Shown here piece by piece: positions 1-64,000 of a stretch of DNA of 64,000 nucleotides. Position numbers and translations under genes: made by a program. Location of the stretch: assembly GCF_020172685.1 (NCBI RefSeq), contig NZ_CP083986.1, forward strand, positions 875,437-939,436, in the 5' to 3' direction. The DNA is from [Mycobacterium] nativiensis (lineage in GTDB: Bacteria > Actinomycetota > Actinomycetes > Mycobacteriales > Mycobacteriaceae). The notes below the pieces were generated by a model, which ran no database searches, was not told the DNA's origin, and was given only the letters and a program-made list of their open reading frames with translations. The first letter of the stretch is position 1, and every line of letters begins with the position of its first letter.

Positions 1-3518
<3,518 letters not shown>

Positions 3519-3565
3519 CGATGAGCGCTCGCGCGAAGAGCAACTGAACAAGTACCAGCTACTAA

Positions 3566-7540
<3,975 letters not shown>

Positions 7541-7556
7541 TCTCCGAACGAGGAAG

Positions 7557-7580
7557 GCCCCGGGTGCGCCCGGGGCTTTT
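7557..7580 (+). terminator. Rho-independent terminator of rpoBC
   Basis: A perfect 8-bp GC-rich stem (7557-7564 with 7569-7576, GCCCCGGG/CCCGGGGC) with a 4-base loop is followed by TTTT, 16 bases after the rpoC stop codon. This is a canonical intrinsic terminator and separates rpoBC from the ligase gene downstream. Confidence 0.9.
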
Positions 7581-7654
7581 CTCGTTTCGGCCGAATCTGC
7601 CGGGGCAGCGGGCCGAGGTTGCGGGCCGCGCGTACGCCAGGTTGCATCGTGGGT

Positions 7655-9145
7655 ATGGGGGACGAAGTCAGTCGCACCGCCTTCAGTCGCACTCAGCGCC
7701 AGACCTACCGGCGCAAGATTCAGCGGTGCCTGGATGTCTTCGAGACGATGCTGGCCCGGTACAGCTTCGACTGCGAGCGGCCCCTGACCGGCATGGAGAT
7801 CGAGGGCAACCTGGTCGACGACGACTTCCAGCCGGCGATGTCGAATTCCGACGTGCTCGCCGCGATCGACGATCCGGCGTATCAGCGTGAATTGGGCGCC
7901 TACAACATCGAGTTGAACATCCCACCCCGGCCGCTGCCCGGCCGCCAGGGTCTGCAGCTCGAGGCCGACGTGCGGGCCAGCCTCAATGCCGCCGACGCCA
8001 AGGCCCGCATCAACGGCGCCCACATCGTGATGATCGGCATCCTGCCGACGCTGATGCCCGAGCATCTCACCGGCGACTGGATGAGCGACTCGGCACGGTA
8101 TGCGGCGCTCAACGATTCGGTGTTCGCCGCGCGTGGTGAGGACATCTCCATCGATATCGACGGCCCGGAACCGTTGAATCTGCAGGTGGCGTCCATTGCG
8201 CCGGAATCGGCGTGCACCAGCATGCAGCTGCACCTACAGGTGTCGCCGGACCAGTTCGCCGGCCACTGGAACGCCGCCCAGGTGCTGGCCGGTCCGCAGC
8301 TGGCGTTGGGCGCCAACTCCCCCTACTTCTTCGGCCACCGGCTGTGGGCGGAGACCCGGGTCGAGCTGTTCGCCCAGTCCACCGACACCCGCCCCGACGA
8401 GCTCAAGAACCAGGGGGTGCGGCCCCGGGTGTGGTTCGGGGAGCGGTGGATCACCTCGATCTTCGATCTGTTCGAGGAGAACGTGCGCTACTTCCCGTCG
8501 CTGCTGCCGGAGGTCTCCGAGGAGGATCCCGCGGCCGAGCTGGCGCGGGGACGCACACCGCAGCTCTCGGAGCTGCGCCTGCACAACGGGACGGTGTATC
8601 GCTGGAACAGGCCGGTCTACGACGTCGTCGACGGCCGGCCGCACCTGCGGGTGGAGAACCGGGTGCTGCCGTCCGGGCCGACGGTCGCCGACATGCTGGC
8701 GAACGCGCTGTTCTACTACGGGCTGCTGCGCCGGCTGGCCCGTGAGGAACGACCGCTGTGGACCCAGATGAGCTTCACGGCGGCCCACGACAACTTTCGT
8801 CGGGCCGCCCGGCACGGGATGAGCGCGCGGTTGCACTGGCCGGGCCTGGGGGAGGTGAGTGTGCCGGAGCTGACCCGGCGCGAACTGCTGCCGCTGGCCC
8901 GCCAGGGCCTTGAGGACTGGGGCGTCGCCGCCGAGGTGGCCGACCGGTATCTGGGCATCATCGAGGGCCGCGTCGCCGCGGAGCGCAATGGCGCCACCTG
9001 GCAGGTGTTGATGGTGGAGGGGCTGCAGGCACGGGGGATGAGCCGACCGGACGCCCTGGCGGAGATGCTGCGGCGGTACTGCGAGCACATGCACACCAAC
9101 CGGCCGGTGCACAGCTGGCCGGTGGAAGGCGCCGGGCTGGCCTGA
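7655..9145 (+). CDS. Glutamate-cysteine ligase family (GCS2) protein
   Basis: About 496 residues. It resembles the GCS2 carboxylate-amine ligase fold, which joins the side-chain or alpha carboxylate of glutamate to an amine using ATP. The N-terminal part shows an acidic metal/ATP-binding core (LTGMEIEGNLVDDD, then ELGAYNIELNIPP) and long conserved helices follow. I chose the ATG at 7655 rather than an in-frame upstream codon at 7619 because the 7655 start lies clear of the terminator-proximal sequence and begins MGDEVSRTAF. Mycobacteria make mycothiol rather than glutathione, so a true gamma-glutamylcysteine synthetase role is not assured; ergothioneine-type (EgtA) and uncharacterised carboxylate-amine ligases belong to the same superfamily. 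It occupies the place where M. tuberculosis has a ceramidase gene. Family assignment is good, substrate unknown. Confidence 0.8.
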   Translation: MGDEVSRTAFSRTQRQTYRRKIQRCLDVFETMLARYSFDCERPLTGMEIEGNLVDDDFQPAMSNSDVLAAIDDPAYQRELGAYNIELNIPPRPLPGRQGLQLEADVRASLNAADAKARINGAHIVMIGILPTLMPEHLTGDWMSDSARYAALNDSVFAARGEDISIDIDGPEPLNLQVASIAPESACTSMQLHLQVSPDQFAGHWNAAQVLAGPQLALGANSPYFFGHRLWAETRVELFAQSTDTRPDELKNQGVRPRVWFGERWITSIFDLFEENVRYFPSLLPEVSEEDPAAELARGRTPQLSELRLHNGTVYRWNRPVYDVVDGRPHLRVENRVLPSGPTVADMLANALFYYGLLRRLAREERPLWTQMSFTAAHDNFRRAARHGMSARLHWPGLGEVSVPELTRRELLPLARQGLEDWGVAAEVADRYLGIIEGRVAAERNGATWQVLMVEGLQARGMSRPDALAEMLRRYCEHMHTNRPVHSWPVEGAGLA

Positions 9146-9156
9146 CGGTCCGACTC

Positions 9157-9189
9157 GCCCCCTCGCCGCTGCGCGGCTGGGGGTACCCC
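9157..9189 (+). repeat. GC-rich dispersed palindromic repeat, copy 1
   Basis: A 33-base hairpin-forming element immediately downstream of the GCS2-type gene: C5TCG, a GCCGC/GCGGC stem, then G5TACC. A close relative in opposite orientation lies at 53013-53045 and a shorter variant at 20742-20765. The resemblance between intergenic copies suggests a dispersed mycobacterial repeat, possibly acting as a weak terminator. Confidence 0.6.
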
Positions 9190-9240
9190 TAGAGCCGGCT
9201 CGTCCCTCGCCCGCATCGTCGCCGGACTAGGCTGACGGCC

Positions 9241-9999
9241 GTGTTGATCGGATCCCATGTGCGCCCGGCTGATCCGCTGGCCGCCGCGCAGGCCGAGGGT
9301 GCTGACACGGTGCAGATCTTCCTCGGCAACCCGCAGAGCTGGAAACCCCCCAAACCGCGTGAGGACGCCGAGGAACTGCGCCGCGCGGCGCTGCCGATCT
9401 ACGTGCACGCGCCGTACCTGATCAACCTCGCCTCGCCGAACAATCGAGTGCGCATTCCGTCGCGCACGATCCTGCAGCAGACCTGCGATGCCGCCGCCGA
9501 CATCGGTGCTGTCGCGGTGATCGTGCACGGCGGGCACGTCACCGCCGACGACACCGACGCGCAGGCGGGGTTCGTCCGCTGGCGCAAGGCGCTGGATCAG
9601 CTCGAGACGACCGTCCCGGTGTATCTGGAGAACACCGCCGGCGGTGACCACGCGATGGCCCGGCACTTCGACACCATCGCGACGTTGTGGGACCACATCG
9701 GCGACACCGGTGTCGGATTCTGTCTGGACACCTGCCACACCTGGGCGGCCGGGGAATCCCTGCCCGACGCGGTGGAGCGCATCAAGGCCATCACCGGGCG
9801 CATCGACCTGGTGCACTGCAACGACTCCAAGGATGCGCCCGGCTCCGGGCGGGACCGGCACGCCAACTTCGGCACCGGCCAGATCGATCCGGACCTGCTG
9901 GTGGCCGTCGTCAAAGCCGCTGGCGCCCCGGTGATCTGCGAGACCGCCGAGGAGGGCCGCAAGGCCGACATCGCATTCCTCAAGGAACGCCTCGGCTGA
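9241..9999 (+). CDS. nfo: Deoxyribonuclease IV (AP endonuclease)
   Basis: Endonuclease IV of base-excision repair, which cleaves the phosphodiester bond 5' of abasic sites using three zinc ions in a TIM barrel; also named end in mycobacteria. The 252-residue protein starts at GTG 9241 (MLIGSHVRP) and is slightly shorter than the E. coli enzyme, as is usual for mycobacteria. Metal-ligand and active-site segments are visible: [62 protein letters not shown] and ICETAEEG. It is not tightly coupled to either neighbour. The position after rpoC agrees with M. tuberculosis Rv0670. Confidence 0.96.
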
Positions 10000-10177
10000 T
10001 TTCCTCCCGGCCGGGGCCGGGCCGGTGCGGGTGCACCGATCGGTGATCTGTAGGGCGTCTCTATGGCCTACTGGTGTTGATTCGTCAACCGACGCCTGGC
10101 TCACAGCACCGCAGTCCGGACGGCCAGAAACTGGCCGCACTGCGAGCCCTGGAGAACCGTCCAGAAAGAACGATTTC

Positions 10178-10217
10178 CTGTCACATGGATGACAGATGGT
10201 TGGTGGTGTGCTAAATA
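10178..10217 (+). promoter_or_regulatory. Putative sigma-A promoter with overlapping palindrome
   Basis: An ATGACA -35 (10189-10194) is separated by exactly 17 bases from a TAAATA -10 (10212-10217). The -35 lies inside a perfect inverted repeat, CTGTCA-N6-TGACAG (10178-10195), whose half-site spacing resembles CRP/FNR-type operators. It is oriented to transcribe the small-RNA/leader region at about 10225. The -10 match is only moderate. Confidence 0.5.
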
Positions 10218-10273
10218 TTTCACAAGCCCTCTGAATGGGCGGCAAGCACGCTCGCTCCAGCAGGGGGATCTGA

Positions 10274-10312
10274 ATGCCTGATCGGCACGACGCAGCGGGG
10301 GGTCGCCCCTAA
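10274..10312 (+). CDS. Candidate 12-residue peptide (MPDRHDAAGGRP)
   Basis: A 12-codon ORF, ATG to TAA, is preceded by AGGGGGA (10262-10268) at ideal spacing. It lies between the candidate promoter and the 15-bp terminator hairpin. The strong ribosome binding site is the only reason to take such a short ORF seriously. It has no run of a single amino acid as in classic attenuators, although Arg, His and Asp recur. It may be a leader peptide, or the site may be chance. Confidence 0.35.
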   Translation: MPDRHDAAGGRP

Positions 10313-10330
10313 CGCAGCGCCCCACAAGCT

Positions 10331-10381
10331 ACGGCGGTCACGGCCTGGAACCTCCCGACCTCGGGCCGTGACCGCCGTTTT
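10331..10381 (+). terminator. Strong Rho-independent terminator
   Basis: A perfect 15-bp stem (10331-10345 with 10364-10378) with an 18-base loop is followed by T residues to 10381. It ends 66 bases before the fadE8 start codon, so the transcript that needs terminating must begin within the preceding intergenic region or read through from nfo. Confidence 0.85.
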
Positions 10382-10393
10382 CTATATCTGACA

Positions 10394-10433
10394 ACGCGCG
10401 TTAGTTACAACTATTGTGCAAACGTCGGATAAC
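10394..10433 (+). promoter_or_regulatory. Near-leaderless fadE8 promoter with palindromes
   Basis: TTACAA (10405-10410) and GATAAC (10428-10433) are spaced by 17 bases, placing the start point near 10440, only about 8 bases before the fadE8 ATG at 10448. A perfect AACGCGCGTT palindrome lies just upstream at 10393-10402 and an ACAA-N3-TTGT element lies in the spacer, either of which could be an operator. Assignment is by inspection only. Confidence 0.45.
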
Positions 10434-10447
10434 TGTAATACTCGGGT

Positions 10448-12088
10448 ATGGCCGACACGCATATCGTCACCAACCAGGTCCCTCCGCTGCAGGGATACAA
10501 CCCGGCATCGTCGCCGGTTCTGATCGAGGCGCTGATCCGCGAGGGTGGGCAATGGGGAGTCGACGAAGTCACCGACCTCGGAGCCATCTCCGGGTCGCAA
10601 CAGGTCCAGCGCTGGGGCGAACTCGCCGACCGTAACCGCCCGGTCCTGCACACCCACGACGTCGTCGGAAACCGCATCGACGAAGTGGAATACGACCCCG
10701 CGTATCACGAGCTGATGCGCACCGCGATCGCACACGGCCTGCACGCCGCGCCATGGGCGGACCCACGGCCCGGGGCGCATGTGGTGCGGGCGGCCCAAAC
10801 CGGCGTGTGGACCGCCGAGCCGGGTCACATGTGCCCGATCTCGATGACCTACGCGGTCATTCCCGCACTGCGCTACAACCAGGAACTGTCGAAGACCTAC
10901 GAGCCGCTTCTCACCAGCCGGGTCTACGACCCCGAGCTGAAGGTGCCGGCCGACAAGGCGGGGCTCACCGCGGGCATGTCGATGACGGAGAAGCAGGGCG
11001 GCTCCGATGTGCGCGCCGGAACCACCCAGGCGGTGCCCAACGCTGATGGCAGCTACGCCCTCACCGGGCACAAATGGTTCACCTCGGCGCCGATGGGCGA
11101 CATCTTCCTGGTGCTGGCCCAGGCCCCCGGCGGGCTGAGCTGTTTCTTCCTGCCCAGGATCCTCCCGGACGGCACCCGCAACCGGATGCGGCTGCAACGG
11201 CTCAAGGACAAGCTCGGCAACCACGCCAACGCCTCCAGCGAGGTCGAGTACGACGGCGCCACCGCATGGCTGGTGGGCGAGGAGGGCCGCGGCGTCTCGG
11301 TGATCATCGAGATGGTCAACCTCACGCGGTTGGACTGCGCGCTGGGCAGCGCCACCAGCATGCGGATGGGGCTGGCCCGCGGCATCTACCACGCCCAGCA
11401 TCGAAAAGCGTTCGGCGCCTACCTGATCGACCAACCGGCGATGCGCAACGTGCTGGCCGATCTGGCGGTGGAGGCCGAAGCGGCCACCATGGTCACGATG
11501 CGGATGGCCGGTGCCACCGACAAGGCGGTCCAGGGCGACGACCGGGAGGGGTTGCTGCGCCGGATCGGCCTGGCGGCCACCAAGTACTGGGTGTGTAAGC
11601 GCGCCACACCGCACGCCGTCGAGGCGATGGAATGCCTGGGCGGCAACGGCTACATCGAGGACTCGTTGATGCCACGGTTGTACCGGGAGGCGCCGCTGAT
11701 GGGTATCTGGGAGGGGTCGGGCAACGTCAGCGCCCTAGACACGTTGCGCGCGCTGGCGACCCAGCCCGACTCGGTGGCGGTGCTCTTCGACGAACTGGCG
11801 GGGCCGGCCGCACAGGACCGCCGACTGGGCGCCCATGTCGACGCGCTCAAGGCGGTGCTGGGCGATCTCGGCGACGTCGACGCGGCACAGTACCGGGCCC
11901 GCAAGATCGCCGAGGACATCTGCCTGGCGCTGCAGGGCGCGCTGCTGGTGCGGCACGGCCACCCCGCCGTCGCCGAGGCCTTCCTGGCAACCCGATTCGA
12001 CGGACAGTGGGGCGGGGCGTTCGGTACGCTCCCGACGGGCCTGGACATCGGGCCGATTCTGGAGCGCGCCCTCGTCAAAGGCTTGTAA
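10448..12088 (+). CDS. fadE8: Acyl-CoA dehydrogenase, AidB-like (FadE8)
   Basis: FAD-dependent acyl-CoA dehydrogenase of 546 residues. The length and sequence match mycobacterial FadE8 and the AidB subgroup, which has an N-terminal extension compared with ordinary 380-residue dehydrogenases. The substrate/FAD segment reads TAGMSMTEKQGGSDVRAGTT, and GHKWFTSAPM gives the middle beta-domain. The C-terminal half contains AMECLGGNGYIEDS and LYREAPLMGIWEGSGNV, as in AidB. AidB-type proteins oxidise some acyl-CoAs and can bind DNA, so the physiological reaction is uncertain. The ATG at 10448 is preceded by a promoter placing transcription start only a few bases away. echA4 follows 27 bases downstream. 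Confidence 0.92.
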   Translation: MADTHIVTNQVPPLQGYNPASSPVLIEALIREGGQWGVDEVTDLGAISGSQQVQRWGELADRNRPVLHTHDVVGNRIDEVEYDPAYHELMRTAIAHGLHAAPWADPRPGAHVVRAAQTGVWTAEPGHMCPISMTYAVIPALRYNQELSKTYEPLLTSRVYDPELKVPADKAGLTAGMSMTEKQGGSDVRAGTTQAVPNADGSYALTGHKWFTSAPMGDIFLVLAQAPGGLSCFFLPRILPDGTRNRMRLQRLKDKLGNHANASSEVEYDGATAWLVGEEGRGVSVIIEMVNLTRLDCALGSATSMRMGLARGIYHAQHRKAFGAYLIDQPAMRNVLADLAVEAEAATMVTMRMAGATDKAVQGDDREGLLRRIGLAATKYWVCKRATPHAVEAMECLGGNGYIEDSLMPRLYREAPLMGIWEGSGNVSALDTLRALATQPDSVAVLFDELAGPAAQDRRLGAHVDALKAVLGDLGDVDAAQYRARKIAEDICLALQGALLVRHGHPAVAEAFLATRFDGQWGGAFGTLPTGLDIGPILERALVKGL

Positions 12089-12115
12089 AGAGGGGTGAGG
12101 CAAAGGCTGAACACC

Positions 12116-13051
12116 ATGCGGCACCACATCGCCCCGGTTGAATACGACAATCTGCGCACGATGACCTACGAGGTCACCGACCGCATCGCCCGAATCACCT
12201 TCAACCGCCCCGAGCACGGCAACGCGATCACCGCTGACACCCCGCTGGAGCTGTCGGCGCTGGTGGAACGGGCCGACCTGGACCCGAACGTGCACGTGAT
12301 CCTGGTGTCGGGCCGCGGCGAGGGGTTCTGCGCCGGCTTCGACCTGGGCGCTTACGCCGAAGGCTCGTCGTCGGCGGGCGGTGAGAACTACCGGGGCAGC
12401 GTGCTCGACGGCAAGACGCAGGCCGCCAACCACCGCCCGGATCATCCGTGGGATCCGATGATCGACTACCAGATGATGAGCAGGTTCGTCCGTGGGTTCG
12501 CCTCGCTGATGCACGCCGACAAGCCGACCGTGGTCAAGATTCACGGTTATTGCGTGGCCGGCGGTACCGACATCGCGCTGCACGCCGACCAGGTGATCGC
12601 GGCCTCCGACGCCAAGATCGGTTACCCCCCGACCCGGGTGTGGGGGATACCAGCGGCCGGGTTGTGGGCCCACCGGCTCGGCGACCAACGCGCCAAACGC
12701 CTACTGCTGACCGGAGATTGCATCAGCGGCACCCAGGCCGCCGAATGGGGCCTGGCCATCGAGGCACCCGATCCGGCGGATCTCGACGAGCGCACCGAAC
12801 GCCTGGTGGCCCGCATCGCCGCAATGCCGGTCAACCAGTTGATCATGGCCAAGCTGGCGCTCAACACCGCGCTGCTGCAACAGGGTGTGGCCACCAGCAC
12901 GATGGTCAGCACCGTCTTCGACGGGGTGGCGCGCCACACTCCGGAGGGCCACGCGTTCGTCGCCGACGCGGTGACGCACGGGTTCCGTGACGCGGTGCGC
13001 CACCGAGACGAGCCGTTCGGCGACTACGGCCGAACCACTTCCGGGGTCTAG
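12116..13051 (+). CDS. echA4: Enoyl-CoA hydratase/isomerase family (EchA4)
   Basis: Crotonase-fold protein, 311 residues, expected to act on an acyl-CoA thioester by hydration, isomerisation or hydrolysis. ITFNRPEHGNAI, the oxyanion-hole segment GRGEGFCAGFDLGAYAEG and the second loop GYCVAGGTDIALHAD are visible. The protein is longer than a standard 260-residue crotonase because of an insertion (about residues 84-115) rich in Ser/Gly and His/Asp, seen also in M. tuberculosis EchA4. An in-frame GTG at 12095 could extend it by seven residues, but the ATG at 12116 gives the N-terminus (MRHHIAPVEYDNL) expected from homologues. It sits in the fadE8-echA4-PaaX-echA5 cluster. Confidence 0.9.
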   Translation: MRHHIAPVEYDNLRTMTYEVTDRIARITFNRPEHGNAITADTPLELSALVERADLDPNVHVILVSGRGEGFCAGFDLGAYAEGSSSAGGENYRGSVLDGKTQAANHRPDHPWDPMIDYQMMSRFVRGFASLMHADKPTVVKIHGYCVAGGTDIALHADQVIAASDAKIGYPPTRVWGIPAAGLWAHRLGDQRAKRLLLTGDCISGTQAAEWGLAIEAPDPADLDERTERLVARIAAMPVNQLIMAKLALNTALLQQGVATSTMVSTVFDGVARHTPEGHAFVADAVTHGFRDAVRHRDEPFGDYGRTTSGV

Positions 13052-13071
13052 GCGGTCGACAGGTGCAGGGC

Positions 13072-13797
13072 ATGCAGACTCGGATGACGGCGAGATCCGT
13101 GGTGCTCTCGCTGCTGCTGGGTGCCCACCCCGCCTCGGCCACCCCGGCCGAACTGCTGCGGCTGACAGCGGGTATCGGGATCAAGGAAACCGCTATGCGG
13201 GTAGCGCTGACCCGGATGGTCGCGGCCGGGGATCTGATCCGTTCCGCCGACGGGTACCGACTCTCCGAGCGTCTGCTGGATCGGCAGCGCCGGCAGGACG
13301 AGGCGTTGAGTCCACGGATGCGGCGTTGGGGCGGCGACTGGCTGACGGTGGTGGTCACCAGCATCGGCAGTGACGCACGCACCAGGGCCGGACTGCGGGC
13401 CGGGCTGTCCGAGCGGCGTTTTGCCGAACTGCGCGAAGGGATTTGGATGCGCCCGGACAACATCGACGTTGAACTGGGTGCTGATCTGGGCGCTCACACC
13501 CGGTTGCTGACCGCGCGCGACGAGAGTCCGGTCGAGCTGGCCGCCACGCTGTGGGATCTGACCGGATGGGCCGAGGCCGGCCACGGCCTGCTTGACGCGA
13601 TGGCCGACGCCGTTGACGTACCCGGGCGATTCGCCGTCGCCGCGGCCATGGTCCGCCACCTGCGTAGCGACCCGGTCCTGCCGCCCGAACTGCTCCCGCC
13701 GAACTGGCCGGGCGAGTGGATCCGCAAGCGCTACGCGGAGTTTGCCGACGAAATGGCGTCGCGGCGCGATGCCGACCTCTCGGTGGAGGTGCCGTGA
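13072..13797 (+). CDS. PaaX-like transcriptional regulator
   Basis: About 241 residues related to PaaX, the phenylacetyl-CoA-responsive repressor. The N-terminal winged helix is visible (PAELLRLTAGIGIKETAMRV, then ALTRMVAAGDLIRSADGYRLSE) and a C-terminal ligand-binding part contains LREGIWMRPDNID. Candidate starts are GTG 13063, ATG 13072 and ATG 13084; the M. tuberculosis homologue begins at the residue equivalent to 13084 (MTARSVVLS), so the first few residues here are uncertain. The stop overlaps the echA5 start by four bases. It probably controls the surrounding fadE8/echA genes in response to an aryl- or acyl-CoA, an inference from the family. Confidence 0.85.
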   Translation: MQTRMTARSVVLSLLLGAHPASATPAELLRLTAGIGIKETAMRVALTRMVAAGDLIRSADGYRLSERLLDRQRRQDEALSPRMRRWGGDWLTVVVTSIGSDARTRAGLRAGLSERRFAELREGIWMRPDNIDVELGADLGAHTRLLTARDESPVELAATLWDLTGWAEAGHGLLDAMADAVDVPGRFAVAAAMVRHLRSDPVLPPELLPPNWPGEWIRKRYAEFADEMASRRDADLSVEVP

Positions 13798-14558
13798 CCG
13801 ATTCGGTGCGAGTGGAGAACAACGGCGCGGTGACCACGGTCATCCTGAACCGGCCGCAGGCGCGCAACGCCGTCGACGGGCCGACCGCCGCCAAGCTGCA
13901 TCAGGCCTTCGCCGAATTCGACCGTGATGACACGGCGTCGGTGGCGGTGCTGTGGGGAGACAACGGAACCTTTTGTGCGGGAGCCGATCTCAAGGCGCTG
14001 GGTACCGCCGACGCGAATCAGACCCACCGCAGCGGGCCGGGGCCGATGGGCCCGACCCGGATGGTGCTGTCCAAGCCGGTGATCGCTGCGGTGAGCGGCT
14101 ACGCGGTGGCCGGTGGACTCGAACTCGCGCTCTGGTGCGACCTGCGGGTCGTCGAGGCCGACGCGGTGTTCGGGGTGTTCTGCCGGCGCTGGGGGGTACC
14201 GCTCATCGACGGCGGCACGGTGCGCCTGCCCCGACTGATCGGCCACAGCCGAGCCATGGACATGATCCTCACCGGCCGGGCGGTGGACGCCGAAGAGGCG
14301 TACGCGATCGGACTGGCCAACCGGCTGGTTCCTACCGGTGACGCCCGCCGGGTCGCCGAGGAGTTGGCGGCCGAGCTCGCCGAGCTGCCCCAGGGCTGCC
14401 TGCGTTCGGATCGGATGTCGGCGCTGCGGCAGTGGGGAATGAGCGAGGCCCACGCGATAGATCAGGAGTTCGTGAGCATCGAGCGGGTGGCCGACGAGGC
14501 CCTGCATGGCGCGGGCCGGTTCGCCGGCGGCGCCGGCCGGCACGGCGAGAAGGCCTGA
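13794..14558 (+). CDS. echA5: Enoyl-CoA hydratase/isomerase family (EchA5)
   Basis: Crotonase of 254 residues. The GTG start at 13794 overlaps the stop of the PaaX-like gene (GTGA) and has GGAGG just upstream, so translation is probably coupled. The fold is shown by VILNRPQARNAVDGP, the oxyanion-hole segment NGTFCAGADLKALG, and SGYAVAGGLELALWCDLRV. The position where hydratases often carry the second catalytic Glu falls in WGVPLIDGGTVRLPR, with Asp rather than Glu visible, so hydratase activity is not certain. Last gene of the fadE8 cluster; the next gene is convergent. Confidence 0.9.
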   Translation: MTDSVRVENNGAVTTVILNRPQARNAVDGPTAAKLHQAFAEFDRDDTASVAVLWGDNGTFCAGADLKALGTADANQTHRSGPGPMGPTRMVLSKPVIAAVSGYAVAGGLELALWCDLRVVEADAVFGVFCRRWGVPLIDGGTVRLPRLIGHSRAMDMILTGRAVDAEEAYAIGLANRLVPTGDARRVAEELAAELAELPQGCLRSDRMSALRQWGMSEAHAIDQEFVSIERVADEALHGAGRFAGGAGRHGEKA

Positions 14559-14577
14559 TACCGGGGGCCTGCGGCGA

Positions 14578-14994
14578 TCAGCGCCGGTCGGTGATGGTGT
14601 TGCCCGACCCGCGATCATCCACCGTCGGGTCGCCGCTGCGGTAGATCACCGAGTTGTTGAGCCCGCTGACCGTCAGCGACTTGTCGACCCGGTCGAGGGT
14701 GATCCGGTTGTCGGCGCCGGGCACGGTCACCGTCTCGCAGCGGCCACGGACCGTCAATCGGTTGTTCGAGCCGGCCACGTTCAGCGATTTGCCGTCGACA
14801 CAGCTCAGTTCGGAGGTCGTCCCGAACGACTCGTAGTTGATCGTGTTGGCGAAGCGCCCGTCGTAGTGCTTCGAGATCCGGGCGGATTTGGTCGGCTGCT
14901 CCGACTCGCAGCCGGCCGACCCTACGGTGAGCGCCAGCAGCGCCACACCGGCTACCAGAATCGACCAGGGGTTACGGGTGTGCCCAGGGGTCAC
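14578..14994 (-). CDS. DUF3060 lipoprotein (Rv0679c-like)
   Basis: A 138-residue exported protein. The N-terminus has a short basic segment, a hydrophobic core (ILVAGVALLALTVG) and a lipobox SAGC, giving a predicted lipidated cysteine. The mature part is a short beta-rich repeat domain with many Asn/Gly turns (VAGSNNRLTVRG, VPGADNRITLD, VSGLNNSVIY) typical of DUF3060. It starts at GTG 14994, overlapping the stop of the second DUF3060 gene, so the two form an operon read right to left. Function is unknown; the M. tuberculosis homologue is described as a cell-envelope protein. Confidence 0.85.
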   Translation of the reverse strand: MTPGHTRNPWSILVAGVALLALTVGSAGCESEQPTKSARISKHYDGRFANTINYESFGTTSELSCVDGKSLNVAGSNNRLTVRGRCETVTVPGADNRITLDRVDKSLTVSGLNNSVIYRSGDPTVDDRGSGNTITDRR

Positions 14995-15356
14995 GCCGGT
15001 ACGCGCGCCAGCCGGTTGGTCATCCCCAGCTCACGTCCACGGTCGAACAGGAACGGGTCGCCGTTGTGGTAGTAGACGGTCTGGTCGTAGCCGTACACCG
15101 TGACGTCGTTGATGATGTGCTCGGCGATGACGGTGTTCTGCGAACCCTGCATGGTTACCGCCCAGCAGTCCCCGAAGGCGTGCACGGTGTTGTTGACCCC
15201 GTTGATGAACAGGGTGCCGCCCTGGCAGTCCAGGGTGCGCGTCTCATGCACGCCGTAGACGTGGGTGTCGCCGGGCGCGGCGTGTGCGCCCGGGGCGCCA
15301 CCGGCCAGACCGGCCCCGAAGCACAGCAGCGCTGCACACAATGCGGTCCACTTCAT
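14991..15356 (-). CDS. DUF3060 secreted protein (Rv0680c-like)
   Basis: A 121-residue predicted secreted protein and first gene of the DUF3060 pair. The ATG at 15356 gives a classic signal peptide (MKWTALCAALLCFGAGLAGG, then an AHA-A cleavage site) and has a GAGAGGGG ribosome binding site; an upstream in-frame start would put charged residues before the signal. The mature part has the same beta-repeat style as its neighbour (FINGVNNTVHAFG, MQGSQNTVIAEH, VYGYDQTVYYHNGDP), and no lipobox. It is divergent from the TetR gene at 15514, and the shared 157-base region contains a CCAC-N6-GTGG palindrome at 15431-15444 that could be an operator. Confidence 0.82.
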   Translation of the reverse strand: MKWTALCAALLCFGAGLAGGAPGAHAAPGDTHVYGVHETRTLDCQGGTLFINGVNNTVHAFGDCWAVTMQGSQNTVIAEHIINDVTVYGYDQTVYYHNGDPFLFDRGRELGMTNRLARVPA

Positions 15357-15513
15357 CTCGCGGGCCCCTCTCGCCGGACGCAACTCGGCCAAAGCTTACG
15401 TCGCGGCCGCTGGGCCGTACCCGGGTTCCCCCACTTATTCGTGGATTAGAGTTCGTTGCTGATCTCAAGTCCGTTTCCTCATCCGGCCCGCACGATTGAA
15501 AAGGGCGTACGCC

Positions 15514-16143
15514 ATGTCAGCTCGACCAGACCCGCCGGCGGCGGGCGGGCGGTCGCGTGCCAACGGAAAATCGGGGGCGCGCCCGGTCAAGCTGAGCCGC
15601 GACGTGATCGTCAACGCCGCCCTGAACTTCCTGGACCGCGAGGGCTGGGACGCCCTGACCATCAACGCGCTGGCCACCCAGTTGGGCACCAAGGGGCCGT
15701 CGCTGTACAACCATGTGCAAAGCCTCAATGACCTGCGCCGCGCGATGCGGATGCGGGTCATCGACGACATCCTCGAGATGCTGACCCAGGTCGGCAAGGG
15801 CCGCACCGGCGACGACGCGGTGCTGGTGATGGCCGGCGCCTACCGCAGTTACGCCCACCACCACCCGGGCCGCTACTCGGCCTTCACCCGGATGCCGCTG
15901 GGCGGCGACGACCCCGAGTACACCGCCGCGGCCACCCGCGCCGCCGCCCCGGTTATCGAGGTGTTGATGTCCTACGGGCTCGAAGGGGAGCGGGCATTTC
16001 ACGCCGCGCTGGAGTTCTGGGCGGCCATGCACGGTTTTGTGCTGTTGGAGATGACCGGGGTGATGGACGACGTCGACACCGAGGCGGTATTCGCCGACAT
16101 GGTGCGCCGGTTGGCCTCGGCGATGGACGGTCGCGTCGGTTGA
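15514..16143 (+). CDS. TetR family transcriptional regulator (Rv0681-like)
   Basis: A 209-residue one-component repressor. A disordered basic N-terminus precedes the helix-turn-helix (INALATQLGTKGPSLYNHVQ, about residues 50-70) and an all-helical ligand-binding domain follows. The ATG at 15514 is preferred over a TTG at 15496 because GAAAAGGG precedes it. The ligand domain resembles the TetR_C class with WAAMHGFVLLEMTG. In mycobacteria this gene keeps its place between the DUF3060 pair and rpsL. Its targets are unknown; the divergent DUF3060 operon is the obvious candidate. Confidence 0.9.
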   Translation: MSARPDPPAAGGRSRANGKSGARPVKLSRDVIVNAALNFLDREGWDALTINALATQLGTKGPSLYNHVQSLNDLRRAMRMRVIDDILEMLTQVGKGRTGDDAVLVMAGAYRSYAHHHPGRYSAFTRMPLGGDDPEYTAAATRAAAPVIEVLMSYGLEGERAFHAALEFWAAMHGFVLLEMTGVMDDVDTEAVFADMVRRLASAMDGRVG

Positions 16144-16188
16144 CCGCGGGGGGACCGGAGGCGACGCAGGGGATGCAGGGGACGCGCT

Positions 16189-16218
16189 TTGACCTGCCGG
16201 AGTGCCGACGGGTAATGT
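16189..16218 (+). promoter_or_regulatory. Promoter of the rpsL-rpsG-fusA-tuf operon
   Basis: TTGACC (16189-16194) and TAATGT (16213-16218), separated by 18 bases, form the best sigma-A match upstream of rpsL. The predicted start near 16225 leaves a leader of about 180 nt, which contains a stem pairing 16251-16257 with 16265-16271. Such a long leader upstream of ribosomal-protein genes may carry regulation, but no known motif was recognised. Confidence 0.65.
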
Positions 16219-16405
16219 GGTAGCTCGTGCCTGGCCACTGAGGCGCGTTTGGAGACATAACGCGCGCGCCTGGCCTAATTCGCATGTCCATTATGCAGCG
16301 GAGAAATCCGCAGCGGCCCATGCGACACGCCCGACCGCGGGGTAGCGGTGGGGCACAGACTGCAGGATTTAAAGAGTTTTGAACAGCGATACAGGAAGCC
16401 GGTAG

Positions 16406-16780
16406 ATGCCAACCATTCAGCAGCTGGTCCGTAAGGGCCGCCGCGACAAGGTCGCCAAGGTCAAGACCGCGGCCCTCAAGGGCAGCCCGCAGCGTCGGGG
16501 CGTGTGCACCCGCGTGTACACCACCACCCCGAAGAAGCCGAACTCGGCTCTTCGTAAGGTGGCGCGCGTCAAGCTGACCAGTCAGGTCGAGGTGACCGCC
16601 TACATCCCGGGCGAGGGCCACAACCTGCAGGAGCACTCGATGGTGCTCGTGCGTGGCGGGCGGGTGAAGGACCTTCCTGGTGTGCGCTACAAGATCATCC
16701 GCGGCTCGCTGGACACCCAGGGAGTCAAGAACCGCAAGCAGGCCCGCAGCCGCTACGGCGCGAAGAAGGAGAAGAGCTGA
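16406..16780 (+). CDS. rpsL: 30S ribosomal protein S12
   Basis: Ribosomal protein S12, 124 residues, located at the decoding centre and responsible for streptomycin sensitivity. [15 protein letters not shown] and the loop [16 protein letters not shown] are canonical. Lys43 (codon at 16532) and Lys88 (codon at 16667), the two usual resistance positions, are both lysine, so the allele looks streptomycin sensitive. AGGAAG precedes the ATG. The stop TGA overlaps the rpsG ATG (TGATG). Confidence 0.99.
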
Positions 16781-17250
16781 TGCCGCGCAAGGGTCCCGCT
16801 CCCAAGCGTCCGCTGGTTTCCGACCCGGTCTACGGGTCGCAGCTGGTCACCCAGCTGGTCAACAAGATCCTGATGGACGGCAAGAAGTCGCTGGCCGAAC
16901 GCATCGTCTACGGTGCGCTCGAGCAGGCTCGTGATAAGACCGGCACCGACCCCGTCGTGACGCTCAAGCGCGCGCTGGACAACGTCAAGCCGGCCCTGGA
17001 GGTCCGTAGCCGCCGCGTCGGTGGCGCCACCTACCAGGTGCCTGTCGAGGTGCGCCCGGAGCGCTCGACCACGTTGGCGCTGCGCTGGCTGGTCAGCTTC
17101 TCGAAGGCGCGCCGGGAGAAGACCATGATCGAGCGGCTGGCCAACGAGATCCTCGACGCCAGCAACGGCCTGGGGGCCGCCGTCAAGCGGCGCGAGGACA
17201 CCCACAAGATGGCCGAGGCGAACCGGGCCTTCGCGCACTACCGTTGGTGA
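16780..17250 (+). CDS. rpsG: 30S ribosomal protein S7
   Basis: Ribosomal protein S7, 156 residues, a primary 16S rRNA-binding protein that nucleates assembly of the 30S head and, in E. coli, feeds back on its own operon. The canonical N-terminus [20 protein letters not shown] and the C-terminal [14 protein letters not shown] are present. It starts inside the rpsL stop codon, so the two are translationally coupled. fusA follows after 83 bases. Confidence 0.99.
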
Positions 17251-17262
17251 GGCGGGCCCGGC

Positions 17263-17279
17263 GCTCCAGTTGATGGAGC
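17263..17279 (+). other. Small hairpin between rpsG and fusA
   Basis: A perfect 6-bp stem (GCTCCA 17263-17268 with TGGAGC 17274-17279) with a 5-base loop, within the 83-base rpsG-fusA gap. There is no T tract, so it is unlikely to be a full terminator; it could adjust relative expression or be an RNA-processing site. Confidence 0.3.
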
Positions 17280-17333
17280 CGGCCCGGCGACGATAAAGCA
17301 ATTCAGTTACCGAAAAGAGTTGGGAAGACTGCT

Positions 17334-19436
17334 GTGGCACAGGACGTGCTCACCGACCTGAACAAGGTCCGCAACATCGGCATCATGGCGCACATCGATG
17401 CCGGTAAGACGACGACGACCGAGCGGATCCTGTACTACACCGGTGTCAACTACAAGATCGGTGAGACGCACGACGGTGCCTCCACCACCGACTGGATGGA
17501 GCAGGAGCAGGAGCGCGGCATCACCATCACCTCTGCCGCGGTGACCTGTTTCTGGAACAACAACCAGATCAACATCATCGACACCCCGGGCCACGTCGAC
17601 TTCACCGTCGAGGTGGAGCGCAGCCTTCGCGTCCTCGATGGCGCCGTCGCCGTCTTCGACGGCAAGGAGGGCGTCGAGCCGCAGTCCGAGCAGGTGTGGC
17701 GTCAGGCCGACAAGTACGACGTGCCGCGGATCTGCTTCGTCAACAAGATGGACAAGCTGGGCGCGGACTTCTACTTCACCGTGCGCACCATCGAGGAGCG
17801 CCTCGGCGCGCGTCCGCTGGTGATCCAGCTGCCGATCGGGTCGGAGAACGACTTCGAGGGCATCGTCGACCTGGTCGAGATGAAGGCCAAGGTCTGGCGC
17901 GGTGAGACCAAGCTCGGTGAGACCTACGAGACCGTCGAGATCCCGGCTGAGCTGGCCGACAAAGTCGAGGAGTACCGGACCGCGCTGCTGGAGACCGTCG
18001 CCGAGTCCGACGAGGCGCTGCTGGAGAAGTACTTCGGTGGCGAGGAGCTCTCGGTCGAGGAGATCAAGCGCGGCATCCGCAAGCTGACCGTCAACTCCGA
18101 GCTCTACCCGGTGCTGTGTGGCAGCGCCTTCAAGAACAAGGGTGTCCAGCCGATGCTGGACGCGGTGATCGACTACCTGCCCTCGCCGCTGGACGTCGAG
18201 TCGGTGCAGGGCCACGTGCCCGGCAAGGAAGACGAGATCATCAGCCGCAAGCCCAGCATCGACGAGCCGTTCTCGGCGCTGGCGTTCAAGATCGCGGTGC
18301 ACCCGTTCTTCGGCAAGCTGACCTACGTGCGGGTGTACTCCGGCAAGGTGGAGTCCGGCACGCAGGTGGTCAACTCGACCAAGGGCAAGAAGGAGCGGCT
18401 CGGCAAGCTGTTCCAGATGCACTCCAACAAGGAGAACCCGGTCGATTCGGCATCGGCGGGCCACATCTACGCGATGATCGGCCTGAAGGACACCACCACC
18501 GGCGACACGCTCTGCGACCCGAACAACCAGATCGTGCTGGAGTCGATGACGTTCCCGGCTCCGGTCATCGAGGTGGCGATCGAGCCCAAGACCAAGAGCG
18601 ACCAGGAGAAGCTGGGTCTGGCGATCCAGAAGCTGGCCGAAGAGGACCCGACCTTCAAGGTGCACCTGGACCAGGAGACCGGCCAGACCGTCATCGGCGG
18701 TATGGGCGAGCTGCACCTGGACATCCTGGTGGACCGCATGCGCCGCGAGTTCAAGGTCGAGGCCAACGTCGGTAAGCCGCAGGTCGCCTACAAGGAGACC
18801 ATCAAGCGCACGGTGGACAAGGTCGAGTACACCCACAAGAAGCAGACCGGTGGCTCGGGTCAGTTCGCGAAGGTCCTCATCTCCATCGAGCCGTTCACCG
18901 GCGAAGACGGTGCGACCTACGAGTTTGAGAACAAGGTCACCGGCGGTCGCGTTCCCCGCGAGTACATCCCCGCGGTCGACGCCGGTGCCCAGGACGCCAT
19001 GCAGTACGGCGTGCTGGCCGGGTACCCGCTGGTCAACATCAAGGTCACCCTGCTCGACGGTCAGTACCACGACGTGGACTCCTCCGAGATGGCCTTCAAG
19101 GTGGCCGGCTCGCAGGCGCTGAAGAAGGCTGCCGCAGCGGCGCAGCCGGTGATCCTGGAACCGATCATGGCCGTCGAGGTCACCACGCCCGAGGACTACA
19201 TGGGTGATGTGATCGGCGACCTGAACTCCCGCCGTGGTCAGATCCAGGCCATGGAGGAGCGCAGCGGTGCGCGCGTCGTCAAGGCGCAGGTGCCGCTGTC
19301 GGAGATGTTCGGCTACGTCGGAGACCTCCGGTCGAAGACCCAGGGTCGGGCGAACTACTCCATGGTCTTCGACTCCTACGCCGAAGTGCCGGCGCAGGTG
19401 GCCAAGGAGATCATCGCCAAGGCAACGGGCGAATAG
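17334..19436 (+). CDS. fusA: Elongation factor G
   Basis: Translational GTPase EF-G (FusA1), 700 residues, which drives ribosomal translocation and recycling. The GTG start at 17334 follows GGGAAG. The G domain shows [19 protein letters not shown] (G1), RGITI (G2), DTPGHVDF (G3) and NKMDKLGAD (G4); domain IV and V segments such as GGSGQFAKV and [13 protein letters not shown] are intact. It sits in the conserved rpsL-rpsG-fusA-tuf order with 90 bases before tuf. Confidence 0.99.
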
Positions 19437-19526
19437 GCACCGCCCGCCCGTGCCGCTACGGTGGCACAAACTGAAAACATCAAACCTGCTGTAACCCAGC
19501 ACCAACAAGTCCAGGGAGGACAAGAA

Positions 19527-20717
<1,191 letters not shown>

Positions 20718-20741
20718 GTAGTACCTTCTCTGCGCGAGCAG

Positions 20742-20765
20742 TCCCCCGCAAGCGGGAGGTGCCCC
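20742..20765 (+). repeat. GC-rich palindromic repeat, short variant
   Basis: A hairpin CCCGC-AA-GCGGG followed by AGGTGCCCC, directly after tuf and just before the tuf terminator. It shares the C-run, stem and trailing GGT[GA]CCCC layout of the elements at 9157-9189 and 53013-53045 and probably belongs to the same repeat family. Confidence 0.5.
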
Positions 20766-20770
20766 AGCGA

Positions 20771-20803
20771 AAGCCCCCTTTCCCACGTGGAAAGGGGGCT
20801 TTT
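20771..20803 (+). terminator. Rho-independent terminator after tuf
   Basis: A perfect 13-bp stem (20771-20783 with 20789-20801), 5-base loop CACGT and a short T tract, 54 bases after the tuf stop. It ends the highly expressed rpsL-tuf operon. Confidence 0.9.
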
Positions 20804-20847
20804 GCGTCTGCTCGCCGTGGCGACCGACCGGCGATATTCTGTCGCAC

Positions 20848-21651
20848 ATGTTGTGGCGTTACGTGAAGGCCCAGGTCATGGTGCTGGGATTCGGCGGCCT
20901 GGTCGGACCCATCTTCCTCGGCGTCTATTTCGCAGTGGGCCCGCAGGCGGAACTGAAGTGGATGTTCTACACCGGGCTGTTGATCACTTTTCTCGACGTC
21001 TTGGCCGCGCTGTGGTTGACCGATTACGGCGCGAAGTCGGCAGCCAAGAACCAGTTCCTCGAGCAGCAGGGCGTGCTGGCCCTCGCGCAGGTGGTCGGCA
21101 TTCACGAGACCGGCACCCGGATCAACGACCAACCGCTGGTCAAACTCGACCTGCACATCGAGGGAGCCGGGCTGGCGCCGTTCGACACCCAGGACCGGGT
21201 GATCGCCTCGGTGACCCGGATGCCGCTGATCTCCGGACGCAAGCTGGCCGTCCTGGTCGACCCCGGCACCAACAGCCACCAAATCGATTGGCAGCGCAGC
21301 GCTCTGCTGAGCGGTACGGTGCCCGCCCAGTTCACCCTCGCCGAGGACAGTGCGACCTACGACCTGGCGGGCCAATCCGGCCCGCTGATGGAGATCTTCC
21401 AGATCCTGCGGGCCAACGGCATACCGGTGCAGGGCGCCATCGACATCCGGTCCAATCCGGTGGTGCGCCAGCAGGTGGCCGCCGTGGTCAGGCGGGCCGC
21501 CGAGCAGCATGCGGGCGCGGCGGGTCACGATGCCCCGGAGCAGCGGTCGGCGGGCGAGCGCCTGCAGGAATTGGAGGCCCTGCGCAGATCGGGTGCGGTG
21601 ACCGACGAGGAGTACGCGCAGAAACGCCAGCAGATCATCGCTGATCTGTGA
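20848..21651 (+). CDS. Membrane protein with C-terminal SHOCT domain (Rv0686-like)
   Basis: A 267-residue protein with two N-terminal transmembrane helices (VMVLGFGGLVGPIFLGVYFAV as the first, FYTGLLITFLDVLAALWL as the second), a soluble central beta-rich part repeated in style (residues about 70-190), and a C-terminal SHOCT motif (LQELEALRRSGAVTDEEY ... KRQQI). SHOCT domains are short oligomerisation modules often attached to membrane proteins. The order after tuf agrees with M. tuberculosis Rv0686. Function is unknown; it is probably not co-transcribed with the next gene, which has its own leaderless promoter. Confidence 0.8.
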   Translation: MLWRYVKAQVMVLGFGGLVGPIFLGVYFAVGPQAELKWMFYTGLLITFLDVLAALWLTDYGAKSAAKNQFLEQQGVLALAQVVGIHETGTRINDQPLVKLDLHIEGAGLAPFDTQDRVIASVTRMPLISGRKLAVLVDPGTNSHQIDWQRSALLSGTVPAQFTLAEDSATYDLAGQSGPLMEIFQILRANGIPVQGAIDIRSNPVVRQQVAAVVRRAAEQHAGAAGHDAPEQRSAGERLQELEALRRSGAVTDEEYAQKRQQIIADL

Positions 21652-21665
21652 AGGTTTCCCGGCAG

Positions 21666-22533
<868 letters not shown>

Positions 22534-22542
22534 CACGCCGCC

Positions 22543-23778
22543 TCAGCGTGGTGCCGCCTCGTCCAGCGCCTCGGCGAACCGGTCGATGGCCCAATCGATC
22601 TCGCCCGCGGTGATCACCAGTGGGGGAGCGAACCGCAACGTCGACCCGCGGGTGTCCTTGATCAGCACGCCCTTGCCTGCCATCTGCAGGCTGAGCTGCC
22701 GGCCCGTGCCGAATCGGGGGTCGACGTCGACGCCGGCCCACAGTCCGCGGCCGCGTACCGCCGACACGCCGCGCCCGATCAGCGCCGTCAGCCGCTGATG
22801 CATCCGGCGGCCGAGATCAGCGGACCGGGCCTGAAACTCACCGGTTGCCACCATGTCCACCACGACGGTGCCGACAGCGCACGCGAGCGCGTTGCCGCCG
22901 AAGGTGGAGCCGTGTTCCCCGGGGTGTAGCACCGCCATCACCGAGGCATCGGCGACCACCGCCGACAGCGGGACCACTCCGCCGCCGAGTGCCTTGCCCA
23001 GCAGGTAGACGTCCGGGCGCACCGCCCAGTGATCGCAGGCGAACGTGCGCCCGGTGCGTGCCAGCCCGGACTGAATCTCGTCAGCGATCAGTAGTGCGTT
23101 GCGCTCGGAGCAGATCCGGCGCACCCGGGGCAGGTAGTCGTCCGGCGGCACGATCACCCCGGCCTCGCCCTGGATGGGTTCCAGCAGCACCGCCACGGTG
23201 TGCTGATCGACCGCGGCCGCCAGCGCGGCGGCGTCACCGAACGGTACCGCTCGAAACCCCGGGGTATAGGGGCCGAACCCGCGGCGCGTCAACGGATCCG
23301 AGGAGAAGCTGACGATGCTGATCGTGCGGCCGTGGAAGTTGTTCTCGGCCACCACGATGTTGGCCCGATCGTTGGGGACGCCCTTGACCTCGGCACCCCA
23401 TTTTCGGGCCAGCTTGATGCCGCTTTCCACCGCTTCGGCTCCGCTGTTCATCGGCAGCACCATCTGCTTGCCGCACAACTTGGCCAGTGCGGCACAGAAC
23501 GGTCCGAGCCGGTGATCGTGGCAGGCCCGACTGACCAGGGTCAGCGCATCGAGTTGGGCGTGTGCGGCGGCGATGATCCGCGGGTGGCGGTGACCGAAGT
23601 TCAGGGCCGAGTAGGCCGACAGGAAATCCAGGTAGTGGTTGCCGTCGACGTCGGTGATCCACACCCCTTCCGCGCCGGCGGCGACGATCGGCAGCGGCGC
23701 GTAATTGTGTGCGACGCAACGTCGATCGAGCGCGATCGCGGCCGGGGTGCGCCCGTCGGTGGCGGGCAGCGCGGTCAT
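22543..23778 (-). CDS. rocD: Ornithine aminotransferase
   Basis: PLP-dependent class III aminotransferase, about 411 residues, expected to convert ornithine and 2-oxoglutarate to glutamate-5-semialdehyde and glutamate. Landmarks are NFGHRHPRI, MNSGAEAVESGIKLARKWG, the PLP-phosphate segment NNFHGRT, LIADEIQSGLARTG with the PLP-N1 aspartate, and the Schiff-base lysine in LLGKALGGG. The ATG at 23778 is preferred over an upstream in-frame codon because GGAGG precedes it and its ATGA overlaps the stop of the ddaH-like gene. The pair thus forms an arginine/ornithine degradation operon; it is convergent with the SDR. Confidence 0.92.
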   Translation of the reverse strand: MTALPATDGRTPAAIALDRRCVAHNYAPLPIVAAGAEGVWITDVDGNHYLDFLSAYSALNFGHRHPRIIAAAHAQLDALTLVSRACHDHRLGPFCAALAKLCGKQMVLPMNSGAEAVESGIKLARKWGAEVKGVPNDRANIVVAENNFHGRTISIVSFSSDPLTRRGFGPYTPGFRAVPFGDAAALAAAVDQHTVAVLLEPIQGEAGVIVPPDDYLPRVRRICSERNALLIADEIQSGLARTGRTFACDHWAVRPDVYLLGKALGGGVVPLSAVVADASVMAVLHPGEHGSTFGGNALACAVGTVVVDMVATGEFQARSADLGRRMHQRLTALIGRGVSAVRGRGLWAGVDVDPRFGTGRQLSLQMAGKGVLIKDTRGSTLRFAPPLVITAGEIDWAIDRFAEALDEAAPR

Positions 23779-24626
23779 GGATACACCTCCAACGTGCAGC
23801 ATTTCGCCGCGCCGCCGCCCTTGAGCAGCTCGGACAGATCCAGCCCGATCGGTACGAAGCCGGCGCGATGCAGTTGGTCGGCGAATCCGGTGGCCGCGGC
23901 CGGGTGGATCACGTGGCGGCCGTCGGAGACTGCGTTGAGTCCAAGCACGTGCGCGTCGGAGCCGGCTACCACGATCGCGTCCGGGAACAGCTCGGTGAGG
24001 GTGGCGCGGGCCTCGGCGGTGAAGGCGGCCGGATAGTAGGCGATGGTGGTGTCGTCGAGCACCGCCAGCGCGGTGTCCAGGTGATAGAACCGCGGATCGG
24101 TCAGCTCCAGTCCGACCACCGGCAGCCCGACCAGCTTCGCGATCTCGGCGGGAGCCTGCGGTGCGGTGCGAAAGCCGATTCCGGCCAACACCATTGAACC
24201 GACAAGCATCAGATCGCCCTGCCCCTCCTGAACGTGGACGGTGCTGACCGTGGTGTAGCCGTGTGCACGCAACCAGCGGGTGTACGCCCAGGATTCGCCG
24301 GCCCGCTGGTGATGCCTGAATCGGGCGATCACCGCGGTGTCATCGACGATCAGCGCGGCGTTGGCGGCGTAGACCATGTCGGGCAGCCCGGGCACCGGTG
24401 CGATCTCGTCGACGGCGTGCCCAAGCCGGCGGTAGGTGTCGCGCAGCACCGCCCATTGGGCGACGGCGGTGGCGGTGTCGACGGGGATGGCCGTGTCCAT
24501 CCAGGGGTTGATCACGTATCGGACCGTGAAGAACGTCGGGGGCGTCATCAGGTAGTGACGCGGCCGGCTCTGCCGGCGCCGCGTCGGCGCCGGCTCTTCG
24601 CGCCCCAGGCCGGTGAAGCTGGCCAT
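23775..24626 (-). CDS. Arginine/dimethylarginine hydrolase-like guanidino-group enzyme
   Basis: A 283-residue member of the guanidine-modifying (amidinotransferase/DDAH) pentein fold. Features are the conserved N-terminal VRYVINPWMD, a His-containing DPRFYHLDTALAVLDD segment, and the C-terminal catalytic cysteine in GGGAAKCCTLEVYP. Family members hydrolyse dimethylarginine to citrulline or, in the arginine-dihydrolase branch, arginine directly to ornithine. Overlap with rocD (ATGA) argues for a product feeding ornithine aminotransferase, so an arginine-to-ornithine or citrulline reaction is more likely than methylarginine scavenging. The pairing recalls M. tuberculosis Rv2323c-rocD. The N-terminal start may be 24548 instead, but RRRQSRPRHYLM looks conserved. 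Confidence 0.78.
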   Translation of the reverse strand: MASFTGLGREEPAPTRRRQSRPRHYLMTPPTFFTVRYVINPWMDTAIPVDTATAVAQWAVLRDTYRRLGHAVDEIAPVPGLPDMVYAANAALIVDDTAVIARFRHHQRAGESWAYTRWLRAHGYTTVSTVHVQEGQGDLMLVGSMVLAGIGFRTAPQAPAEIAKLVGLPVVGLELTDPRFYHLDTALAVLDDTTIAYYPAAFTAEARATLTELFPDAIVVAGSDAHVLGLNAVSDGRHVIHPAAATGFADQLHRAGFVPIGLDLSELLKGGGAAKCCTLEVYP

Positions 24627-24681
24627 ACCACGAGCCTACGCACTGCGTCGCCGACGGAAATGGTGTACTAACGCTCGATGA

Positions 24682-25902
24682 ATGCGCGACGAGGGGGCGG
24701 ATTTGCCTGATCAAGACCCGAAAAATGGCGACGTGAATGGCATCGTCATCGTCGGTGGCGGCCTGGCGGCGGTACGCACCGCCGAGGAACTGCGGCGCGA
24801 GGACTACTCGGGGCCCATCACGATCGTCTCCGACGAGACCCGCCCGCCCTACGACCGGCCACCGCTGACCAAAGAGGTGCTGCGCGGCGAGCGCGACGAC
24901 ACCACGCTGGAGCCGCCGGAGTTCTATGCCGGACACAACATCGCCCTGCGGCTGGGCTGCGGCGCCCGCGCTGTCGACACCGACGCGCAGACCGTGACAC
25001 TGGCCGACGGGACCGTGCTGGGCTACGACCAGCTCGTGATCGCCACCGGGCTGGTCCCGCGGCGCATCCCCAGCTTCGGCGACCTGGACGGTATCCGGGT
25101 GGTGCGCTCGTTCGAGGAGAGTCTGCTGCTGCGCGGCGACGCGGCCGCGGCACGCCGGGCCGTGGTGATCGGCGCCGGCTTCATCGGCTGTGAGGCGGCG
25201 GCCAGCCTGCGCAAGCTGGGGGTCGAGGTGGCGCTGGTCGAGCCGCAGCCGGCTCCGCTGGCCGCGGTGCTCGGCGAGCAGATCGGTGAGCTGGTGGCGC
25301 GGCTGCACCGGGCCAACGGCGTCGACGTCCGCAGCGGCGTCGGGGTCGCCGAGGTTCGCGGAGACGGACGCGTCGAGACCGTGGTGCTCGCCGACGGCGC
25401 CGAACTGGAAGCCGACCTGGTGGTGCTCGGGGTCGGCTCGACGCCGGCGACCGGCTGGCTGGACGGCTGCGGCATCGACGTCAACAACGGCGTGGTGTGC
25501 GACGCGATCGGGCGCACCAGCGCGCCCAACGTGTGGGCCGTCGGCGACGTCGCGTTCTGGCGGGGCCGCGACGGTCACCAGGTGCGAATGGAGCATTGGA
25601 GCAACGTCGTCACCCAGGTGCGGGTGATGGTGCCGAACATGTTGGGCCGGGAATCCCTGCACGACGTGGCGGTGCCCGCGTACTTCTGGAGTGACCAGTA
25701 CGACGTCAAGATCCAGTGCCTGGGCGAGCCGGAGGCCACCGACACCGTGCACATGGTGGAGGACGACGGCCACAAGTTCCTGGCCTACTACGAGCGTGCC
25801 GGCGTGCTGGCCGGTGTTGTCGGCGCCGGCCGGCCCGGCAAGGTGATGGCGATGCGGGCCAAGATCGCCGCCGGTGCCCCGATCTCCGAAGTGCTGGGCT
25901 AA
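24682..25902 (+). CDS. FAD-dependent ferredoxin reductase-like oxidoreductase (Rv0688-like)
   Basis: About 406 residues of the class that transfers electrons from NAD(P)H through FAD to a ferredoxin. The FAD-binding GGGLAAVRTAEELRR, the PYDRPPLTKEVL segment, a second nucleotide site (VVIGAGFIGCEAAASLRKLG) and the C-terminal FAD contact VWAVGDVAFW are intact. The C-terminal reductase domain (EHWSNVVTQ, AYFWSDQYDVKIQ) is typical of the BphA4/rubredoxin-reductase group. The start is unclear: ATG 24682, TTG 24702 or GTG 24733 are all possible, as homologues begin close to the FAD motif. It probably supplies a cytochrome P450 or oxygenase elsewhere. Confidence 0.88.
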   Translation: MRDEGADLPDQDPKNGDVNGIVIVGGGLAAVRTAEELRREDYSGPITIVSDETRPPYDRPPLTKEVLRGERDDTTLEPPEFYAGHNIALRLGCGARAVDTDAQTVTLADGTVLGYDQLVIATGLVPRRIPSFGDLDGIRVVRSFEESLLLRGDAAAARRAVVIGAGFIGCEAAASLRKLGVEVALVEPQPAPLAAVLGEQIGELVARLHRANGVDVRSGVGVAEVRGDGRVETVVLADGAELEADLVVLGVGSTPATGWLDGCGIDVNNGVVCDAIGRTSAPNVWAVGDVAFWRGRDGHQVRMEHWSNVVTQVRVMVPNMLGRESLHDVAVPAYFWSDQYDVKIQCLGEPEATDTVHMVEDDGHKFLAYYERAGVLAGVVGAGRPGKVMAMRAKIAAGAPISEVLG

Positions 25903-26333
25903 CTTTCCAGCGCCTTCGCGCATCCGGCGAGGATCGCGCGAAAGGATGACCGAAACAGTGGTGCGGTGATCGCTTCGGTCAGCCTGCCACCCCCACGCGC
26001 GGGAATCGTGTAGGTGGTCACCCAATCGATGCGGGTGGCCTCGCCCAAGGAAGTGAGCGTCACCGTCCCGCACTCATGATCGACAGCGGGGAACGAGCGA
26101 ACGACGTGGTAGGAGTAGCTCGTCGGCGGGTCGTAAGCGGTGATCTGTTCGCGGAGCCAGGCTCCGATCACGGTCACTTCCCGGAACGCGCCCGCGGCCG
26201 GTGCCGAAGACCCGTTCGCCCAGCGGGCCCGCAGGAACAGCGGTGCCGACAGCAGGTTCGCCGGGTCCATCATCCAGTCGAAGACGCGTTCCGGGGCGGC
26301 GTGGATCGTGCGCTGCACGTGTAGGTGAACCAT
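25899..26333 (-). CDS. SRPBCC superfamily protein
   Basis: A 144-residue START/Bet v1-type hydrophobic-ligand protein. The fold is indicated by VHLHVQRTIHAAPERVFDWM, a Pro/Thr-rich central loop and the C-terminal helix LFRSSFRAILAGCAKAL. Members bind lipids or polyketides, or cyclise them; no catalytic residues can be assigned. ATG 26333 follows GGAAGGAAG. It is tail-to-tail with the flavoprotein (4-base overlap) and divergent from the kinase at 26478, sharing with it the palindrome at 26437-26451. Confidence 0.8.
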   Translation of the reverse strand: MVHLHVQRTIHAAPERVFDWMMDPANLLSAPLFLRARWANGSSAPAAGAFREVTVIGAWLREQITAYDPPTSYSYHVVRSFPAVDHECGTVTLTSLGEATRIDWVTTYTIPARGGGRLTEAITAPLFRSSFRAILAGCAKALES

Positions 26334-26436
26334 GGTGTCTTCCTTCCCGGCCCAGCTGCGGCCACGCTCGATCCGGGGAGCGTCGCCGGCAGCCTCAGCA
26401 TGAGCCCTCCGCCCGGACGCCCTTCCAATTTCGGCG

Positions 26437-26451
26437 GAGAACGGTATTCTC
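26437..26451. promoter_or_regulatory. Palindromic operator candidate GAGAA-N5-TTCTC
   Basis: The element GAGAACGGTATTCTC lies in the divergent region between the SRPBCC gene and the kinase. TATTCT (26446-26451... overlapping the right arm) could serve as a -10 box with TTCCAA (26423-26428) upstream. The same GAGAA-N5-TTCTC pattern recurs upstream of the dehydrogenases at 43526 and 59960. Confidence 0.55.
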
Positions 26452-26477
26452 TCTCCAGAGATTGAGAGGTGCGGACG

Positions 26478-27533
26478 ATGGATGGTGTCACGGAATCCCG
26501 ACTCGACGCGGCGGCGCTGGGGCGCCTGCTCGACGCCGCCGGCGCTCCCGGCCACGGCGAACTGCCGGTGCTCGAACCCCTGTCCGGCGGATCGCAGAAC
26601 GCGCTCTACCGGGTGGCCGGCCGCGGGACGCCGATGGTGCTGCGTATGCCGGGCACCCGGGCAGATGCCGCCCGGCTCGACGGGCTGCGCCGCGAGATCC
26701 GGCTGGTGCGCGCACTGACGGGAACCGATGTCCCGCATGCGGAACTGATCGCGGCCGACGACGCCGGTGGGGTGCTGGGGCAGCCCTGCTACGTGATGGC
26801 CGAGGTGGACGGCTGGAACTCCACCGGCGCCCAATGGCCCGCCCCGTTCGACACCGACCTGACGGCCCGGCGCGGCCTGGCATTCGAACTGGTCGACGGC
26901 GCGGCCCGGCTCGGCCGAGTGGACTGGCGCGCGCAGGGGCTCGACGGGTTCGGCCGGCCGGACGGATTCCACGAACGCCAGGTCGACCGCTGGCTGGCCT
27001 TCCTGAACAACTACCGGGTGCGGGAGCTGCCGGGCCTGGATGAGGCGGCGGACTGGCTGCGCGCCAACCGGCCCCGGCACTACACCCCGGGCATCATGCA
27101 CGGCGACTATCAGTTCGCCAACGTGATGTACGGCCACGGCGCCCCGGCGAAACTGGTCGCGATCATCGACTGGGAGATGACGACCATCGGCGATCCGCTG
27201 CTGGACCTGGCCTGGGCGCTGCTCGGCTACGACGGTGAAAACCCGCGCACGCAAGGCTATTACGCCGACCTCACCGGTATGCCCACCCGCACCGAACTGC
27301 TGGCGCACTACGAGCGGGTCAGTGGGCTCTCCACCGAGAACATCGACTACTATCTGGTGCTGGCGAACTTCAAGCTCGGCATCGTGCTGGAGAAGACTTA
27401 CGCTGCATCGGTGACCAGCGACAAGGTCGATCCGGAGATCGCTGCGGCGATGGGCCCGATGATCCCGCAGTTGATCGCCCAGGCCGCCGAGTTGGCCCGC
27501 TCCCTGCCATCGGTAGCGCGGCATGGGCGCTAA
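26478..27533 (+). CDS. APH-fold phosphotransferase (ACAD10/11- and LvaA-like kinase)
   Basis: A 351-residue kinase-fold protein. The catalytic loop HGDYQFANVM (residues about 208-217) and the metal-binding IIDWEMTTIGDPLLDLAW are intact, so it is likely an active phosphotransferase. In vertebrate ACAD10/11 and in the Pseudomonas levulinate operon (LvaA), this family phosphorylates the hydroxyl of 4-hydroxyacyl-CoA. Here it overlaps an SDR and is followed by an ACAD10/11-type dehydrogenase, the same set, so 4-hydroxyacyl-CoA is the favoured substrate rather than an antibiotic. ATG 26478 follows GAGAGG; the gene ends inside the SDR start. Confidence 0.82.
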   Translation: MDGVTESRLDAAALGRLLDAAGAPGHGELPVLEPLSGGSQNALYRVAGRGTPMVLRMPGTRADAARLDGLRREIRLVRALTGTDVPHAELIAADDAGGVLGQPCYVMAEVDGWNSTGAQWPAPFDTDLTARRGLAFELVDGAARLGRVDWRAQGLDGFGRPDGFHERQVDRWLAFLNNYRVRELPGLDEAADWLRANRPRHYTPGIMHGDYQFANVMYGHGAPAKLVAIIDWEMTTIGDPLLDLAWALLGYDGENPRTQGYYADLTGMPTRTELLAHYERVSGLSTENIDYYLVLANFKLGIVLEKTYAASVTSDKVDPEIAAAMGPMIPQLIAQAAELARSLPSVARHGR

Positions 27534-28296
27534 GACCGGGTTTGCGGACGGGCTGTTCGATCTGACCGACCGGGTGGTGCTGGTGACCGGCGGCAGCCGG
27601 GGCCTGGGCCGACAGATGGCGTTGGCGGCCGCGCGATGCGGCGCCGACGTAGTGATCGCCAGCCGCAAACTCGAGGCGTGTCAGGCCGCCGCCGCCGAGA
27701 TCGAGGCCGAGACCGGGCGCGCCGCCCTGCCCCACGCGGTACACGTGGGCCGCTGGGATCAGCTCGAGGGCCTGGTCGAGGCGGCCTATGAGCGGTTCGG
27801 CAAGGTCGACGTGCTGGTCAACAACGCGGGCATGTCGCCGGTCTACGACAAGCAGACCGACGTCACCGAGCAGATGTTCGACGCGGTGGTCAACCTCAAC
27901 CTCAAGGGCCCGTTTCGGTTGTCGGCGCTGGTCGGTGAGCGGATGATCGCGGCCGGGCGGGGATCGATCATCAACGTCAGCACGCACGGGTCGCTGCGGC
28001 CGCATCCGTCGTTCATCCCCTACGCCGCGTCCAAGGCCGGGCTCAACGCCATGACCGAGGCGCTGGCCCAGGCGTTCGGCCCCGCGGTGCGGGTCAACAC
28101 CTTGATGCCCGGTCCGTTTCTGACCGACATCTCGAAGGCGTGGAACTTCGGCGAGGCCGTCAACCCGTTCGGAGGCCATGCCTTGCAGCGGGCCGGCGAG
28201 CCACCCGAGATCATCGGCGCCGCACTGTTTTTGATGTCGGACGCATCCAGCTTCACCACCGGCTCGATCGTGCGGGTCGACGGCGGCATTCCGTAG
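27523..28296 (+). CDS. SDR family oxidoreductase
   Basis: Classical short-chain dehydrogenase, 257 residues. TGGSRGLGR and the basic ASRKL at the end of beta-2 suggest NADP(H) preference; NNAG and the Tyr167/Lys171 pair (PYAASKAG) are present. The residue thirteen before the tyrosine, normally the catalytic serine, is Thr154 with Ser153 next to it (NVSTHGS), a small oddity that could still support catalysis. The start overlaps the kinase stop by 11 bases, so they are coupled. In levulinate-type pathways an SDR interconverts the 4-keto or 3-hydroxy intermediate. Confidence 0.85.
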   Translation: MGAKTGFADGLFDLTDRVVLVTGGSRGLGRQMALAAARCGADVVIASRKLEACQAAAAEIEAETGRAALPHAVHVGRWDQLEGLVEAAYERFGKVDVLVNNAGMSPVYDKQTDVTEQMFDAVVNLNLKGPFRLSALVGERMIAAGRGSIINVSTHGSLRPHPSFIPYAASKAGLNAMTEALAQAFGPAVRVNTLMPGPFLTDISKAWNFGEAVNPFGGHALQRAGEPPEIIGAALFLMSDASSFTTGSIVRVDGGIP

Positions 28297-28308
28297 AAAG
28301 GGGCCGAC

Positions 28309-29607
28309 ATGGCATGGGATTTCTCCACCGAACCGGAGTTCCAGGCGAAGCTCGACTGGATCGGCGAGTTCGTGCGCGACGAGGTGGAACCACTCGAGGT
28401 GCTGTTCCCCGGCTGCGAATACCTGCCGCTGGATGAGCAGCGCCGCCGGATCGTCGACCCGCTCAAGGGCCGGGTGCGCGAGCAGGGGCTGTGGGCCCCG
28501 CACCTGGGCCCCGAGCTCGGCGGCCAGGGCTTCGGCGCGGTGAAGCTGGCGCTGATCAACGAGATCCTGGGCCGGTCCAGCTGGGCGCCGATCGTGTTCG
28601 GCACCCAGGCCCCCGACACCGGCAACGCCGAGATCCTGGCCCGGTTCGGTACCCCGGCTCAGAAGGAGAGCTATCTGGCCGGCCTGCTGTCCGGGGAGAT
28701 CTTCTCCTGCTTCTCGATGACCGAACCACAGGGCGGCGCCGACCCGCGAGTGTTCACCACCCGTGCGGTTCGCGAGGGTGACGAGTGGGTGATCACCGGG
28801 CGAAAGTACTTCTCCTCCAACGCCTCGGTGGCGTCGTTCTTCATCGTGGTGGCGATCACCGACCCGGATGTACCGGTGCATCGCGGGGCATCGACCTTCC
28901 TGATCCCGGCCGGCACACCGGGTCTGGTCATCGAAGCCACCCACCACCTGGTGGGTTCGCATCCGCACGAAGCCGGGCACTCGCTGGTGCACTACGACAA
29001 TGTGCGGGTGCCGGCGGACGCGATCCTCGGCGAGCCGGGGCAGGGCTTCGGAATCCTGCAGAACCGGCTCGCCGGTGGAAGGCTGCACCACGCCATGCGC
29101 TCCATCGGGGTGGCGCAGCGCGCCATCGACATGATGGCCCGGCGCGCCAAAAGCCGGTTCACCCAAGGCAGCTCGCTGGCCGACAAGCAGCTGGTGCAGG
29201 CGTTCATCGCCGACTCCTACGCCGAGCTGATCCCGTTCCGGCTGACGGTGCTGCACACCGCATGGCTGATCGACACCGCCGGGGAGCACGCGGCGCGCGC
29301 CGAGATCGGGGTCTGCAAGATCCTGGCGTCGCAGGTGCTCAAGTCGATCGGGCTGCGCGCCATCCAGGTGCACGGCGCGATGGGCCTGACCGAACAGCTG
29401 CCGCTGACGAACGTGCTGTTGGGCGGGGTGGCGCTCGGGCTGGCCGACGGCCCCACCGAGGCGCACAAGGTGAACCTGGCCCGGCTGCTGCTCAAAGACT
29501 ACGACGCCGAGGACCCGGAGTGGCCCAGCGAGTTCCTGGACAACCGCATAGCTGCCGCACGCGCGAAGTACGGCGACCTGGTTGACCGGATACCGGCGGT
29601 GCCATGA
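28309..29607 (+). CDS. Acyl-CoA dehydrogenase, ACAD10/11 (LvaC-like) type
   Basis: A 432-residue flavoprotein. The middle domain has SCFSMTEPQGGADPRVFTTRA and GRKYFSSNASVASFF; the C-terminus has RAIQVHGAMGLTEQLPLTN and the DGPTEAH segment (residues 380-386), a signature of ACAD10/11 relatives in place of the common GGTSEIQR ending. Such enzymes work with an APH-type kinase: the phosphorylated 4-hydroxyacyl-CoA loses phosphate to give an enoyl-CoA. AGAAAGGGG precedes ATG 28309. Stop overlaps the TetR start (ATGA). The pathway role is inferred from neighbours. Confidence 0.85.
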   Translation: MAWDFSTEPEFQAKLDWIGEFVRDEVEPLEVLFPGCEYLPLDEQRRRIVDPLKGRVREQGLWAPHLGPELGGQGFGAVKLALINEILGRSSWAPIVFGTQAPDTGNAEILARFGTPAQKESYLAGLLSGEIFSCFSMTEPQGGADPRVFTTRAVREGDEWVITGRKYFSSNASVASFFIVVAITDPDVPVHRGASTFLIPAGTPGLVIEATHHLVGSHPHEAGHSLVHYDNVRVPADAILGEPGQGFGILQNRLAGGRLHHAMRSIGVAQRAIDMMARRAKSRFTQGSSLADKQLVQAFIADSYAELIPFRLTVLHTAWLIDTAGEHAARAEIGVCKILASQVLKSIGLRAIQVHGAMGLTEQLPLTNVLLGGVALGLADGPTEAHKVNLARLLLKDYDAEDPEWPSEFLDNRIAAARAKYGDLVDRIPAVP

Positions 29608-30209
29608 CCCGCGTCACCGCCGCGGTGGACCGCGCCCTCGACGACCGGCAGCGCGAGGCCACTGCCGAGGTGGAGCGCATCCTGGACGCGGCGGTGACCG
29701 TGATGGCGCGCACCGCACCGGATGCGCCCCGGGTGTCCGACATCGTCGCCGAGGCGGGCTCGTCGAACAAGGCGTTCTACCGCTACTTCGCCGGGAAGGA
29801 CGACGTGATCCTGGCGGTCATGGAGCGCGGCGTCGGCATCGTGGTGTCCTACCTGGAACACCAGTTGGCCAAGGAGGCCACCGCAGCGGGCAAGGTGGCG
29901 CGCTGGATTCGCGGTGCGCTGGCACAGGTCTCCGACCCGCACCTGCTGAGCATGAGCCGAATGGCCAGTACGCAGCTGGGCCGCAGCACCGACCGTCGGC
30001 TGTCCGACGATGACATCCTGGCGCCGCTGCGCGGGCTGCTCGTCGAACCGGTGACCGCGCTGGGCGGTGACGACCCGCGCCGCGATGTCGATCTGGTCTT
30101 CGGCTGTACCTTGTCGACCATGCGTACTTACCTCAATGCCGGACAGCGGCCCAAGCGAGCCGACATCGATCATCTGGTGGCGTTCTGCCTGCGCGGGTTG
30201 GGCGTCTGA
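29604..30209 (+). CDS. TetR family transcriptional regulator
   Basis: A 201-residue regulator with an N-terminal helix-turn-helix (VSDIVAEAGSSNKAFYRYFAGKD, written here in two parts: VSDIVAEAGSS and NKAFYRYFAGKD). It is translationally coupled to the dehydrogenase before (ATGA) and the quinone reductase after (TGATG), which makes it a local regulator of this kinase/dehydrogenase operon. Its operator may be the GAGAA-N5-TTCTC palindrome at 26437, an inference from position. Confidence 0.9.
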   Translation: MTRVTAAVDRALDDRQREATAEVERILDAAVTVMARTAPDAPRVSDIVAEAGSSNKAFYRYFAGKDDVILAVMERGVGIVVSYLEHQLAKEATAAGKVARWIRGALAQVSDPHLLSMSRMASTQLGRSTDRRLSDDDILAPLRGLLVEPVTALGGDDPRRDVDLVFGCTLSTMRTYLNAGQRPKRADIDHLVAFCLRGLGV

Positions 30210-31177
30210 TGCGGGCCGTGGTCTGCCGCGAGTACGGCCCGCCGGAAGACCTGGTGATCGAGGAGCTTCCGGACCCCACGCCGGGACCCGGCACGATGGT
30301 GGTCCGGGTGCGGGCCGCCGCGGTCAACTTCCCCGACGTGCTGCTGATCGACGGCAAGTACCAGCTGAAGATCCCGCCGCCGTTCACGCCCGGCAGCGAG
30401 CTGGCCGGTGATGTGATCGCGGCCGGTGACGGGGTGCCGTTCGCTGTCGGCGACCGGGTGGTGGGTACGTCGTTCGTGGGAGGCTTCGCCGAGCAGGCGC
30501 TGGTGCCCGCCGCGGCGGCGACCGCCATCCCCGACGGCATCGACTACGCGGCCGCCGCCGGCTTCGGCGTCACCTACCGCACGGCGTATCACGCGCTGCG
30601 CTCGGTCGCCCAAGTGGCAGAGGGCGATTGGGTGGTGGTGCTGGGTGCGGCCGGCGGTGTCGGGCTGGCCGCGGTCGATCTGGCGGTGGCGATGGGCGCG
30701 AAAGTGCTAGCCGCGGCATCCAGCCCGGAGAAGCTCGAGGTGTGCCGGCAGCGTGGCGCGGCCGCGACCGTCGACTACGACGCCGAGGACCTCAAGACGC
30801 GGATCCGGGAGATCACCGGCGACGGCGCACAGGCGGTGCTCGACCCGGTCGGCGGTTCCTATGCCGAGCCGGCCCTGCGCAGTCTGGCCCGCGGCGGGCG
30901 GTTCATCACCCTCGGCTACGCCGCCGGGTCGATCCCGGCGATCCCGCTGAACCTGGTGATGCTCAAGGGCATCACGGTGCAGGGCATGGAGATCCGCACG
31001 TTCGCCACCGATTTCCCGGCGGAGAACGAGCGTGACCTCGCCGAACTGCACCAGCTGTTCGCCGACGGCAAGGTCAGCCCGTACATCGGTGCCCGCTTCC
31101 CGCTCGCCGAGACCGCGACGGCGCTGCGCTACGTCGCCGACCGCAAGGCCGTCGGCAAGGTCATCATCGACGTCTGA
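30209..31177 (+). CDS. NADPH:quinone oxidoreductase family protein
   Basis: Zinc-free medium-chain dehydrogenase/reductase, 322 residues. MRAVVCREYGPPEDL, NFPDVLLIDGKY, PFTPGSELAGDV and the nucleotide motif VLGAAGGVGLAAVDLA are typical of the quinone-oxidoreductase/enoyl-reductase branch; catalytic-zinc ligands of alcohol dehydrogenases are absent. It is the last gene of the operon that begins with the kinase. It may reduce an enoyl-CoA or quinone. The lipocalin-like gene overlaps its 3' end on the opposite strand. Confidence 0.88.
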   Translation: MRAVVCREYGPPEDLVIEELPDPTPGPGTMVVRVRAAAVNFPDVLLIDGKYQLKIPPPFTPGSELAGDVIAAGDGVPFAVGDRVVGTSFVGGFAEQALVPAAAATAIPDGIDYAAAAGFGVTYRTAYHALRSVAQVAEGDWVVVLGAAGGVGLAAVDLAVAMGAKVLAAASSPEKLEVCRQRGAAATVDYDAEDLKTRIREITGDGAQAVLDPVGGSYAEPALRSLARGGRFITLGYAAGSIPAIPLNLVMLKGITVQGMEIRTFATDFPAENERDLAELHQLFADGKVSPYIGARFPLAETATALRYVADRKAVGKVIIDV

Positions 31178-31541
31178 CCCAGATCAGCGTGTTGTGGCTC
31201 GTCACACCGTCGTTGGTGGTCGTCGCCGACAGGGTCAGCCGGTCGCCGTCGACCCGGGCCTGCCGCAACTGAGGGGCCGCCAGCAGCTCGGGCAGTATCG
31301 AGACGCTCACCTCGTGGTGCACGGTCGCGGCGTCTTCGTCGACGCGGAAGCGGCCGCCGTAGGCGATGTAGCTCTCGGAGCCGTCGGTCAGTTGCGCGGA
31401 CATGTACCCGTCGCCGGTGTAGAGAATCAGACCGCGCGGCGCCGTGCCCAGCGGATGCGACACCGCGCCGGTGCCGGCATCGCGGGAATCAAACGACGAC
31501 AGTTCCCAGCCGCCGAGGATCGCGTCGCGCAGTGTGCTCAT
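31164..31541 (-). CDS. Lipocalin-like domain protein
   Basis: A 125-residue small beta-barrel protein of the lipocalin_5 type (GGWELSSFDSRD at the N-terminus, GLILYTGDGYMSAQL, then HHEVSVSILPELL). Members bind small hydrophobic molecules; some are isomerases or hydratases in polyketide pathways. ATG 31541 overlaps the stop of the carboxyltransferase gene (TGATG), so both are one operon; a GTG at 31544 would add one residue. The 3' end overlaps the quinone reductase gene by 14 bases. Confidence 0.72.
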   Translation of the reverse strand: MSTLRDAILGGWELSSFDSRDAGTGAVSHPLGTAPRGLILYTGDGYMSAQLTDGSESYIAYGGRFRVDEDAATVHHEVSVSILPELLAAPQLRQARVDGDRLTLSATTTNDGVTSHNTLIWVRRR

Positions 31542-33031
31542 CACGCCATGATGACGGTTCGGCTCACCGGCTCGGCGGCGGCCTGCCGGCTGCCCAGACC
31601 ACGCCGCAGTGCATACAGCAGCGCATCGCGGGTCTCCCGGGGATCGATCAGCTCGTCGAAGCCGAGTTGCTGGGCCGAGTGGTAGGAGGCCTGCAGCTCG
31701 GTGTCACGCAGCTTGGCGGCCAGATCCTCACCGGCGTGCGAGGCGGCGCTGAGCGCGGCCGCACTCATGGCGCCCATCGTCGCGCCCGGGTAGGCGAACG
31801 TGGCCACCTGGGAGTCGAAGCCCAGCAGGGACATCACCATCGACCCGAAGCCGTAGGCCTTGCGCAGTGTCAGATGCAGTTTCACGGTGGTGGCCGCCGT
31901 CTGGGCGGCGAACATCCGGGCGCCGGCCCGCAGCACCCCGGTGCGCTCCGACCGGCTGCCCGGCAGCATGCCGGGATTGTCGGCCAGAAACACGATCGGC
32001 AGATGGAACGAGTCGGCCACCTGGATGAAGTGGGCGGCCTTGTCGGCCGCGTCGGCGTCGATCGAACCGGCCAGCACCTGCGGCTGGTTGGCCACCACCG
32101 CGACCGGATGGCCGCCCAGGTGCGCCAGCGCGCAGATGATCGCGCGCCCGAACCGCGGCTGCACCTCGAACCAATCGGGCCGGTCGAAGACGACGTTGAG
32201 CACCGCACGCATGTCGTAGACGCGGCGGTTGTCACGCGAGACGATGTCGAGCAGCTCCGGGGTGGGCCGAGGCTCCGCGGTGGAGTCCGCGGGCAACGCC
32301 GCCGGGTAGGACCAGGCGCTGGAGGGGAAGTAGGACAGATACCGGCGGATGTCGTCGAGCACCGCCGTGTCGTCGTCGGCGATGTTGTGGATGACGCCGC
32401 TGGGCAGGGCGACCTCGGGGCCGCCCAGGTCCTCCTTGGAGATGTCTTCGCCGGTGGACTCTTTGACCACCGGCGGCCCGGCGGTGAAGATCGCGCCCTG
32501 TGGGCTCATGATCCGGAAGTCGCAGACCGGGGCGACCAGGGCGCCGTGTCCGGCCGACGGCCCGAGTACCGCGGCGACGGTCGGCACCCGGCCCGAACAC
32601 TGCGCCTGAGCCAGCAGATCGGTCGGGGTGCGTCCGTAATGCTCGCCGGTGGGGCGGAATCCGGCGCCTTCCAACAGCATCACCAGCGGGATCTTGTCGC
32701 GCAGCGCCAGTTCGGCGATGCGGTACCGCTTGGCGTTGCCGCCCGGTCCGATGCTGCCCGCCAGCGTGGTGAAATCCTCGGCGCCCACCATCACCGGGGC
32801 GCCGTTGATCTCACCGGCGCCGACCACTATCCCGTCGGCGGCGATCTGGCCGCCGACCATCGTGCCCAGCTCCCGGAACGTGCCCGGGTCCAGCAGATGC
32901 CCGATCCGGGCACGCGCGTCGAGCTTGCCCTTCCCATGGTGCTTGGCCACCCGTTCGGCGCCGCCCATGGCCCGCGTGTGCTGGCGCCGCCGGTCCAGGT
33001 CCTCCAGGGTCTCCTGCCAGCCGTTCGTCAT
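31541..33031 (-). CDS. Acyl-CoA carboxylase carboxyltransferase (beta) subunit
   Basis: A 496-residue AccD/PccB-type protein that moves the carboxyl group from biotin to an acyl-CoA. Both crotonase-like halves are visible: GAEDFTTLAGSIGPGGNAKR and the oxyanion loop ... FTAGPPVVKESTGEDIS in the N-half; VFLADNPGMLPGSRSERTG and KAYGFGSMVMS in the C-half. No biotin carboxylase or carrier subunit is adjacent, so it must use one encoded elsewhere, or it belongs to a carboxylase-like branch such as geranyl- or methylcrotonyl-CoA carboxylases. It is divergent from the second kinase at 33152. Confidence 0.88.
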   Translation of the reverse strand: MTNGWQETLEDLDRRRQHTRAMGGAERVAKHHGKGKLDARARIGHLLDPGTFRELGTMVGGQIAADGIVVGAGEINGAPVMVGAEDFTTLAGSIGPGGNAKRYRIAELALRDKIPLVMLLEGAGFRPTGEHYGRTPTDLLAQAQCSGRVPTVAAVLGPSAGHGALVAPVCDFRIMSPQGAIFTAGPPVVKESTGEDISKEDLGGPEVALPSGVIHNIADDDTAVLDDIRRYLSYFPSSAWSYPAALPADSTAEPRPTPELLDIVSRDNRRVYDMRAVLNVVFDRPDWFEVQPRFGRAIICALAHLGGHPVAVVANQPQVLAGSIDADAADKAAHFIQVADSFHLPIVFLADNPGMLPGSRSERTGVLRAGARMFAAQTAATTVKLHLTLRKAYGFGSMVMSLLGFDSQVATFAYPGATMGAMSAAALSAASHAGEDLAAKLRDTELQASYHSAQQLGFDELIDPRETRDALLYALRRGLGSRQAAAEPVSRTVIMA

Positions 33032-33049
33032 CTGCGGGTCCTCGCTTCG

Positions 33050-33079
33050 TTGACCATACTGAAATTCTTACTGTAGCGT
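33050..33079 (+). promoter_or_regulatory. Promoter of kinase-crotonase operon
   Basis: TTGACC (33050-33055) and TAGCGT (33074-33079) are spaced by 18 bases, facing the kinase gene at 33152 and lying just outside the divergent carboxyltransferase start at 33031. A repeated TACTG pair lies in the spacer. Predicted by eye. Confidence 0.5.
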
Positions 33080-33151
33080 CTCCCGGCATGGGTGGAATTG
33101 GCTGCCCGGACGGGTTTCGAGTATGAGTTCTGTTGCGCCGGAGTGCGACCG

Positions 33152-34222
33152 ATGACTTCCGTGACACAGATACCGCGGCATCCGCACGACGTCACGCGCG
33201 AGTGGCTCTCGGGCGCCCTGGGGGTCGAGGTGGCATCGGTCGACGTGCTGCCGGTGGGGACCGGCCAGACCGGGGCGACCTATCGGGTGTCGGCGACCTA
33301 CGCGGCCAACCCGGCGGGCCTGCCGGAGACCTTCGTGATCAAACTGCCGGCCGGTGACGACGCCGTGCGGGATCGGGTGGTGCTGGGCTACCGCAGCGAA
33401 TGCGCCTTCTACGCATCGGTCGCCGATCGGGTCGCGATACCGATCCCGCAGGTCTACCACTGCGAAATCAATGCTGAGGCAACCGAATACGCGTTGCTGC
33501 TCGCCGACTGTGCCCCCGCCGCCCAGGGCGACCAGATCGCCGGCTGCGAAGCGGGGCAGGCCCGGCTGGCGGTGACCGCGCTGGCCGGGCTGCACGCACC
33601 GACCTGGTGCGACGAGCGGTGGCTGACCTTCCCGGGTCTGGCGATGACACAGTTGGACGAGGCCGGCGCCAAGGGCATGGGCGACATCGCCCGGATGTGT
33701 GCGGCGACCACCGTCGAGCGGCTCGGCGAAAAACTCGGGGAGGCCGACTGCGCGACGCTGACCGCCGCGCTGGACGTGATCACCCCCTGGGTGTCGGCGC
33801 CGCTCGGGCGGTTCGCCCTGATCCACGGCGACTACCGGCTGGACAACATGCTGTTCAGTCCCGACGGCGAGCAGATCTGGATCGTCGACTGGCAGACGCT
33901 GGGCGTCGGCCTGCCGGCCCGGGACCTGGCCTTCTTCACTGCCACCAGTCTGCGTCCCGAGCTGCGTTCGGCGATCGAGGCCGATCTGGTCACGGCCTAT
34001 CATTGCGCGCTGCTGGGCCACGGCGTGACCGACTACGACCGGGAAACCTGTTGGCAGGACTACCGGTTCGGCGTGCTGCAGGCGCCGCTGATCTGTGCCC
34101 TAGGGCTGGTGTTCGCCACCGGAACCGACCGCGGCGACGACATGTTCGTGGCCATGCTGCGGCGCGCTTGTCAGGCGGTCCGCGACCTGAAAACACTGGA
34201 ACTGGTGCAGGAGGTCTGCTGA
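33152..34222 (+). CDS. APH-fold phosphotransferase family protein
   Basis: A 356-residue kinase-fold protein with the catalytic IHGDYRLDNML and metal-binding WIVDWQTLGVGLPARDLAFF intact, plus an N-terminal lobe with a conserved VIKLP (ATP-binding lysine). It is a different subgroup from the kinase at 26478 and resembles ecdysteroid-kinase-like and choline-kinase-like proteins seen in mycobacterial lipid clusters. I chose ATG 33152 (MTSVTQIPRH), with GGAG upstream, over an in-frame start at 33092. The crotonase begins two bases after the stop. Substrate unknown; probably a hydroxylated acyl-CoA or alcohol. Confidence 0.78.
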   Translation: MTSVTQIPRHPHDVTREWLSGALGVEVASVDVLPVGTGQTGATYRVSATYAANPAGLPETFVIKLPAGDDAVRDRVVLGYRSECAFYASVADRVAIPIPQVYHCEINAEATEYALLLADCAPAAQGDQIAGCEAGQARLAVTALAGLHAPTWCDERWLTFPGLAMTQLDEAGAKGMGDIARMCAATTVERLGEKLGEADCATLTAALDVITPWVSAPLGRFALIHGDYRLDNMLFSPDGEQIWIVDWQTLGVGLPARDLAFFTATSLRPELRSAIEADLVTAYHCALLGHGVTDYDRETCWQDYRFGVLQAPLICALGLVFATGTDRGDDMFVAMLRRACQAVRDLKTLELVQEVC

Positions 34223-34224
34223 AG

Positions 34225-35049
34225 ATGGGTGCCGAAACACAGGGGCCGCGGCCGCCCGAGGGGGACTGGCTGGGGACGCCGTTCCTGACGTTTCGGCGGG
34301 AGGGGCCGATCGCGGTCTGCACCCTGGATCGCCCCGAGGCCCGTAACGCGATGACACCCGCCATGTACTTCGGCCTGCGCTACGCGGTCGGCCGGGTCAA
34401 CGAGGACCCGGACCTGGCCGGGTTGTTGATCACCGGCACCGGCGATGTGTTCGCACCGGGCGGCGACATGGGCGGAGGCGGGGCCGACGACTGGATCACG
34501 TTCGGGGCCGCGCTGGGCATGGACGTCACCCCGTTCGACGCGTTGCGCAGCTCGGTCAAGCCGGTCGTGTCCGCGGTCAACGGGCTGTGCCAGGGCGGCG
34601 GGCTGCAGATCGCCCTGTGCAGTGATGTGGCGGTGGTCAGCGAGCGGGCCAGCTTCCGGGTGCCCGAGCTGTTCCGCGGTATCGCCGACACCTACTACAG
34701 CCAGATGCTGGCGCGGGTGGTCGGCCCGGTTCGCACCCGCGACCTGATGTTCACCGGCAGAACGTTCGGCGCGCAGGAGGCGCTGGATTGGGGCATGGTG
34801 GCACGTGTGGTCCCGCACGACGAGCTGCCCGACGTCGCGGCTGAGGTGCTGGCGCAATGCTGCCGGACGGCGCCCGGCGCACGGGCGGTGGTCAAGGCGA
34901 CGTTGGACTCCTACCTGGGCCTGTATGACCGGATCGGGATGAGCAACAGCCTGGGTTCACCGGAGGCGATCGAGGGCTTCCGCGCCTTCAAGCAGCGCAG
35001 GTCACCGGAGTGGGTGCACCCGGCGCTGCGACTCGACGGACGTCTATAA
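34225..35049 (+). CDS. Enoyl-CoA hydratase/isomerase family protein
   Basis: Crotonase-fold protein of 274 residues with a Pro-rich N-terminal extension. VCTLDRPEARNAMTPA, the oxyanion segment GDVFAPGGDMGGG and the loop NGLCQGGGLQIALCSDVAV are present. In the second active-site region (FRVPELFRGIADTYYSQ) the first hydratase Glu appears retained as PELF. It directly follows the second kinase, so its substrate is probably the kinase pathway product. Activity could be hydration or C-O elimination. Confidence 0.85.
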   Translation: MGAETQGPRPPEGDWLGTPFLTFRREGPIAVCTLDRPEARNAMTPAMYFGLRYAVGRVNEDPDLAGLLITGTGDVFAPGGDMGGGGADDWITFGAALGMDVTPFDALRSSVKPVVSAVNGLCQGGGLQIALCSDVAVVSERASFRVPELFRGIADTYYSQMLARVVGPVRTRDLMFTGRTFGAQEALDWGMVARVVPHDELPDVAAEVLAQCCRTAPGARAVVKATLDSYLGLYDRIGMSNSLGSPEAIEGFRAFKQRRSPEWVHPALRLDGRL

Positions 35050-35055
35050 ATGAAT

Positions 35056-35078
35056 CCCATGCTCTAAATGAGAATGGG
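35056..35078. promoter_or_regulatory. Operator-like palindrome upstream of yrbE pair
   Basis: A 23-base imperfect palindrome with outer arms CCCAT/ATGGG and inner CTC-N5-GAG. On the minus strand it reads CATTCTCATTTAGAGCAT, almost the same as the element at 42525-42542. It begins seven bases after the stop of the crotonase and lies about 100 bases before the YrbE start. TTGACC at 35112 and TAGTAT at 35125 nearby may be promoter parts. Confidence 0.5.
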
Positions 35079-35172
35079 TGTGCACGAAAACTAGAAGCTC
35101 ATATCGCAGGATTGACCAATCGGATAGTATTCACACGCATCGCGTTAACGGCCATTCGGAGGAGCCTGCCCT

Positions 35173-35982
35173 ATGGGGATGAAGGACTTGTCCATCCGGT
35201 GGTCCCCGGAACTGCTGATGGGACGGCTGTCGGGGCCGATGGAGGCTGTCGGCGGGCTGTTCTCGATGTCGGTGGACGCGGTCAAGTTCTTGTTCCGGCG
35301 CCCGTTTCAGGCCCGCGAATTTCTGGAGCAGTCCTGGTTCGTCGCCCGGGTGTCACTGGCGCCGACCCTGCTGGTGGCGATCCCCTTCACCGTGCTGGTC
35401 AGCTTCATCCTCAACATCCTGCTGCGGGAACTCGGCGCCGCGGACCTGTCCGGTGCCGGTGCGGCGTTCGGGGCGGTGACCCAGGTCGGGCCGATGGTGA
35501 CCGTGCTGATCGTCGCCGGCGCGGGGGCCACCGCGATGTGCGCCGATCTGGGGTCGCGCACCATCCGCGAAGAGATCGAAGCCATGGAGGTCCTCGGCAT
35601 CAACCCGGTGCAGCGGCTGGTGACACCACGCATGCTGGCCGCCGGGCTGGTGGCACTGCTGCTGAACAGCCTCGTGGTGATCATCGGGATCCTCGGCGGC
35701 TACGCGTTCTCGGTCTTCGTGCAGGACGTCAACCCGGGTGCGTTCGCGGCCGGTCTCACCCTGCTCACCGGAGTCCCTGAGTTGATCATCTCCAGCGTCA
35801 AAGCGGCACTGTTCGGGCTGATCGCCGGGATGGTGGCCTGCTACCGCGGCCTGACCATCTCCGGCGGGGGCGCCAAGGCCGTGGGCAACGCGGTGAACGA
35901 GACCGTGGTCTACGCCTTCATGTCGCTGTTCGTCGTCAACGTGGTCGTCACCGCGATCGGCATCAAGATGACGGTGCGCTGA
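35173..35982 (+). CDS. YrbEA/MlaE family ABC permease
   Basis: Integral membrane permease of 269 residues from the MlaE/YrbE family, part of Mce/Mla lipid transporters. Six hydrophobic segments are visible and the conserved cytoplasmic motif EEIEAMEVLGINP with VTPRMLA follows the third. GGAGGAG precedes ATG 35173. Normally a YrbEA-YrbEB pair heads an mce operon; here no mce gene follows. The partner YrbEB starts three bases after the stop. Energy would come from the MceG (Mkl) ATPase encoded elsewhere. Likely function is import of a lipid or sterol that the neighbouring genes degrade. Confidence 0.88.
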   Translation: MGMKDLSIRWSPELLMGRLSGPMEAVGGLFSMSVDAVKFLFRRPFQAREFLEQSWFVARVSLAPTLLVAIPFTVLVSFILNILLRELGAADLSGAGAAFGAVTQVGPMVTVLIVAGAGATAMCADLGSRTIREEIEAMEVLGINPVQRLVTPRMLAAGLVALLLNSLVVIIGILGGYAFSVFVQDVNPGAFAAGLTLLTGVPELIISSVKAALFGLIAGMVACYRGLTISGGGAKAVGNAVNETVVYAFMSLFVVNVVVTAIGIKMTVR

Positions 35983-35985
35983 GCC

Positions 35986-36840
35986 GTGGCGCTGCGTGCC
36001 CTGTCGGCTGTCTATCCGGGTGTCACCCGGCAGCTCCGGCGTCCGGTCGCCTCACTCGGGCGGATCGGGGACCACACGCTGTTCTACGGCAAGGCCATCG
36101 GCACCACGCCGTTCGCGCTCACCCGGTACCGCCGCGAGGTGATTCGCCTGATCGCCGAGATCAGCATGGGCACCGGGACCCTGGCGATGATCGGCGGCAC
36201 CGTGGTGATCGTCGGCTTCCTGACCCTGGCCGCCGGCGGCACGCTCGCCGTGCAGGGCTACAGCTCGTTGGGCAACATCGGCATCGAGGCGCTGACCGGG
36301 TTCCTGGCGGCGTTCATCAACGTCCGCATCTCGGCGCCTGTGGTCGCCGGTATCGGGCTGGCGGCCACCTTCGGCGCCGGGGTGACCGCGCAGCTGGGGG
36401 CGATGCGGATCAACGAGGAGATCGACGCGCTGGAGTCGATGGCGATCCGTCCGATCGCCTATCTGGTCAGCACCCGCATCGTGGCCGGGTTGTTCGCGAT
36501 CACCCCGCTGTACGCGATCGCGGTGATCCTGTCGTTCATCGCCAGCCGCTTCACCACCGTCTTCCTGTTCGGGCAGTCGGCCGGCCTGTATGACCACTAC
36601 TTCCGGACCTTCCTGAATCCCATCGACCTGCTCTGGTCGTTCCTGCAGGCCTTCCTGATGGCGATCACCATCCTGTTGATCCACACCTACTTCGGCTATT
36701 TCGCCGCGGGCGGGCCCGCCGGTGTCGGGGTGGCGGTGGGCAATGCGGTGCGCACCTCGCTGATCGTGGTCGTCTCGGTGACGTTGCTGGTCTCGCTGTC
36801 GGTCTACGGCGCCAGCGGCAACTTCAACCTGGCCGGATAG
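35986..36840 (+). CDS. YrbEB/MlaE family ABC permease
   Basis: Second permease subunit, 284 residues, from GTG 35986. It shows the family motif EEIDALESMAIRPIAYLVSTR and several membrane segments (TLAMIGGTVVIVGFLTLAAG, then FAITPLYAIAVILSFIAS). It should form a heterodimer with the YrbEA protein. The next gene is an acyl-CoA mutase with its own promoter rather than mceA, which makes this a free-standing permease pair. Confidence 0.88.
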   Translation: MALRALSAVYPGVTRQLRRPVASLGRIGDHTLFYGKAIGTTPFALTRYRREVIRLIAEISMGTGTLAMIGGTVVIVGFLTLAAGGTLAVQGYSSLGNIGIEALTGFLAAFINVRISAPVVAGIGLAATFGAGVTAQLGAMRINEEIDALESMAIRPIAYLVSTRIVAGLFAITPLYAIAVILSFIASRFTTVFLFGQSAGLYDHYFRTFLNPIDLLWSFLQAFLMAITILLIHTYFGYFAAGGPAGVGVAVGNAVRTSLIVVVSVTLLVSLSVYGASGNFNLAG

Positions 36841-36884
36841 CCGGTGGTGACCAGGGAGTATTCCGCCGTGTGACCCAAGTGGTA

Positions 36885-36913
36885 TTGGCATTCTCATTTT
36901 TGGCAAGTACGGT
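36885..36913 (+). promoter_or_regulatory. Promoter of acyl-CoA mutase operon with ATTCTC half-site
   Basis: TTGGCA (36885-36890), 17-base spacer, TACGGT (36908-36913) gives a start point near 36920, essentially leaderless for ATG 36922. The spacer holds CATTCTCAT (36889-36897), the half-site shared with 35056-35078 and 42525-42542. Confidence 0.55.
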
Positions 36914-36921
36914 ATCCACTG

Positions 36922-38498
<1,577 letters not shown>

Positions 38499-38499
<1 letters not shown>

Positions 38500-38933
38500 T
38501 GACCTCTTCTGCTTCTGCAACCTCTTTGGGGTCCAACCCGACCCGGGTCCTGGTGGCCAAACCCGGCCTGGACGGCCACGACCGCGGCGCCAAGATCGTC
38601 GCGCGGACCCTGCGTGACGCCGGCTTCGAGGTTATCTACACCGGCATCCGGCAGAAGGTGGAGGACATCGTGGCCACCGCGTTGCAAGAGGACGTGGCGG
38701 TGATCGGGCTGAGCATTCTGTCCGGTGCGCACATCGCGTTGACCGCCCGCGTCATCGAGGGGCTGCGTGCCGCCGACGCCGGCGACATCGCGGTGGTGGT
38801 CGGCGGCACCATTCCGCAGGCCGATGTGCCCAAGCTGTCCGCGCTGGGTGCGGCGGCGGTATTCCCCACCGGAACCTCGCTGGAGGATCTGGTGACCGGC
38901 GTCCGGCAGGTCGTCGCGAAGACGGAGGTGTAG
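38499..38933 (+). CDS. Acyl-CoA mutase small subunit, cobalamin-binding
   Basis: A 144-residue B12-binding protein. The base-off/His-on motif D25-x-H27-x-x-G ([12 protein letters not shown]) is intact, followed by GLSILSGAH and VVVGGTIP typical of the cobalamin domain. The first twelve residues are a Ser/Ala-rich tail. ATG overlaps the large-subunit stop. This split arrangement is that of archaeal-type and isobutyryl/hydroxyisobutyryl-CoA mutases rather than of the standard bacterial MutAB. Confidence 0.92.
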
Positions 38934-38937
38934 CGGT

Positions 38938-39891
38938 ATGCGGCTGGGGGTGATGATCGGCGCCGAGCGCGGCGACATGGCGCGCAAAGTCACCAAGCTG
39001 ATCGCCGACATTCAGTGGGCCGAGCAGGCCGGCCTGGCCACGGCGTGGATGCCGCAGGTGCCCGACGACTTCGATCTGTTGACCATGGTGGCGCTGATGG
39101 CCTCGCACACCACCCGGATCGAACTCGGCACCGCCGTGGTGCCGTTGCAGGCCCAGCACCCGATCGCACTTGCCCGCCAAGCCCTTTCGGTGAACGCGAT
39201 CGCGGGCGGCCGGCTGGCGCTGGGCGTCGGGCCGTCGCACCACTGGATCATCGCCGACATGCTCGGCCTGCCGTATGACAAGCCGGCCGCATACACCCGG
39301 GACTATCTGCAGGTTCTCAACGCCGCACTGTCGGGACCCGGCCCTGTTGACGTGGAGAACGACCACTTCACCGTGCACAACCCGACCGCGCTCGGCGCCG
39401 AGACCAAGATGCCGGTGCTGGTGGCCGCGCTGGGACCGGTGATGCTGCAGATCGCCGGCGAGCACGCCGACGGCACGTCGCTGTGGATGGCCGACGAGAA
39501 GGCCATCGCCGAGCACATCGCGCCGAAGATCAACAAGGCCGCGGCCGACGCCGGCAAACCCGCGCCGCGCATCGTCGCCGGTATTCCGGTCACGCTGTGC
39601 GCGAACTCCGAGATCGAGGCCGCCAAGGAGCGCGCCAACCGGATCCTGGCGGAGGCCGAGACCTCACCGAACTATCAGCGACTGCTCGACCGCGGTTCGG
39701 CCCGTGATGTCGGCGATCTGTGCGCGGCGGGTGACGAGGAGTCAATCCTGAAGCGATTCAAGCAGTTCGCCGACGCCGGCGTGACCGACCTGTCGGTGCG
39801 ACTGCTGCCGATCGGCGACACCCGCGACGAGCTGATCGCCTCCAAGTACCGCACCCGCGAGGTGATCGCCGAACTAGCCAAGGCCGTCTAG
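38938..39891 (+). CDS. LLM-class F420-dependent oxidoreductase
   Basis: A 317-residue TIM-barrel protein of the luciferase-like monooxygenase superfamily, in the actinobacterial subgroup that uses coenzyme F420. RLGVMIGAERGDMAR, RIELGTAVVPLQAQHP and LGVGPSHHWI are typical. F420 enzymes of this kind carry out hydride transfer to alcohols, ketones or enoyl compounds. It lies four bases after the cobalamin subunit and directly abuts the CoA-transferase, so it belongs to the mutase operon. Substrate unknown. Confidence 0.85.
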   Translation: MRLGVMIGAERGDMARKVTKLIADIQWAEQAGLATAWMPQVPDDFDLLTMVALMASHTTRIELGTAVVPLQAQHPIALARQALSVNAIAGGRLALGVGPSHHWIIADMLGLPYDKPAAYTRDYLQVLNAALSGPGPVDVENDHFTVHNPTALGAETKMPVLVAALGPVMLQIAGEHADGTSLWMADEKAIAEHIAPKINKAAADAGKPAPRIVAGIPVTLCANSEIEAAKERANRILAEAETSPNYQRLLDRGSARDVGDLCAAGDEESILKRFKQFADAGVTDLSVRLLPIGDTRDELIASKYRTREVIAELAKAV

Positions 39892-40917
39892 GTGAGCGGA
39901 CCGCTTGCCGGAATCCGCATCCTCGAAGTGGGGGTGATGCTGGCCGGCCCATACGCGACCATGCTGCTGGCCGATCTCGGGGCCGAAGTCATCAAGATCG
40001 AACCGCCGGGCGGCGAGATCTCCCGCCAGGTGGGGCCGAGCTACTTCGCCAGCCTCAACCGCAACAAGCGCAGCGTTCAATTGGACCTTCGGTCGCCGCA
40101 GGGGCAGGCGCGGCTCGGGGAGCTGGTCGCCGATTCCCATGCGCTGCTGGTGAATATGAAGCCGTCGGTGATCCGCAAGTTGGGGCTCACCTATTCGGCG
40201 CTGCGGCGCTTCAACGAGTCGATCGTGTGCGTGGCGCTGACCGGCTTCGGGCTGGACGGCGGCGACGAGCCGGCCTTCGACTACGTGATCCAGGCGGCCA
40301 CCGGGGTGGCCGCGATGACCGGCGACCCGGACGGACCGCCGACACTGCCGGGCTACTCGTCGGCGGACAACTCCACCGGGCTGACGGCGGCGCTGGGGCT
40401 GTTGGCTCAGATCGTCAGCGGGCATGGCGGCCAGGTCGAGGTATCCCTGCAGGATGTGATGCTGTCCCAGCTGAACTACCGGGCATCGGCCTACCTCAAC
40501 GACGGCCTCGAACCGCAGCGGTATGCCCACGGCGCACACTCGTACTACGTTCCGGCGCAGCTCTTTCCGACCGCCGACGGACATCTTGCCCTGTTCGTCA
40601 CCCACGACGGGTTCTGGAAAACCTTCGCCGTGCAGGCCGGGATCGACGGCTTCACCACCATGGCCGAGCGCGTCACCCGCCGCGACGAGGTCCTTGCGGT
40701 GGTCACCGCGGCCCTGGCCTGCGACACCGCGGCCGGCTGGGAGCGACGCCTGCGTCCACTCGGTGTGCCGGCGGCCGCGGTGCGCACCCTGCCCGAAGCG
40801 CTCAAGGAACATCCGGAAATGGTTGTCACGGCCGGGGATTTCCGGCTGGTCGGCAGCCCGATCCGGATCGCCGGGTACGAACCGGTGTACCGGCCGCCGC
40901 CGGCGCTGGACGACTAA
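39892..40917 (+). CDS. CaiB/BaiF family III CoA-transferase
   Basis: A 341-residue type III CoA-transferase, moving CoA between carboxylic acids through an aspartyl anhydride. LAGIRILEVGVMLAGPYATMLLADLGAEVIK gives the N-terminal fold (two adjacent segments), and SADNSTGL carries the predicted catalytic Asp. It is slightly shorter than usual at the C-terminus (typically 380-400). GTG 39892 follows the stop of the LLM gene without a gap. It may activate the acid that becomes the mutase substrate. Confidence 0.87.
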   Translation: MSGPLAGIRILEVGVMLAGPYATMLLADLGAEVIKIEPPGGEISRQVGPSYFASLNRNKRSVQLDLRSPQGQARLGELVADSHALLVNMKPSVIRKLGLTYSALRRFNESIVCVALTGFGLDGGDEPAFDYVIQAATGVAAMTGDPDGPPTLPGYSSADNSTGLTAALGLLAQIVSGHGGQVEVSLQDVMLSQLNYRASAYLNDGLEPQRYAHGAHSYYVPAQLFPTADGHLALFVTHDGFWKTFAVQAGIDGFTTMAERVTRRDEVLAVVTAALACDTAAGWERRLRPLGVPAAAVRTLPEALKEHPEMVVTAGDFRLVGSPIRIAGYEPVYRPPPALDD

Positions 40918-40927
40918 GCGCCCCGGC

Positions 40928-42082
40928 TCAGACCGTGACGATCGTCGCCGACGCCGTGCCCGGCGCCCCGTAGACCTGCGCGAACCCCACCTTGGGCTCG
41001 CCCGGCACCTGGCGCTCACCGGCTTGGCCGCGCAGCTGGCGCACCAACTCGTGCAGCTGGCGCAGCCCGGACGCGCCGATCGGCTCGCCGTTGGCGATCA
41101 GTCCGCCGTCGGTGTTGACCGGCAGTGATCCGCCGATCTCGGTGGCCCCGTCGGCGAGCAGCTTCTCCTGGTCGCCGTCGGCGCAGAAGCCGCACTCGGC
41201 CATGTGGATGACCTCGGCGCCGGCGTCGGTGTCCTGCAGCTGGATCACGTCGACGTCTTCGGGTGCCACACCGGCGATCTCGAACGCGGCTTTGGCTGCG
41301 TAGACCGTCGGCGCGACATCCTCTTCGATCGGAGCCGACGTGCCGTGCACCTCGTAGGCGCCGAAGGTGCGGGTGCGGATCTCGGTGGCCTTCAGGTACA
41401 CCGGCTTGTCGGTGTAGCGGTGGGCGATGTCGGCGCGGCACATGATGACTGCAGCCGCACCCTCGTCGGGCGCGCAGAACATGTACTGGGTTAGCGGGTA
41501 GTTGAGCACCGTCGAGCCCAGGATGGCCTCTTCGGACATCGGCTTGCGCCGGAAGGCATTCGGGTTCAGCGCGCCATTGCGGAAGTTCTTGGCGGCGACC
41601 TTGGCCAGCGTCTGCTGGGAGATGCCGTGATCGTGCAGGTAGCGGTTGGCCTTCATGCCGAAGAACTTGGTGGTGACGAACTGCCCGTTCTCGGCGTACC
41701 AGGCCGGCAGCGCCAGCTTGGCCGGATCATCGGTGAATGCCCCGCGGGGATGCTTGTCCATGCCGATCGCGATACCGATGTCGTACTTGCCGGACCGGAT
41801 GTTGTCGGCGCAGACCTGGGTGGCGGTGGCAGCCGTCGCGCACGCGTTGAACACGTTGGTGAACGGGATCCCGGTCAACCCGACCAGGCGCGTCACCGCG
41901 TCCGGGTTGGAGATCTCATAGCTGCCGCCGACACCGAATTGGATGTCGCGCCACTCGATTCCGGCGTCGGCCAGAGCGGTGTGGATGGCTTCGGCGCCCA
42001 TCTGCATCGCGGACTTGTCGAACCGGCCGAACGGGTGCAGTCCGACGCCGATGATCGCCACATCGTTGCTCGCTACCGTCAT
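40928..42082 (-). CDS. Thiolase-fold lipid-transfer protein (Ltp/SCP-x type, lyase-like)
   Basis: A 384-residue thiolase-superfamily protein. The position of the nucleophile is kept (Cys81 in FNACATAATAT), but the usual His of the GHPxGA motif is Glu333 (GGLIANGEPIGASG). Loss of that histidine implies it is not an ordinary thiolase; related Ltp2-type proteins act as retro-aldol lyases on sterol side-chain CoA esters together with a DUF35 partner. The DUF35 gene is directly upstream (14-base gap), supporting this. Alternative: an inactive or carrier role. Confidence 0.82.
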   Translation of the reverse strand: MTVASNDVAIIGVGLHPFGRFDKSAMQMGAEAIHTALADAGIEWRDIQFGVGGSYEISNPDAVTRLVGLTGIPFTNVFNACATAATATQVCADNIRSGKYDIGIAIGMDKHPRGAFTDDPAKLALPAWYAENGQFVTTKFFGMKANRYLHDHGISQQTLAKVAAKNFRNGALNPNAFRRKPMSEEAILGSTVLNYPLTQYMFCAPDEGAAAVIMCRADIAHRYTDKPVYLKATEIRTRTFGAYEVHGTSAPIEEDVAPTVYAAKAAFEIAGVAPEDVDVIQLQDTDAGAEVIHMAECGFCADGDQEKLLADGATEIGGSLPVNTDGGLIANGEPIGASGLRQLHELVRQLRGQAGERQVPGEPKVGFAQVYGAPGTASATIVTV

Positions 42083-42096
42083 TTCGCAGTTCTCCT

Positions 42097-42525
42097 TCAG
42101 ACGGGCTGGAACGCCCAGGTGACAACTTCGGTGCCGTCGTCCTCGACGTAGAACGGCACCATGGTCAGTTCGACTGCCATGCCGAATTTCAGCTTGGCGG
42201 GATCGGATTCGGTCAGGCGGGCCTCCACCTGGACCACGTCGCCGAGGCGGACCAGTCCGACGCCGAACGGGGTGAAACCCTCGGCGGTCTCGCCCCCGGC
42301 GTAGGGCAGCTTGGGGACGAAGCCCTGGGTGGTCCAGGCCTCGAGGGTGCCCTGGCGGGGCAGCAGTAGATCGCGCATCTGCGGGCCGCTGCAGCGCGGG
42401 CAGTGGTCCTGGCGGGGCCAGACTGTGGCCTCGCAGTCAGCGCATTGACTGCCGATCAGAGCCGGGTTCTCGTCGGGGAAGTTGGTGACGTCGGGAGCGA
42501 GGGCTCTGCGCTTCGTGGAAATCAC
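42097..42525 (-). CDS. DUF35 OB-fold/zinc-ribbon acyl-CoA-binding protein
   Basis: A 142-residue protein with a rubredoxin-like zinc ribbon (CADCEATVWPRQDHCPRC) and a C-terminal OB fold. Such proteins bind acyl-CoA and partner with thiolase-fold enzymes or hydratases (for example ChsH2 with Ltp2). Start GTG 42525 gives MISTKRRALAPD; an in-frame codon at 42576 would place the conserved ATTCTC element inside the gene. It is co-transcribed with the thiolase-fold gene. Confidence 0.85.
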   Translation of the reverse strand: MISTKRRALAPDVTNFPDENPALIGSQCADCEATVWPRQDHCPRCSGPQMRDLLLPRQGTLEAWTTQGFVPKLPYAGGETAEGFTPFGVGLVRLGDVVQVEARLTESDPAKLKFGMAVELTMVPFYVEDDGTEVVTWAFQPV

Positions 42526-42542
42526 GTTCTCAATTAGAGCAT
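42525..42542. promoter_or_regulatory. ATTCTC-type element at DUF35 gene start
   Basis: CGTTCTCAATTAGAGCAT, 15 of 18 bases the same as the minus-strand sequence of the element at 35056-35078. It overlaps the first bases of the DUF35 gene, read leftward, so a bound regulator would block its transcription or translation. Confidence 0.5.
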
Positions 42543-42607
42543 ATGGTGATACAGATTGGGTAGCCGCTGACGGCATCGGTCATGGACGCGGTCCCTGGGC
42601 TCAGTGG

Positions 42608-42669
42608 CGCGAGCGTGCGCAGATGCACGCGTTCATCCGGCGTGTCGCGTACATCTGCGCACGCTCGCG
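42608..42669. repeat. Large inverted repeat (24-bp arms)
   Basis: Arms 42608-42631 and 42646-42669 are complementary except for one mismatch, the first 18 bp (CGCGAGCGTGCGCAGATG) being perfect; the loop is 14 bases. It lies 20 bases after the stop of the TetR gene (read leftward) and before the DUF35 promoter. There is no T tract. It may end TetR transcription, or be a copy of a dispersed palindromic repeat. Confidence 0.85.
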
Positions 42670-42689
42670 GGAAGAACGGGAAGAAATGG

Positions 42690-43340
42690 CTACTTGGCCA
42701 AGCCGTGGGCGCAGAAGTCCCAGACTTCGTCGGCGGTGATCGGGTGGCTGGCCGGATCGTCGGACTCGGCGCTGGACTGCGCTACGAACATGACGGTCTG
42801 CATGGTCATCGCGGCCATGCGCCGGGCGTTGACCTCCGGCCGCAGCTCGCCGGCTTCGGCGGCTTCCTCCATCAGCTCGGTGAGTAGCGTCAGCAGCGGG
42901 GTGAAGGCGACTCTGACCTCGGTCGGATGAGAGACCAGCAGTCGCGGCGCGAAGTCGGTGAACAGCGGGCGCTTGGCTTCCGGGTCCGGGCGGGACAGGT
43001 CGAAGAGCAGCTGGACTGCCACTTTCAGCCGTTCCAGCGGCTTCTTCTGGTTCTCGGTGGCGGCGCGGATCTGGTCGGCGGTGCGAGTCAGGGCGTCCTC
43101 GAACAGCGCCAGCAGCAACTCATGCTTGCCGTTGAACTGCAGGTAGAAGCTCCGCAGCGACTGTCGGGAGCGCTCGACGACCTCTTGGACGGTGAAGTCG
43201 GTACTGCCCTTTTCGATGATGATGGACTGGGCGGCGTCCAAGAATCGCTGAACGCGCTGAGCGGCCCGCAGTCGCGCGGTCTTGATGGACCGCTCGACTG
43301 CCCGCTGCTTCCAGACGGGTTCCTCTTCCGGGTTACTCAC
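42690..43340 (-). CDS. TetR family transcriptional regulator
   Basis: A 216-residue regulator from GTG 43340 (GGAG upstream). The helix-turn-helix is in TVQEVVERSRQSLRSFYLQF (about residues 48-67) and the ligand domain is helical, with a segment (LKVAVQLLFDLSRPDPEAK) common in mycobacterial lipid-related TetRs. It stands between the DUF35/thiolase operon and the dehydrogenase/crotonase operon, both of which have ATTCTC-type elements upstream, making it a candidate for binding them. Half-sites GAGAAC and GAGAATTAC occur in its own upstream region (43368-43397). Confidence 0.9.
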   Translation of the reverse strand: MSNPEEEPVWKQRAVERSIKTARLRAAQRVQRFLDAAQSIIIEKGSTDFTVQEVVERSRQSLRSFYLQFNGKHELLLALFEDALTRTADQIRAATENQKKPLERLKVAVQLLFDLSRPDPEAKRPLFTDFAPRLLVSHPTEVRVAFTPLLTLLTELMEEAAEAGELRPEVNARRMAAMTMQTVMFVAQSSAESDDPASHPITADEVWDFCAHGLAK

Positions 43341-43465
43341 CAGCGGCTCCAGCTGTTGCCTTTTTGGGAGAACACGAATGCACCCTACCGGAGAATTACT
43401 TCATTCCGATGTCAGCCGTCTGCGCGCTGCCGTCCCGCCAGGGAAGATGGTAACTTTCCAAGAAT

Positions 43466-43480
43466 GAGAAGCTGCTTCTC
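43466..43480. promoter_or_regulatory. Palindromic operator candidate GAGAA-N5-TTCTC
   Basis: GAGAAGCTGCTTCTC, perfect 6-bp arms with a 3-base centre, 46 bases before the dehydrogenase start at 43526. It matches the pattern of the sites at 26437 and 59899. No clear -10/-35 pair was assigned. Confidence 0.55.
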
Positions 43481-43525
43481 GCTCACGGCTGAACCAGGGC
43501 GGAATCGTCGCACCCGGGGACTGCC

Positions 43526-44701
43526 GTGCAGCTGACCTTCGACGCCGACGTGGAGGACTTCCGGCGGGAGTTCGTCGAGTTCCTCGACGCGAACCTGCCG
43601 GCCGAGGCCGACATGGTGGAGCGGCCGCGGTCGACGGCCGCCATCCCGCCGTGGGCGCGGCAGTGGCAGCGGCTGCTGTTCGACAACGGCTGGCTGCTGC
43701 CCGGTTACCCGCCGGAGTTCGGCGGCCGCAATGCCACCCTGCTGCAGCAGTACGTCCACCAGCTCGAGCTGTCCCGGCGGCGGATCTACCACAGCTTCAA
43801 CCCGCAGGGCGTCGGGATCATCGCCGCTTCGGTGATCTCCTTCGGCACGCCCGAACAGCAGCAGCGTTGGGCGGTACCGATCCTGCGCGCCGAGATCACC
43901 GCCGCCCTGGGCATGAGCGAGCCCTCGGCCGGATCGGACCTGGCGTCGTTGCGCACCCGCGCGGTACGAGACGGCGACCACTTCGTGGTCAACGGGCAGA
44001 AGGTGTGGACCTCGGGCGCCCACGACGCCGACGTGCTGCTGACGTTCGTACGGACCGACCCGGACGCCCCCAAACACCGGGGTATCAGCGTGCTGCTGAT
44101 CCCCACCGACCTACCCGGGATCGAACGGCGGCCGTTCGCCTCGGCGTGCGACCCGGCCGACCTGGACTTCAACGAGGTGTTCTTCGCCGACGTGCGGGTG
44201 CCCGCGGAGAACCTGATCGGCGAACTCAACGACGGGTGGCGGGTGACCACCGGATCGCTGGGACACGAGCGGAACATGCTGTGGCTCGGCTTCGCCGACC
44301 GGATGGAGGACCTGCTGGCCGACTTCCACCCGACCACCACGGTCGACCGGGACAGCTACGCGACCCTGGTGATGGACGCGACCGCGCTGCGGCTGCTCGG
44401 CTCGGTGGCACTGGCCCGCGCGGCCCGCGGCGCCGAGGACGTGGCCGGGTTGTCGGTGCTCAAACTGCTCGGATCCGAAGCGGGACAGGTGGCTTCGGAC
44501 TACGCCCTGGCCGCCACCGGCGAGGCGGGTCTGGTCCACCCGACGACGACGGCTCCCTATGTGGCGATGAACCTCGACGGCCATGCGGGCAGCTGGTTCG
44601 ACCGCTACGTCCGCACCTTCGCCGGAACGATCGCCGGCGGCACATCGGAGATCCAGCGCAACATCATCGCCCAGCGACTGCTCGACCTGCCCCGCAACTG
44701 A
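43526..44701 (+). CDS. Acyl-CoA dehydrogenase
   Basis: Flavoprotein of 391 residues oxidising an acyl-CoA to the enoyl-CoA. AALGMSEPSAGSDLASLRT forms the substrate/FAD loop, NGQKVWTSGAHDADV the central sheet, and the C-terminus ends with GGTSEIQRNIIAQRLLDLPRN, a complete canonical tail. GTG 43526 follows GGGGA. The crotonase gene follows after 11 bases, an oxidise-then-hydrate pair. Substrate class not deducible; the long Arg-rich TVE-type helices resemble FadE17/FadE-type mycobacterial enzymes. Confidence 0.9.
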   Translation: MQLTFDADVEDFRREFVEFLDANLPAEADMVERPRSTAAIPPWARQWQRLLFDNGWLLPGYPPEFGGRNATLLQQYVHQLELSRRRIYHSFNPQGVGIIAASVISFGTPEQQQRWAVPILRAEITAALGMSEPSAGSDLASLRTRAVRDGDHFVVNGQKVWTSGAHDADVLLTFVRTDPDAPKHRGISVLLIPTDLPGIERRPFASACDPADLDFNEVFFADVRVPAENLIGELNDGWRVTTGSLGHERNMLWLGFADRMEDLLADFHPTTTVDRDSYATLVMDATALRLLGSVALARAARGAEDVAGLSVLKLLGSEAGQVASDYALAATGEAGLVHPTTTAPYVAMNLDGHAGSWFDRYVRTFAGTIAGGTSEIQRNIIAQRLLDLPRN

Positions 44702-44712
44702 GAAGGAAGCCC

Positions 44713-45495
44713 ATGTACATCGATTACGAGGTCGCCGACCGGATCGCGACGATCACCCTGAACCGGCCCGAGGCGGCCAACGCCCAGAACCCCGAGTTGC
44801 TCGACGAGCTCGACGCGGCCTGGACCCGCGCCGCCGACGACGACGATGTCGCCGTCATCGTGTTGCGGGCCAACGGCAAACACTTCTCGGCCGGCCACGA
44901 CCTCAAGGGCGGTGGCCCGGTGCCGGACAAGATCACCCTGGAGTTCATCTACAAGCACGAATGCAAGCGTTACCTGGAGTACACGCTGCGCTGGCGAAAT
45001 GTGCCCAAGCCGTCGATCGCCGCCGTGCAGGGCCGGTGCATCTCCGGTGGGCTGATGCTGTGCTGGCCGTGCGATCTGATCATCGCCGCCGACGACGCCC
45101 AGTTCTCCGACCCGGTGGTGCTGATGGGGATCGGCGGCGTCGAATACCACGGCCACACCTGGGAATTGGGGCCGCGCAAGGCCAAGGAGATACTGTTCAC
45201 CGGCCGCGCGATGACCGCCCAGGAGGTCGAGCAGACCGGGATGGTGAACAAGGTGGTGCCGCGGGACGAGCTGGACGCCGAGACCCGCCGGCTCGCCGAG
45301 CACATCGCCACCATGCCGTCGTTCGCGCTGCGGCAGGCCAAGCGGGCGGTCAACCAGACTCTGGATGTGCAGGGCTTCCACTCGGCGATCCAGTCCGCCT
45401 TTGACATCCACGAGACCGGGCACGGCAACGCGCTGTCGGTGTGCGGCTGGCCGGTGCTGGTCGACCTGGACGACATGAAATCGAAGGTGCAGTAG
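44713..45495 (+). CDS. Enoyl-CoA hydratase/isomerase family protein
   Basis: Crotonase of 260 residues, ATG 44713 with AGAAGGAAG upstream. ITLNRPEAANAQNPEL, KHFSAGHDLKGG and VQGRCISGGLMLCWPCDLI are typical. The second active-site loop reads DPVVLMGIGGVEYHGHTWE, without an obvious Glu pair, so isomerase or hydrolase activity is also possible. It forms an operon with the dehydrogenase; the next gene is convergent, with an imperfect inverted repeat between. Confidence 0.86.
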   Translation: MYIDYEVADRIATITLNRPEAANAQNPELLDELDAAWTRAADDDDVAVIVLRANGKHFSAGHDLKGGGPVPDKITLEFIYKHECKRYLEYTLRWRNVPKPSIAAVQGRCISGGLMLCWPCDLIIAADDAQFSDPVVLMGIGGVEYHGHTWELGPRKAKEILFTGRAMTAQEVEQTGMVNKVVPRDELDAETRRLAEHIATMPSFALRQAKRAVNQTLDVQGFHSAIQSAFDIHETGHGNALSVCGWPVLVDLDDMKSKVQ

Positions 45496-45515
45496 CGCCT
45501 GGAGCCTCAGACTGC

Positions 45516-45575
45516 CGCGAGACTGCAGCCACGCACGTTGTTCGCCACTTATCTGTGTGTGAGTGCAATCTCGCG
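45516..45575. repeat. Imperfect inverted repeat between convergent genes
   Basis: Arms 45516-45536 and 45555-45575 are complementary at 17 of 21 positions, both beginning CGCGAGA-TGCA. The 18-base loop separates them. It lies between two convergent genes and shares the CGCGAG start with the larger repeat at 42608, suggesting REP-like elements or bidirectional terminators. Confidence 0.7.
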
Positions 45576-45583
45576 ACCCGAAC

Positions 45584-47044
45584 TCAGCTCAGCCGGGCGC
45601 GCAACTCCCGCTTGAGCACCTTGCCGTAGCTGTTCTTGGGCAAAGCGTCGACGAACTCGTAGCGCTTCGGGCGCTTGAACCGGGCGATGCGCTCCAGCAG
45701 ATGCGCGTCCAGGTCACCGGCCGCCACGTCGCCCACCACGAACGCGACGACGATCTCGCCCCACTCGGGATCGGGCGTGCCCACCACCGCGGCCTCGGCG
45801 ACGCCGGGGTGATCCAGCAGCGCCTCCTCGACCTCGCGCGGATAGATGTTGCTGCCGCCGCTGATGACGACGTCCTTGGACCGGTCGCGCAGCGTCAGAT
45901 AGCCGCGTTCGTCGAATGAGCCCTTGTCGCCGGTGAACAGCCAACCGTCCTTGACGGTCTCCGCGGTGGCGGCGGGATTGTTCCAGTAGCCGGCCATCAC
46001 GACGTCGCCGCGACAGACGATCTCGCCGATCTCACCGGTCGGTGCCGGCGTCCCGTCGTCACGCAGCACCGCCACCTGCACCCCGGTGCGCGCCCGGCCC
46101 ACCGAGGCCAGGATCGCGTCGTCCCCGTCGTGGTCGGCGCGGCGCAGGCCGGTGATCGTCATCGGCGCCTCGCCCTGGCCGTAGAGCTGGGCGAACACCG
46201 GCCCGAACGCCGCCAGCGCCTTCTTCAGATTGCCCAGGTACATCGGGCCGCCGCCGTAGATGATCCTGCGCAGGTTGGCCGGCTTGGCCCGGCCGGTATC
46301 GACCAGCCGGGCCACCATGGTCGGCGCCAGGAACGCGGTGGCCCCGGGGTGCCGGCCGCACAGGTCGAGGAATTCCTCGGCGTCGAACGCCCCCGATTCG
46401 GGCACCACCTGCCGGGCGCCGCGCAGCACATACGGCGCGATGTACAGGCCGGACCCGTGTGACATCGGGGCGCCGTGGATCAGGGAGCAGTCGGCGTCGG
46501 GGTCGTCGAGATCGGCCAGGTGCGCCTGCGTCATCGCCATCAGATTGCGGTGCGTCAGCATGGCGCCCTTGGAGCGTCCGGTGGTGCCGCTGGTGTAGAA
46601 CAGCCACGCCAGTCGGGACGGGTCCGGGTCGGCCGAAGCGACGGGTGATGTATCAAATCGATCCAGATACGCTGCGCTGCCGATGGTCTCGACCGCCCTG
46701 GCGGCGGTCAGCCCGGGTGCCAGCTTCGGGGAGGCGAAGACCATGCTCGCCCCGGCATCGTCGAGGATCTGGGCCATCTCGTGTGGGTGCAGCTTGTAGT
46801 TGAGCGGTACCACGACGCAGTCCGCGGCCCAGGTGGCGAACATCAGCTCGATGATCTCGGGCCGGTTCTCGCTGGCGATCGCGATCCGTGCGCCGGGCTG
46901 CACCTGAAGCCGCAACGAGGCCGCCAATCGCAGTGCGCGATCGGCCAGTTCACGCCAGGTGTGTAGCCGGCGCTCGCCCTGATAGACCGCCCCCCGCTCA
47001 CCGAATCGGGCCGCGGCCTGATCCAGCAGAGAGAACATATTCAT
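45584..47044 (-). CDS. AMP-dependent acyl-CoA synthetase/ligase
   Basis: ANL-superfamily ligase of 486 residues converting a carboxylic acid to its acyl-CoA via an adenylate. The P-loop LFYTSGTTGRSKGAMLTH, GYWNNPAATAETVKDGWLFTGD (in two adjacent parts) and the C-terminal catalytic lysine in LPKNSYGKVLKREL are present. ATG 47044 overlaps the SDR stop (ATGA). It is last in the minus-strand operon. Short N-terminal domain suggests medium-chain, aromatic or cyclic acid substrates rather than long-chain lipid. Confidence 0.88.
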   Translation of the reverse strand: MNMFSLLDQAAARFGERGAVYQGERRLHTWRELADRALRLAASLRLQVQPGARIAIASENRPEIIELMFATWAADCVVVPLNYKLHPHEMAQILDDAGASMVFASPKLAPGLTAARAVETIGSAAYLDRFDTSPVASADPDPSRLAWLFYTSGTTGRSKGAMLTHRNLMAMTQAHLADLDDPDADCSLIHGAPMSHGSGLYIAPYVLRGARQVVPESGAFDAEEFLDLCGRHPGATAFLAPTMVARLVDTGRAKPANLRRIIYGGGPMYLGNLKKALAAFGPVFAQLYGQGEAPMTITGLRRADHDGDDAILASVGRARTGVQVAVLRDDGTPAPTGEIGEIVCRGDVVMAGYWNNPAATAETVKDGWLFTGDKGSFDERGYLTLRDRSKDVVISGGSNIYPREVEEALLDHPGVAEAAVVGTPDPEWGEIVVAFVVGDVAAGDLDAHLLERIARFKRPKRYEFVDALPKNSYGKVLKRELRARLS

Positions 47045-47826
47045 CGCTGAACCCACTCGGCGTCGAGCCCGAAGTCCGACAGGTATTTGGTCGAGCTCCA
47101 GCCGCCGTCGACGACGATGGTCTGGCCGTTGATGAATGAGCCTGCCTCCGAGCACAGGAAGGCGACGGTGCCCGCGATGTCGTCCACCCGGCCCAGCCGC
47201 GGATACGGCGTCATCTCGGCGTTGAGCTTGCGGAATCGGGCATCGGTGAGGCGCTCTTCGACCATCGGGGTGACCGTGACGCCGGGGGCCACCGCGTTAC
47301 ACCGGATGCCCTGAGCGCCGTACTGGCAGGCGATGTGGGTGGTCAGTGCGGTCAGCCCGCCCTTGGCCGCCGAGTACGCCCCGCCGCGCAGGCCGCCCAC
47401 CACCGCGAAGGTGGAGGTGACGTTGATGATCGCCGAGCCGGGCGTCAGGTGGCCCAGCACCTCGCGGGTCAGCCGAAACGGCGCCCGCAGCATCAGATTC
47501 AGGAAATGGTCGAGGGATTCGTCGTCGGTCTCATGCAGCGGCTTCGGGCTGCCGACACCGGCGTTGTTGATCAGGTAGTCCACCCGGCCCCACCGGGCCA
47601 GCGCGGCATCGACGATCTGCCGCGGGCCCTCATCGGTGGTGAGGTCCACCGCCACGGTGGCGATGCGTTCGGGGTCGGTTCCGCCGGCCTCCAGCGCTGC
47701 CGCCAGGCCGGCCAGCCGCTCCTGGTCGCGGCCGGTGCCGAGAACCGCCATTCCGGACTCGGCAAGCTTTGTGGCGCAGCCGAATCCGATTCCGCTGCTG
47801 GCTCCGGTAACGATCGCCACCTGCAT
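47041..47826 (-). CDS. SDR family oxidoreductase
   Basis: Classical SDR of 261 residues. TGASSGIGFG, NNAGVG and the catalytic set Ser (VTSTF) with Tyr-Ala-Ala-Lys (AYSAAKGG) are intact, the serine standing thirteen residues before the tyrosine. TGRDQ at the end of beta-2 suggests NADP. The C-terminal tail with WVQR is longer than usual. It lies between two acyl-CoA ligases in the same operon, so a 3-hydroxyacyl-CoA or ring-alcohol oxidation is likely. Confidence 0.87.
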   Translation of the reverse strand: MQVAIVTGASSGIGFGCATKLAESGMAVLGTGRDQERLAGLAAALEAGGTDPERIATVAVDLTTDEGPRQIVDAALARWGRVDYLINNAGVGSPKPLHETDDESLDHFLNLMLRAPFRLTREVLGHLTPGSAIINVTSTFAVVGGLRGGAYSAAKGGLTALTTHIACQYGAQGIRCNAVAPGVTVTPMVEERLTDARFRKLNAEMTPYPRLGRVDDIAGTVAFLCSEAGSFINGQTIVVDGGWSSTKYLSDFGLDAEWVQR

Positions 47827-47828
47827 GG

Positions 47829-49361
47829 TCAGCTCCTTCCGATCAGTGCCGCGCGGATCTGGTGTTTGACCACCTTGCCGGCGTCGTTCTTGGGCAGCGC
47901 GTCCCAGATCAGCACCTGCTCGGGGGCCTTGAATCGGGCCACCCCGCGCTCGGTCAGCAGCGCGCGCAGCTCCGCGACATCCGGGGCGGTCTCACCGGCG
48001 GCAACGATCACCGCGCAGGCCCGCTCCCCGGTCCGGGGATCGGGCACCCCGACGACGGCGATCTCGGCGATGCCGGGATGGCCGATCAGGATGTCCTCCA
48101 CCTCGCGCGCGGAGATGTTCTCGCCGTTGCGGATGATCACGTCCTTGAGCCGGCCGGTGACCAGCAGATAGTTGTCGTCGACCCAGCGGCCCAGATCGCC
48201 GGTGGCGAAGTAGCCCTCGGCATCGAAACAGTCCTGCTCGTCGGAGGGGTGGGCGTAGCCGAGCAGCATCTGCGGCCCGCGGACGTAGATCTCACCCTCG
48301 CCCGGCGGAGCTCCGGCGTGGGCGATCAGTTTGATGTCGGCGATCCCGGCCCGGCCGTCGGTCTGCGCGGCGTATGCCCGCTCGTCGGCGCCGATCGCAC
48401 CGATCGTGGTGACCGGAACCTCGCTGGACCCGTACACCCGGGTGACGGCGGCACCACGGAAATAGCCGGTTGCCTCTTCGATCAGCGACGCCGGCACCGA
48501 CGCACCGCCGCAGACGAACAGCTTGAGGTCGGGCAGGTCGGTGCCGGCGCGGCGGGCGGCGGCCAGCAGACCGGCCAGAAACGGTGTCGCGCCCGCGATG
48601 TGCGTGCAGCGTTCGGCGAGCATCAGTCCGACTGCCGCATCCGGATCCCAGGTGTCCATCAGCACGGCGGTGGTCTCGAGCAGCAGCGGGGCCTCGAACG
48701 CATAGATCGACCCGCCGATGTGGGCGATGGGGGAGGGAACCAGAAACCGGTCACCCGGTTCGAAAAGCCAGTGTCGCCCCAGCTGTGCGATCAGGGCGTT
48801 GATCGAGTTATGGCTGTGCAGCACGCCTTTGGCCCGCCCGGTGGTGCCGGAGGTGTACAGCAGCAATCGGGTGGCGTCGGGGTCCAGCACCGGAAACGCG
48901 GCCGGTTCGCAACCGCTGTCCAGCAACTCCCGGTAGTCGGTGTACGTACCCGACGGCCCGCGCACCACCACCGTCTCGGGTGGATCGGGCAGGTCGGCGG
49001 TCACCCGGGTCAGCATCGCCGGGTAGTCGTGGCCGCGGAACTGTCCCGGCGCGAACAGCATTCGGGTGCCCGAGTCGGCGAGGATGAACCCCAGTTCCGC
49101 GTCGCGCAGCGAAGGCAGGATGGGGTTGACCACCATCCCGGACAGTGTCGCGGCCAGGTACACGACGGCGGCCTCGTGCCAGTTCGGCAGCATGAACGAC
49201 ACCACACTGCCGGTCGGCATCCGCTCCAGCATCGCCCCGGCCAGCAGCGTCGCCCGGGTGTGCAGCTCCCGGCAGGTCAGCCGGGTGTCGCCATCGACGA
49301 CCAGCACCCGGTCCGGGGTGTTCGCGGCGGCCGCCGGAAGGGTGTCGGCCAGTGTCGTCAC
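47829..49361 (-). CDS. AMP-dependent acyl-CoA synthetase/ligase
   Basis: Second ANL ligase of the operon, 510 residues. LLYTSGTTGRAKGVLHSHNS, TRVYGSSEVPVTT and GYFATGDLGRW are canonical, and LPKNDAGKVVKHQI carries the catalytic lysine. GTG 49361 overlaps the stop of the GntR gene (GTGA), which excludes the longer reading of this frame upstream. It resembles cyclohexanecarboxylate- or bile-acid-type ligases in general form, but the acid is unknown. Confidence 0.88.
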   Translation of the reverse strand: MTTLADTLPAAAANTPDRVLVVDGDTRLTCRELHTRATLLAGAMLERMPTGSVVSFMLPNWHEAAVVYLAATLSGMVVNPILPSLRDAELGFILADSGTRMLFAPGQFRGHDYPAMLTRVTADLPDPPETVVVRGPSGTYTDYRELLDSGCEPAAFPVLDPDATRLLLYTSGTTGRAKGVLHSHNSINALIAQLGRHWLFEPGDRFLVPSPIAHIGGSIYAFEAPLLLETTAVLMDTWDPDAAVGLMLAERCTHIAGATPFLAGLLAAARRAGTDLPDLKLFVCGGASVPASLIEEATGYFRGAAVTRVYGSSEVPVTTIGAIGADERAYAAQTDGRAGIADIKLIAHAGAPPGEGEIYVRGPQMLLGYAHPSDEQDCFDAEGYFATGDLGRWVDDNYLLVTGRLKDVIIRNGENISAREVEDILIGHPGIAEIAVVGVPDPRTGERACAVIVAAGETAPDVAELRALLTERGVARFKAPEQVLIWDALPKNDAGKVVKHQIRAALIGRS

Positions 49362-50095
49362 GGGTCGGCCTGTCCCGAAACCCGGTGCAGAGTCATCGAA
49401 TACCGGTAGGCGTCGCCGGCATGGGTGTTCACCGTGACCTGTGCGATCTCGCCCTCGGACGTGGTGTAGCTGCGCTGCATCTGCAGCGCGGCGGTGCCGG
49501 CCCCGATGGCCAGCGTCTTGGCCAGCTCCGGGGTGATGATCACCGCGCGAATGTGTTGGCGAACCTCGACGACGCTGACCCCGAACACGTCCTCGATCAG
49601 CGGGAAGATCGGGCCCGAGTGGCGCTGCAGCAGGCGGCCGACACCGGCGAACGCCCGGTTGATGTAGTACTCGGTCCGGCAGATCGGCGTCGCGTGGCCG
49701 GCCACGCGCCGGTTGCCGCGCACCGACAGCCATTCGGTGCCCGTCGGCAGGCCGGTGCGCGCGGCGATCTCGTCGTCGACGGTGACCATCGCATTGGAGT
49801 CGATCTCGAACGAGGAGCCGGCCGCGAACGCGACCAGGTCGTTGATCGACACCACGTCCTGGGCGTAGCAGCTCGTCGCGGTGCGGGGGATCACCACGGT
49901 ACCCGCCCGCGGCCGGGACACGACGAGGTTGTCCTCCCGCAGTCGGCGCAGTGCCTCGCGAATCGTGTAGCGGCTCACCGTGAACCGTTCGCACAGTTCG
50001 TGTTCGGTGGGCAACTGCGAGCCCACCGGATACACCCCGTCGGCGATCTCCTTGCGCAGCTCCCGCGCCACCCGCAGGTAGCGGTGGTCGGTCAC
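49358..50095 (-). CDS. GntR family regulator (HutC/UTRA type)
   Basis: A 245-residue repressor with an N-terminal winged helix (LPTEHELCERFTVSRYTIRE, residues about 28-47) and a C-terminal UTRA effector domain (ICRTEYYINRAFAGV ... ALQMQRSYTTSEGEIAQ). GTG 50095 and the stop overlap both neighbours by four bases, so it is translated with them. UTRA regulators sense small acids, amines or sugars. The divergent promoter region at 51750-51798 contains a GTTCTGC-N5-GCAGAAC palindrome that could be its operator. Confidence 0.9.
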   Translation of the reverse strand: MTDHRYLRVARELRKEIADGVYPVGSQLPTEHELCERFTVSRYTIREALRRLREDNLVVSRPRAGTVVIPRTATSCYAQDVVSINDLVAFAAGSSFEIDSNAMVTVDDEIAARTGLPTGTEWLSVRGNRRVAGHATPICRTEYYINRAFAGVGRLLQRHSGPIFPLIEDVFGVSVVEVRQHIRAVIITPELAKTLAIGAGTAALQMQRSYTTSEGEIAQVTVNTHAGDAYRYSMTLHRVSGQADP

Positions 50096-51708
50096 GATCG
50101 CACCGGGTGTAGTGCCAGCACGCTGCCGTCTCCGTCGCCCGCGACGAACAGCTCCCCGCCGGGCCCGCGCGCGATGCCCGCGAACGGGCCCTGCGGCCCC
50201 GAGAACGGCGGCATGCCTCGCAGCGGCTTGGGCTGCACACCCGGCGGCGGCCCGATCGGCAGCCCGGAGGCGATGGCGTGCCGGGCGCCGGAGTCGAGGT
50301 CGGCGGCGAGCACCTGCCGGGCGCCGGCGTCGACGATGTAGAGCCGGCGGTCGGCCACCAGGATGCCCTGCGGGCGCACCAGCCCGTCGACCACCGTCTC
50401 GATGCCTGCCCCGCCGACGCGCACCACCCGCCCGGCGCCGGATTCGGCCACCAGGTAGCTCCCGTCCTCGGCGGGGACGATCCCGACCGGGTCGGCCAGG
50501 CCGCCGGCCAGCACTTCGACGGTGCCGGCGTGCACGCGCAGCACCCGGCCGGTGCCGAACTCGGTGACCACCACCCCGGCGGGCCCCACCGCGACCCCGT
50601 AGAGCTGGTCGAAGCCGTCGGCGAGCACCTCGCTGTGGGCCTGCGCCGGGACATATCGGCTGACCTGACCGCCGGAGGTGGCCACCACGAACTCGCCGGG
50701 GCCGTCCGCCGCCACGCCCCGGATGAATCCGGGATAGCCGGGGGTGAACAGCATTCCGAGTGTTTCCAGCCGGCCGCCGGCACCGACCGCGTAGAAGTAG
50801 GTGCCGTCGGCGACGTAGAGGGCGCCGGCAGCATCGGTGGTGAGATCCAGCGGCCAGTTCAGCCCGCCCGGCAGCACCGCGGTCGCAGCGCCGCCGGCGC
50901 CGATCTCGGTGATCTCGCCGCTGAAGTTGGAGACGAACAGCCGGCCGTCGGCGTAGGTGCAGTTGTCCAGCCCGGGCTGCAGCTGCGCCAGCACGGTGCG
51001 CTCGCCGGTGCGCGGGTCGATGCGCAGCACCTGACCGCTGGCGGCCTGGGTGGAGACGATGCTGCCGTCGGCGTCGAACTTCACCGAGTCGGGCACGCCC
51101 AGGTCACCGGCAACCCGTTGCGGCGCAACGTCGTCGGCGTAGGGGTCGATGCGCCAGATCTCGTTGGCGGTCATCACCGGGAAGTACAGCAGGCCGTCGG
51201 GCCCCACCTCCATGGCGTTGGGTGAGGGCAGGTTCTCGGCCAGGACTCGTTGCGCTCCGGTGGCGCGATCCAGTTCCATCAGCCGTCCGCCGTCGCGGCA
51301 CTCCCCGACGAACAGGCGGTCCCGGTGCACCGTGATCCCGTTTGCGCACGGCAGGTCGTCGCGCAGCACGCGAGCGCGTCCGGACGGGTCGAGCACGCTG
51401 ACCCGGGCGTCCATCACCTCGGTGGCGTAGAGGTTGCCGGCGTCGTCGAATGCCACGTCGTCGGGTGCCACGACATCCCCGCCGCGTGCGCTCACGACCG
51501 CCAGGTCGCCGGTGGTCACGTCCAGTGCGCTGATCTGGCTGCCGGTCACCTGCGCGACGTAGACCCGGCCGTCGGGGCCGGTCCGCAGGCCGTTGGCGCC
51601 GAACAGTCGACTGGGTTCGGTGACGCGTTCCAGGCGCCAGCCCGGCGCGACGGTGGGGCTGGCGAGCACTTCGCGGGGGAGCATGACTTCGGACGGTATC
51701 AAGCGCAC
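50092..51708 (-). CDS. SMP-30/NHL-type beta-propeller protein
   Basis: A 538-residue repeat protein: blades recur at about 45 residues with patterns such as GPDGRVYVAQV, FDDAGNLYATEV, GPDGLLYFPVM and VGPAGVVVTEFGTG, as in gluconolactonase-like or streptogramin-lyase propellers, roughly two propellers long. No signal peptide or lipobox is visible, so it is probably cytoplasmic. It may hydrolyse a lactone. GTG 51708 gives MRLIPSEV; ATG 51684 is an alternative. It is first in the minus-strand operon and divergent from the CoA-transferase operon. Confidence 0.75.
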   Translation of the reverse strand: MRLIPSEVMLPREVLASPTVAPGWRLERVTEPSRLFGANGLRTGPDGRVYVAQVTGSQISALDVTTGDLAVVSARGGDVVAPDDVAFDDAGNLYATEVMDARVSVLDPSGRARVLRDDLPCANGITVHRDRLFVGECRDGGRLMELDRATGAQRVLAENLPSPNAMEVGPDGLLYFPVMTANEIWRIDPYADDVAPQRVAGDLGVPDSVKFDADGSIVSTQAASGQVLRIDPRTGERTVLAQLQPGLDNCTYADGRLFVSNFSGEITEIGAGGAATAVLPGGLNWPLDLTTDAAGALYVADGTYFYAVGAGGRLETLGMLFTPGYPGFIRGVAADGPGEFVVATSGGQVSRYVPAQAHSEVLADGFDQLYGVAVGPAGVVVTEFGTGRVLRVHAGTVEVLAGGLADPVGIVPAEDGSYLVAESGAGRVVRVGGAGIETVVDGLVRPQGILVADRRLYIVDAGARQVLAADLDSGARHAIASGLPIGPPPGVQPKPLRGMPPFSGPQGPFAGIARGPGGELFVAGDGDGSVLALHPVRS

Positions 51709-51749
51709 GTTAGTCCAGACAATAGCTCGGCAGGATGCGTTCGGAACCC

Positions 51750-51798
51750 TTGACGCACTAATAACCGCTGCGGAATAGTGTTCTGCAATACGCAGAAC
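51750..51798 (+). promoter_or_regulatory. Divergent promoter with GTTCTGC palindrome
   Basis: TTGACG (51750-51755), 18-base spacer, AATAGT (51774-51779) face rightward. A perfect inverted repeat GTTCTGC-AATAC-GCAGAAC (51780-51798) sits on the likely start site of the CoA-transferase operon, ideal for repression. A TATTGT (51719-51724, minus strand) could be the -10 of the opposite operon, giving a near-leaderless start at 51708. Confidence 0.65.
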
Positions 51799-51806
51799 GG
51801 AGTATT

Positions 51807-52991
51807 TTGTCCGAACAAATGACGGTTGGTGGTTCCGCGCAGGCGGGCGGGCCGCTGCGCGGCGTGACCGTCGTCGACCTGACGACGATGGTGATGGGCC
51901 CGTACTGCACGCAGATCATGGCCGACATGGGGGCGGCCGTCGTCAAGATCGAGCCGCCCGAGGGCGACGCCACCCGCTACATCTCGGCGGGTCCGGCGCC
52001 GGACATGAGCGGGGTGTTCGTCAACGTCAACCGCGGCAAGCGCAGCGTCGTGCTGGACCTGCGCACCGACGCCGGCCGCGAGGCGATCGCGGCGCTGATC
52101 GCCCGCGCCGACGTCTTCATCCACTCGATGCGGGCCAAGGCGATCGCCAAACTGGGCCTGGGCTACGACGACGTCGCCGCGCTCAACCCGGCGATCGTCT
52201 ACACCAACTGTTACGGCTACTCCCGGCGCGGCCCGGACGGCGACCGCCCGGCCTATGACGACACCATCCAGGCCGAATGCGGGCTGCCCGCGGTGCAGCA
52301 ACAGCTCACCGGGCGGGCCGACTACGTGGGCACCATCATGGCCGACAAGATCGCCGGGCTGACCGCCCTCTACGCCACGATGATGGCGCTGTTTCACCGG
52401 GAACGGACCGGGCAGGGCCAAGAGGTCGAGGTCGCGATGTTCGAGACCATGGCCTCGTTCATGCTCGTCGAACACGCCAACGGCGCCATGTTCGACCCGC
52501 CGCTGGGACCGGCCGTCTACCCGCGCACGGTGGCGCCCAACCGACGGCCCTATGCCACCAGCGACGGGCAGATCGCCGCGCTGATCTACAACGACAAGCA
52601 CTGGAACGCCTTCATCGACGCTGTCGGGCCGCCCTGGGCGTCCGAGCAATTCGCCACCCTGGCGCAGCGCGCCCGGCAGATCGACACCGTCTACGGGCTG
52701 CTGGCGCAGACCATCAAGGGGCGCAGCACGCAGGAGTGGCTGACACTGTTCCGCGAGTTGGAGATCCCGGCCGCCCCGCTGAACACCCCAGGTGCCCTCT
52801 TCGACGACCCGCACCTCAACGCGGTGGGCCTCTTCGAAACCGTGGACACCCCCAATGGCCCGGTGCGTTTCCCTGGGGTGCCCACCTGGCTGTCGCAGAC
52901 CCCCGGCCGGGTCGCCGGGCCGGCGCCGGAGCTGGGAGCGCACACCGCGGCGGTTCTCGCCGAACTCGGCCTCGGGCAGGAGCCGGCGTGA
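51807..52991 (+). CDS. CaiB/BaiF family III CoA-transferase
   Basis: Type III CoA-transferase, 394 residues, first gene of the long right-hand operon. GVTVVDLTTMVMGPYCTQI and VNRGKRSVVLDLRT are typical, and MADKIAGL carries the predicted catalytic Asp. TTG 51807 has GGAG four bases upstream, while ATG 51819 would have no ribosome binding site, so TTG is used here. A palindromic operator candidate overlaps its transcription start. Likely role: activating or transferring CoA onto the acid entering the pathway. Confidence 0.88.
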   Translation: MSEQMTVGGSAQAGGPLRGVTVVDLTTMVMGPYCTQIMADMGAAVVKIEPPEGDATRYISAGPAPDMSGVFVNVNRGKRSVVLDLRTDAGREAIAALIARADVFIHSMRAKAIAKLGLGYDDVAALNPAIVYTNCYGYSRRGPDGDRPAYDDTIQAECGLPAVQQQLTGRADYVGTIMADKIAGLTALYATMMALFHRERTGQGQEVEVAMFETMASFMLVEHANGAMFDPPLGPAVYPRTVAPNRRPYATSDGQIAALIYNDKHWNAFIDAVGPPWASEQFATLAQRARQIDTVYGLLAQTIKGRSTQEWLTLFRELEIPAAPLNTPGALFDDPHLNAVGLFETVDTPNGPVRFPGVPTWLSQTPGRVAGPAPELGAHTAAVLAELGLGQEPA

Positions 52992-53012
52992 GCCCGCCGG
53001 CGACGATGCAGT

Positions 53013-53045
53013 GGGGGTGCCCCCAGGCGCGCAGCGCCGAGGGGG
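53013..53045 (-). repeat. GC-rich dispersed palindromic repeat, copy 2
   Basis: The reverse complement of 53013-53045 nearly equals 9157-9189, with the same C5TCG, central GCGC stem and G5-ACCCC end. It lies in the 88-base gap between CoA-transferase and dehydrogenase, the only sizeable gap in an otherwise overlapping operon. Confidence 0.6.
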
Positions 53046-53079
53046 ACGGAGCTTGCGGAGCGATGCTGAGGAGTGGCGC

Positions 53080-54249
53080 GTGAGCCTGGACTTCGAGATG
53101 GGGCCGCGTGCCGACGAGCTGCGCGGGCAGCTGCGGGAACTGATCGGCGACGAGCTGCCGGAGCGCTTTCCCGGGGCGTTCACCGATGATCCCACCGATC
53201 TGGCTGCGGCCCAACGCTTCTGCCGGGTCCTGGCCGAGCGTGACCTGTTGTGCCTGTCCTGGCCGGAGGAATTCGGCGGCGCGGGCGCCTCGGTGTGGGA
53301 GCAGACCGTGGTGCGCGAGGAGATGTGGGCGCACCACGAGCCGCGCGGCGCCCAGTACATGGGGGTGAACTGGGTCGGGCCGATCATCATGCGGCACGGC
53401 ACATCCGAGCAGCAGCGCAGCCATCTGCCGCCGATCGCGGCCGGCGAGGTCATCTGGTGTCAGGGATTCTCTGAACCCGAGGCCGGTTCGGACCTGGCGT
53501 CGCTGCGTACCTACGCCCGGCGTGACGGCGACAGTTGGGTGATCAACGGCCAGAAGATCTGGACCTCCTACGCCACCATGGCGCAGTGGTGCTTCCTGCT
53601 GGCCCGCACCACTCGAGTGGGCGACGGGGCAGTCACCAAGAAACAGCAGGGCCTGACGATTTTCCTGGTCCCGATGGACAACCCGGCGATCAAGGTCCGT
53701 CCGATCCGCACCATGATGGGCCCGCATCACCTCAACGAGGTGTTCTTCGACGACCTGCGCGTCACCGACGCCGACGTGCTCGGCGAGGTCGACGCGGGAT
53801 GGTCGATCGTGGCCGATGTGATGGCGTTCGAACGGGTGGGGATCGCCCGCTACGCCCGCTGCGAGCGACTCCTGGCCGCGGCACCGGAGGCACTCGGCCA
53901 GCGCTGGGATGACCTGCCCGCCGAACTGATCGCCCGCTGGGTGCGCATGCTCACGCACTGCCGGCGCGCCCGGCTGATGGCCTACCGGGTGGTGGCCCTG
54001 CAGGCCGGCGGGCGGATCGCCCCCGGCGACGCCTCCGCCTACCGGATCGCGGTCACCCGACTGGATCAGGAGAGCGCCGAGGTGCTCATGGAGATCGCCG
54101 CCGAAGCCCCCGACGATCCGGAGGCGCAGTGGTTCCGCGCCGAGGTCGAAGACCACTGGCGCTACTCGCAGGCCGCCACGGTGTCCTCGGGCAGCATCGA
54201 GATGCAGCGGATTCTGTTGTCCCGTGCGCTGTTGGCGGTGCCGCGATGA
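53080..54249 (+). CDS. Acyl-CoA dehydrogenase, alpha-type subunit
   Basis: A 389-residue dehydrogenase from GTG 53080 (GAGGAG upstream). GFSEPEAGSDLASLRTYARR, NGQKIWTSYATMAQW and MMGPHHLNEVFFDDLRV are typical; the tail VSSGSIEMQRILLSRALLAVPR keeps the C-terminal fold. The stop overlaps the next dehydrogenase-like gene (ATGA). Tandem full-length plus divergent short dehydrogenases in mycobacteria form alpha2beta2 enzymes, as with ChsE4-ChsE5 in cholesterol side-chain degradation, so this is the probable FAD-binding catalytic half. Confidence 0.88.
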   Translation: MSLDFEMGPRADELRGQLRELIGDELPERFPGAFTDDPTDLAAAQRFCRVLAERDLLCLSWPEEFGGAGASVWEQTVVREEMWAHHEPRGAQYMGVNWVGPIIMRHGTSEQQRSHLPPIAAGEVIWCQGFSEPEAGSDLASLRTYARRDGDSWVINGQKIWTSYATMAQWCFLLARTTRVGDGAVTKKQQGLTIFLVPMDNPAIKVRPIRTMMGPHHLNEVFFDDLRVTDADVLGEVDAGWSIVADVMAFERVGIARYARCERLLAAAPEALGQRWDDLPAELIARWVRMLTHCRRARLMAYRVVALQAGGRIAPGDASAYRIAVTRLDQESAEVLMEIAAEAPDDPEAQWFRAEVEDHWRYSQAATVSSGSIEMQRILLSRALLAVPR

Positions 54250-55166
54250 TCCTCGAACTCGGCGCGGACGCGCAAGAATACGGGCGCGCGGCCCTGCGGG
54301 CCTTCGAAGCCGCCGGCGGTGACGAACTGGTGAGGCGCGCCGACGCCGATCCCGCGAGCCGGGATGACCTGGTGGGCCCGGTACTGCGCAAGCTGGGCGC
54401 CTTCGACCTGAACCCCCGCGCCGACGCCGACGAACTCGAGGCCGCCGCGGCCCTGTGTCGCAGCGCCGGCTATTGGACGATTCCCTATCCGGTGGCCGAA
54501 TGCCTGTCGGCGCCCGCCGATCTGGATGTGGACGGGCTGATCGTGGTCGACGAGCACGCCCCCGCCGGTGCGGTGGCCGGACTGTCGAAGCGCTGGGCCG
54601 CGGTCACCCTGGACGGGGTGCGCAGCGCCGCGGTGGCGCAGTCGCAATCTCGACCGGCGCTGGTGGCCGACCTGACCCTGACCGAGATCAGCGGCGCCGA
54701 CGGTGCCGGCGATGTGGCACTGGCGCTGGTGCTGCCGTGCTGGACCCTGCTGGGAATGCTCGACCGGGCCCTGGATCTCACGATCGCCCATGTGCGGTTG
54801 CGTGAACAGTTCGGCCAGCCGTTGGCGTCGTTCCAGGGCGTGCAGTTCCAGCTGACCGACGCCGAGGTGGAACGCGCCGGGATGGACATGCTGGCCAAGT
54901 ACGCGTTGTGGAGCATCGCGACCGGGCGCCCCGAAGCGGTCGATGACGCACTCGCGCTGCGGGCCGCAGCCACCGACGCCGCCGAAGTGGTGTTCCGGGT
55001 CTGCCACCAACTGCACGGCGCCGTCGGATTCTGTGACGAGACCGCTCTGTCGTGGCTGTCGCGGTACAGCCAGCCGCTGCGCCGGCTGCCGTGGGGGCTG
55101 TCGGGCACCCGCGACCGGCTGGTGCGCCGGGCCGGCCGGACCGGGCTGAAGGGACTGTACGCATGA
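54246..55166 (+). CDS. Acyl-CoA dehydrogenase-like partner subunit
   Basis: A 306-residue divergent dehydrogenase, shorter than the usual 380. The N-terminal helical domain is visible, but the central FAD/substrate loop (TEPxxGSD) is missing, while the C-terminal helices (RLREQFGQPLASFQGVQFQL and HQLHGAVGFCDETALSWLSR) remain. This is the profile of the beta subunit of heteromeric mycobacterial acyl-CoA dehydrogenases. It is coupled by overlap to genes on both sides. Confidence 0.8.
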   Translation: MILELGADAQEYGRAALRAFEAAGGDELVRRADADPASRDDLVGPVLRKLGAFDLNPRADADELEAAAALCRSAGYWTIPYPVAECLSAPADLDVDGLIVVDEHAPAGAVAGLSKRWAAVTLDGVRSAAVAQSQSRPALVADLTLTEISGADGAGDVALALVLPCWTLLGMLDRALDLTIAHVRLREQFGQPLASFQGVQFQLTDAEVERAGMDMLAKYALWSIATGRPEAVDDALALRAAATDAAEVVFRVCHQLHGAVGFCDETALSWLSRYSQPLRRLPWGLSGTRDRLVRRAGRTGLKGLYA

Positions 55167-55945
55167 AATACGACCTGCCGACCGAGATCACGGTGACCGG
55201 CGACGGCCCGGTCCGCACCGTCACGATCAACCGCCCCGCCGAACTGAACAGCGTCAACGCCAACCTGCACTGGGGCCTGGCCAACGTGTGGCGTCAACTG
55301 GCCGCCGACAAGGCGGTCCGGGTCGTGGTACTGACCGGCGCCGGGCGGGCGTTCTCCGCCGGCGGCGACCTGAACTGGATCACGACGTTCCTCGAGGATG
55401 AGGCCGCCCGCGACGAGAGCATTCGTGAAGGCGCCCAGATCGTCGAGGAGATGCTGCGGTTCCCGCTGCCGATCATCGCGGCCGTCAACGGTCCCGCTGT
55501 CGGGCTGGGGTGCAGCGTGGCATTGCTCTGCGACATCGTGCTGATCTCCGAGACCGCCTATTTCGCCGATCCGCATGTCGCGGTGGGGTTGGTGGCCGGC
55601 GATGGCGGCGCCGCGCTGTGGCCGCTGCTCACCCCGCTGCTGCGGTCGCGCGAATACCTCTACACCGGCGACAAGATCGACTCCGCCCTGGCCGTCGAAC
55701 TCGGCCTGGCCAGCCGTCGGGTGGCAGCCCAGGAGCTGCTGGACCAGGCCCAGCACCTGGCGGGGCGATTGGCCGGCCAGCCGCCCGAGGCGCTGCAGGG
55801 CACCAAACGAGTGGTCAACATGTACCTCTCGCAGGTACTCGGCGGGCCGCTGCAGGCCGGGTTCGCCGCCGAGGTCGCCACCATGAAGACCGACGAACAC
55901 CGCCGGCGTCTGCTCGCCTTTGCAGAGCGGGCGAGGAAAACGTGA
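55163..55945 (+). CDS. Enoyl-CoA hydratase/isomerase family protein
   Basis: Crotonase of 260 residues. VTINRPAELNSVNANLH, the oxyanion-hole segment GRAFSAGGDLNWI and NGPAVGLGCSVALLCDIVL are canonical; the second loop (VAVGLVAGDGGAALWPLLTP) lacks the second hydratase Glu and has Asp, a change seen in isomerase/hydrolase-type crotonases. ATG 55163 and stop overlap neighbours by four bases. It lies between the two dehydrogenase pairs. Confidence 0.86.
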   Translation: MKYDLPTEITVTGDGPVRTVTINRPAELNSVNANLHWGLANVWRQLAADKAVRVVVLTGAGRAFSAGGDLNWITTFLEDEAARDESIREGAQIVEEMLRFPLPIIAAVNGPAVGLGCSVALLCDIVLISETAYFADPHVAVGLVAGDGGAALWPLLTPLLRSREYLYTGDKIDSALAVELGLASRRVAAQELLDQAQHLAGRLAGQPPEALQGTKRVVNMYLSQVLGGPLQAGFAAEVATMKTDEHRRRLLAFAERARKT

Positions 55946-57162
55946 CCGGCGGTTCAGCGAGGCTCGACGCAGGAGAGGCGAAGCTGGGACCGCCGCATGA
56001 GCCCGCCGACAACGACTTTCGCCTCCATGTGCGCCAGTGGTGCCGCGACAACATCCCCGCGGACTGGCGTAGCAGCCAGACCGGGGCCAGTGAGCGCGAG
56101 TTCGTCGACTTCCAGCGCAGCTGGTTCGCCACCCTGCACAGCGCCGGATTCGCGGTGCCGCACTGGCCACGGGAGTGGGGCGGCGGCATGTCGGTGGCCG
56201 ATCAGGCGGTGCTGTATCAGGAGTTGGCCGCCCATGACGCGCCCCGACTGGTGCTGGCGTTCGTCGGCATTCATCACGCGGCGACGACCCTGCTGGCCGC
56301 GGGCACGCAGGAGCAATGCCGCCGGCATCTGCCGGCGATTCTGGACGGCGAGATCTGGGTGCAGGGCTTCTCCGAACCCGAAGCCGGCTCGGATCTCGCC
56401 TCGCTGCGCACCACGGCCCGGCGGGTGGGGGACAGCTACGTCGTCAACGGCCAGAAGCTCTGGGCCAGCGGCGCCGCCCACGCCCAATGGTGTCTGCTGC
56501 TGGCCCGCACCGACCCGGACGCTCCCAAGCGCAAGGGCATCTCGTATTTCCTGCTGGACATGGCCAGTCCCGGCGTGCAGGTGCGACCGATCCGAAACGC
56601 CGTGGGCGACCAGCATTTCTGCGAGATCTTCCTTGACGACGTGGTCATCCCGGCGGCCAATCTGATCGGCCCCGAGAACGGCGGATGGCAGGTGGCGCAG
56701 GCGACGCTGGGCGCCGAACGTGGCATGACCATGCTGGAGCTGGCCGAGCGGCTGGGCCGCGCGGGCTTCCGCTGGCTGGCCGAGACCGCCCCGACCGATG
56801 ACCCGGTGGTGGCCGACCGGCTGGCGCAGCTGGAAACCGAGATCACCGGTCTGCGCGGCATGTGCCGGCAGCTGGTGCTCGACGTCGAGGCGGGCACCGC
56901 CGGGCCGGCCGACGCCTCGATCGTGAAGCTGTTCTACAGCGAACTGTTGCAGCGGCTCACCGATTTCGGCGCCGAGATCGGCGGTCCGGCCGCGCACACG
57001 ACACTGGCCAAACCGCTGTCCAGCGGCTGGGAGTCGGGCGCATGGGTGCTGGACTTCATCGGCTCCTGGGAGTGGACGATCCCCGGCGGCTCCAGCGAGA
57101 TCCAGCGCACCATTATCGGCGAGCGCGGCCTGGGCCTGCCGAGAGAGCCGAGTGTGCCGTGA
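55942..57162 (+). CDS. Acyl-CoA dehydrogenase, alpha-type subunit
   Basis: A 406-residue dehydrogenase starting at GTG 55942, inside the crotonase stop. It shows QGFSEPEAGSDLASLRTTAR, NGQKLWASGAAHAQW and the complete tail IPGGSSEIQRTIIGERGLGLPRE. It is followed with overlap (TGATG) by a second short dehydrogenase, giving the second alpha/beta pair of the operon. An acidic N-terminal extension of about 20 residues is unusual. Confidence 0.88.
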   Translation: MTGGSARLDAGEAKLGPPHEPADNDFRLHVRQWCRDNIPADWRSSQTGASEREFVDFQRSWFATLHSAGFAVPHWPREWGGGMSVADQAVLYQELAAHDAPRLVLAFVGIHHAATTLLAAGTQEQCRRHLPAILDGEIWVQGFSEPEAGSDLASLRTTARRVGDSYVVNGQKLWASGAAHAQWCLLLARTDPDAPKRKGISYFLLDMASPGVQVRPIRNAVGDQHFCEIFLDDVVIPAANLIGPENGGWQVAQATLGAERGMTMLELAERLGRAGFRWLAETAPTDDPVVADRLAQLETEITGLRGMCRQLVLDVEAGTAGPADASIVKLFYSELLQRLTDFGAEIGGPAAHTTLAKPLSSGWESGAWVLDFIGSWEWTIPGGSSEIQRTIIGERGLGLPREPSVP

Positions 57163-58172
57163 TGGCAGCCGATTTCACTGACCTGCACGACGACCTGCGG
57201 GCGGTCGCCGCCGATGTGCTGGCCCGGGGCAGCGCCGTCGACTGGGCGACGCTTGTCGACGCCGGCTGGGTCGGGCTGGAGGTGCCCGACGGGCTGGGCG
57301 GATCCGGTGCGACGTTCGCCGAAGTCGCGGTGATCTGCGAAGAACTTGGCCGGGCCGCCGCGAGCACCTCCTACCTCGGTGGCGCGGTGCTGGCCGTGGG
57401 TGTGCTGAACACCGTGGCCGACAGCGCCGTTCGTGACCCGCTGCTGGCCGGGATCGCCGACGGCACGATTCGCGCGGCCGCGGTGCTGGGCGACTTCACT
57501 GTCTCCTCCGGCGGCCTGCTGACCGGACACGCCGACTTCGTGCCGGACGCCGCGGGGGCGGATCGGCTGCTGGTGGCGGCCACCGACGCCGCGGGCGGCA
57601 ACGTGGTGGTGGTCGCCGACGAGCTGACCGTCACCGCGCAGCCACTGCTCGACGAGACCCGCAGCGTCGCCACCGTGACCGCCGACGGCATCGAGGTCAG
57701 CGAGTCGGCGGTGCTGCACGCCAACGCAATGGCGGCGCTGCGCAATCGCGCCGCGCTGGCGGTGGCCTGCGACAGCCTCGGGCTGGCCGAGGCGATGCTG
57801 GCGGCCACCGTGGACTATGCGAAGACACGCACCCAGTTCGGCCGGCCCATCGGTTCCTTCCAGGCCGTCAAACACGCCTGCGCCGACATGCAGGTGAAGA
57901 ACTCGGTGGCGCGGGCCCTGATCCGCGAGGCCGTCAACAGCTCCGAAGCCGACCTCGCCGCGGCCGTCGCGATGGCCAAGTCCTACACCTGCGGCGCTGC
58001 GGTCGACGTCGTCGGCAAGGCACTGCAACTGCACGGCGGCATCGGCTACACGTGGGAGAGCGGCATCCACGTCTATCTCAAGCGAGCCACCTTCAACCGG
58101 TCGCTGTTCGGCTCACCGGCAGCGCACCGTCAACATCTTGCTCAACGATACAGAACAAGTAAAGCCAAGTAA
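57162..58172 (+). CDS. Acyl-CoA dehydrogenase-like partner subunit
   Basis: A 336-residue divergent dehydrogenase. It keeps the N-terminal helices and the C-terminal region (KTRTQFGRPIGSFQAVKHAC, then LQLHGGIGYTWESGIHVYLK) but the central loop lacks TEPxxGSD and the GGTSEIQ end. This matches FadE beta-type subunits that pair with the preceding gene. The ThDP enzyme gene follows after 17 bases. Confidence 0.82.
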   Translation: MAADFTDLHDDLRAVAADVLARGSAVDWATLVDAGWVGLEVPDGLGGSGATFAEVAVICEELGRAAASTSYLGGAVLAVGVLNTVADSAVRDPLLAGIADGTIRAAAVLGDFTVSSGGLLTGHADFVPDAAGADRLLVAATDAAGGNVVVVADELTVTAQPLLDETRSVATVTADGIEVSESAVLHANAMAALRNRAALAVACDSLGLAEAMLAATVDYAKTRTQFGRPIGSFQAVKHACADMQVKNSVARALIREAVNSSEADLAAAVAMAKSYTCGAAVDVVGKALQLHGGIGYTWESGIHVYLKRATFNRSLFGSPAAHRQHLAQRYRTSKAK

Positions 58173-58189
58173 GGCAAGGAGTTTCGATT

Positions 58190-59896
58190 ATGGGTGTACC
58201 AGTCTACCGCCGGATTCTGGAGTTGTTCGAGGCCGAGGGCGTCAACACGCTGTTCGGCATCCCCGACCCCAACTTCGTGCACATGTTCGTCGAGGCCGAG
58301 CAGCGCGGCTGGTCGGTGGTGGCGCCGCACCACGAGGAGAGCGCCGGATTCATGGCCGAGGCGGCTTCGCGGATGACCGGTCGGCCCGGCCTGTGCATCG
58401 GCACGCTGGGTCCCGGGGTGGCCAACATCGCCGGGGCGATGATGTGCGCGAAGGTGGAGAACTCCCCGGTGGTGTTCCTGGGCGGGCAGCGGGCCCGCAT
58501 CACCGAGCGGCGGGTACGGCGCGGCCGTATCCAATTCGTCCGGCAGGAAGAGCTTTTCGCGCCGTCGGTGAAGTACAGCGCCTCGATCGAGTACGCCGAC
58601 CAGACCGACGAGATCGTGCACGAGGCGATTCGTCGCGCCATGTCCGGCACCCCGGGGCCGGCCTACATCGAGTACCCGTCGCAGGTGATCCTCGAGGAAC
58701 TCGACGTCGCAGGACCGCCCGAGCCGCACCGCTACCGGCTGGTGAATCAGCGGGCCGGGGCGCCGGAGGTCGCGCAAGCCGTCGAGATCATCCGCAAGGC
58801 GGCCAACCCGATCCTGTTGGTGGGCCACGGCGTCCACACCTCGCGCAGCGGCGCGGCGGTCGCCGAGCTCGCCGAGCTGATGGCCTGCCCGGTGATCCAG
58901 ACCTCCGGCGGCACCGCATTCATTCCCGGGCTGGAAGATCGCACCTTCCCGTACGGCTTCTCCACGTCGTCCGTCGAGGCGGTCGCGGCGTCGGACGTGT
59001 GCGTGGCGCTCGGCACCGAGCTGGGCGAGCCGGTGCACTACGGCACCACCCGGCACTGGGCGGACAAGAACGCCGAGCGCAAGTGGATCTACGTCGAGCA
59101 GGACCCGCTGGCGATCGGGGTGAACCGGCCGATCGACGTCCCTCTGGTGGGCGACCTGCGGGGCGTCGTCCCGCAGCTGGTCGAAGCTCTCAAAGAGCAT
59201 CCCCGCAGCCCATCAGCCGACCTGGACCGGTGGATCCGGCAGGACGCCGACCAGCTGGCCGAGCTGGCGGCGACCGCGCCGTCCGGCAGGAGCCCGGTCC
59301 ATCCGGCGCGCTACGTGGTCGAGGCCACTCGGGCCTTCCCCGACGACGGCATCATGGTCCGCGACGGCGGCGCCACGGTGATCTTCCAGTGGACCTATTC
59401 GCAGGCCAAACCGCATGACGTGATGTGGAATCAGAACTTCGGTCACCTGGGCACCGGGCTGCCCTATGCGGTCGGCGCCTCGGTCGCCGAGGGCGGCAAC
59501 CGGCCGGTGATGCTGTTGACCAGCGACTCGGCGTTCCTGTTCCACATCGCCGAGCTGGAGACCGCGGCCCGGCTGGGGCTGCCGCTGGTCTGCGTGGTCG
59601 GGGTGGATCACCAGTGGGGCCTGGAAGTCGGGGTGTACAAGCGGACGTTCGAGCAGCCGTCGCCGCAGCCGGGTGTGCACTGGAGCAAGGACGTCCGGTT
59701 CGACAAGATCGCCGAGGGCATGGGCTGCCACGGCGAGTATGTGCAGGACGAGGCCGAGATCGGGCCGGCGATCAAGCGCGCCTTCGCCCGCGGCGGGACC
59801 GCGGTGATCCACGTCTGTATCGACCCGAAGGCCAACTCCGAAGAGATGCCCAACTACGCCGAATTCCGCACCTGGTACGCCGAGGGAACCCAGTGA
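58190..59896 (+). CDS. ThDP-dependent enzyme, 2-hydroxyacyl-CoA lyase/acetolactate synthase-like
   Basis: A 568-residue thiamine-diphosphate enzyme of the decarboxylase/lyase superfamily: PYR domain first with the catalytic Glu49 (PHHEESAGFMAEA), then the central domain and PP domain. The metal-binding GDG...N motif is changed to S445-D446-S447 and D473 (TSDSAFLFHIAELETA ... GVDHQWG). The SDSAF form resembles GDSAF of oxalyl-CoA decarboxylase and 2-hydroxyacyl-CoA lyase rather than acetolactate synthase. A C-C bond cleavage of 2-hydroxyacyl-CoA to formyl-CoA and aldehyde or ketone would fit an acyl-CoA operon. AAGGAG precedes ATG 58190. Confidence 0.8.
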   Translation: MGVPVYRRILELFEAEGVNTLFGIPDPNFVHMFVEAEQRGWSVVAPHHEESAGFMAEAASRMTGRPGLCIGTLGPGVANIAGAMMCAKVENSPVVFLGGQRARITERRVRRGRIQFVRQEELFAPSVKYSASIEYADQTDEIVHEAIRRAMSGTPGPAYIEYPSQVILEELDVAGPPEPHRYRLVNQRAGAPEVAQAVEIIRKAANPILLVGHGVHTSRSGAAVAELAELMACPVIQTSGGTAFIPGLEDRTFPYGFSTSSVEAVAASDVCVALGTELGEPVHYGTTRHWADKNAERKWIYVEQDPLAIGVNRPIDVPLVGDLRGVVPQLVEALKEHPRSPSADLDRWIRQDADQLAELAATAPSGRSPVHPARYVVEATRAFPDDGIMVRDGGATVIFQWTYSQAKPHDVMWNQNFGHLGTGLPYAVGASVAEGGNRPVMLLTSDSAFLFHIAELETAARLGLPLVCVVGVDHQWGLEVGVYKRTFEQPSPQPGVHWSKDVRFDKIAEGMGCHGEYVQDEAEIGPAIKRAFARGGTAVIHVCIDPKANSEEMPNYAEFRTWYAEGTQ

Positions 59897-59916
59897 ACGA
59901 GAATGTTATTCTCGTT
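59896..59916. promoter_or_regulatory. Perfect 21-base palindrome, GAGAA-N5-TTCTC type
   Basis: Arms AACGAGAAT and ATTCTCGTT flank GTT (59896-59916); it starts in the stop codon of the ThDP gene and lies 43 bases before the next start. It is the most complete copy of the GAGAA-N5-TTCTC pattern. It suggests an internal regulated promoter for the dehydrogenase-SDR-CoA-transferase section. Confidence 0.65.
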
Positions 59917-59959
59917 TCCGACTAATGACTGTTCTTAAGCTGATGGGCTGGAGGAAACC

Positions 59960-61150
59960 ATGTCCGGCGGAATGAGCTTCGAACTGACCGAGGATCAGCA
60001 GCTGATCCGGCAGTCGGTCGCCGAACTCGCGGCGAAGTTCGACGACCACTACTGGATGACCAAGGACCAGGCGCACGAATTCCCGCAGGAGTTCTACGAC
60101 GCCATCGCCGGCGGCGGCTGGCTGGGTATGACCATCCCCGAGGAGTACGGCGGCCACGGGCTGGGCATCACCGAGGCCACCATCCTGGCCGAGGAAGTGG
60201 CGCGTTCGGGCGGCGGGATGAACGCCGCCAGCTCGATCCATATGTCGATCTTCGGCATGCAGCCGGTCGTGGTCTTCGGCTCGGACGAGATGAAGGCCGA
60301 AACCCTGCCCCGCATCGCCCACGGCGACCTGCACGTGTGCTTCGGCGTGACCGAACCGACCGCGGGCCTCGACACGTCCCGCATCACCACGTTCGCCAAG
60401 CGCGACGGCAGCGATTACATAGTCAACGGCCGCAAGGTCTGGATCTCCAAAGCCCTTGAATCCGAGAAGATCCTGCTGTTGACCCGCACCGAGTCCCGCG
60501 AGGATGTGCAAAAGCGAGGGGCCAAACCCACCGACGGTCTGACCCTGTTCCTCACCGACATCGACCGCGACCACGTCGAGATCCGGCCGATCACGAAAAT
60601 GGGTCGCAACGCGGTGTCCTCCAACGAGGTGTTCATCGACGACTTGCGAATCCCGGCCGAACACCGGATCGGTGAAGAGGGCAAGGGCTTTTCCTACATC
60701 CTGCACGGGCTGAACCCGGAGCGGATGCTGATCGCCGCCGAGGCGCTGGGCATCGGCCGGGTCGCCCTCGACCGTGCGGTCAAGTACGCCAACGAGCGCG
60801 TGGTGTTCGACCGGCCGATCGGCATGAACCAGGGCGTCCAGTTCCCACTCGCCGACTCACTGGCCCGCCTGGATGCCGCCGAATTGATCCTGCGCAAGGC
60901 CACCTGGCTCTACGACAACGGCAAGTCCTGCGGCCGTGAGGCCAACATGGCCAAATACCTCTGTGCCGATGCCGGTTTCGCGGCCGCCGACCGGGCGCTG
61001 CAGACCCACGGCGGGATGGGCTACTCGGAGGAATACAACATCTCCCGGTTCTTCCGGGAATCTCGCCTGATGAAGATCGCCCCGGTCAGCCAGGAGATGA
61101 TCCTGAACTTCCTGGGCTCGCACGTGCTCGGACTGCCGAGGAGCTACTGA
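59960..61150 (+). CDS. Acyl-CoA dehydrogenase
   Basis: A 396-residue dehydrogenase with GGAGG upstream of ATG 59960. It has FGVTEPTAGLDTSRITTFAK (TAGLD in place of AGSD) and NGRKVWISKALESEK; the C-terminal YSEEYNISRFFRESRLMKIAP replaces GGTSEIQR by IAPVSQEMIL. Such changes are common in mycobacterial FadE enzymes for branched substrates. It opens the section behind the 59896 palindrome and overlaps the SDR start. Confidence 0.88.
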   Translation: MSGGMSFELTEDQQLIRQSVAELAAKFDDHYWMTKDQAHEFPQEFYDAIAGGGWLGMTIPEEYGGHGLGITEATILAEEVARSGGGMNAASSIHMSIFGMQPVVVFGSDEMKAETLPRIAHGDLHVCFGVTEPTAGLDTSRITTFAKRDGSDYIVNGRKVWISKALESEKILLLTRTESREDVQKRGAKPTDGLTLFLTDIDRDHVEIRPITKMGRNAVSSNEVFIDDLRIPAEHRIGEEGKGFSYILHGLNPERMLIAAEALGIGRVALDRAVKYANERVVFDRPIGMNQGVQFPLADSLARLDAAELILRKATWLYDNGKSCGREANMAKYLCADAGFAAADRALQTHGGMGYSEEYNISRFFRESRLMKIAPVSQEMILNFLGSHVLGLPRSY

Positions 61151-61908
61151 TGGCCGGCTACTTCGACCTGAGCGGGCGCGCCGCGGTGGTGACCGGCGCC
61201 GCCGGTGGCATCGGCTCGGCGGTCGCCGCTGCACTGGCGCAGGCCGGTGCCGCCGTGCTGGTCACCGACATCGACGGGGATGCGGCCGCGAATGTGGCCG
61301 AACGGATTTCGGCATCTGGTGGCCGGGCCGAATCCGCGGCGCTTGATGTCACGGACCCCGACTCGGCTGCCGCGGCCGCCGCCAAAGCCGCCGAACTGGC
61401 CGACGGAAAGGTCCACATCCTGATCAACAACGCCGGGGTGACCCGCCCGGCGATGTTCGAGAAGTTGACCGCCGAGTCGATGCGCCTGCTGCTCGACGTG
61501 CACACCGTCGGCGCCTTCAACTGCACCCAGGCGGTGCTGCCCTACATCCCCACCGACGGCACCGGCCGCATCGTCAACGTGACATCGGCCGCCGGTCTGA
61601 CCGGCACCCTCGGTCAGGTGAACTACTCGGCGGCCAAGGCGGCCCTGATCGGCTTCACCAAATCGCTGGCCCGCGAGTTGGCCACCAAGCGGATCTGCGT
61701 CAACGCCCTGGCCCCGCTGGCCGCGACACCGATGACCGAGACCATCCGCACCAACGAGAAGTTCGCGGCCAACATGATGAACCGCATCCCGATGAAACGC
61801 TGGGCCGACCCGGCCGAGGTCGCCGGCGCCTTCGTCTTCATGGCCTCCGACGCCGCCTCCTACGTCACCGGGCAGGTGCTGCCGGTGGACGGTGGCATGG
61901 TGATGTGA
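61150..61908 (+). CDS. SDR family oxidoreductase
   Basis: Classical SDR of 252 residues: TGAAGGIGSA, NNAGVTRPA and the catalytic set VTSAAG with YSAAK. Asp at the end of beta-2 (VTDIDGD) predicts NAD. A 3-hydroxyacyl-CoA dehydrogenase or hydroxysteroid-type role fits the acyl-CoA context. Start and stop overlap their neighbours (TGATG on both sides). Confidence 0.87.
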   Translation: MAGYFDLSGRAAVVTGAAGGIGSAVAAALAQAGAAVLVTDIDGDAAANVAERISASGGRAESAALDVTDPDSAAAAAAKAAELADGKVHILINNAGVTRPAMFEKLTAESMRLLLDVHTVGAFNCTQAVLPYIPTDGTGRIVNVTSAAGLTGTLGQVNYSAAKAALIGFTKSLARELATKRICVNALAPLAATPMTETIRTNEKFAANMMNRIPMKRWADPAEVAGAFVFMASDAASYVTGQVLPVDGGMVM

Positions 61909-63116
61909 TGGTCGAACAGTCCGGCGCACCGCTGGCCGGCGTCACCGTGGTGGCCCTGGAACAGGCGGTGTCAGCGCCGATGTGCACCCGCGCACTGGCC
62001 GACTTCGGCGCCCGCATCATCAAGGTGGAGAACCCCGACGGTGGGGACTTCGCCCGCTACTACGACGACGTGGTGCACGGCCAGGCGGCGCACTTCGTCT
62101 GGGTCAACCGGGGCAAGGAATCGGTGACGCTGGACCTGAAAAGCGAAGCGGGACGAGATATCCTGCACCGGCTGCTGGACAGTGCCGACGTGCTGGTGTC
62201 CAATCTCGCCCCGGGTGCCACCGCCCGGCTCGGACTGTCCGCAGCCGACATGGCCAGCCGGCACCCGAATGTGATCACCCTCGAGATCGATGGCTACGGC
62301 GCCGACGGGCCGCTGTCGCACAAGCGGGCCTACGACCTGCTGGTGCAGGCGGAATCCGGGGTCTGTTCGGTAACCGGAAACCCCGGGGCCCCGGCCAAGC
62401 CCGGCCCGCCGGTCGCCGACGTCACCACCGGTCTGTACGCCGCGTTGTCGATCATGGCGATGCTGGTCGGACGCAAAGAGGCAAGTGCACAACCGGATTC
62501 GCCGGCTCCCTCGATCACCGTCAGCCTGTTCGACACCATGGCCGAGATGATGGGCTACCACCTGACCTACGCGCGGCATTCCGGCATCGACCAGCAGCCG
62601 CTGGGCATGAGCTCACCGGCAGTGGCGCCCTACGGCGCCTACCCGACCGCCGACGGGCACACCGTGGTATTGGGCACCACCAACGACCGGGAGTGGCAAC
62701 GGCTGGCCCGTGAACTGCTGGGCCGCAACGACCTTGCCGATGACCCGCGCTTCGCCGGCAACGCCGACCGGGTGCAGAACCGCGCGATCTTGGACGACGC
62801 GATCGCCGCGTGGTGCGCCCGCCACGATCTGGTGCACATCCAGAAGGCCGCCGACGCCGCCGGGATCGGCAACGCCCGCTACAACGTGCCCAGCGATGTG
62901 CTGGCACATCCGCAACTGGCCGAGCGCGACCGCTGGCACAGCATCGACACCCCGGCCGGTCCGATCCCGTCGCTGCTGCCGCCGCCGGTGATCGCCGGCT
63001 ATGACCCGCCGATGGGGGCGGTGCCGGGCCTGGGGCAGCACACCGACGCGGTGCTGGGCGAGCTGGGCTTTGCCGACGCCGAGATCGCCGGGCTACGCGA
63101 AACCGGTGCGATCTGA
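61908..63116 (+). CDS. CaiB/BaiF family III CoA-transferase
   Basis: A 402-residue family III CoA-transferase. LAGVTVVALEQAVSAPMCTR, NRGKESVTLDLKS and PPVADVTTGLYAA (catalytic Asp) are visible; residues 200-230 are Ser/Pro-rich. ATG 61908 overlaps the SDR stop; GTG 61905 is possible. This is the third such enzyme in the window, so different acids may be activated in turn, or racemase activity (the alpha-methylacyl-CoA racemase branch) may be present. Confidence 0.87.
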   Translation: MVEQSGAPLAGVTVVALEQAVSAPMCTRALADFGARIIKVENPDGGDFARYYDDVVHGQAAHFVWVNRGKESVTLDLKSEAGRDILHRLLDSADVLVSNLAPGATARLGLSAADMASRHPNVITLEIDGYGADGPLSHKRAYDLLVQAESGVCSVTGNPGAPAKPGPPVADVTTGLYAALSIMAMLVGRKEASAQPDSPAPSITVSLFDTMAEMMGYHLTYARHSGIDQQPLGMSSPAVAPYGAYPTADGHTVVLGTTNDREWQRLARELLGRNDLADDPRFAGNADRVQNRAILDDAIAAWCARHDLVHIQKAADAAGIGNARYNVPSDVLAHPQLAERDRWHSIDTPAGPIPSLLPPPVIAGYDPPMGAVPGLGQHTDAVLGELGFADAEIAGLRETGAI

Positions 63117-63922
63117 TGACTTCGACCCCCGGCTCCGAGCCGGTCCTGCTGCGCACCGACCGCGACGGGGTGCGAACCCTCACCCTGAACCGGCCCGCCC
63201 GCAAGAACGCGATCAACCCGGCGCTGTGGCGGCAGCTGCGCGATGCGCTGCGCGACGCCGCCGACGACCCCGACCTGCGCGCGCTGGTGATCGCCGGCGC
63301 CGGCGGGGCGTTCTGCTCGGGCGCGGACATCGGCTCCGGTGACGACGCCCACCCGGTGGAGAAGCTGCGCCGGCTCTCCGACGTCGCACTGGCCCTGCAT
63401 GGGCTGACGATCCCCACCATCGCGAAGGTGACCGGCGTGGCTGTGGGCGCCGGCTGGAATCTGGCGCTGGGCTGCGATCTGGTGGTTGCGACACCGGAAT
63501 CGACGTTCTGCCAGATCTTCTCAAAGCGCGGGCTCTCGATCGATCTGGGCGGGTCCTGGCTGTTGCCGAAACTCGTCGGCCTGCAGCAGGCCAAGCGGCT
63601 GGCGTTGCTGGCCGAGACCATCGATGCCGCCGAAGCTCAGGCGTTGAACCTGGTGACCTGGGCGGTGGGGGCCGGTGAGATCGACGGGTTCGTCGACGAC
63701 CTCGCCGGCCGGCTGGCCGCCGGCCCGCCGCGCGCGCTGGCGCAGACCAAGGCGTTGCTCAACCAGGGCGCAGATGCCACCCTGGCCGAGGCATTGGTCA
63801 ACGAATCACGGTCCCAGATACTCAATTTCGCGGGCACCGACGCCGCGGAAGCCTATGCGGCGTTCGCCGAGAAGCGCACGCCGCAGTTCACCGGCGGATG
63901 GCCGGCGAAACCGAAGGAGTAG
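63116..63922 (+). CDS. Enoyl-CoA hydratase/isomerase family protein
   Basis: Crotonase of 268 residues. LTLNRPARKNAINPAL, GAFCSGADIGSG and TGVAVGAGWNLALGCDLVV are canonical. In the second loop (FCQIFSKRGLSIDLGGSWLLP) Asp replaces the Glu of true hydratases, typical of isomerase/PaaG-like enzymes. ATG overlaps the CoA-transferase stop (TGATG). A thiolase gene starts five bases downstream. Confidence 0.88.
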   Translation: MTSTPGSEPVLLRTDRDGVRTLTLNRPARKNAINPALWRQLRDALRDAADDPDLRALVIAGAGGAFCSGADIGSGDDAHPVEKLRRLSDVALALHGLTIPTIAKVTGVAVGAGWNLALGCDLVVATPESTFCQIFSKRGLSIDLGGSWLLPKLVGLQQAKRLALLAETIDAAEAQALNLVTWAVGAGEIDGFVDDLAGRLAAGPPRALAQTKALLNQGADATLAEALVNESRSQILNFAGTDAAEAYAAFAEKRTPQFTGGWPAKPKE

Positions 63923-63927
63923 ATCAG

Positions 63928-64000
63928 ATGCGAGCAACGGTGATCGTCGGGGCGGTACGCACCCCCGTCGGCAAACGCAACGGCGGCCTGGCCGGCTGCC
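63928..64000 (+). CDS. Thiolase (acetyl-CoA acyltransferase), 3' truncated by window
   Basis: The first 24 codons (MRATVIVGAVRTPVGKRNGG) match the N-terminus of type-II thiolases, in particular AVRTPVGKRNG. GAAGGAG precedes the ATG at good spacing. The frame runs off the end of the window. A thiolase completes the beta-oxidation set of this operon. Confidence 0.75.
   Translation, partial: MRATVIVGAVRTPVGKRNGGLAGC

Follow-up and report, generated by a model that had tools for sequence, protein, structure and literature searches.

A putative TetR-controlled mycobacterial operon for removal of the hydroxyl group from acyl-CoAs by a kinase and an ACAD-fold flavoprotein

Introduction

The catabolism of 4-hydroxy acids in mammals proceeds through ACAD10 and ACAD11, and mutagenesis has shown that residues R626, H634 and R637 matter in ACAD11 (PMC12440821, PMC11342911). 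For the lva genes of Pseudomonas putida, the available portions of the reports present a kinase, an SDR and an ACAD as the enzyme types leading from 4-oxoacyl-CoA to enoyl-CoA, and give lvaB as missing from the cluster of P. citronellolis (PMC6692424, PMC9399607). Two further proteins are close to the system considered here. The 25-hydroxysteroid kinase (25-HSK) of Sterolibacterium denitrificans (9FSG/9FT5) turns a hydroxyl into a leaving group by phosphorylation, no 25-phosphosteroid lyase being known to its authors (PMC8449060), and the substrate of the 'putative acyl-CoA dehydrogenase' of M. abscessus (4HR3) was termed unknown in the accessible text of a 2024 report (PMC11153573). Among the matches listed from the open-licence literature, titles and the starts of abstracts described neither the ACAD subfamily studied here nor a mycobacterial 4-hydroxyacyl-CoA kinase or lyase.

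Results

Operon organization

Genes for a kinase, an SDR, an ACAD-like protein, a TetR-family regulator and a quinone-reductase-type enzyme, overlapping or nearly touching, occupy positions 26478-31177 on the + strand of the window (the whole 64,000-nucleotide stretch that was analysed). The five-gene operon described in the earlier note is thus borne out: all genes lie on one strand and three of the four junctions overlap, with the SDR and ACAD genes separated by a 12-base gap. Third-position GC is 0.88-0.91 in every one of the five. The first kinase start given by the ORF tool is GTG 26469, and the ATG at 26478, the start taken in the earlier note, agrees with the nearest relative (P0121), which is 350 aa long. 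A search for a sigma-70-like promoter found none, and terminator-like sites were at chance level (3 seen, 1.7 expected).

Table 1 Features of the operon and the sequence upstream, in window coordinates
Feature	Position	Strand	Basis
Candidate TetR operator, GGAGAACGGTATTCTCT	26436..26452		Palindrome, 25 bases 5' of kinase ATG
APH-fold kinase, proposed 4-hydroxyacyl-CoA kinase (LvaA / ACAD11 kinase-domain type)	26478..27533	+	Pfam APH, 104 bits
SDR oxidoreductase	27523..28296	+	Pfam adh_short/adh_short_C2
ACAD-fold flavoprotein, proposed phosphate-eliminating enzyme	28309..29607	+	ACAD N, middle and C domains
TetR-family regulator, proposed repressor of own operon	29604..30209	+	Pfam TetR_N
MDR/quinone-reductase-type NAD(P)H oxidoreductase	30209..31177	+	NCBIfam PIG3-type, sub-cut-off

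Active site and phylogeny of the ACAD-like protein

Alignment places R253, H261, R264 and D380 of the ACAD-like protein opposite R626, H634, R637 and the catalytic D753 of mouse ACAD11; the equivalent of ACAD11 H597 is conserved as well. The first four are reported as distinctive for ACAD10/11 and LvaC. The DGPTEAH signature pointed out previously is present as LADGPTEAH, with its first D aligned with D753, and this catalytic Asp stands where ordinary ACADs carry Glu. Among the 69 ACAD-like frames found in the same genome, 55 were aligned; the R-H-R triad occurs in four of these and is missing from the other 51, and the catalytic Asp is visible in three of the four triad frames, the fourth not being readable to its end. 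The window protein reads HAMR rather than the exact HCMR motif. As HAMR is also found in 4HR3 and in a Rhodococcus erythropolis row, both inside the ACAD11 clade, the Cys does not define that clade; we found no test of that residue on its own. No NCBIfam cut-off is reached by the protein, the structures nearest to its model are 4hr3 and ACAD11, and its relatives carry the plain annotation of acyl-CoA dehydrogenase family. The 'dehydrogenase' of the operon is probably not really a dehydrogenase.

In a tree of 37 rows, drawn with a midpoint root, the triad ACADs group together in one clade (100/99) that leaves out the seven conventional ACADs included, which also stand on long branches. That tree, whose rows were chosen without LvaC, separates the window subfamily (100/98) from the clade that holds ACAD11 and 4HR3 (100/100), and the node joining the two groups has support of 92/82. 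A quick tree of 114 rows gave long-branch warnings, and our conclusions rest on the 37-row tree. The window subfamily spans Actinomycetota, Pseudomonadota and Myxococcota, usually, not always, with an adjacent kinase.

Residues and relatives of the kinase

In the alignment, D210 and N215 of the kinase correspond to the catalytic Asp and Asn, and R72 (beside the alpha-C Glu) and R167 (in the RQV element) to the CoA-contact arginines; the ACAD11 Arg beside the alpha-C Glu is numbered R86 in the paper, and the printed letters place it at 84. These residues are not specific to the pairing, as two kinases of the same genome that do not adjoin a triad ACAD (L049, L062) retain all four. The comparison covered 73 linked kinases, in nine of which the R176 equivalent is missing or unalignable, and three of five unlinked kinases from the same genome; one linked Novosphingobium kinase (L016, which reads HGDI and has an RQV..W element) and two unlinked ones (L058, L064) were dropped when the catalytic-loop pattern went unmatched. 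Six solved relatives were found by sequence at E ≤ 0.001, two of them ACAD11 entries. The best are 9o56 (125 bits) and 3dxp (111), ahead of the ACAD11 kinase domain (84); 25-HSK scores 47 bits. When the kinase model was compared with the PDB, 3dxp ranked first, followed by 25-HSK, with chains at ranks 2, 3 and 5; the ACAD11 kinase domain was absent among the 50 structural matches listed.

Linkage of kinase and ACAD genes

An ACAD orthologue is present in 52 of 118 same-genus genomes, and every one of the 52 has a kinase orthologue in the same orientation at a distance of 768-897 bases. With a kinase orthologue in only two of the 66 genomes that have no ACAD orthologue, this linkage goes beyond chance. 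The kinase was also linked in all ten plasmid records examined, which were picked from 40 listed matches. In the same genome, an APH match lies within 1.5 kb of three of the four triad ACADs and of two of the 65 others (Fisher p = 7e-4). Among titled genome loci of the subfamily (the best 80 of 567), a kinase is nearby in 62, including two weak matches (L098, 41 bits; L123, 32 bits), and none was found in the stretch covered for the other 18. Since 11 of these 18 have at least 5 kb on each side, six of them mycobacterial (L103, L118, L130, L135, L140, L147), kinase adjacency is not obligatory. The scan of genome contigs used two patterns, one of which was GGR[LVI]HHAM, and the best 80 of 567 matches were kept; motif counts from it are therefore biased and are not used as evidence. 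At L145 and L113, the motif or D matches fall at the wrong places in the frame.

The SDR and the quinone-reductase-type enzyme

Among the NCBIfam models listed for the SDR, the only one scoring above its cut-off is that of a generic subfamily, 'glucose 1-dehydrogenase', and close relatives occur in modules of Streptomyces, R. rhodochrous and Massilia (352, 303 and 284 bits). By analogy with LvaD, it is inferred to interconvert 4-oxo- and 4-hydroxyacyl-CoA. The MDR reductase scores 236 bits against the PIG3-type NCBIfam model, under the cut-off of 296.8, and was found in 8 of the 9 orthologous loci fetched.

The TetR gene and its candidate operator

All nine orthologous loci fetched carry the TetR gene, and one other match in the same genome passes 1e-6 (34 bits). 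Each of the ten orthologous upstream regions compared, the window's among them, shares the 17-base palindrome before the kinase. In seven other genomes, two of which (G169 and G210) lay outside the set used to derive the palindrome, the 17-mer occurs without mismatch once per genome, always just before the kinase; the same seven relatives hold four one-mismatch matches at other places. The own-genome scan with the 17-mer covered the window. From this pattern of conservation, the palindrome at 26436-26452 is probably the operator of the operon's TetR. A looser 15-base pattern, allowing at most one mismatch, matches seven further places in the same genome, of which one is inside the window and five fall at 4.34-4.37 Mb, a region that also carries P450, Rieske, ACAD and CoA-ligase genes. 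A wider TetR regulon was considered from these; because the exact 17-mer is confined to the operon in all seven relatives searched, the looser sites are left unassigned.

Neighbouring genes

The proteins around 14 subfamily loci (n = 120) include seven P450s and three members each of the nitronate-monooxygenase, CoA-transferase III and thiolase C-domain families; the Pfam count covers 120 of the 144 proteins listed (those above 650 aa left out), 14 of 80 loci, and 25 of 49 families. The families listed are general catabolic ones and give no pointer to a substrate. A KshA-type Rieske oxygenase is encoded close to one paralogous module.

Discussion

The five genes look like a self-regulated unit, the products of which would phosphorylate a hydroxylated acyl-CoA and afterwards expel the phosphate. 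Judged on sequence, the operon quite likely encodes a module under TetR control by which hydroxylated acyl-CoA enters beta-oxidation through ATP-driven loss of the hydroxyl; the module would be akin to ACAD10/11 and LvaA/LvaC, with an ACAD of a separate subfamily. The SDR would convert 4-oxoacyl-CoA to 4-hydroxyacyl-CoA, and the kinase, from its conserved residues, would phosphorylate the 4-hydroxyl while gripping the CoA. In the ACAD-like protein, the phosphate would be held by R253, H261 and R264 and the alpha proton taken by D380, with FAD used transiently as the phosphate departs to give 2-enoyl-CoA without net oxidation, a proposal that we infer from the ACAD11 mutants and deaza-FAD data. 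The quinone-reductase-type enzyme might perhaps reduce a related enone or enoyl group, and the TetR would probably repress through the palindrome.

The earlier note had connected the operon with levulinate, lactones and 4-hydroxydecanoate. The kinase and ACAD-lyase chemistry that it proposed, from a hydroxyacyl-CoA by way of a phosphoacyl-CoA to enoyl-CoA, is supported by comparison with the residues mutated in ACAD11, by phylogeny and by linkage, whereas the connection to those substrates is conjectural. That the operon is a mycobacterial lva operon for true levulinate (4-oxopentanoate) catabolism is unlikely: the three enzyme types are those of LvaA, LvaD and LvaC in the available portions of the lva reports, but gene and domain calls in the five-gene operon reveal no acyl-CoA ligase (LvaE), LvaB or LvaB-like small gene, LvaR or other lva-type regulator, or transporter, and the ACAD11 clade does not include the window ACAD; lvaB is likewise absent from the P. 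citronellolis cluster. Because ligase, LvaB and lva regulator are missing and the same genome has, at C1:3097277-3100321, a set nearer to the ACAD11 type (kinase, SDR and an ACAD with exact HHCMR), levulinate was rejected as the best label. An ordinary acyl-CoA dehydrogenase that stands by chance beside an unrelated APH kinase would fit the annotation of the relatives, the kinase-less loci and the two own-genome ACADs that lack the triad and are also near an APH match; it is very unlikely given the Asp in place of the catalytic Glu, the complete phosphate triad and the near-fixed spacing in 52/52 co-occurrences. Equally, the APH fold, the weak matches to APH(3') models and the name given by its depositors to the top solved relative ('aminoglycoside phosphotransferase', 9o56) could be taken to indicate an antibiotic-modifying kinase, which two ACAD11 entries among the six solved relatives and the shared operon with acyl-CoA enzymes render extremely improbable. 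Assignment as an aminoglycoside or capreomycin phosphotransferase was rejected, the NCBIfam scores (28.6 bits for APH(3') and 24.1 for capreomycin phosphotransferase) being far under the curated cut-offs of 205 and 390.

The substrate may also be cyclic or branched. A module that dehydrates terpenoid- or steroid-derived hydroxyacyl-CoA, with a 25-HSK-like kinase and the ACAD as phosphate-lyase, accords with the ranks of the 25-HSK chains among structural matches, the P450, nitronate-monooxygenase, CoA-transferase III and thiolase neighbours and the paralogous module near the Rieske oxygenase. Set against these are the closer resemblance of the kinase sequence to the ACAD11 kinase domain than to 25-HSK, the general catabolic nature of the neighbour families and the absence of a 25-phosphosteroid lyase known to the 25-HSK authors (PMC8449060), and we regard it as somewhat unlikely. 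In chemistry, this module is a sub-case of the TetR-controlled hydroxyl-removing module that we prefer, and it differs in substrate. More broadly, the subfamily might be a widespread system for ATP-driven dehydration of bulky hydroxyacyl-CoAs by a redox-neutral phospho-lyase, with three such modules (window, C1:3.10 Mb and C1:0.24 Mb) side by side in this genome, a reading that we likewise regard as somewhat unlikely. Here, bulky denotes cyclic, branched or terpenoid/steroid-derived, and the phospho-lyase is the flavoprotein that carries the acyl-CoA dehydrogenase annotation.

To our knowledge, few mycobacterial ACAD-like proteins have a known function. The triad signature singles out a small set of ACADs that are probably phosphate-eliminating, non-oxidising and tied to a kinase; it also hints at what 4HR3 of M. 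abscessus may do, and a route worked out for mammals in 2024-2025 would thereby reach into a distinct subfamily of bacteria. The operon also provides a candidate operator and regulator that can be tested.

Comparison with known systems

The kinase of the window is APH-like, as is 25-HSK, which acts on a tertiary alcohol and is CoA-free (PMC8449060). As far as the available portions of the P. putida lva reports go (PMC6692424, PMC9399607), kinase, SDR and ACAD are brought together in both systems; the window operon differs in its kinase-SDR-ACAD gene order and in having a TetR and no LvaB, LvaE, LvaR or LvaF/G, with LvaA and LvaC compared by description. The top solved match of the window ACAD in both sequence (250 bits) and structure is 4HR3, which shares the HHAMR and LADGP signatures but clusters with ACAD11 and not with the window subfamily. 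ACAD10/ACAD11 (PMC12440821, PMC11342911) also combine a kinase with an ACAD-fold lyase: the kinases share the HGD...N core and the CoA-contact Arg, and the ACAD domains, 36% identical over 390 aligned residues, share the R-x4-R-x2-H-x2-R and D-G-P active-site signature. The mammalian enzymes are single chains, whereas the window encodes kinase and ACAD as two proteins, with HAMR for HCMR, in a separate clade and accompanied by an SDR, a TetR and an MDR reductase of their own.

Gene anatomy and linkage

The kinase, SDR, ACAD (acyl-CoA-dehydrogenase-like), TetR and quinone reductase operon proposed in the earlier note is confirmed. All five genes have a coding-type base composition; overlaps of 11, 4 and 1 bases join kinase to SDR, ACAD to TetR and TetR to reductase, respectively, and a 12-base gap separates SDR from ACAD. 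The closest matches are from [Mycobacterium] crassicus for the kinase (95%) and M. talmoniae for the ACAD (92%); the UniRef name of a 92% ACAD relative, P0001, starts '(R)-benzylsuccinyl-CoA d...' and is probably transferred and misleading.

Features in the window and on the single contig (C1) of the same genome
Position	Strand	Feature
Window 26478-31177	+	APH kinase, SDR, ACAD (triad), TetR, MDR/quinone reductase, in this order
Window 33092-35049		Second, distinct APH/EcKL-type kinase, overlapping an enoyl-CoA hydratase gene
Window 35173-40917		MlaE/YrbE-type permease, methylmalonyl-CoA-mutase-type large subunit (525 aa), then 144-aa ORF (perhaps the mutase's B12 subunit), luciferase-like monooxygenase, CoA-transferase III
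Window 50092-51708		SMP-30/strictosidine-synthase-like protein (538 aa) amid acyl-CoA genes; possibly a lactonase
Window 59898-59914		GAGAAT-N3-ATTCTC palindrome before an ACAD gene
C1:236994-239233 onward		Third module (L022): ACAD at 236994 (triad; THVMR, VYDGP), kinase, SDR; near CoA ligase and KshA-type Rieske oxygenase
Near C1:337 kb		ACAD (triad; THVMR)
C1:3097277-3100321		Second module (L021): kinase, SDR, ACAD at 3099080 (triad; exact ACAD11 motif HHCMR)
Own genome, 4.34-4.37 Mb		GAGAAT-N3-ATTCTC palindromes near P450, Rieske, ACAD and CoA-ligase genes
C1:4880606-4881697		Kinase L062, closest to the window kinase within this genome (215 bits)

Across 118 same-genus genomes, orthologues of the ACAD (E <= 1e-190) and kinase (E <= 1e-110) were found in 52 and 54, respectively. 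The kinase is present in all 52 ACAD-bearing genomes, on the same contig and strand, the two matches being separated by 768-897 bases (median 794; the SDR would fit), and two genomes (G217 and G243) have the kinase without an ACAD orthologue. Same-genus genomes are related, so the p-value calculated for this co-occurrence exaggerates their independence, and the weight of this survey rests on the joint, patchy presence of the two genes. In a wider family sample the ACAD orthologue occurs in 10/151 genomes (own included; 2/31 genera). Nine more orthologous loci all retain the kinase-SDR-ACAD-TetR order, eight with the reductase as well. Relatives of the hydratase downstream (65-67%) adjoin the same-operon reductase in three genomes of another genus.

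Active-site residues

In ACAD11, as described by Rashan et al. 2025 (PMC12440821), R626, H634 and R637 touch the 4-phosphate by modelling, non-conservative changes at these positions are the most disruptive, D753 is the catalytic base, and the reaction is redox-neutral yet requires redox-active FAD. Alignment of mouse ACAD11 with the window ACAD (36% identity, 390 residues) places R253, H261, R264 and D380 at these four positions; H597 (H224) and R631 (R258) are kept too, whereas Cys635 is replaced by Ala. Stretches of the own genome (5.28 Mb, one contig) yielded 69 ACAD-like frames, of which 55 were aligned; the Arg/His/Arg triad is present in four and absent from the other 51, the end of the one near 337 kb being unreadable in the available sequence. 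A pattern search of the 14 omitted frames, weak or over-long, found no further match at an ACAD-like position. An APH match lies within 1.5 kb of 3/4 triad ACADs vs 2/65 others (p = 7e-4).

Window kinase residues D210, N215 and R167 align with ACAD11 D220, N225 and R176, and R72 with the Arg beside the alpha-C Glu (R86 in the paper's numbering, 84 by printed letters). Of the 73 kinases located near triad ACADs, 72 keep the catalytic Asp, 72 the Asn, 70 the alpha-C Arg and 64 the R176 equivalent. These residues do not discriminate for triad-ACAD partnership, because L049 and L062, own-genome kinases away from triad ACADs, keep all four; no ACAD was found in the 13-kb stretch around L062. Both Arg are missing from L030, an own-genome kinase adjoining a conventional ACAD. 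The comparison could not place the linked kinase L016 or two further own-genome kinases, L058 and L064.

Structure models

The ACAD model (pLDDT 80.5, 25 sequences) best matches 4hr3 and ACAD11 (E 1e-28 to 1e-25; next group ~1e-21). For 4hr3, an M. abscessus 'acyl-CoA dehydrogenase', a role in sterol metabolism has been suggested (PMC11153573); the protein has the phosphate triad and Asp, and a phosphoacyl-CoA lyase role would fit it better. For the kinase model (pLDDT 73.7, weak around the catalytic loop), 3dxp ranks first, followed by 25-hydroxysteroid kinase and Rv3168; the 50 structural matches listed do not include the ACAD11 kinase domain. By sequence, that domain ranks third among the solved relatives of the window kinase, behind 9o56 and 3dxp. 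The partner lyase of 25-hydroxysteroid kinase was described as unknown in 2021 (PMC8449060; also PMC7411048, PMC11061730).

Phylogeny and spread

In a 37-row tree, triad ACADs split from seven conventional ACADs (support 100/99), and the window subfamily (100/98) stands apart from a clade (100/100) of ACAD11, 4HR3, the own-genome ACAD at 3099080 and Caballeronia, Burkholderia and R. erythropolis members. By this placement the window ACAD belongs to a sister subfamily and is not an ACAD11 orthologue; subfamily record titles span Myxococcota, Pseudomonadota and Actinomycetota. The L022 ACAD branches outside both groups. The L021 ACAD is 52% identical to the mouse ACAD11 ACAD domain; its module is a better candidate for an lva-like function or for acting on 4-hydroxy fatty acids.

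Plasmids of Streptomyces, Rhodococcus, Massilia, Variovorax, Caulobacter, Sphingomonas and Novosphingobium also carry ACAD relatives (47-61% identity). At all 10 loci inspected of 40 matches listed (three of these 10 at 39-45%), a kinase adjoins the ACAD or lies one or two genes off. On Rhodococcus rhodochrous pGD02.2.1 the SDR, reductase and TetR relatives score 303, 335 and 110 bits and the kinase is distant from the window kinase (57 bits), so kinases may have been swapped.

Titled genome contigs were also scanned, and the best 80 of 567 confirmed loci were kept. A kinase lies within 2.5 kb in 62 (two of them weak) and was not found in the available stretch of 18. Eleven of the 18 have flanks of at least 5 kb on both sides, six of these being mycobacterial, and such loci count slightly towards an ordinary acyl-CoA dehydrogenase beside an unrelated APH kinase. 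Set against the triad and the joint presence of kinase and ACAD, we regard that arrangement as very improbable. The best explanation is probably a TetR-controlled kinase and phosphate-eliminating ACAD acting on a hydroxylated acyl-CoA, our confidence being slightly lowered by the long-flank loci and by the missing ACAD11 kinase domain among the listed structural matches. Around the mycobacterial subfamily ACADs L103, L118, L130, L135, L140 and L147, no kinase was found within ~8 kb either side.

Regulation

GGAGAA(Y)G(N)TATTCTC(Y) precedes the kinase in 10/10 orthologous regions (one flank, in L158, deviates at its first base), with arms reaching 12 bases in some and surrounding upstream sequence barely conserved. 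In each of seven other genomes it occurs once without mismatch, every time shortly ahead of the kinase; its definition drew on five of these genomes and not on G169 or G210. The TetR has a single other own-genome match at E <= 1e-6 (34 bits). The conservation and location of this candidate operator and the near-uniqueness of the TetR make autoregulation of the operon likely. The GAGAAT-N3-ATTCTC sites perhaps mark a catabolic regulon of a different regulator.

Proposed chemistry

The reaction of ACAD10/11 (PMC12440821, PMC11342911) and the roles of LvaA, LvaD and LvaC in the Pseudomonas levulinate operon (PMC6692424, PMC9399607) are known. The ACAD10 kinase is reported to prefer the R form ~fourfold and, in cells, to be confined to 4-hydroxyhexanoate over 5- and 6-hydroxyhexanoate (PMC11342911). 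By analogy, the window kinase would phosphorylate a 4-hydroxyacyl-CoA and the ACAD would then eliminate phosphate, with the SDR providing the alcohol and the reductase working on a related enone. The kinase and ACAD chemistry of the earlier note stands as far as sequence can say; its levulinate-like route for 4-hydroxy fatty acids or lactones is probably too narrow, and levulinate is unlikely as the specific substrate. In its chemistry, the window module would work like ACAD10/11 and LvaAC.
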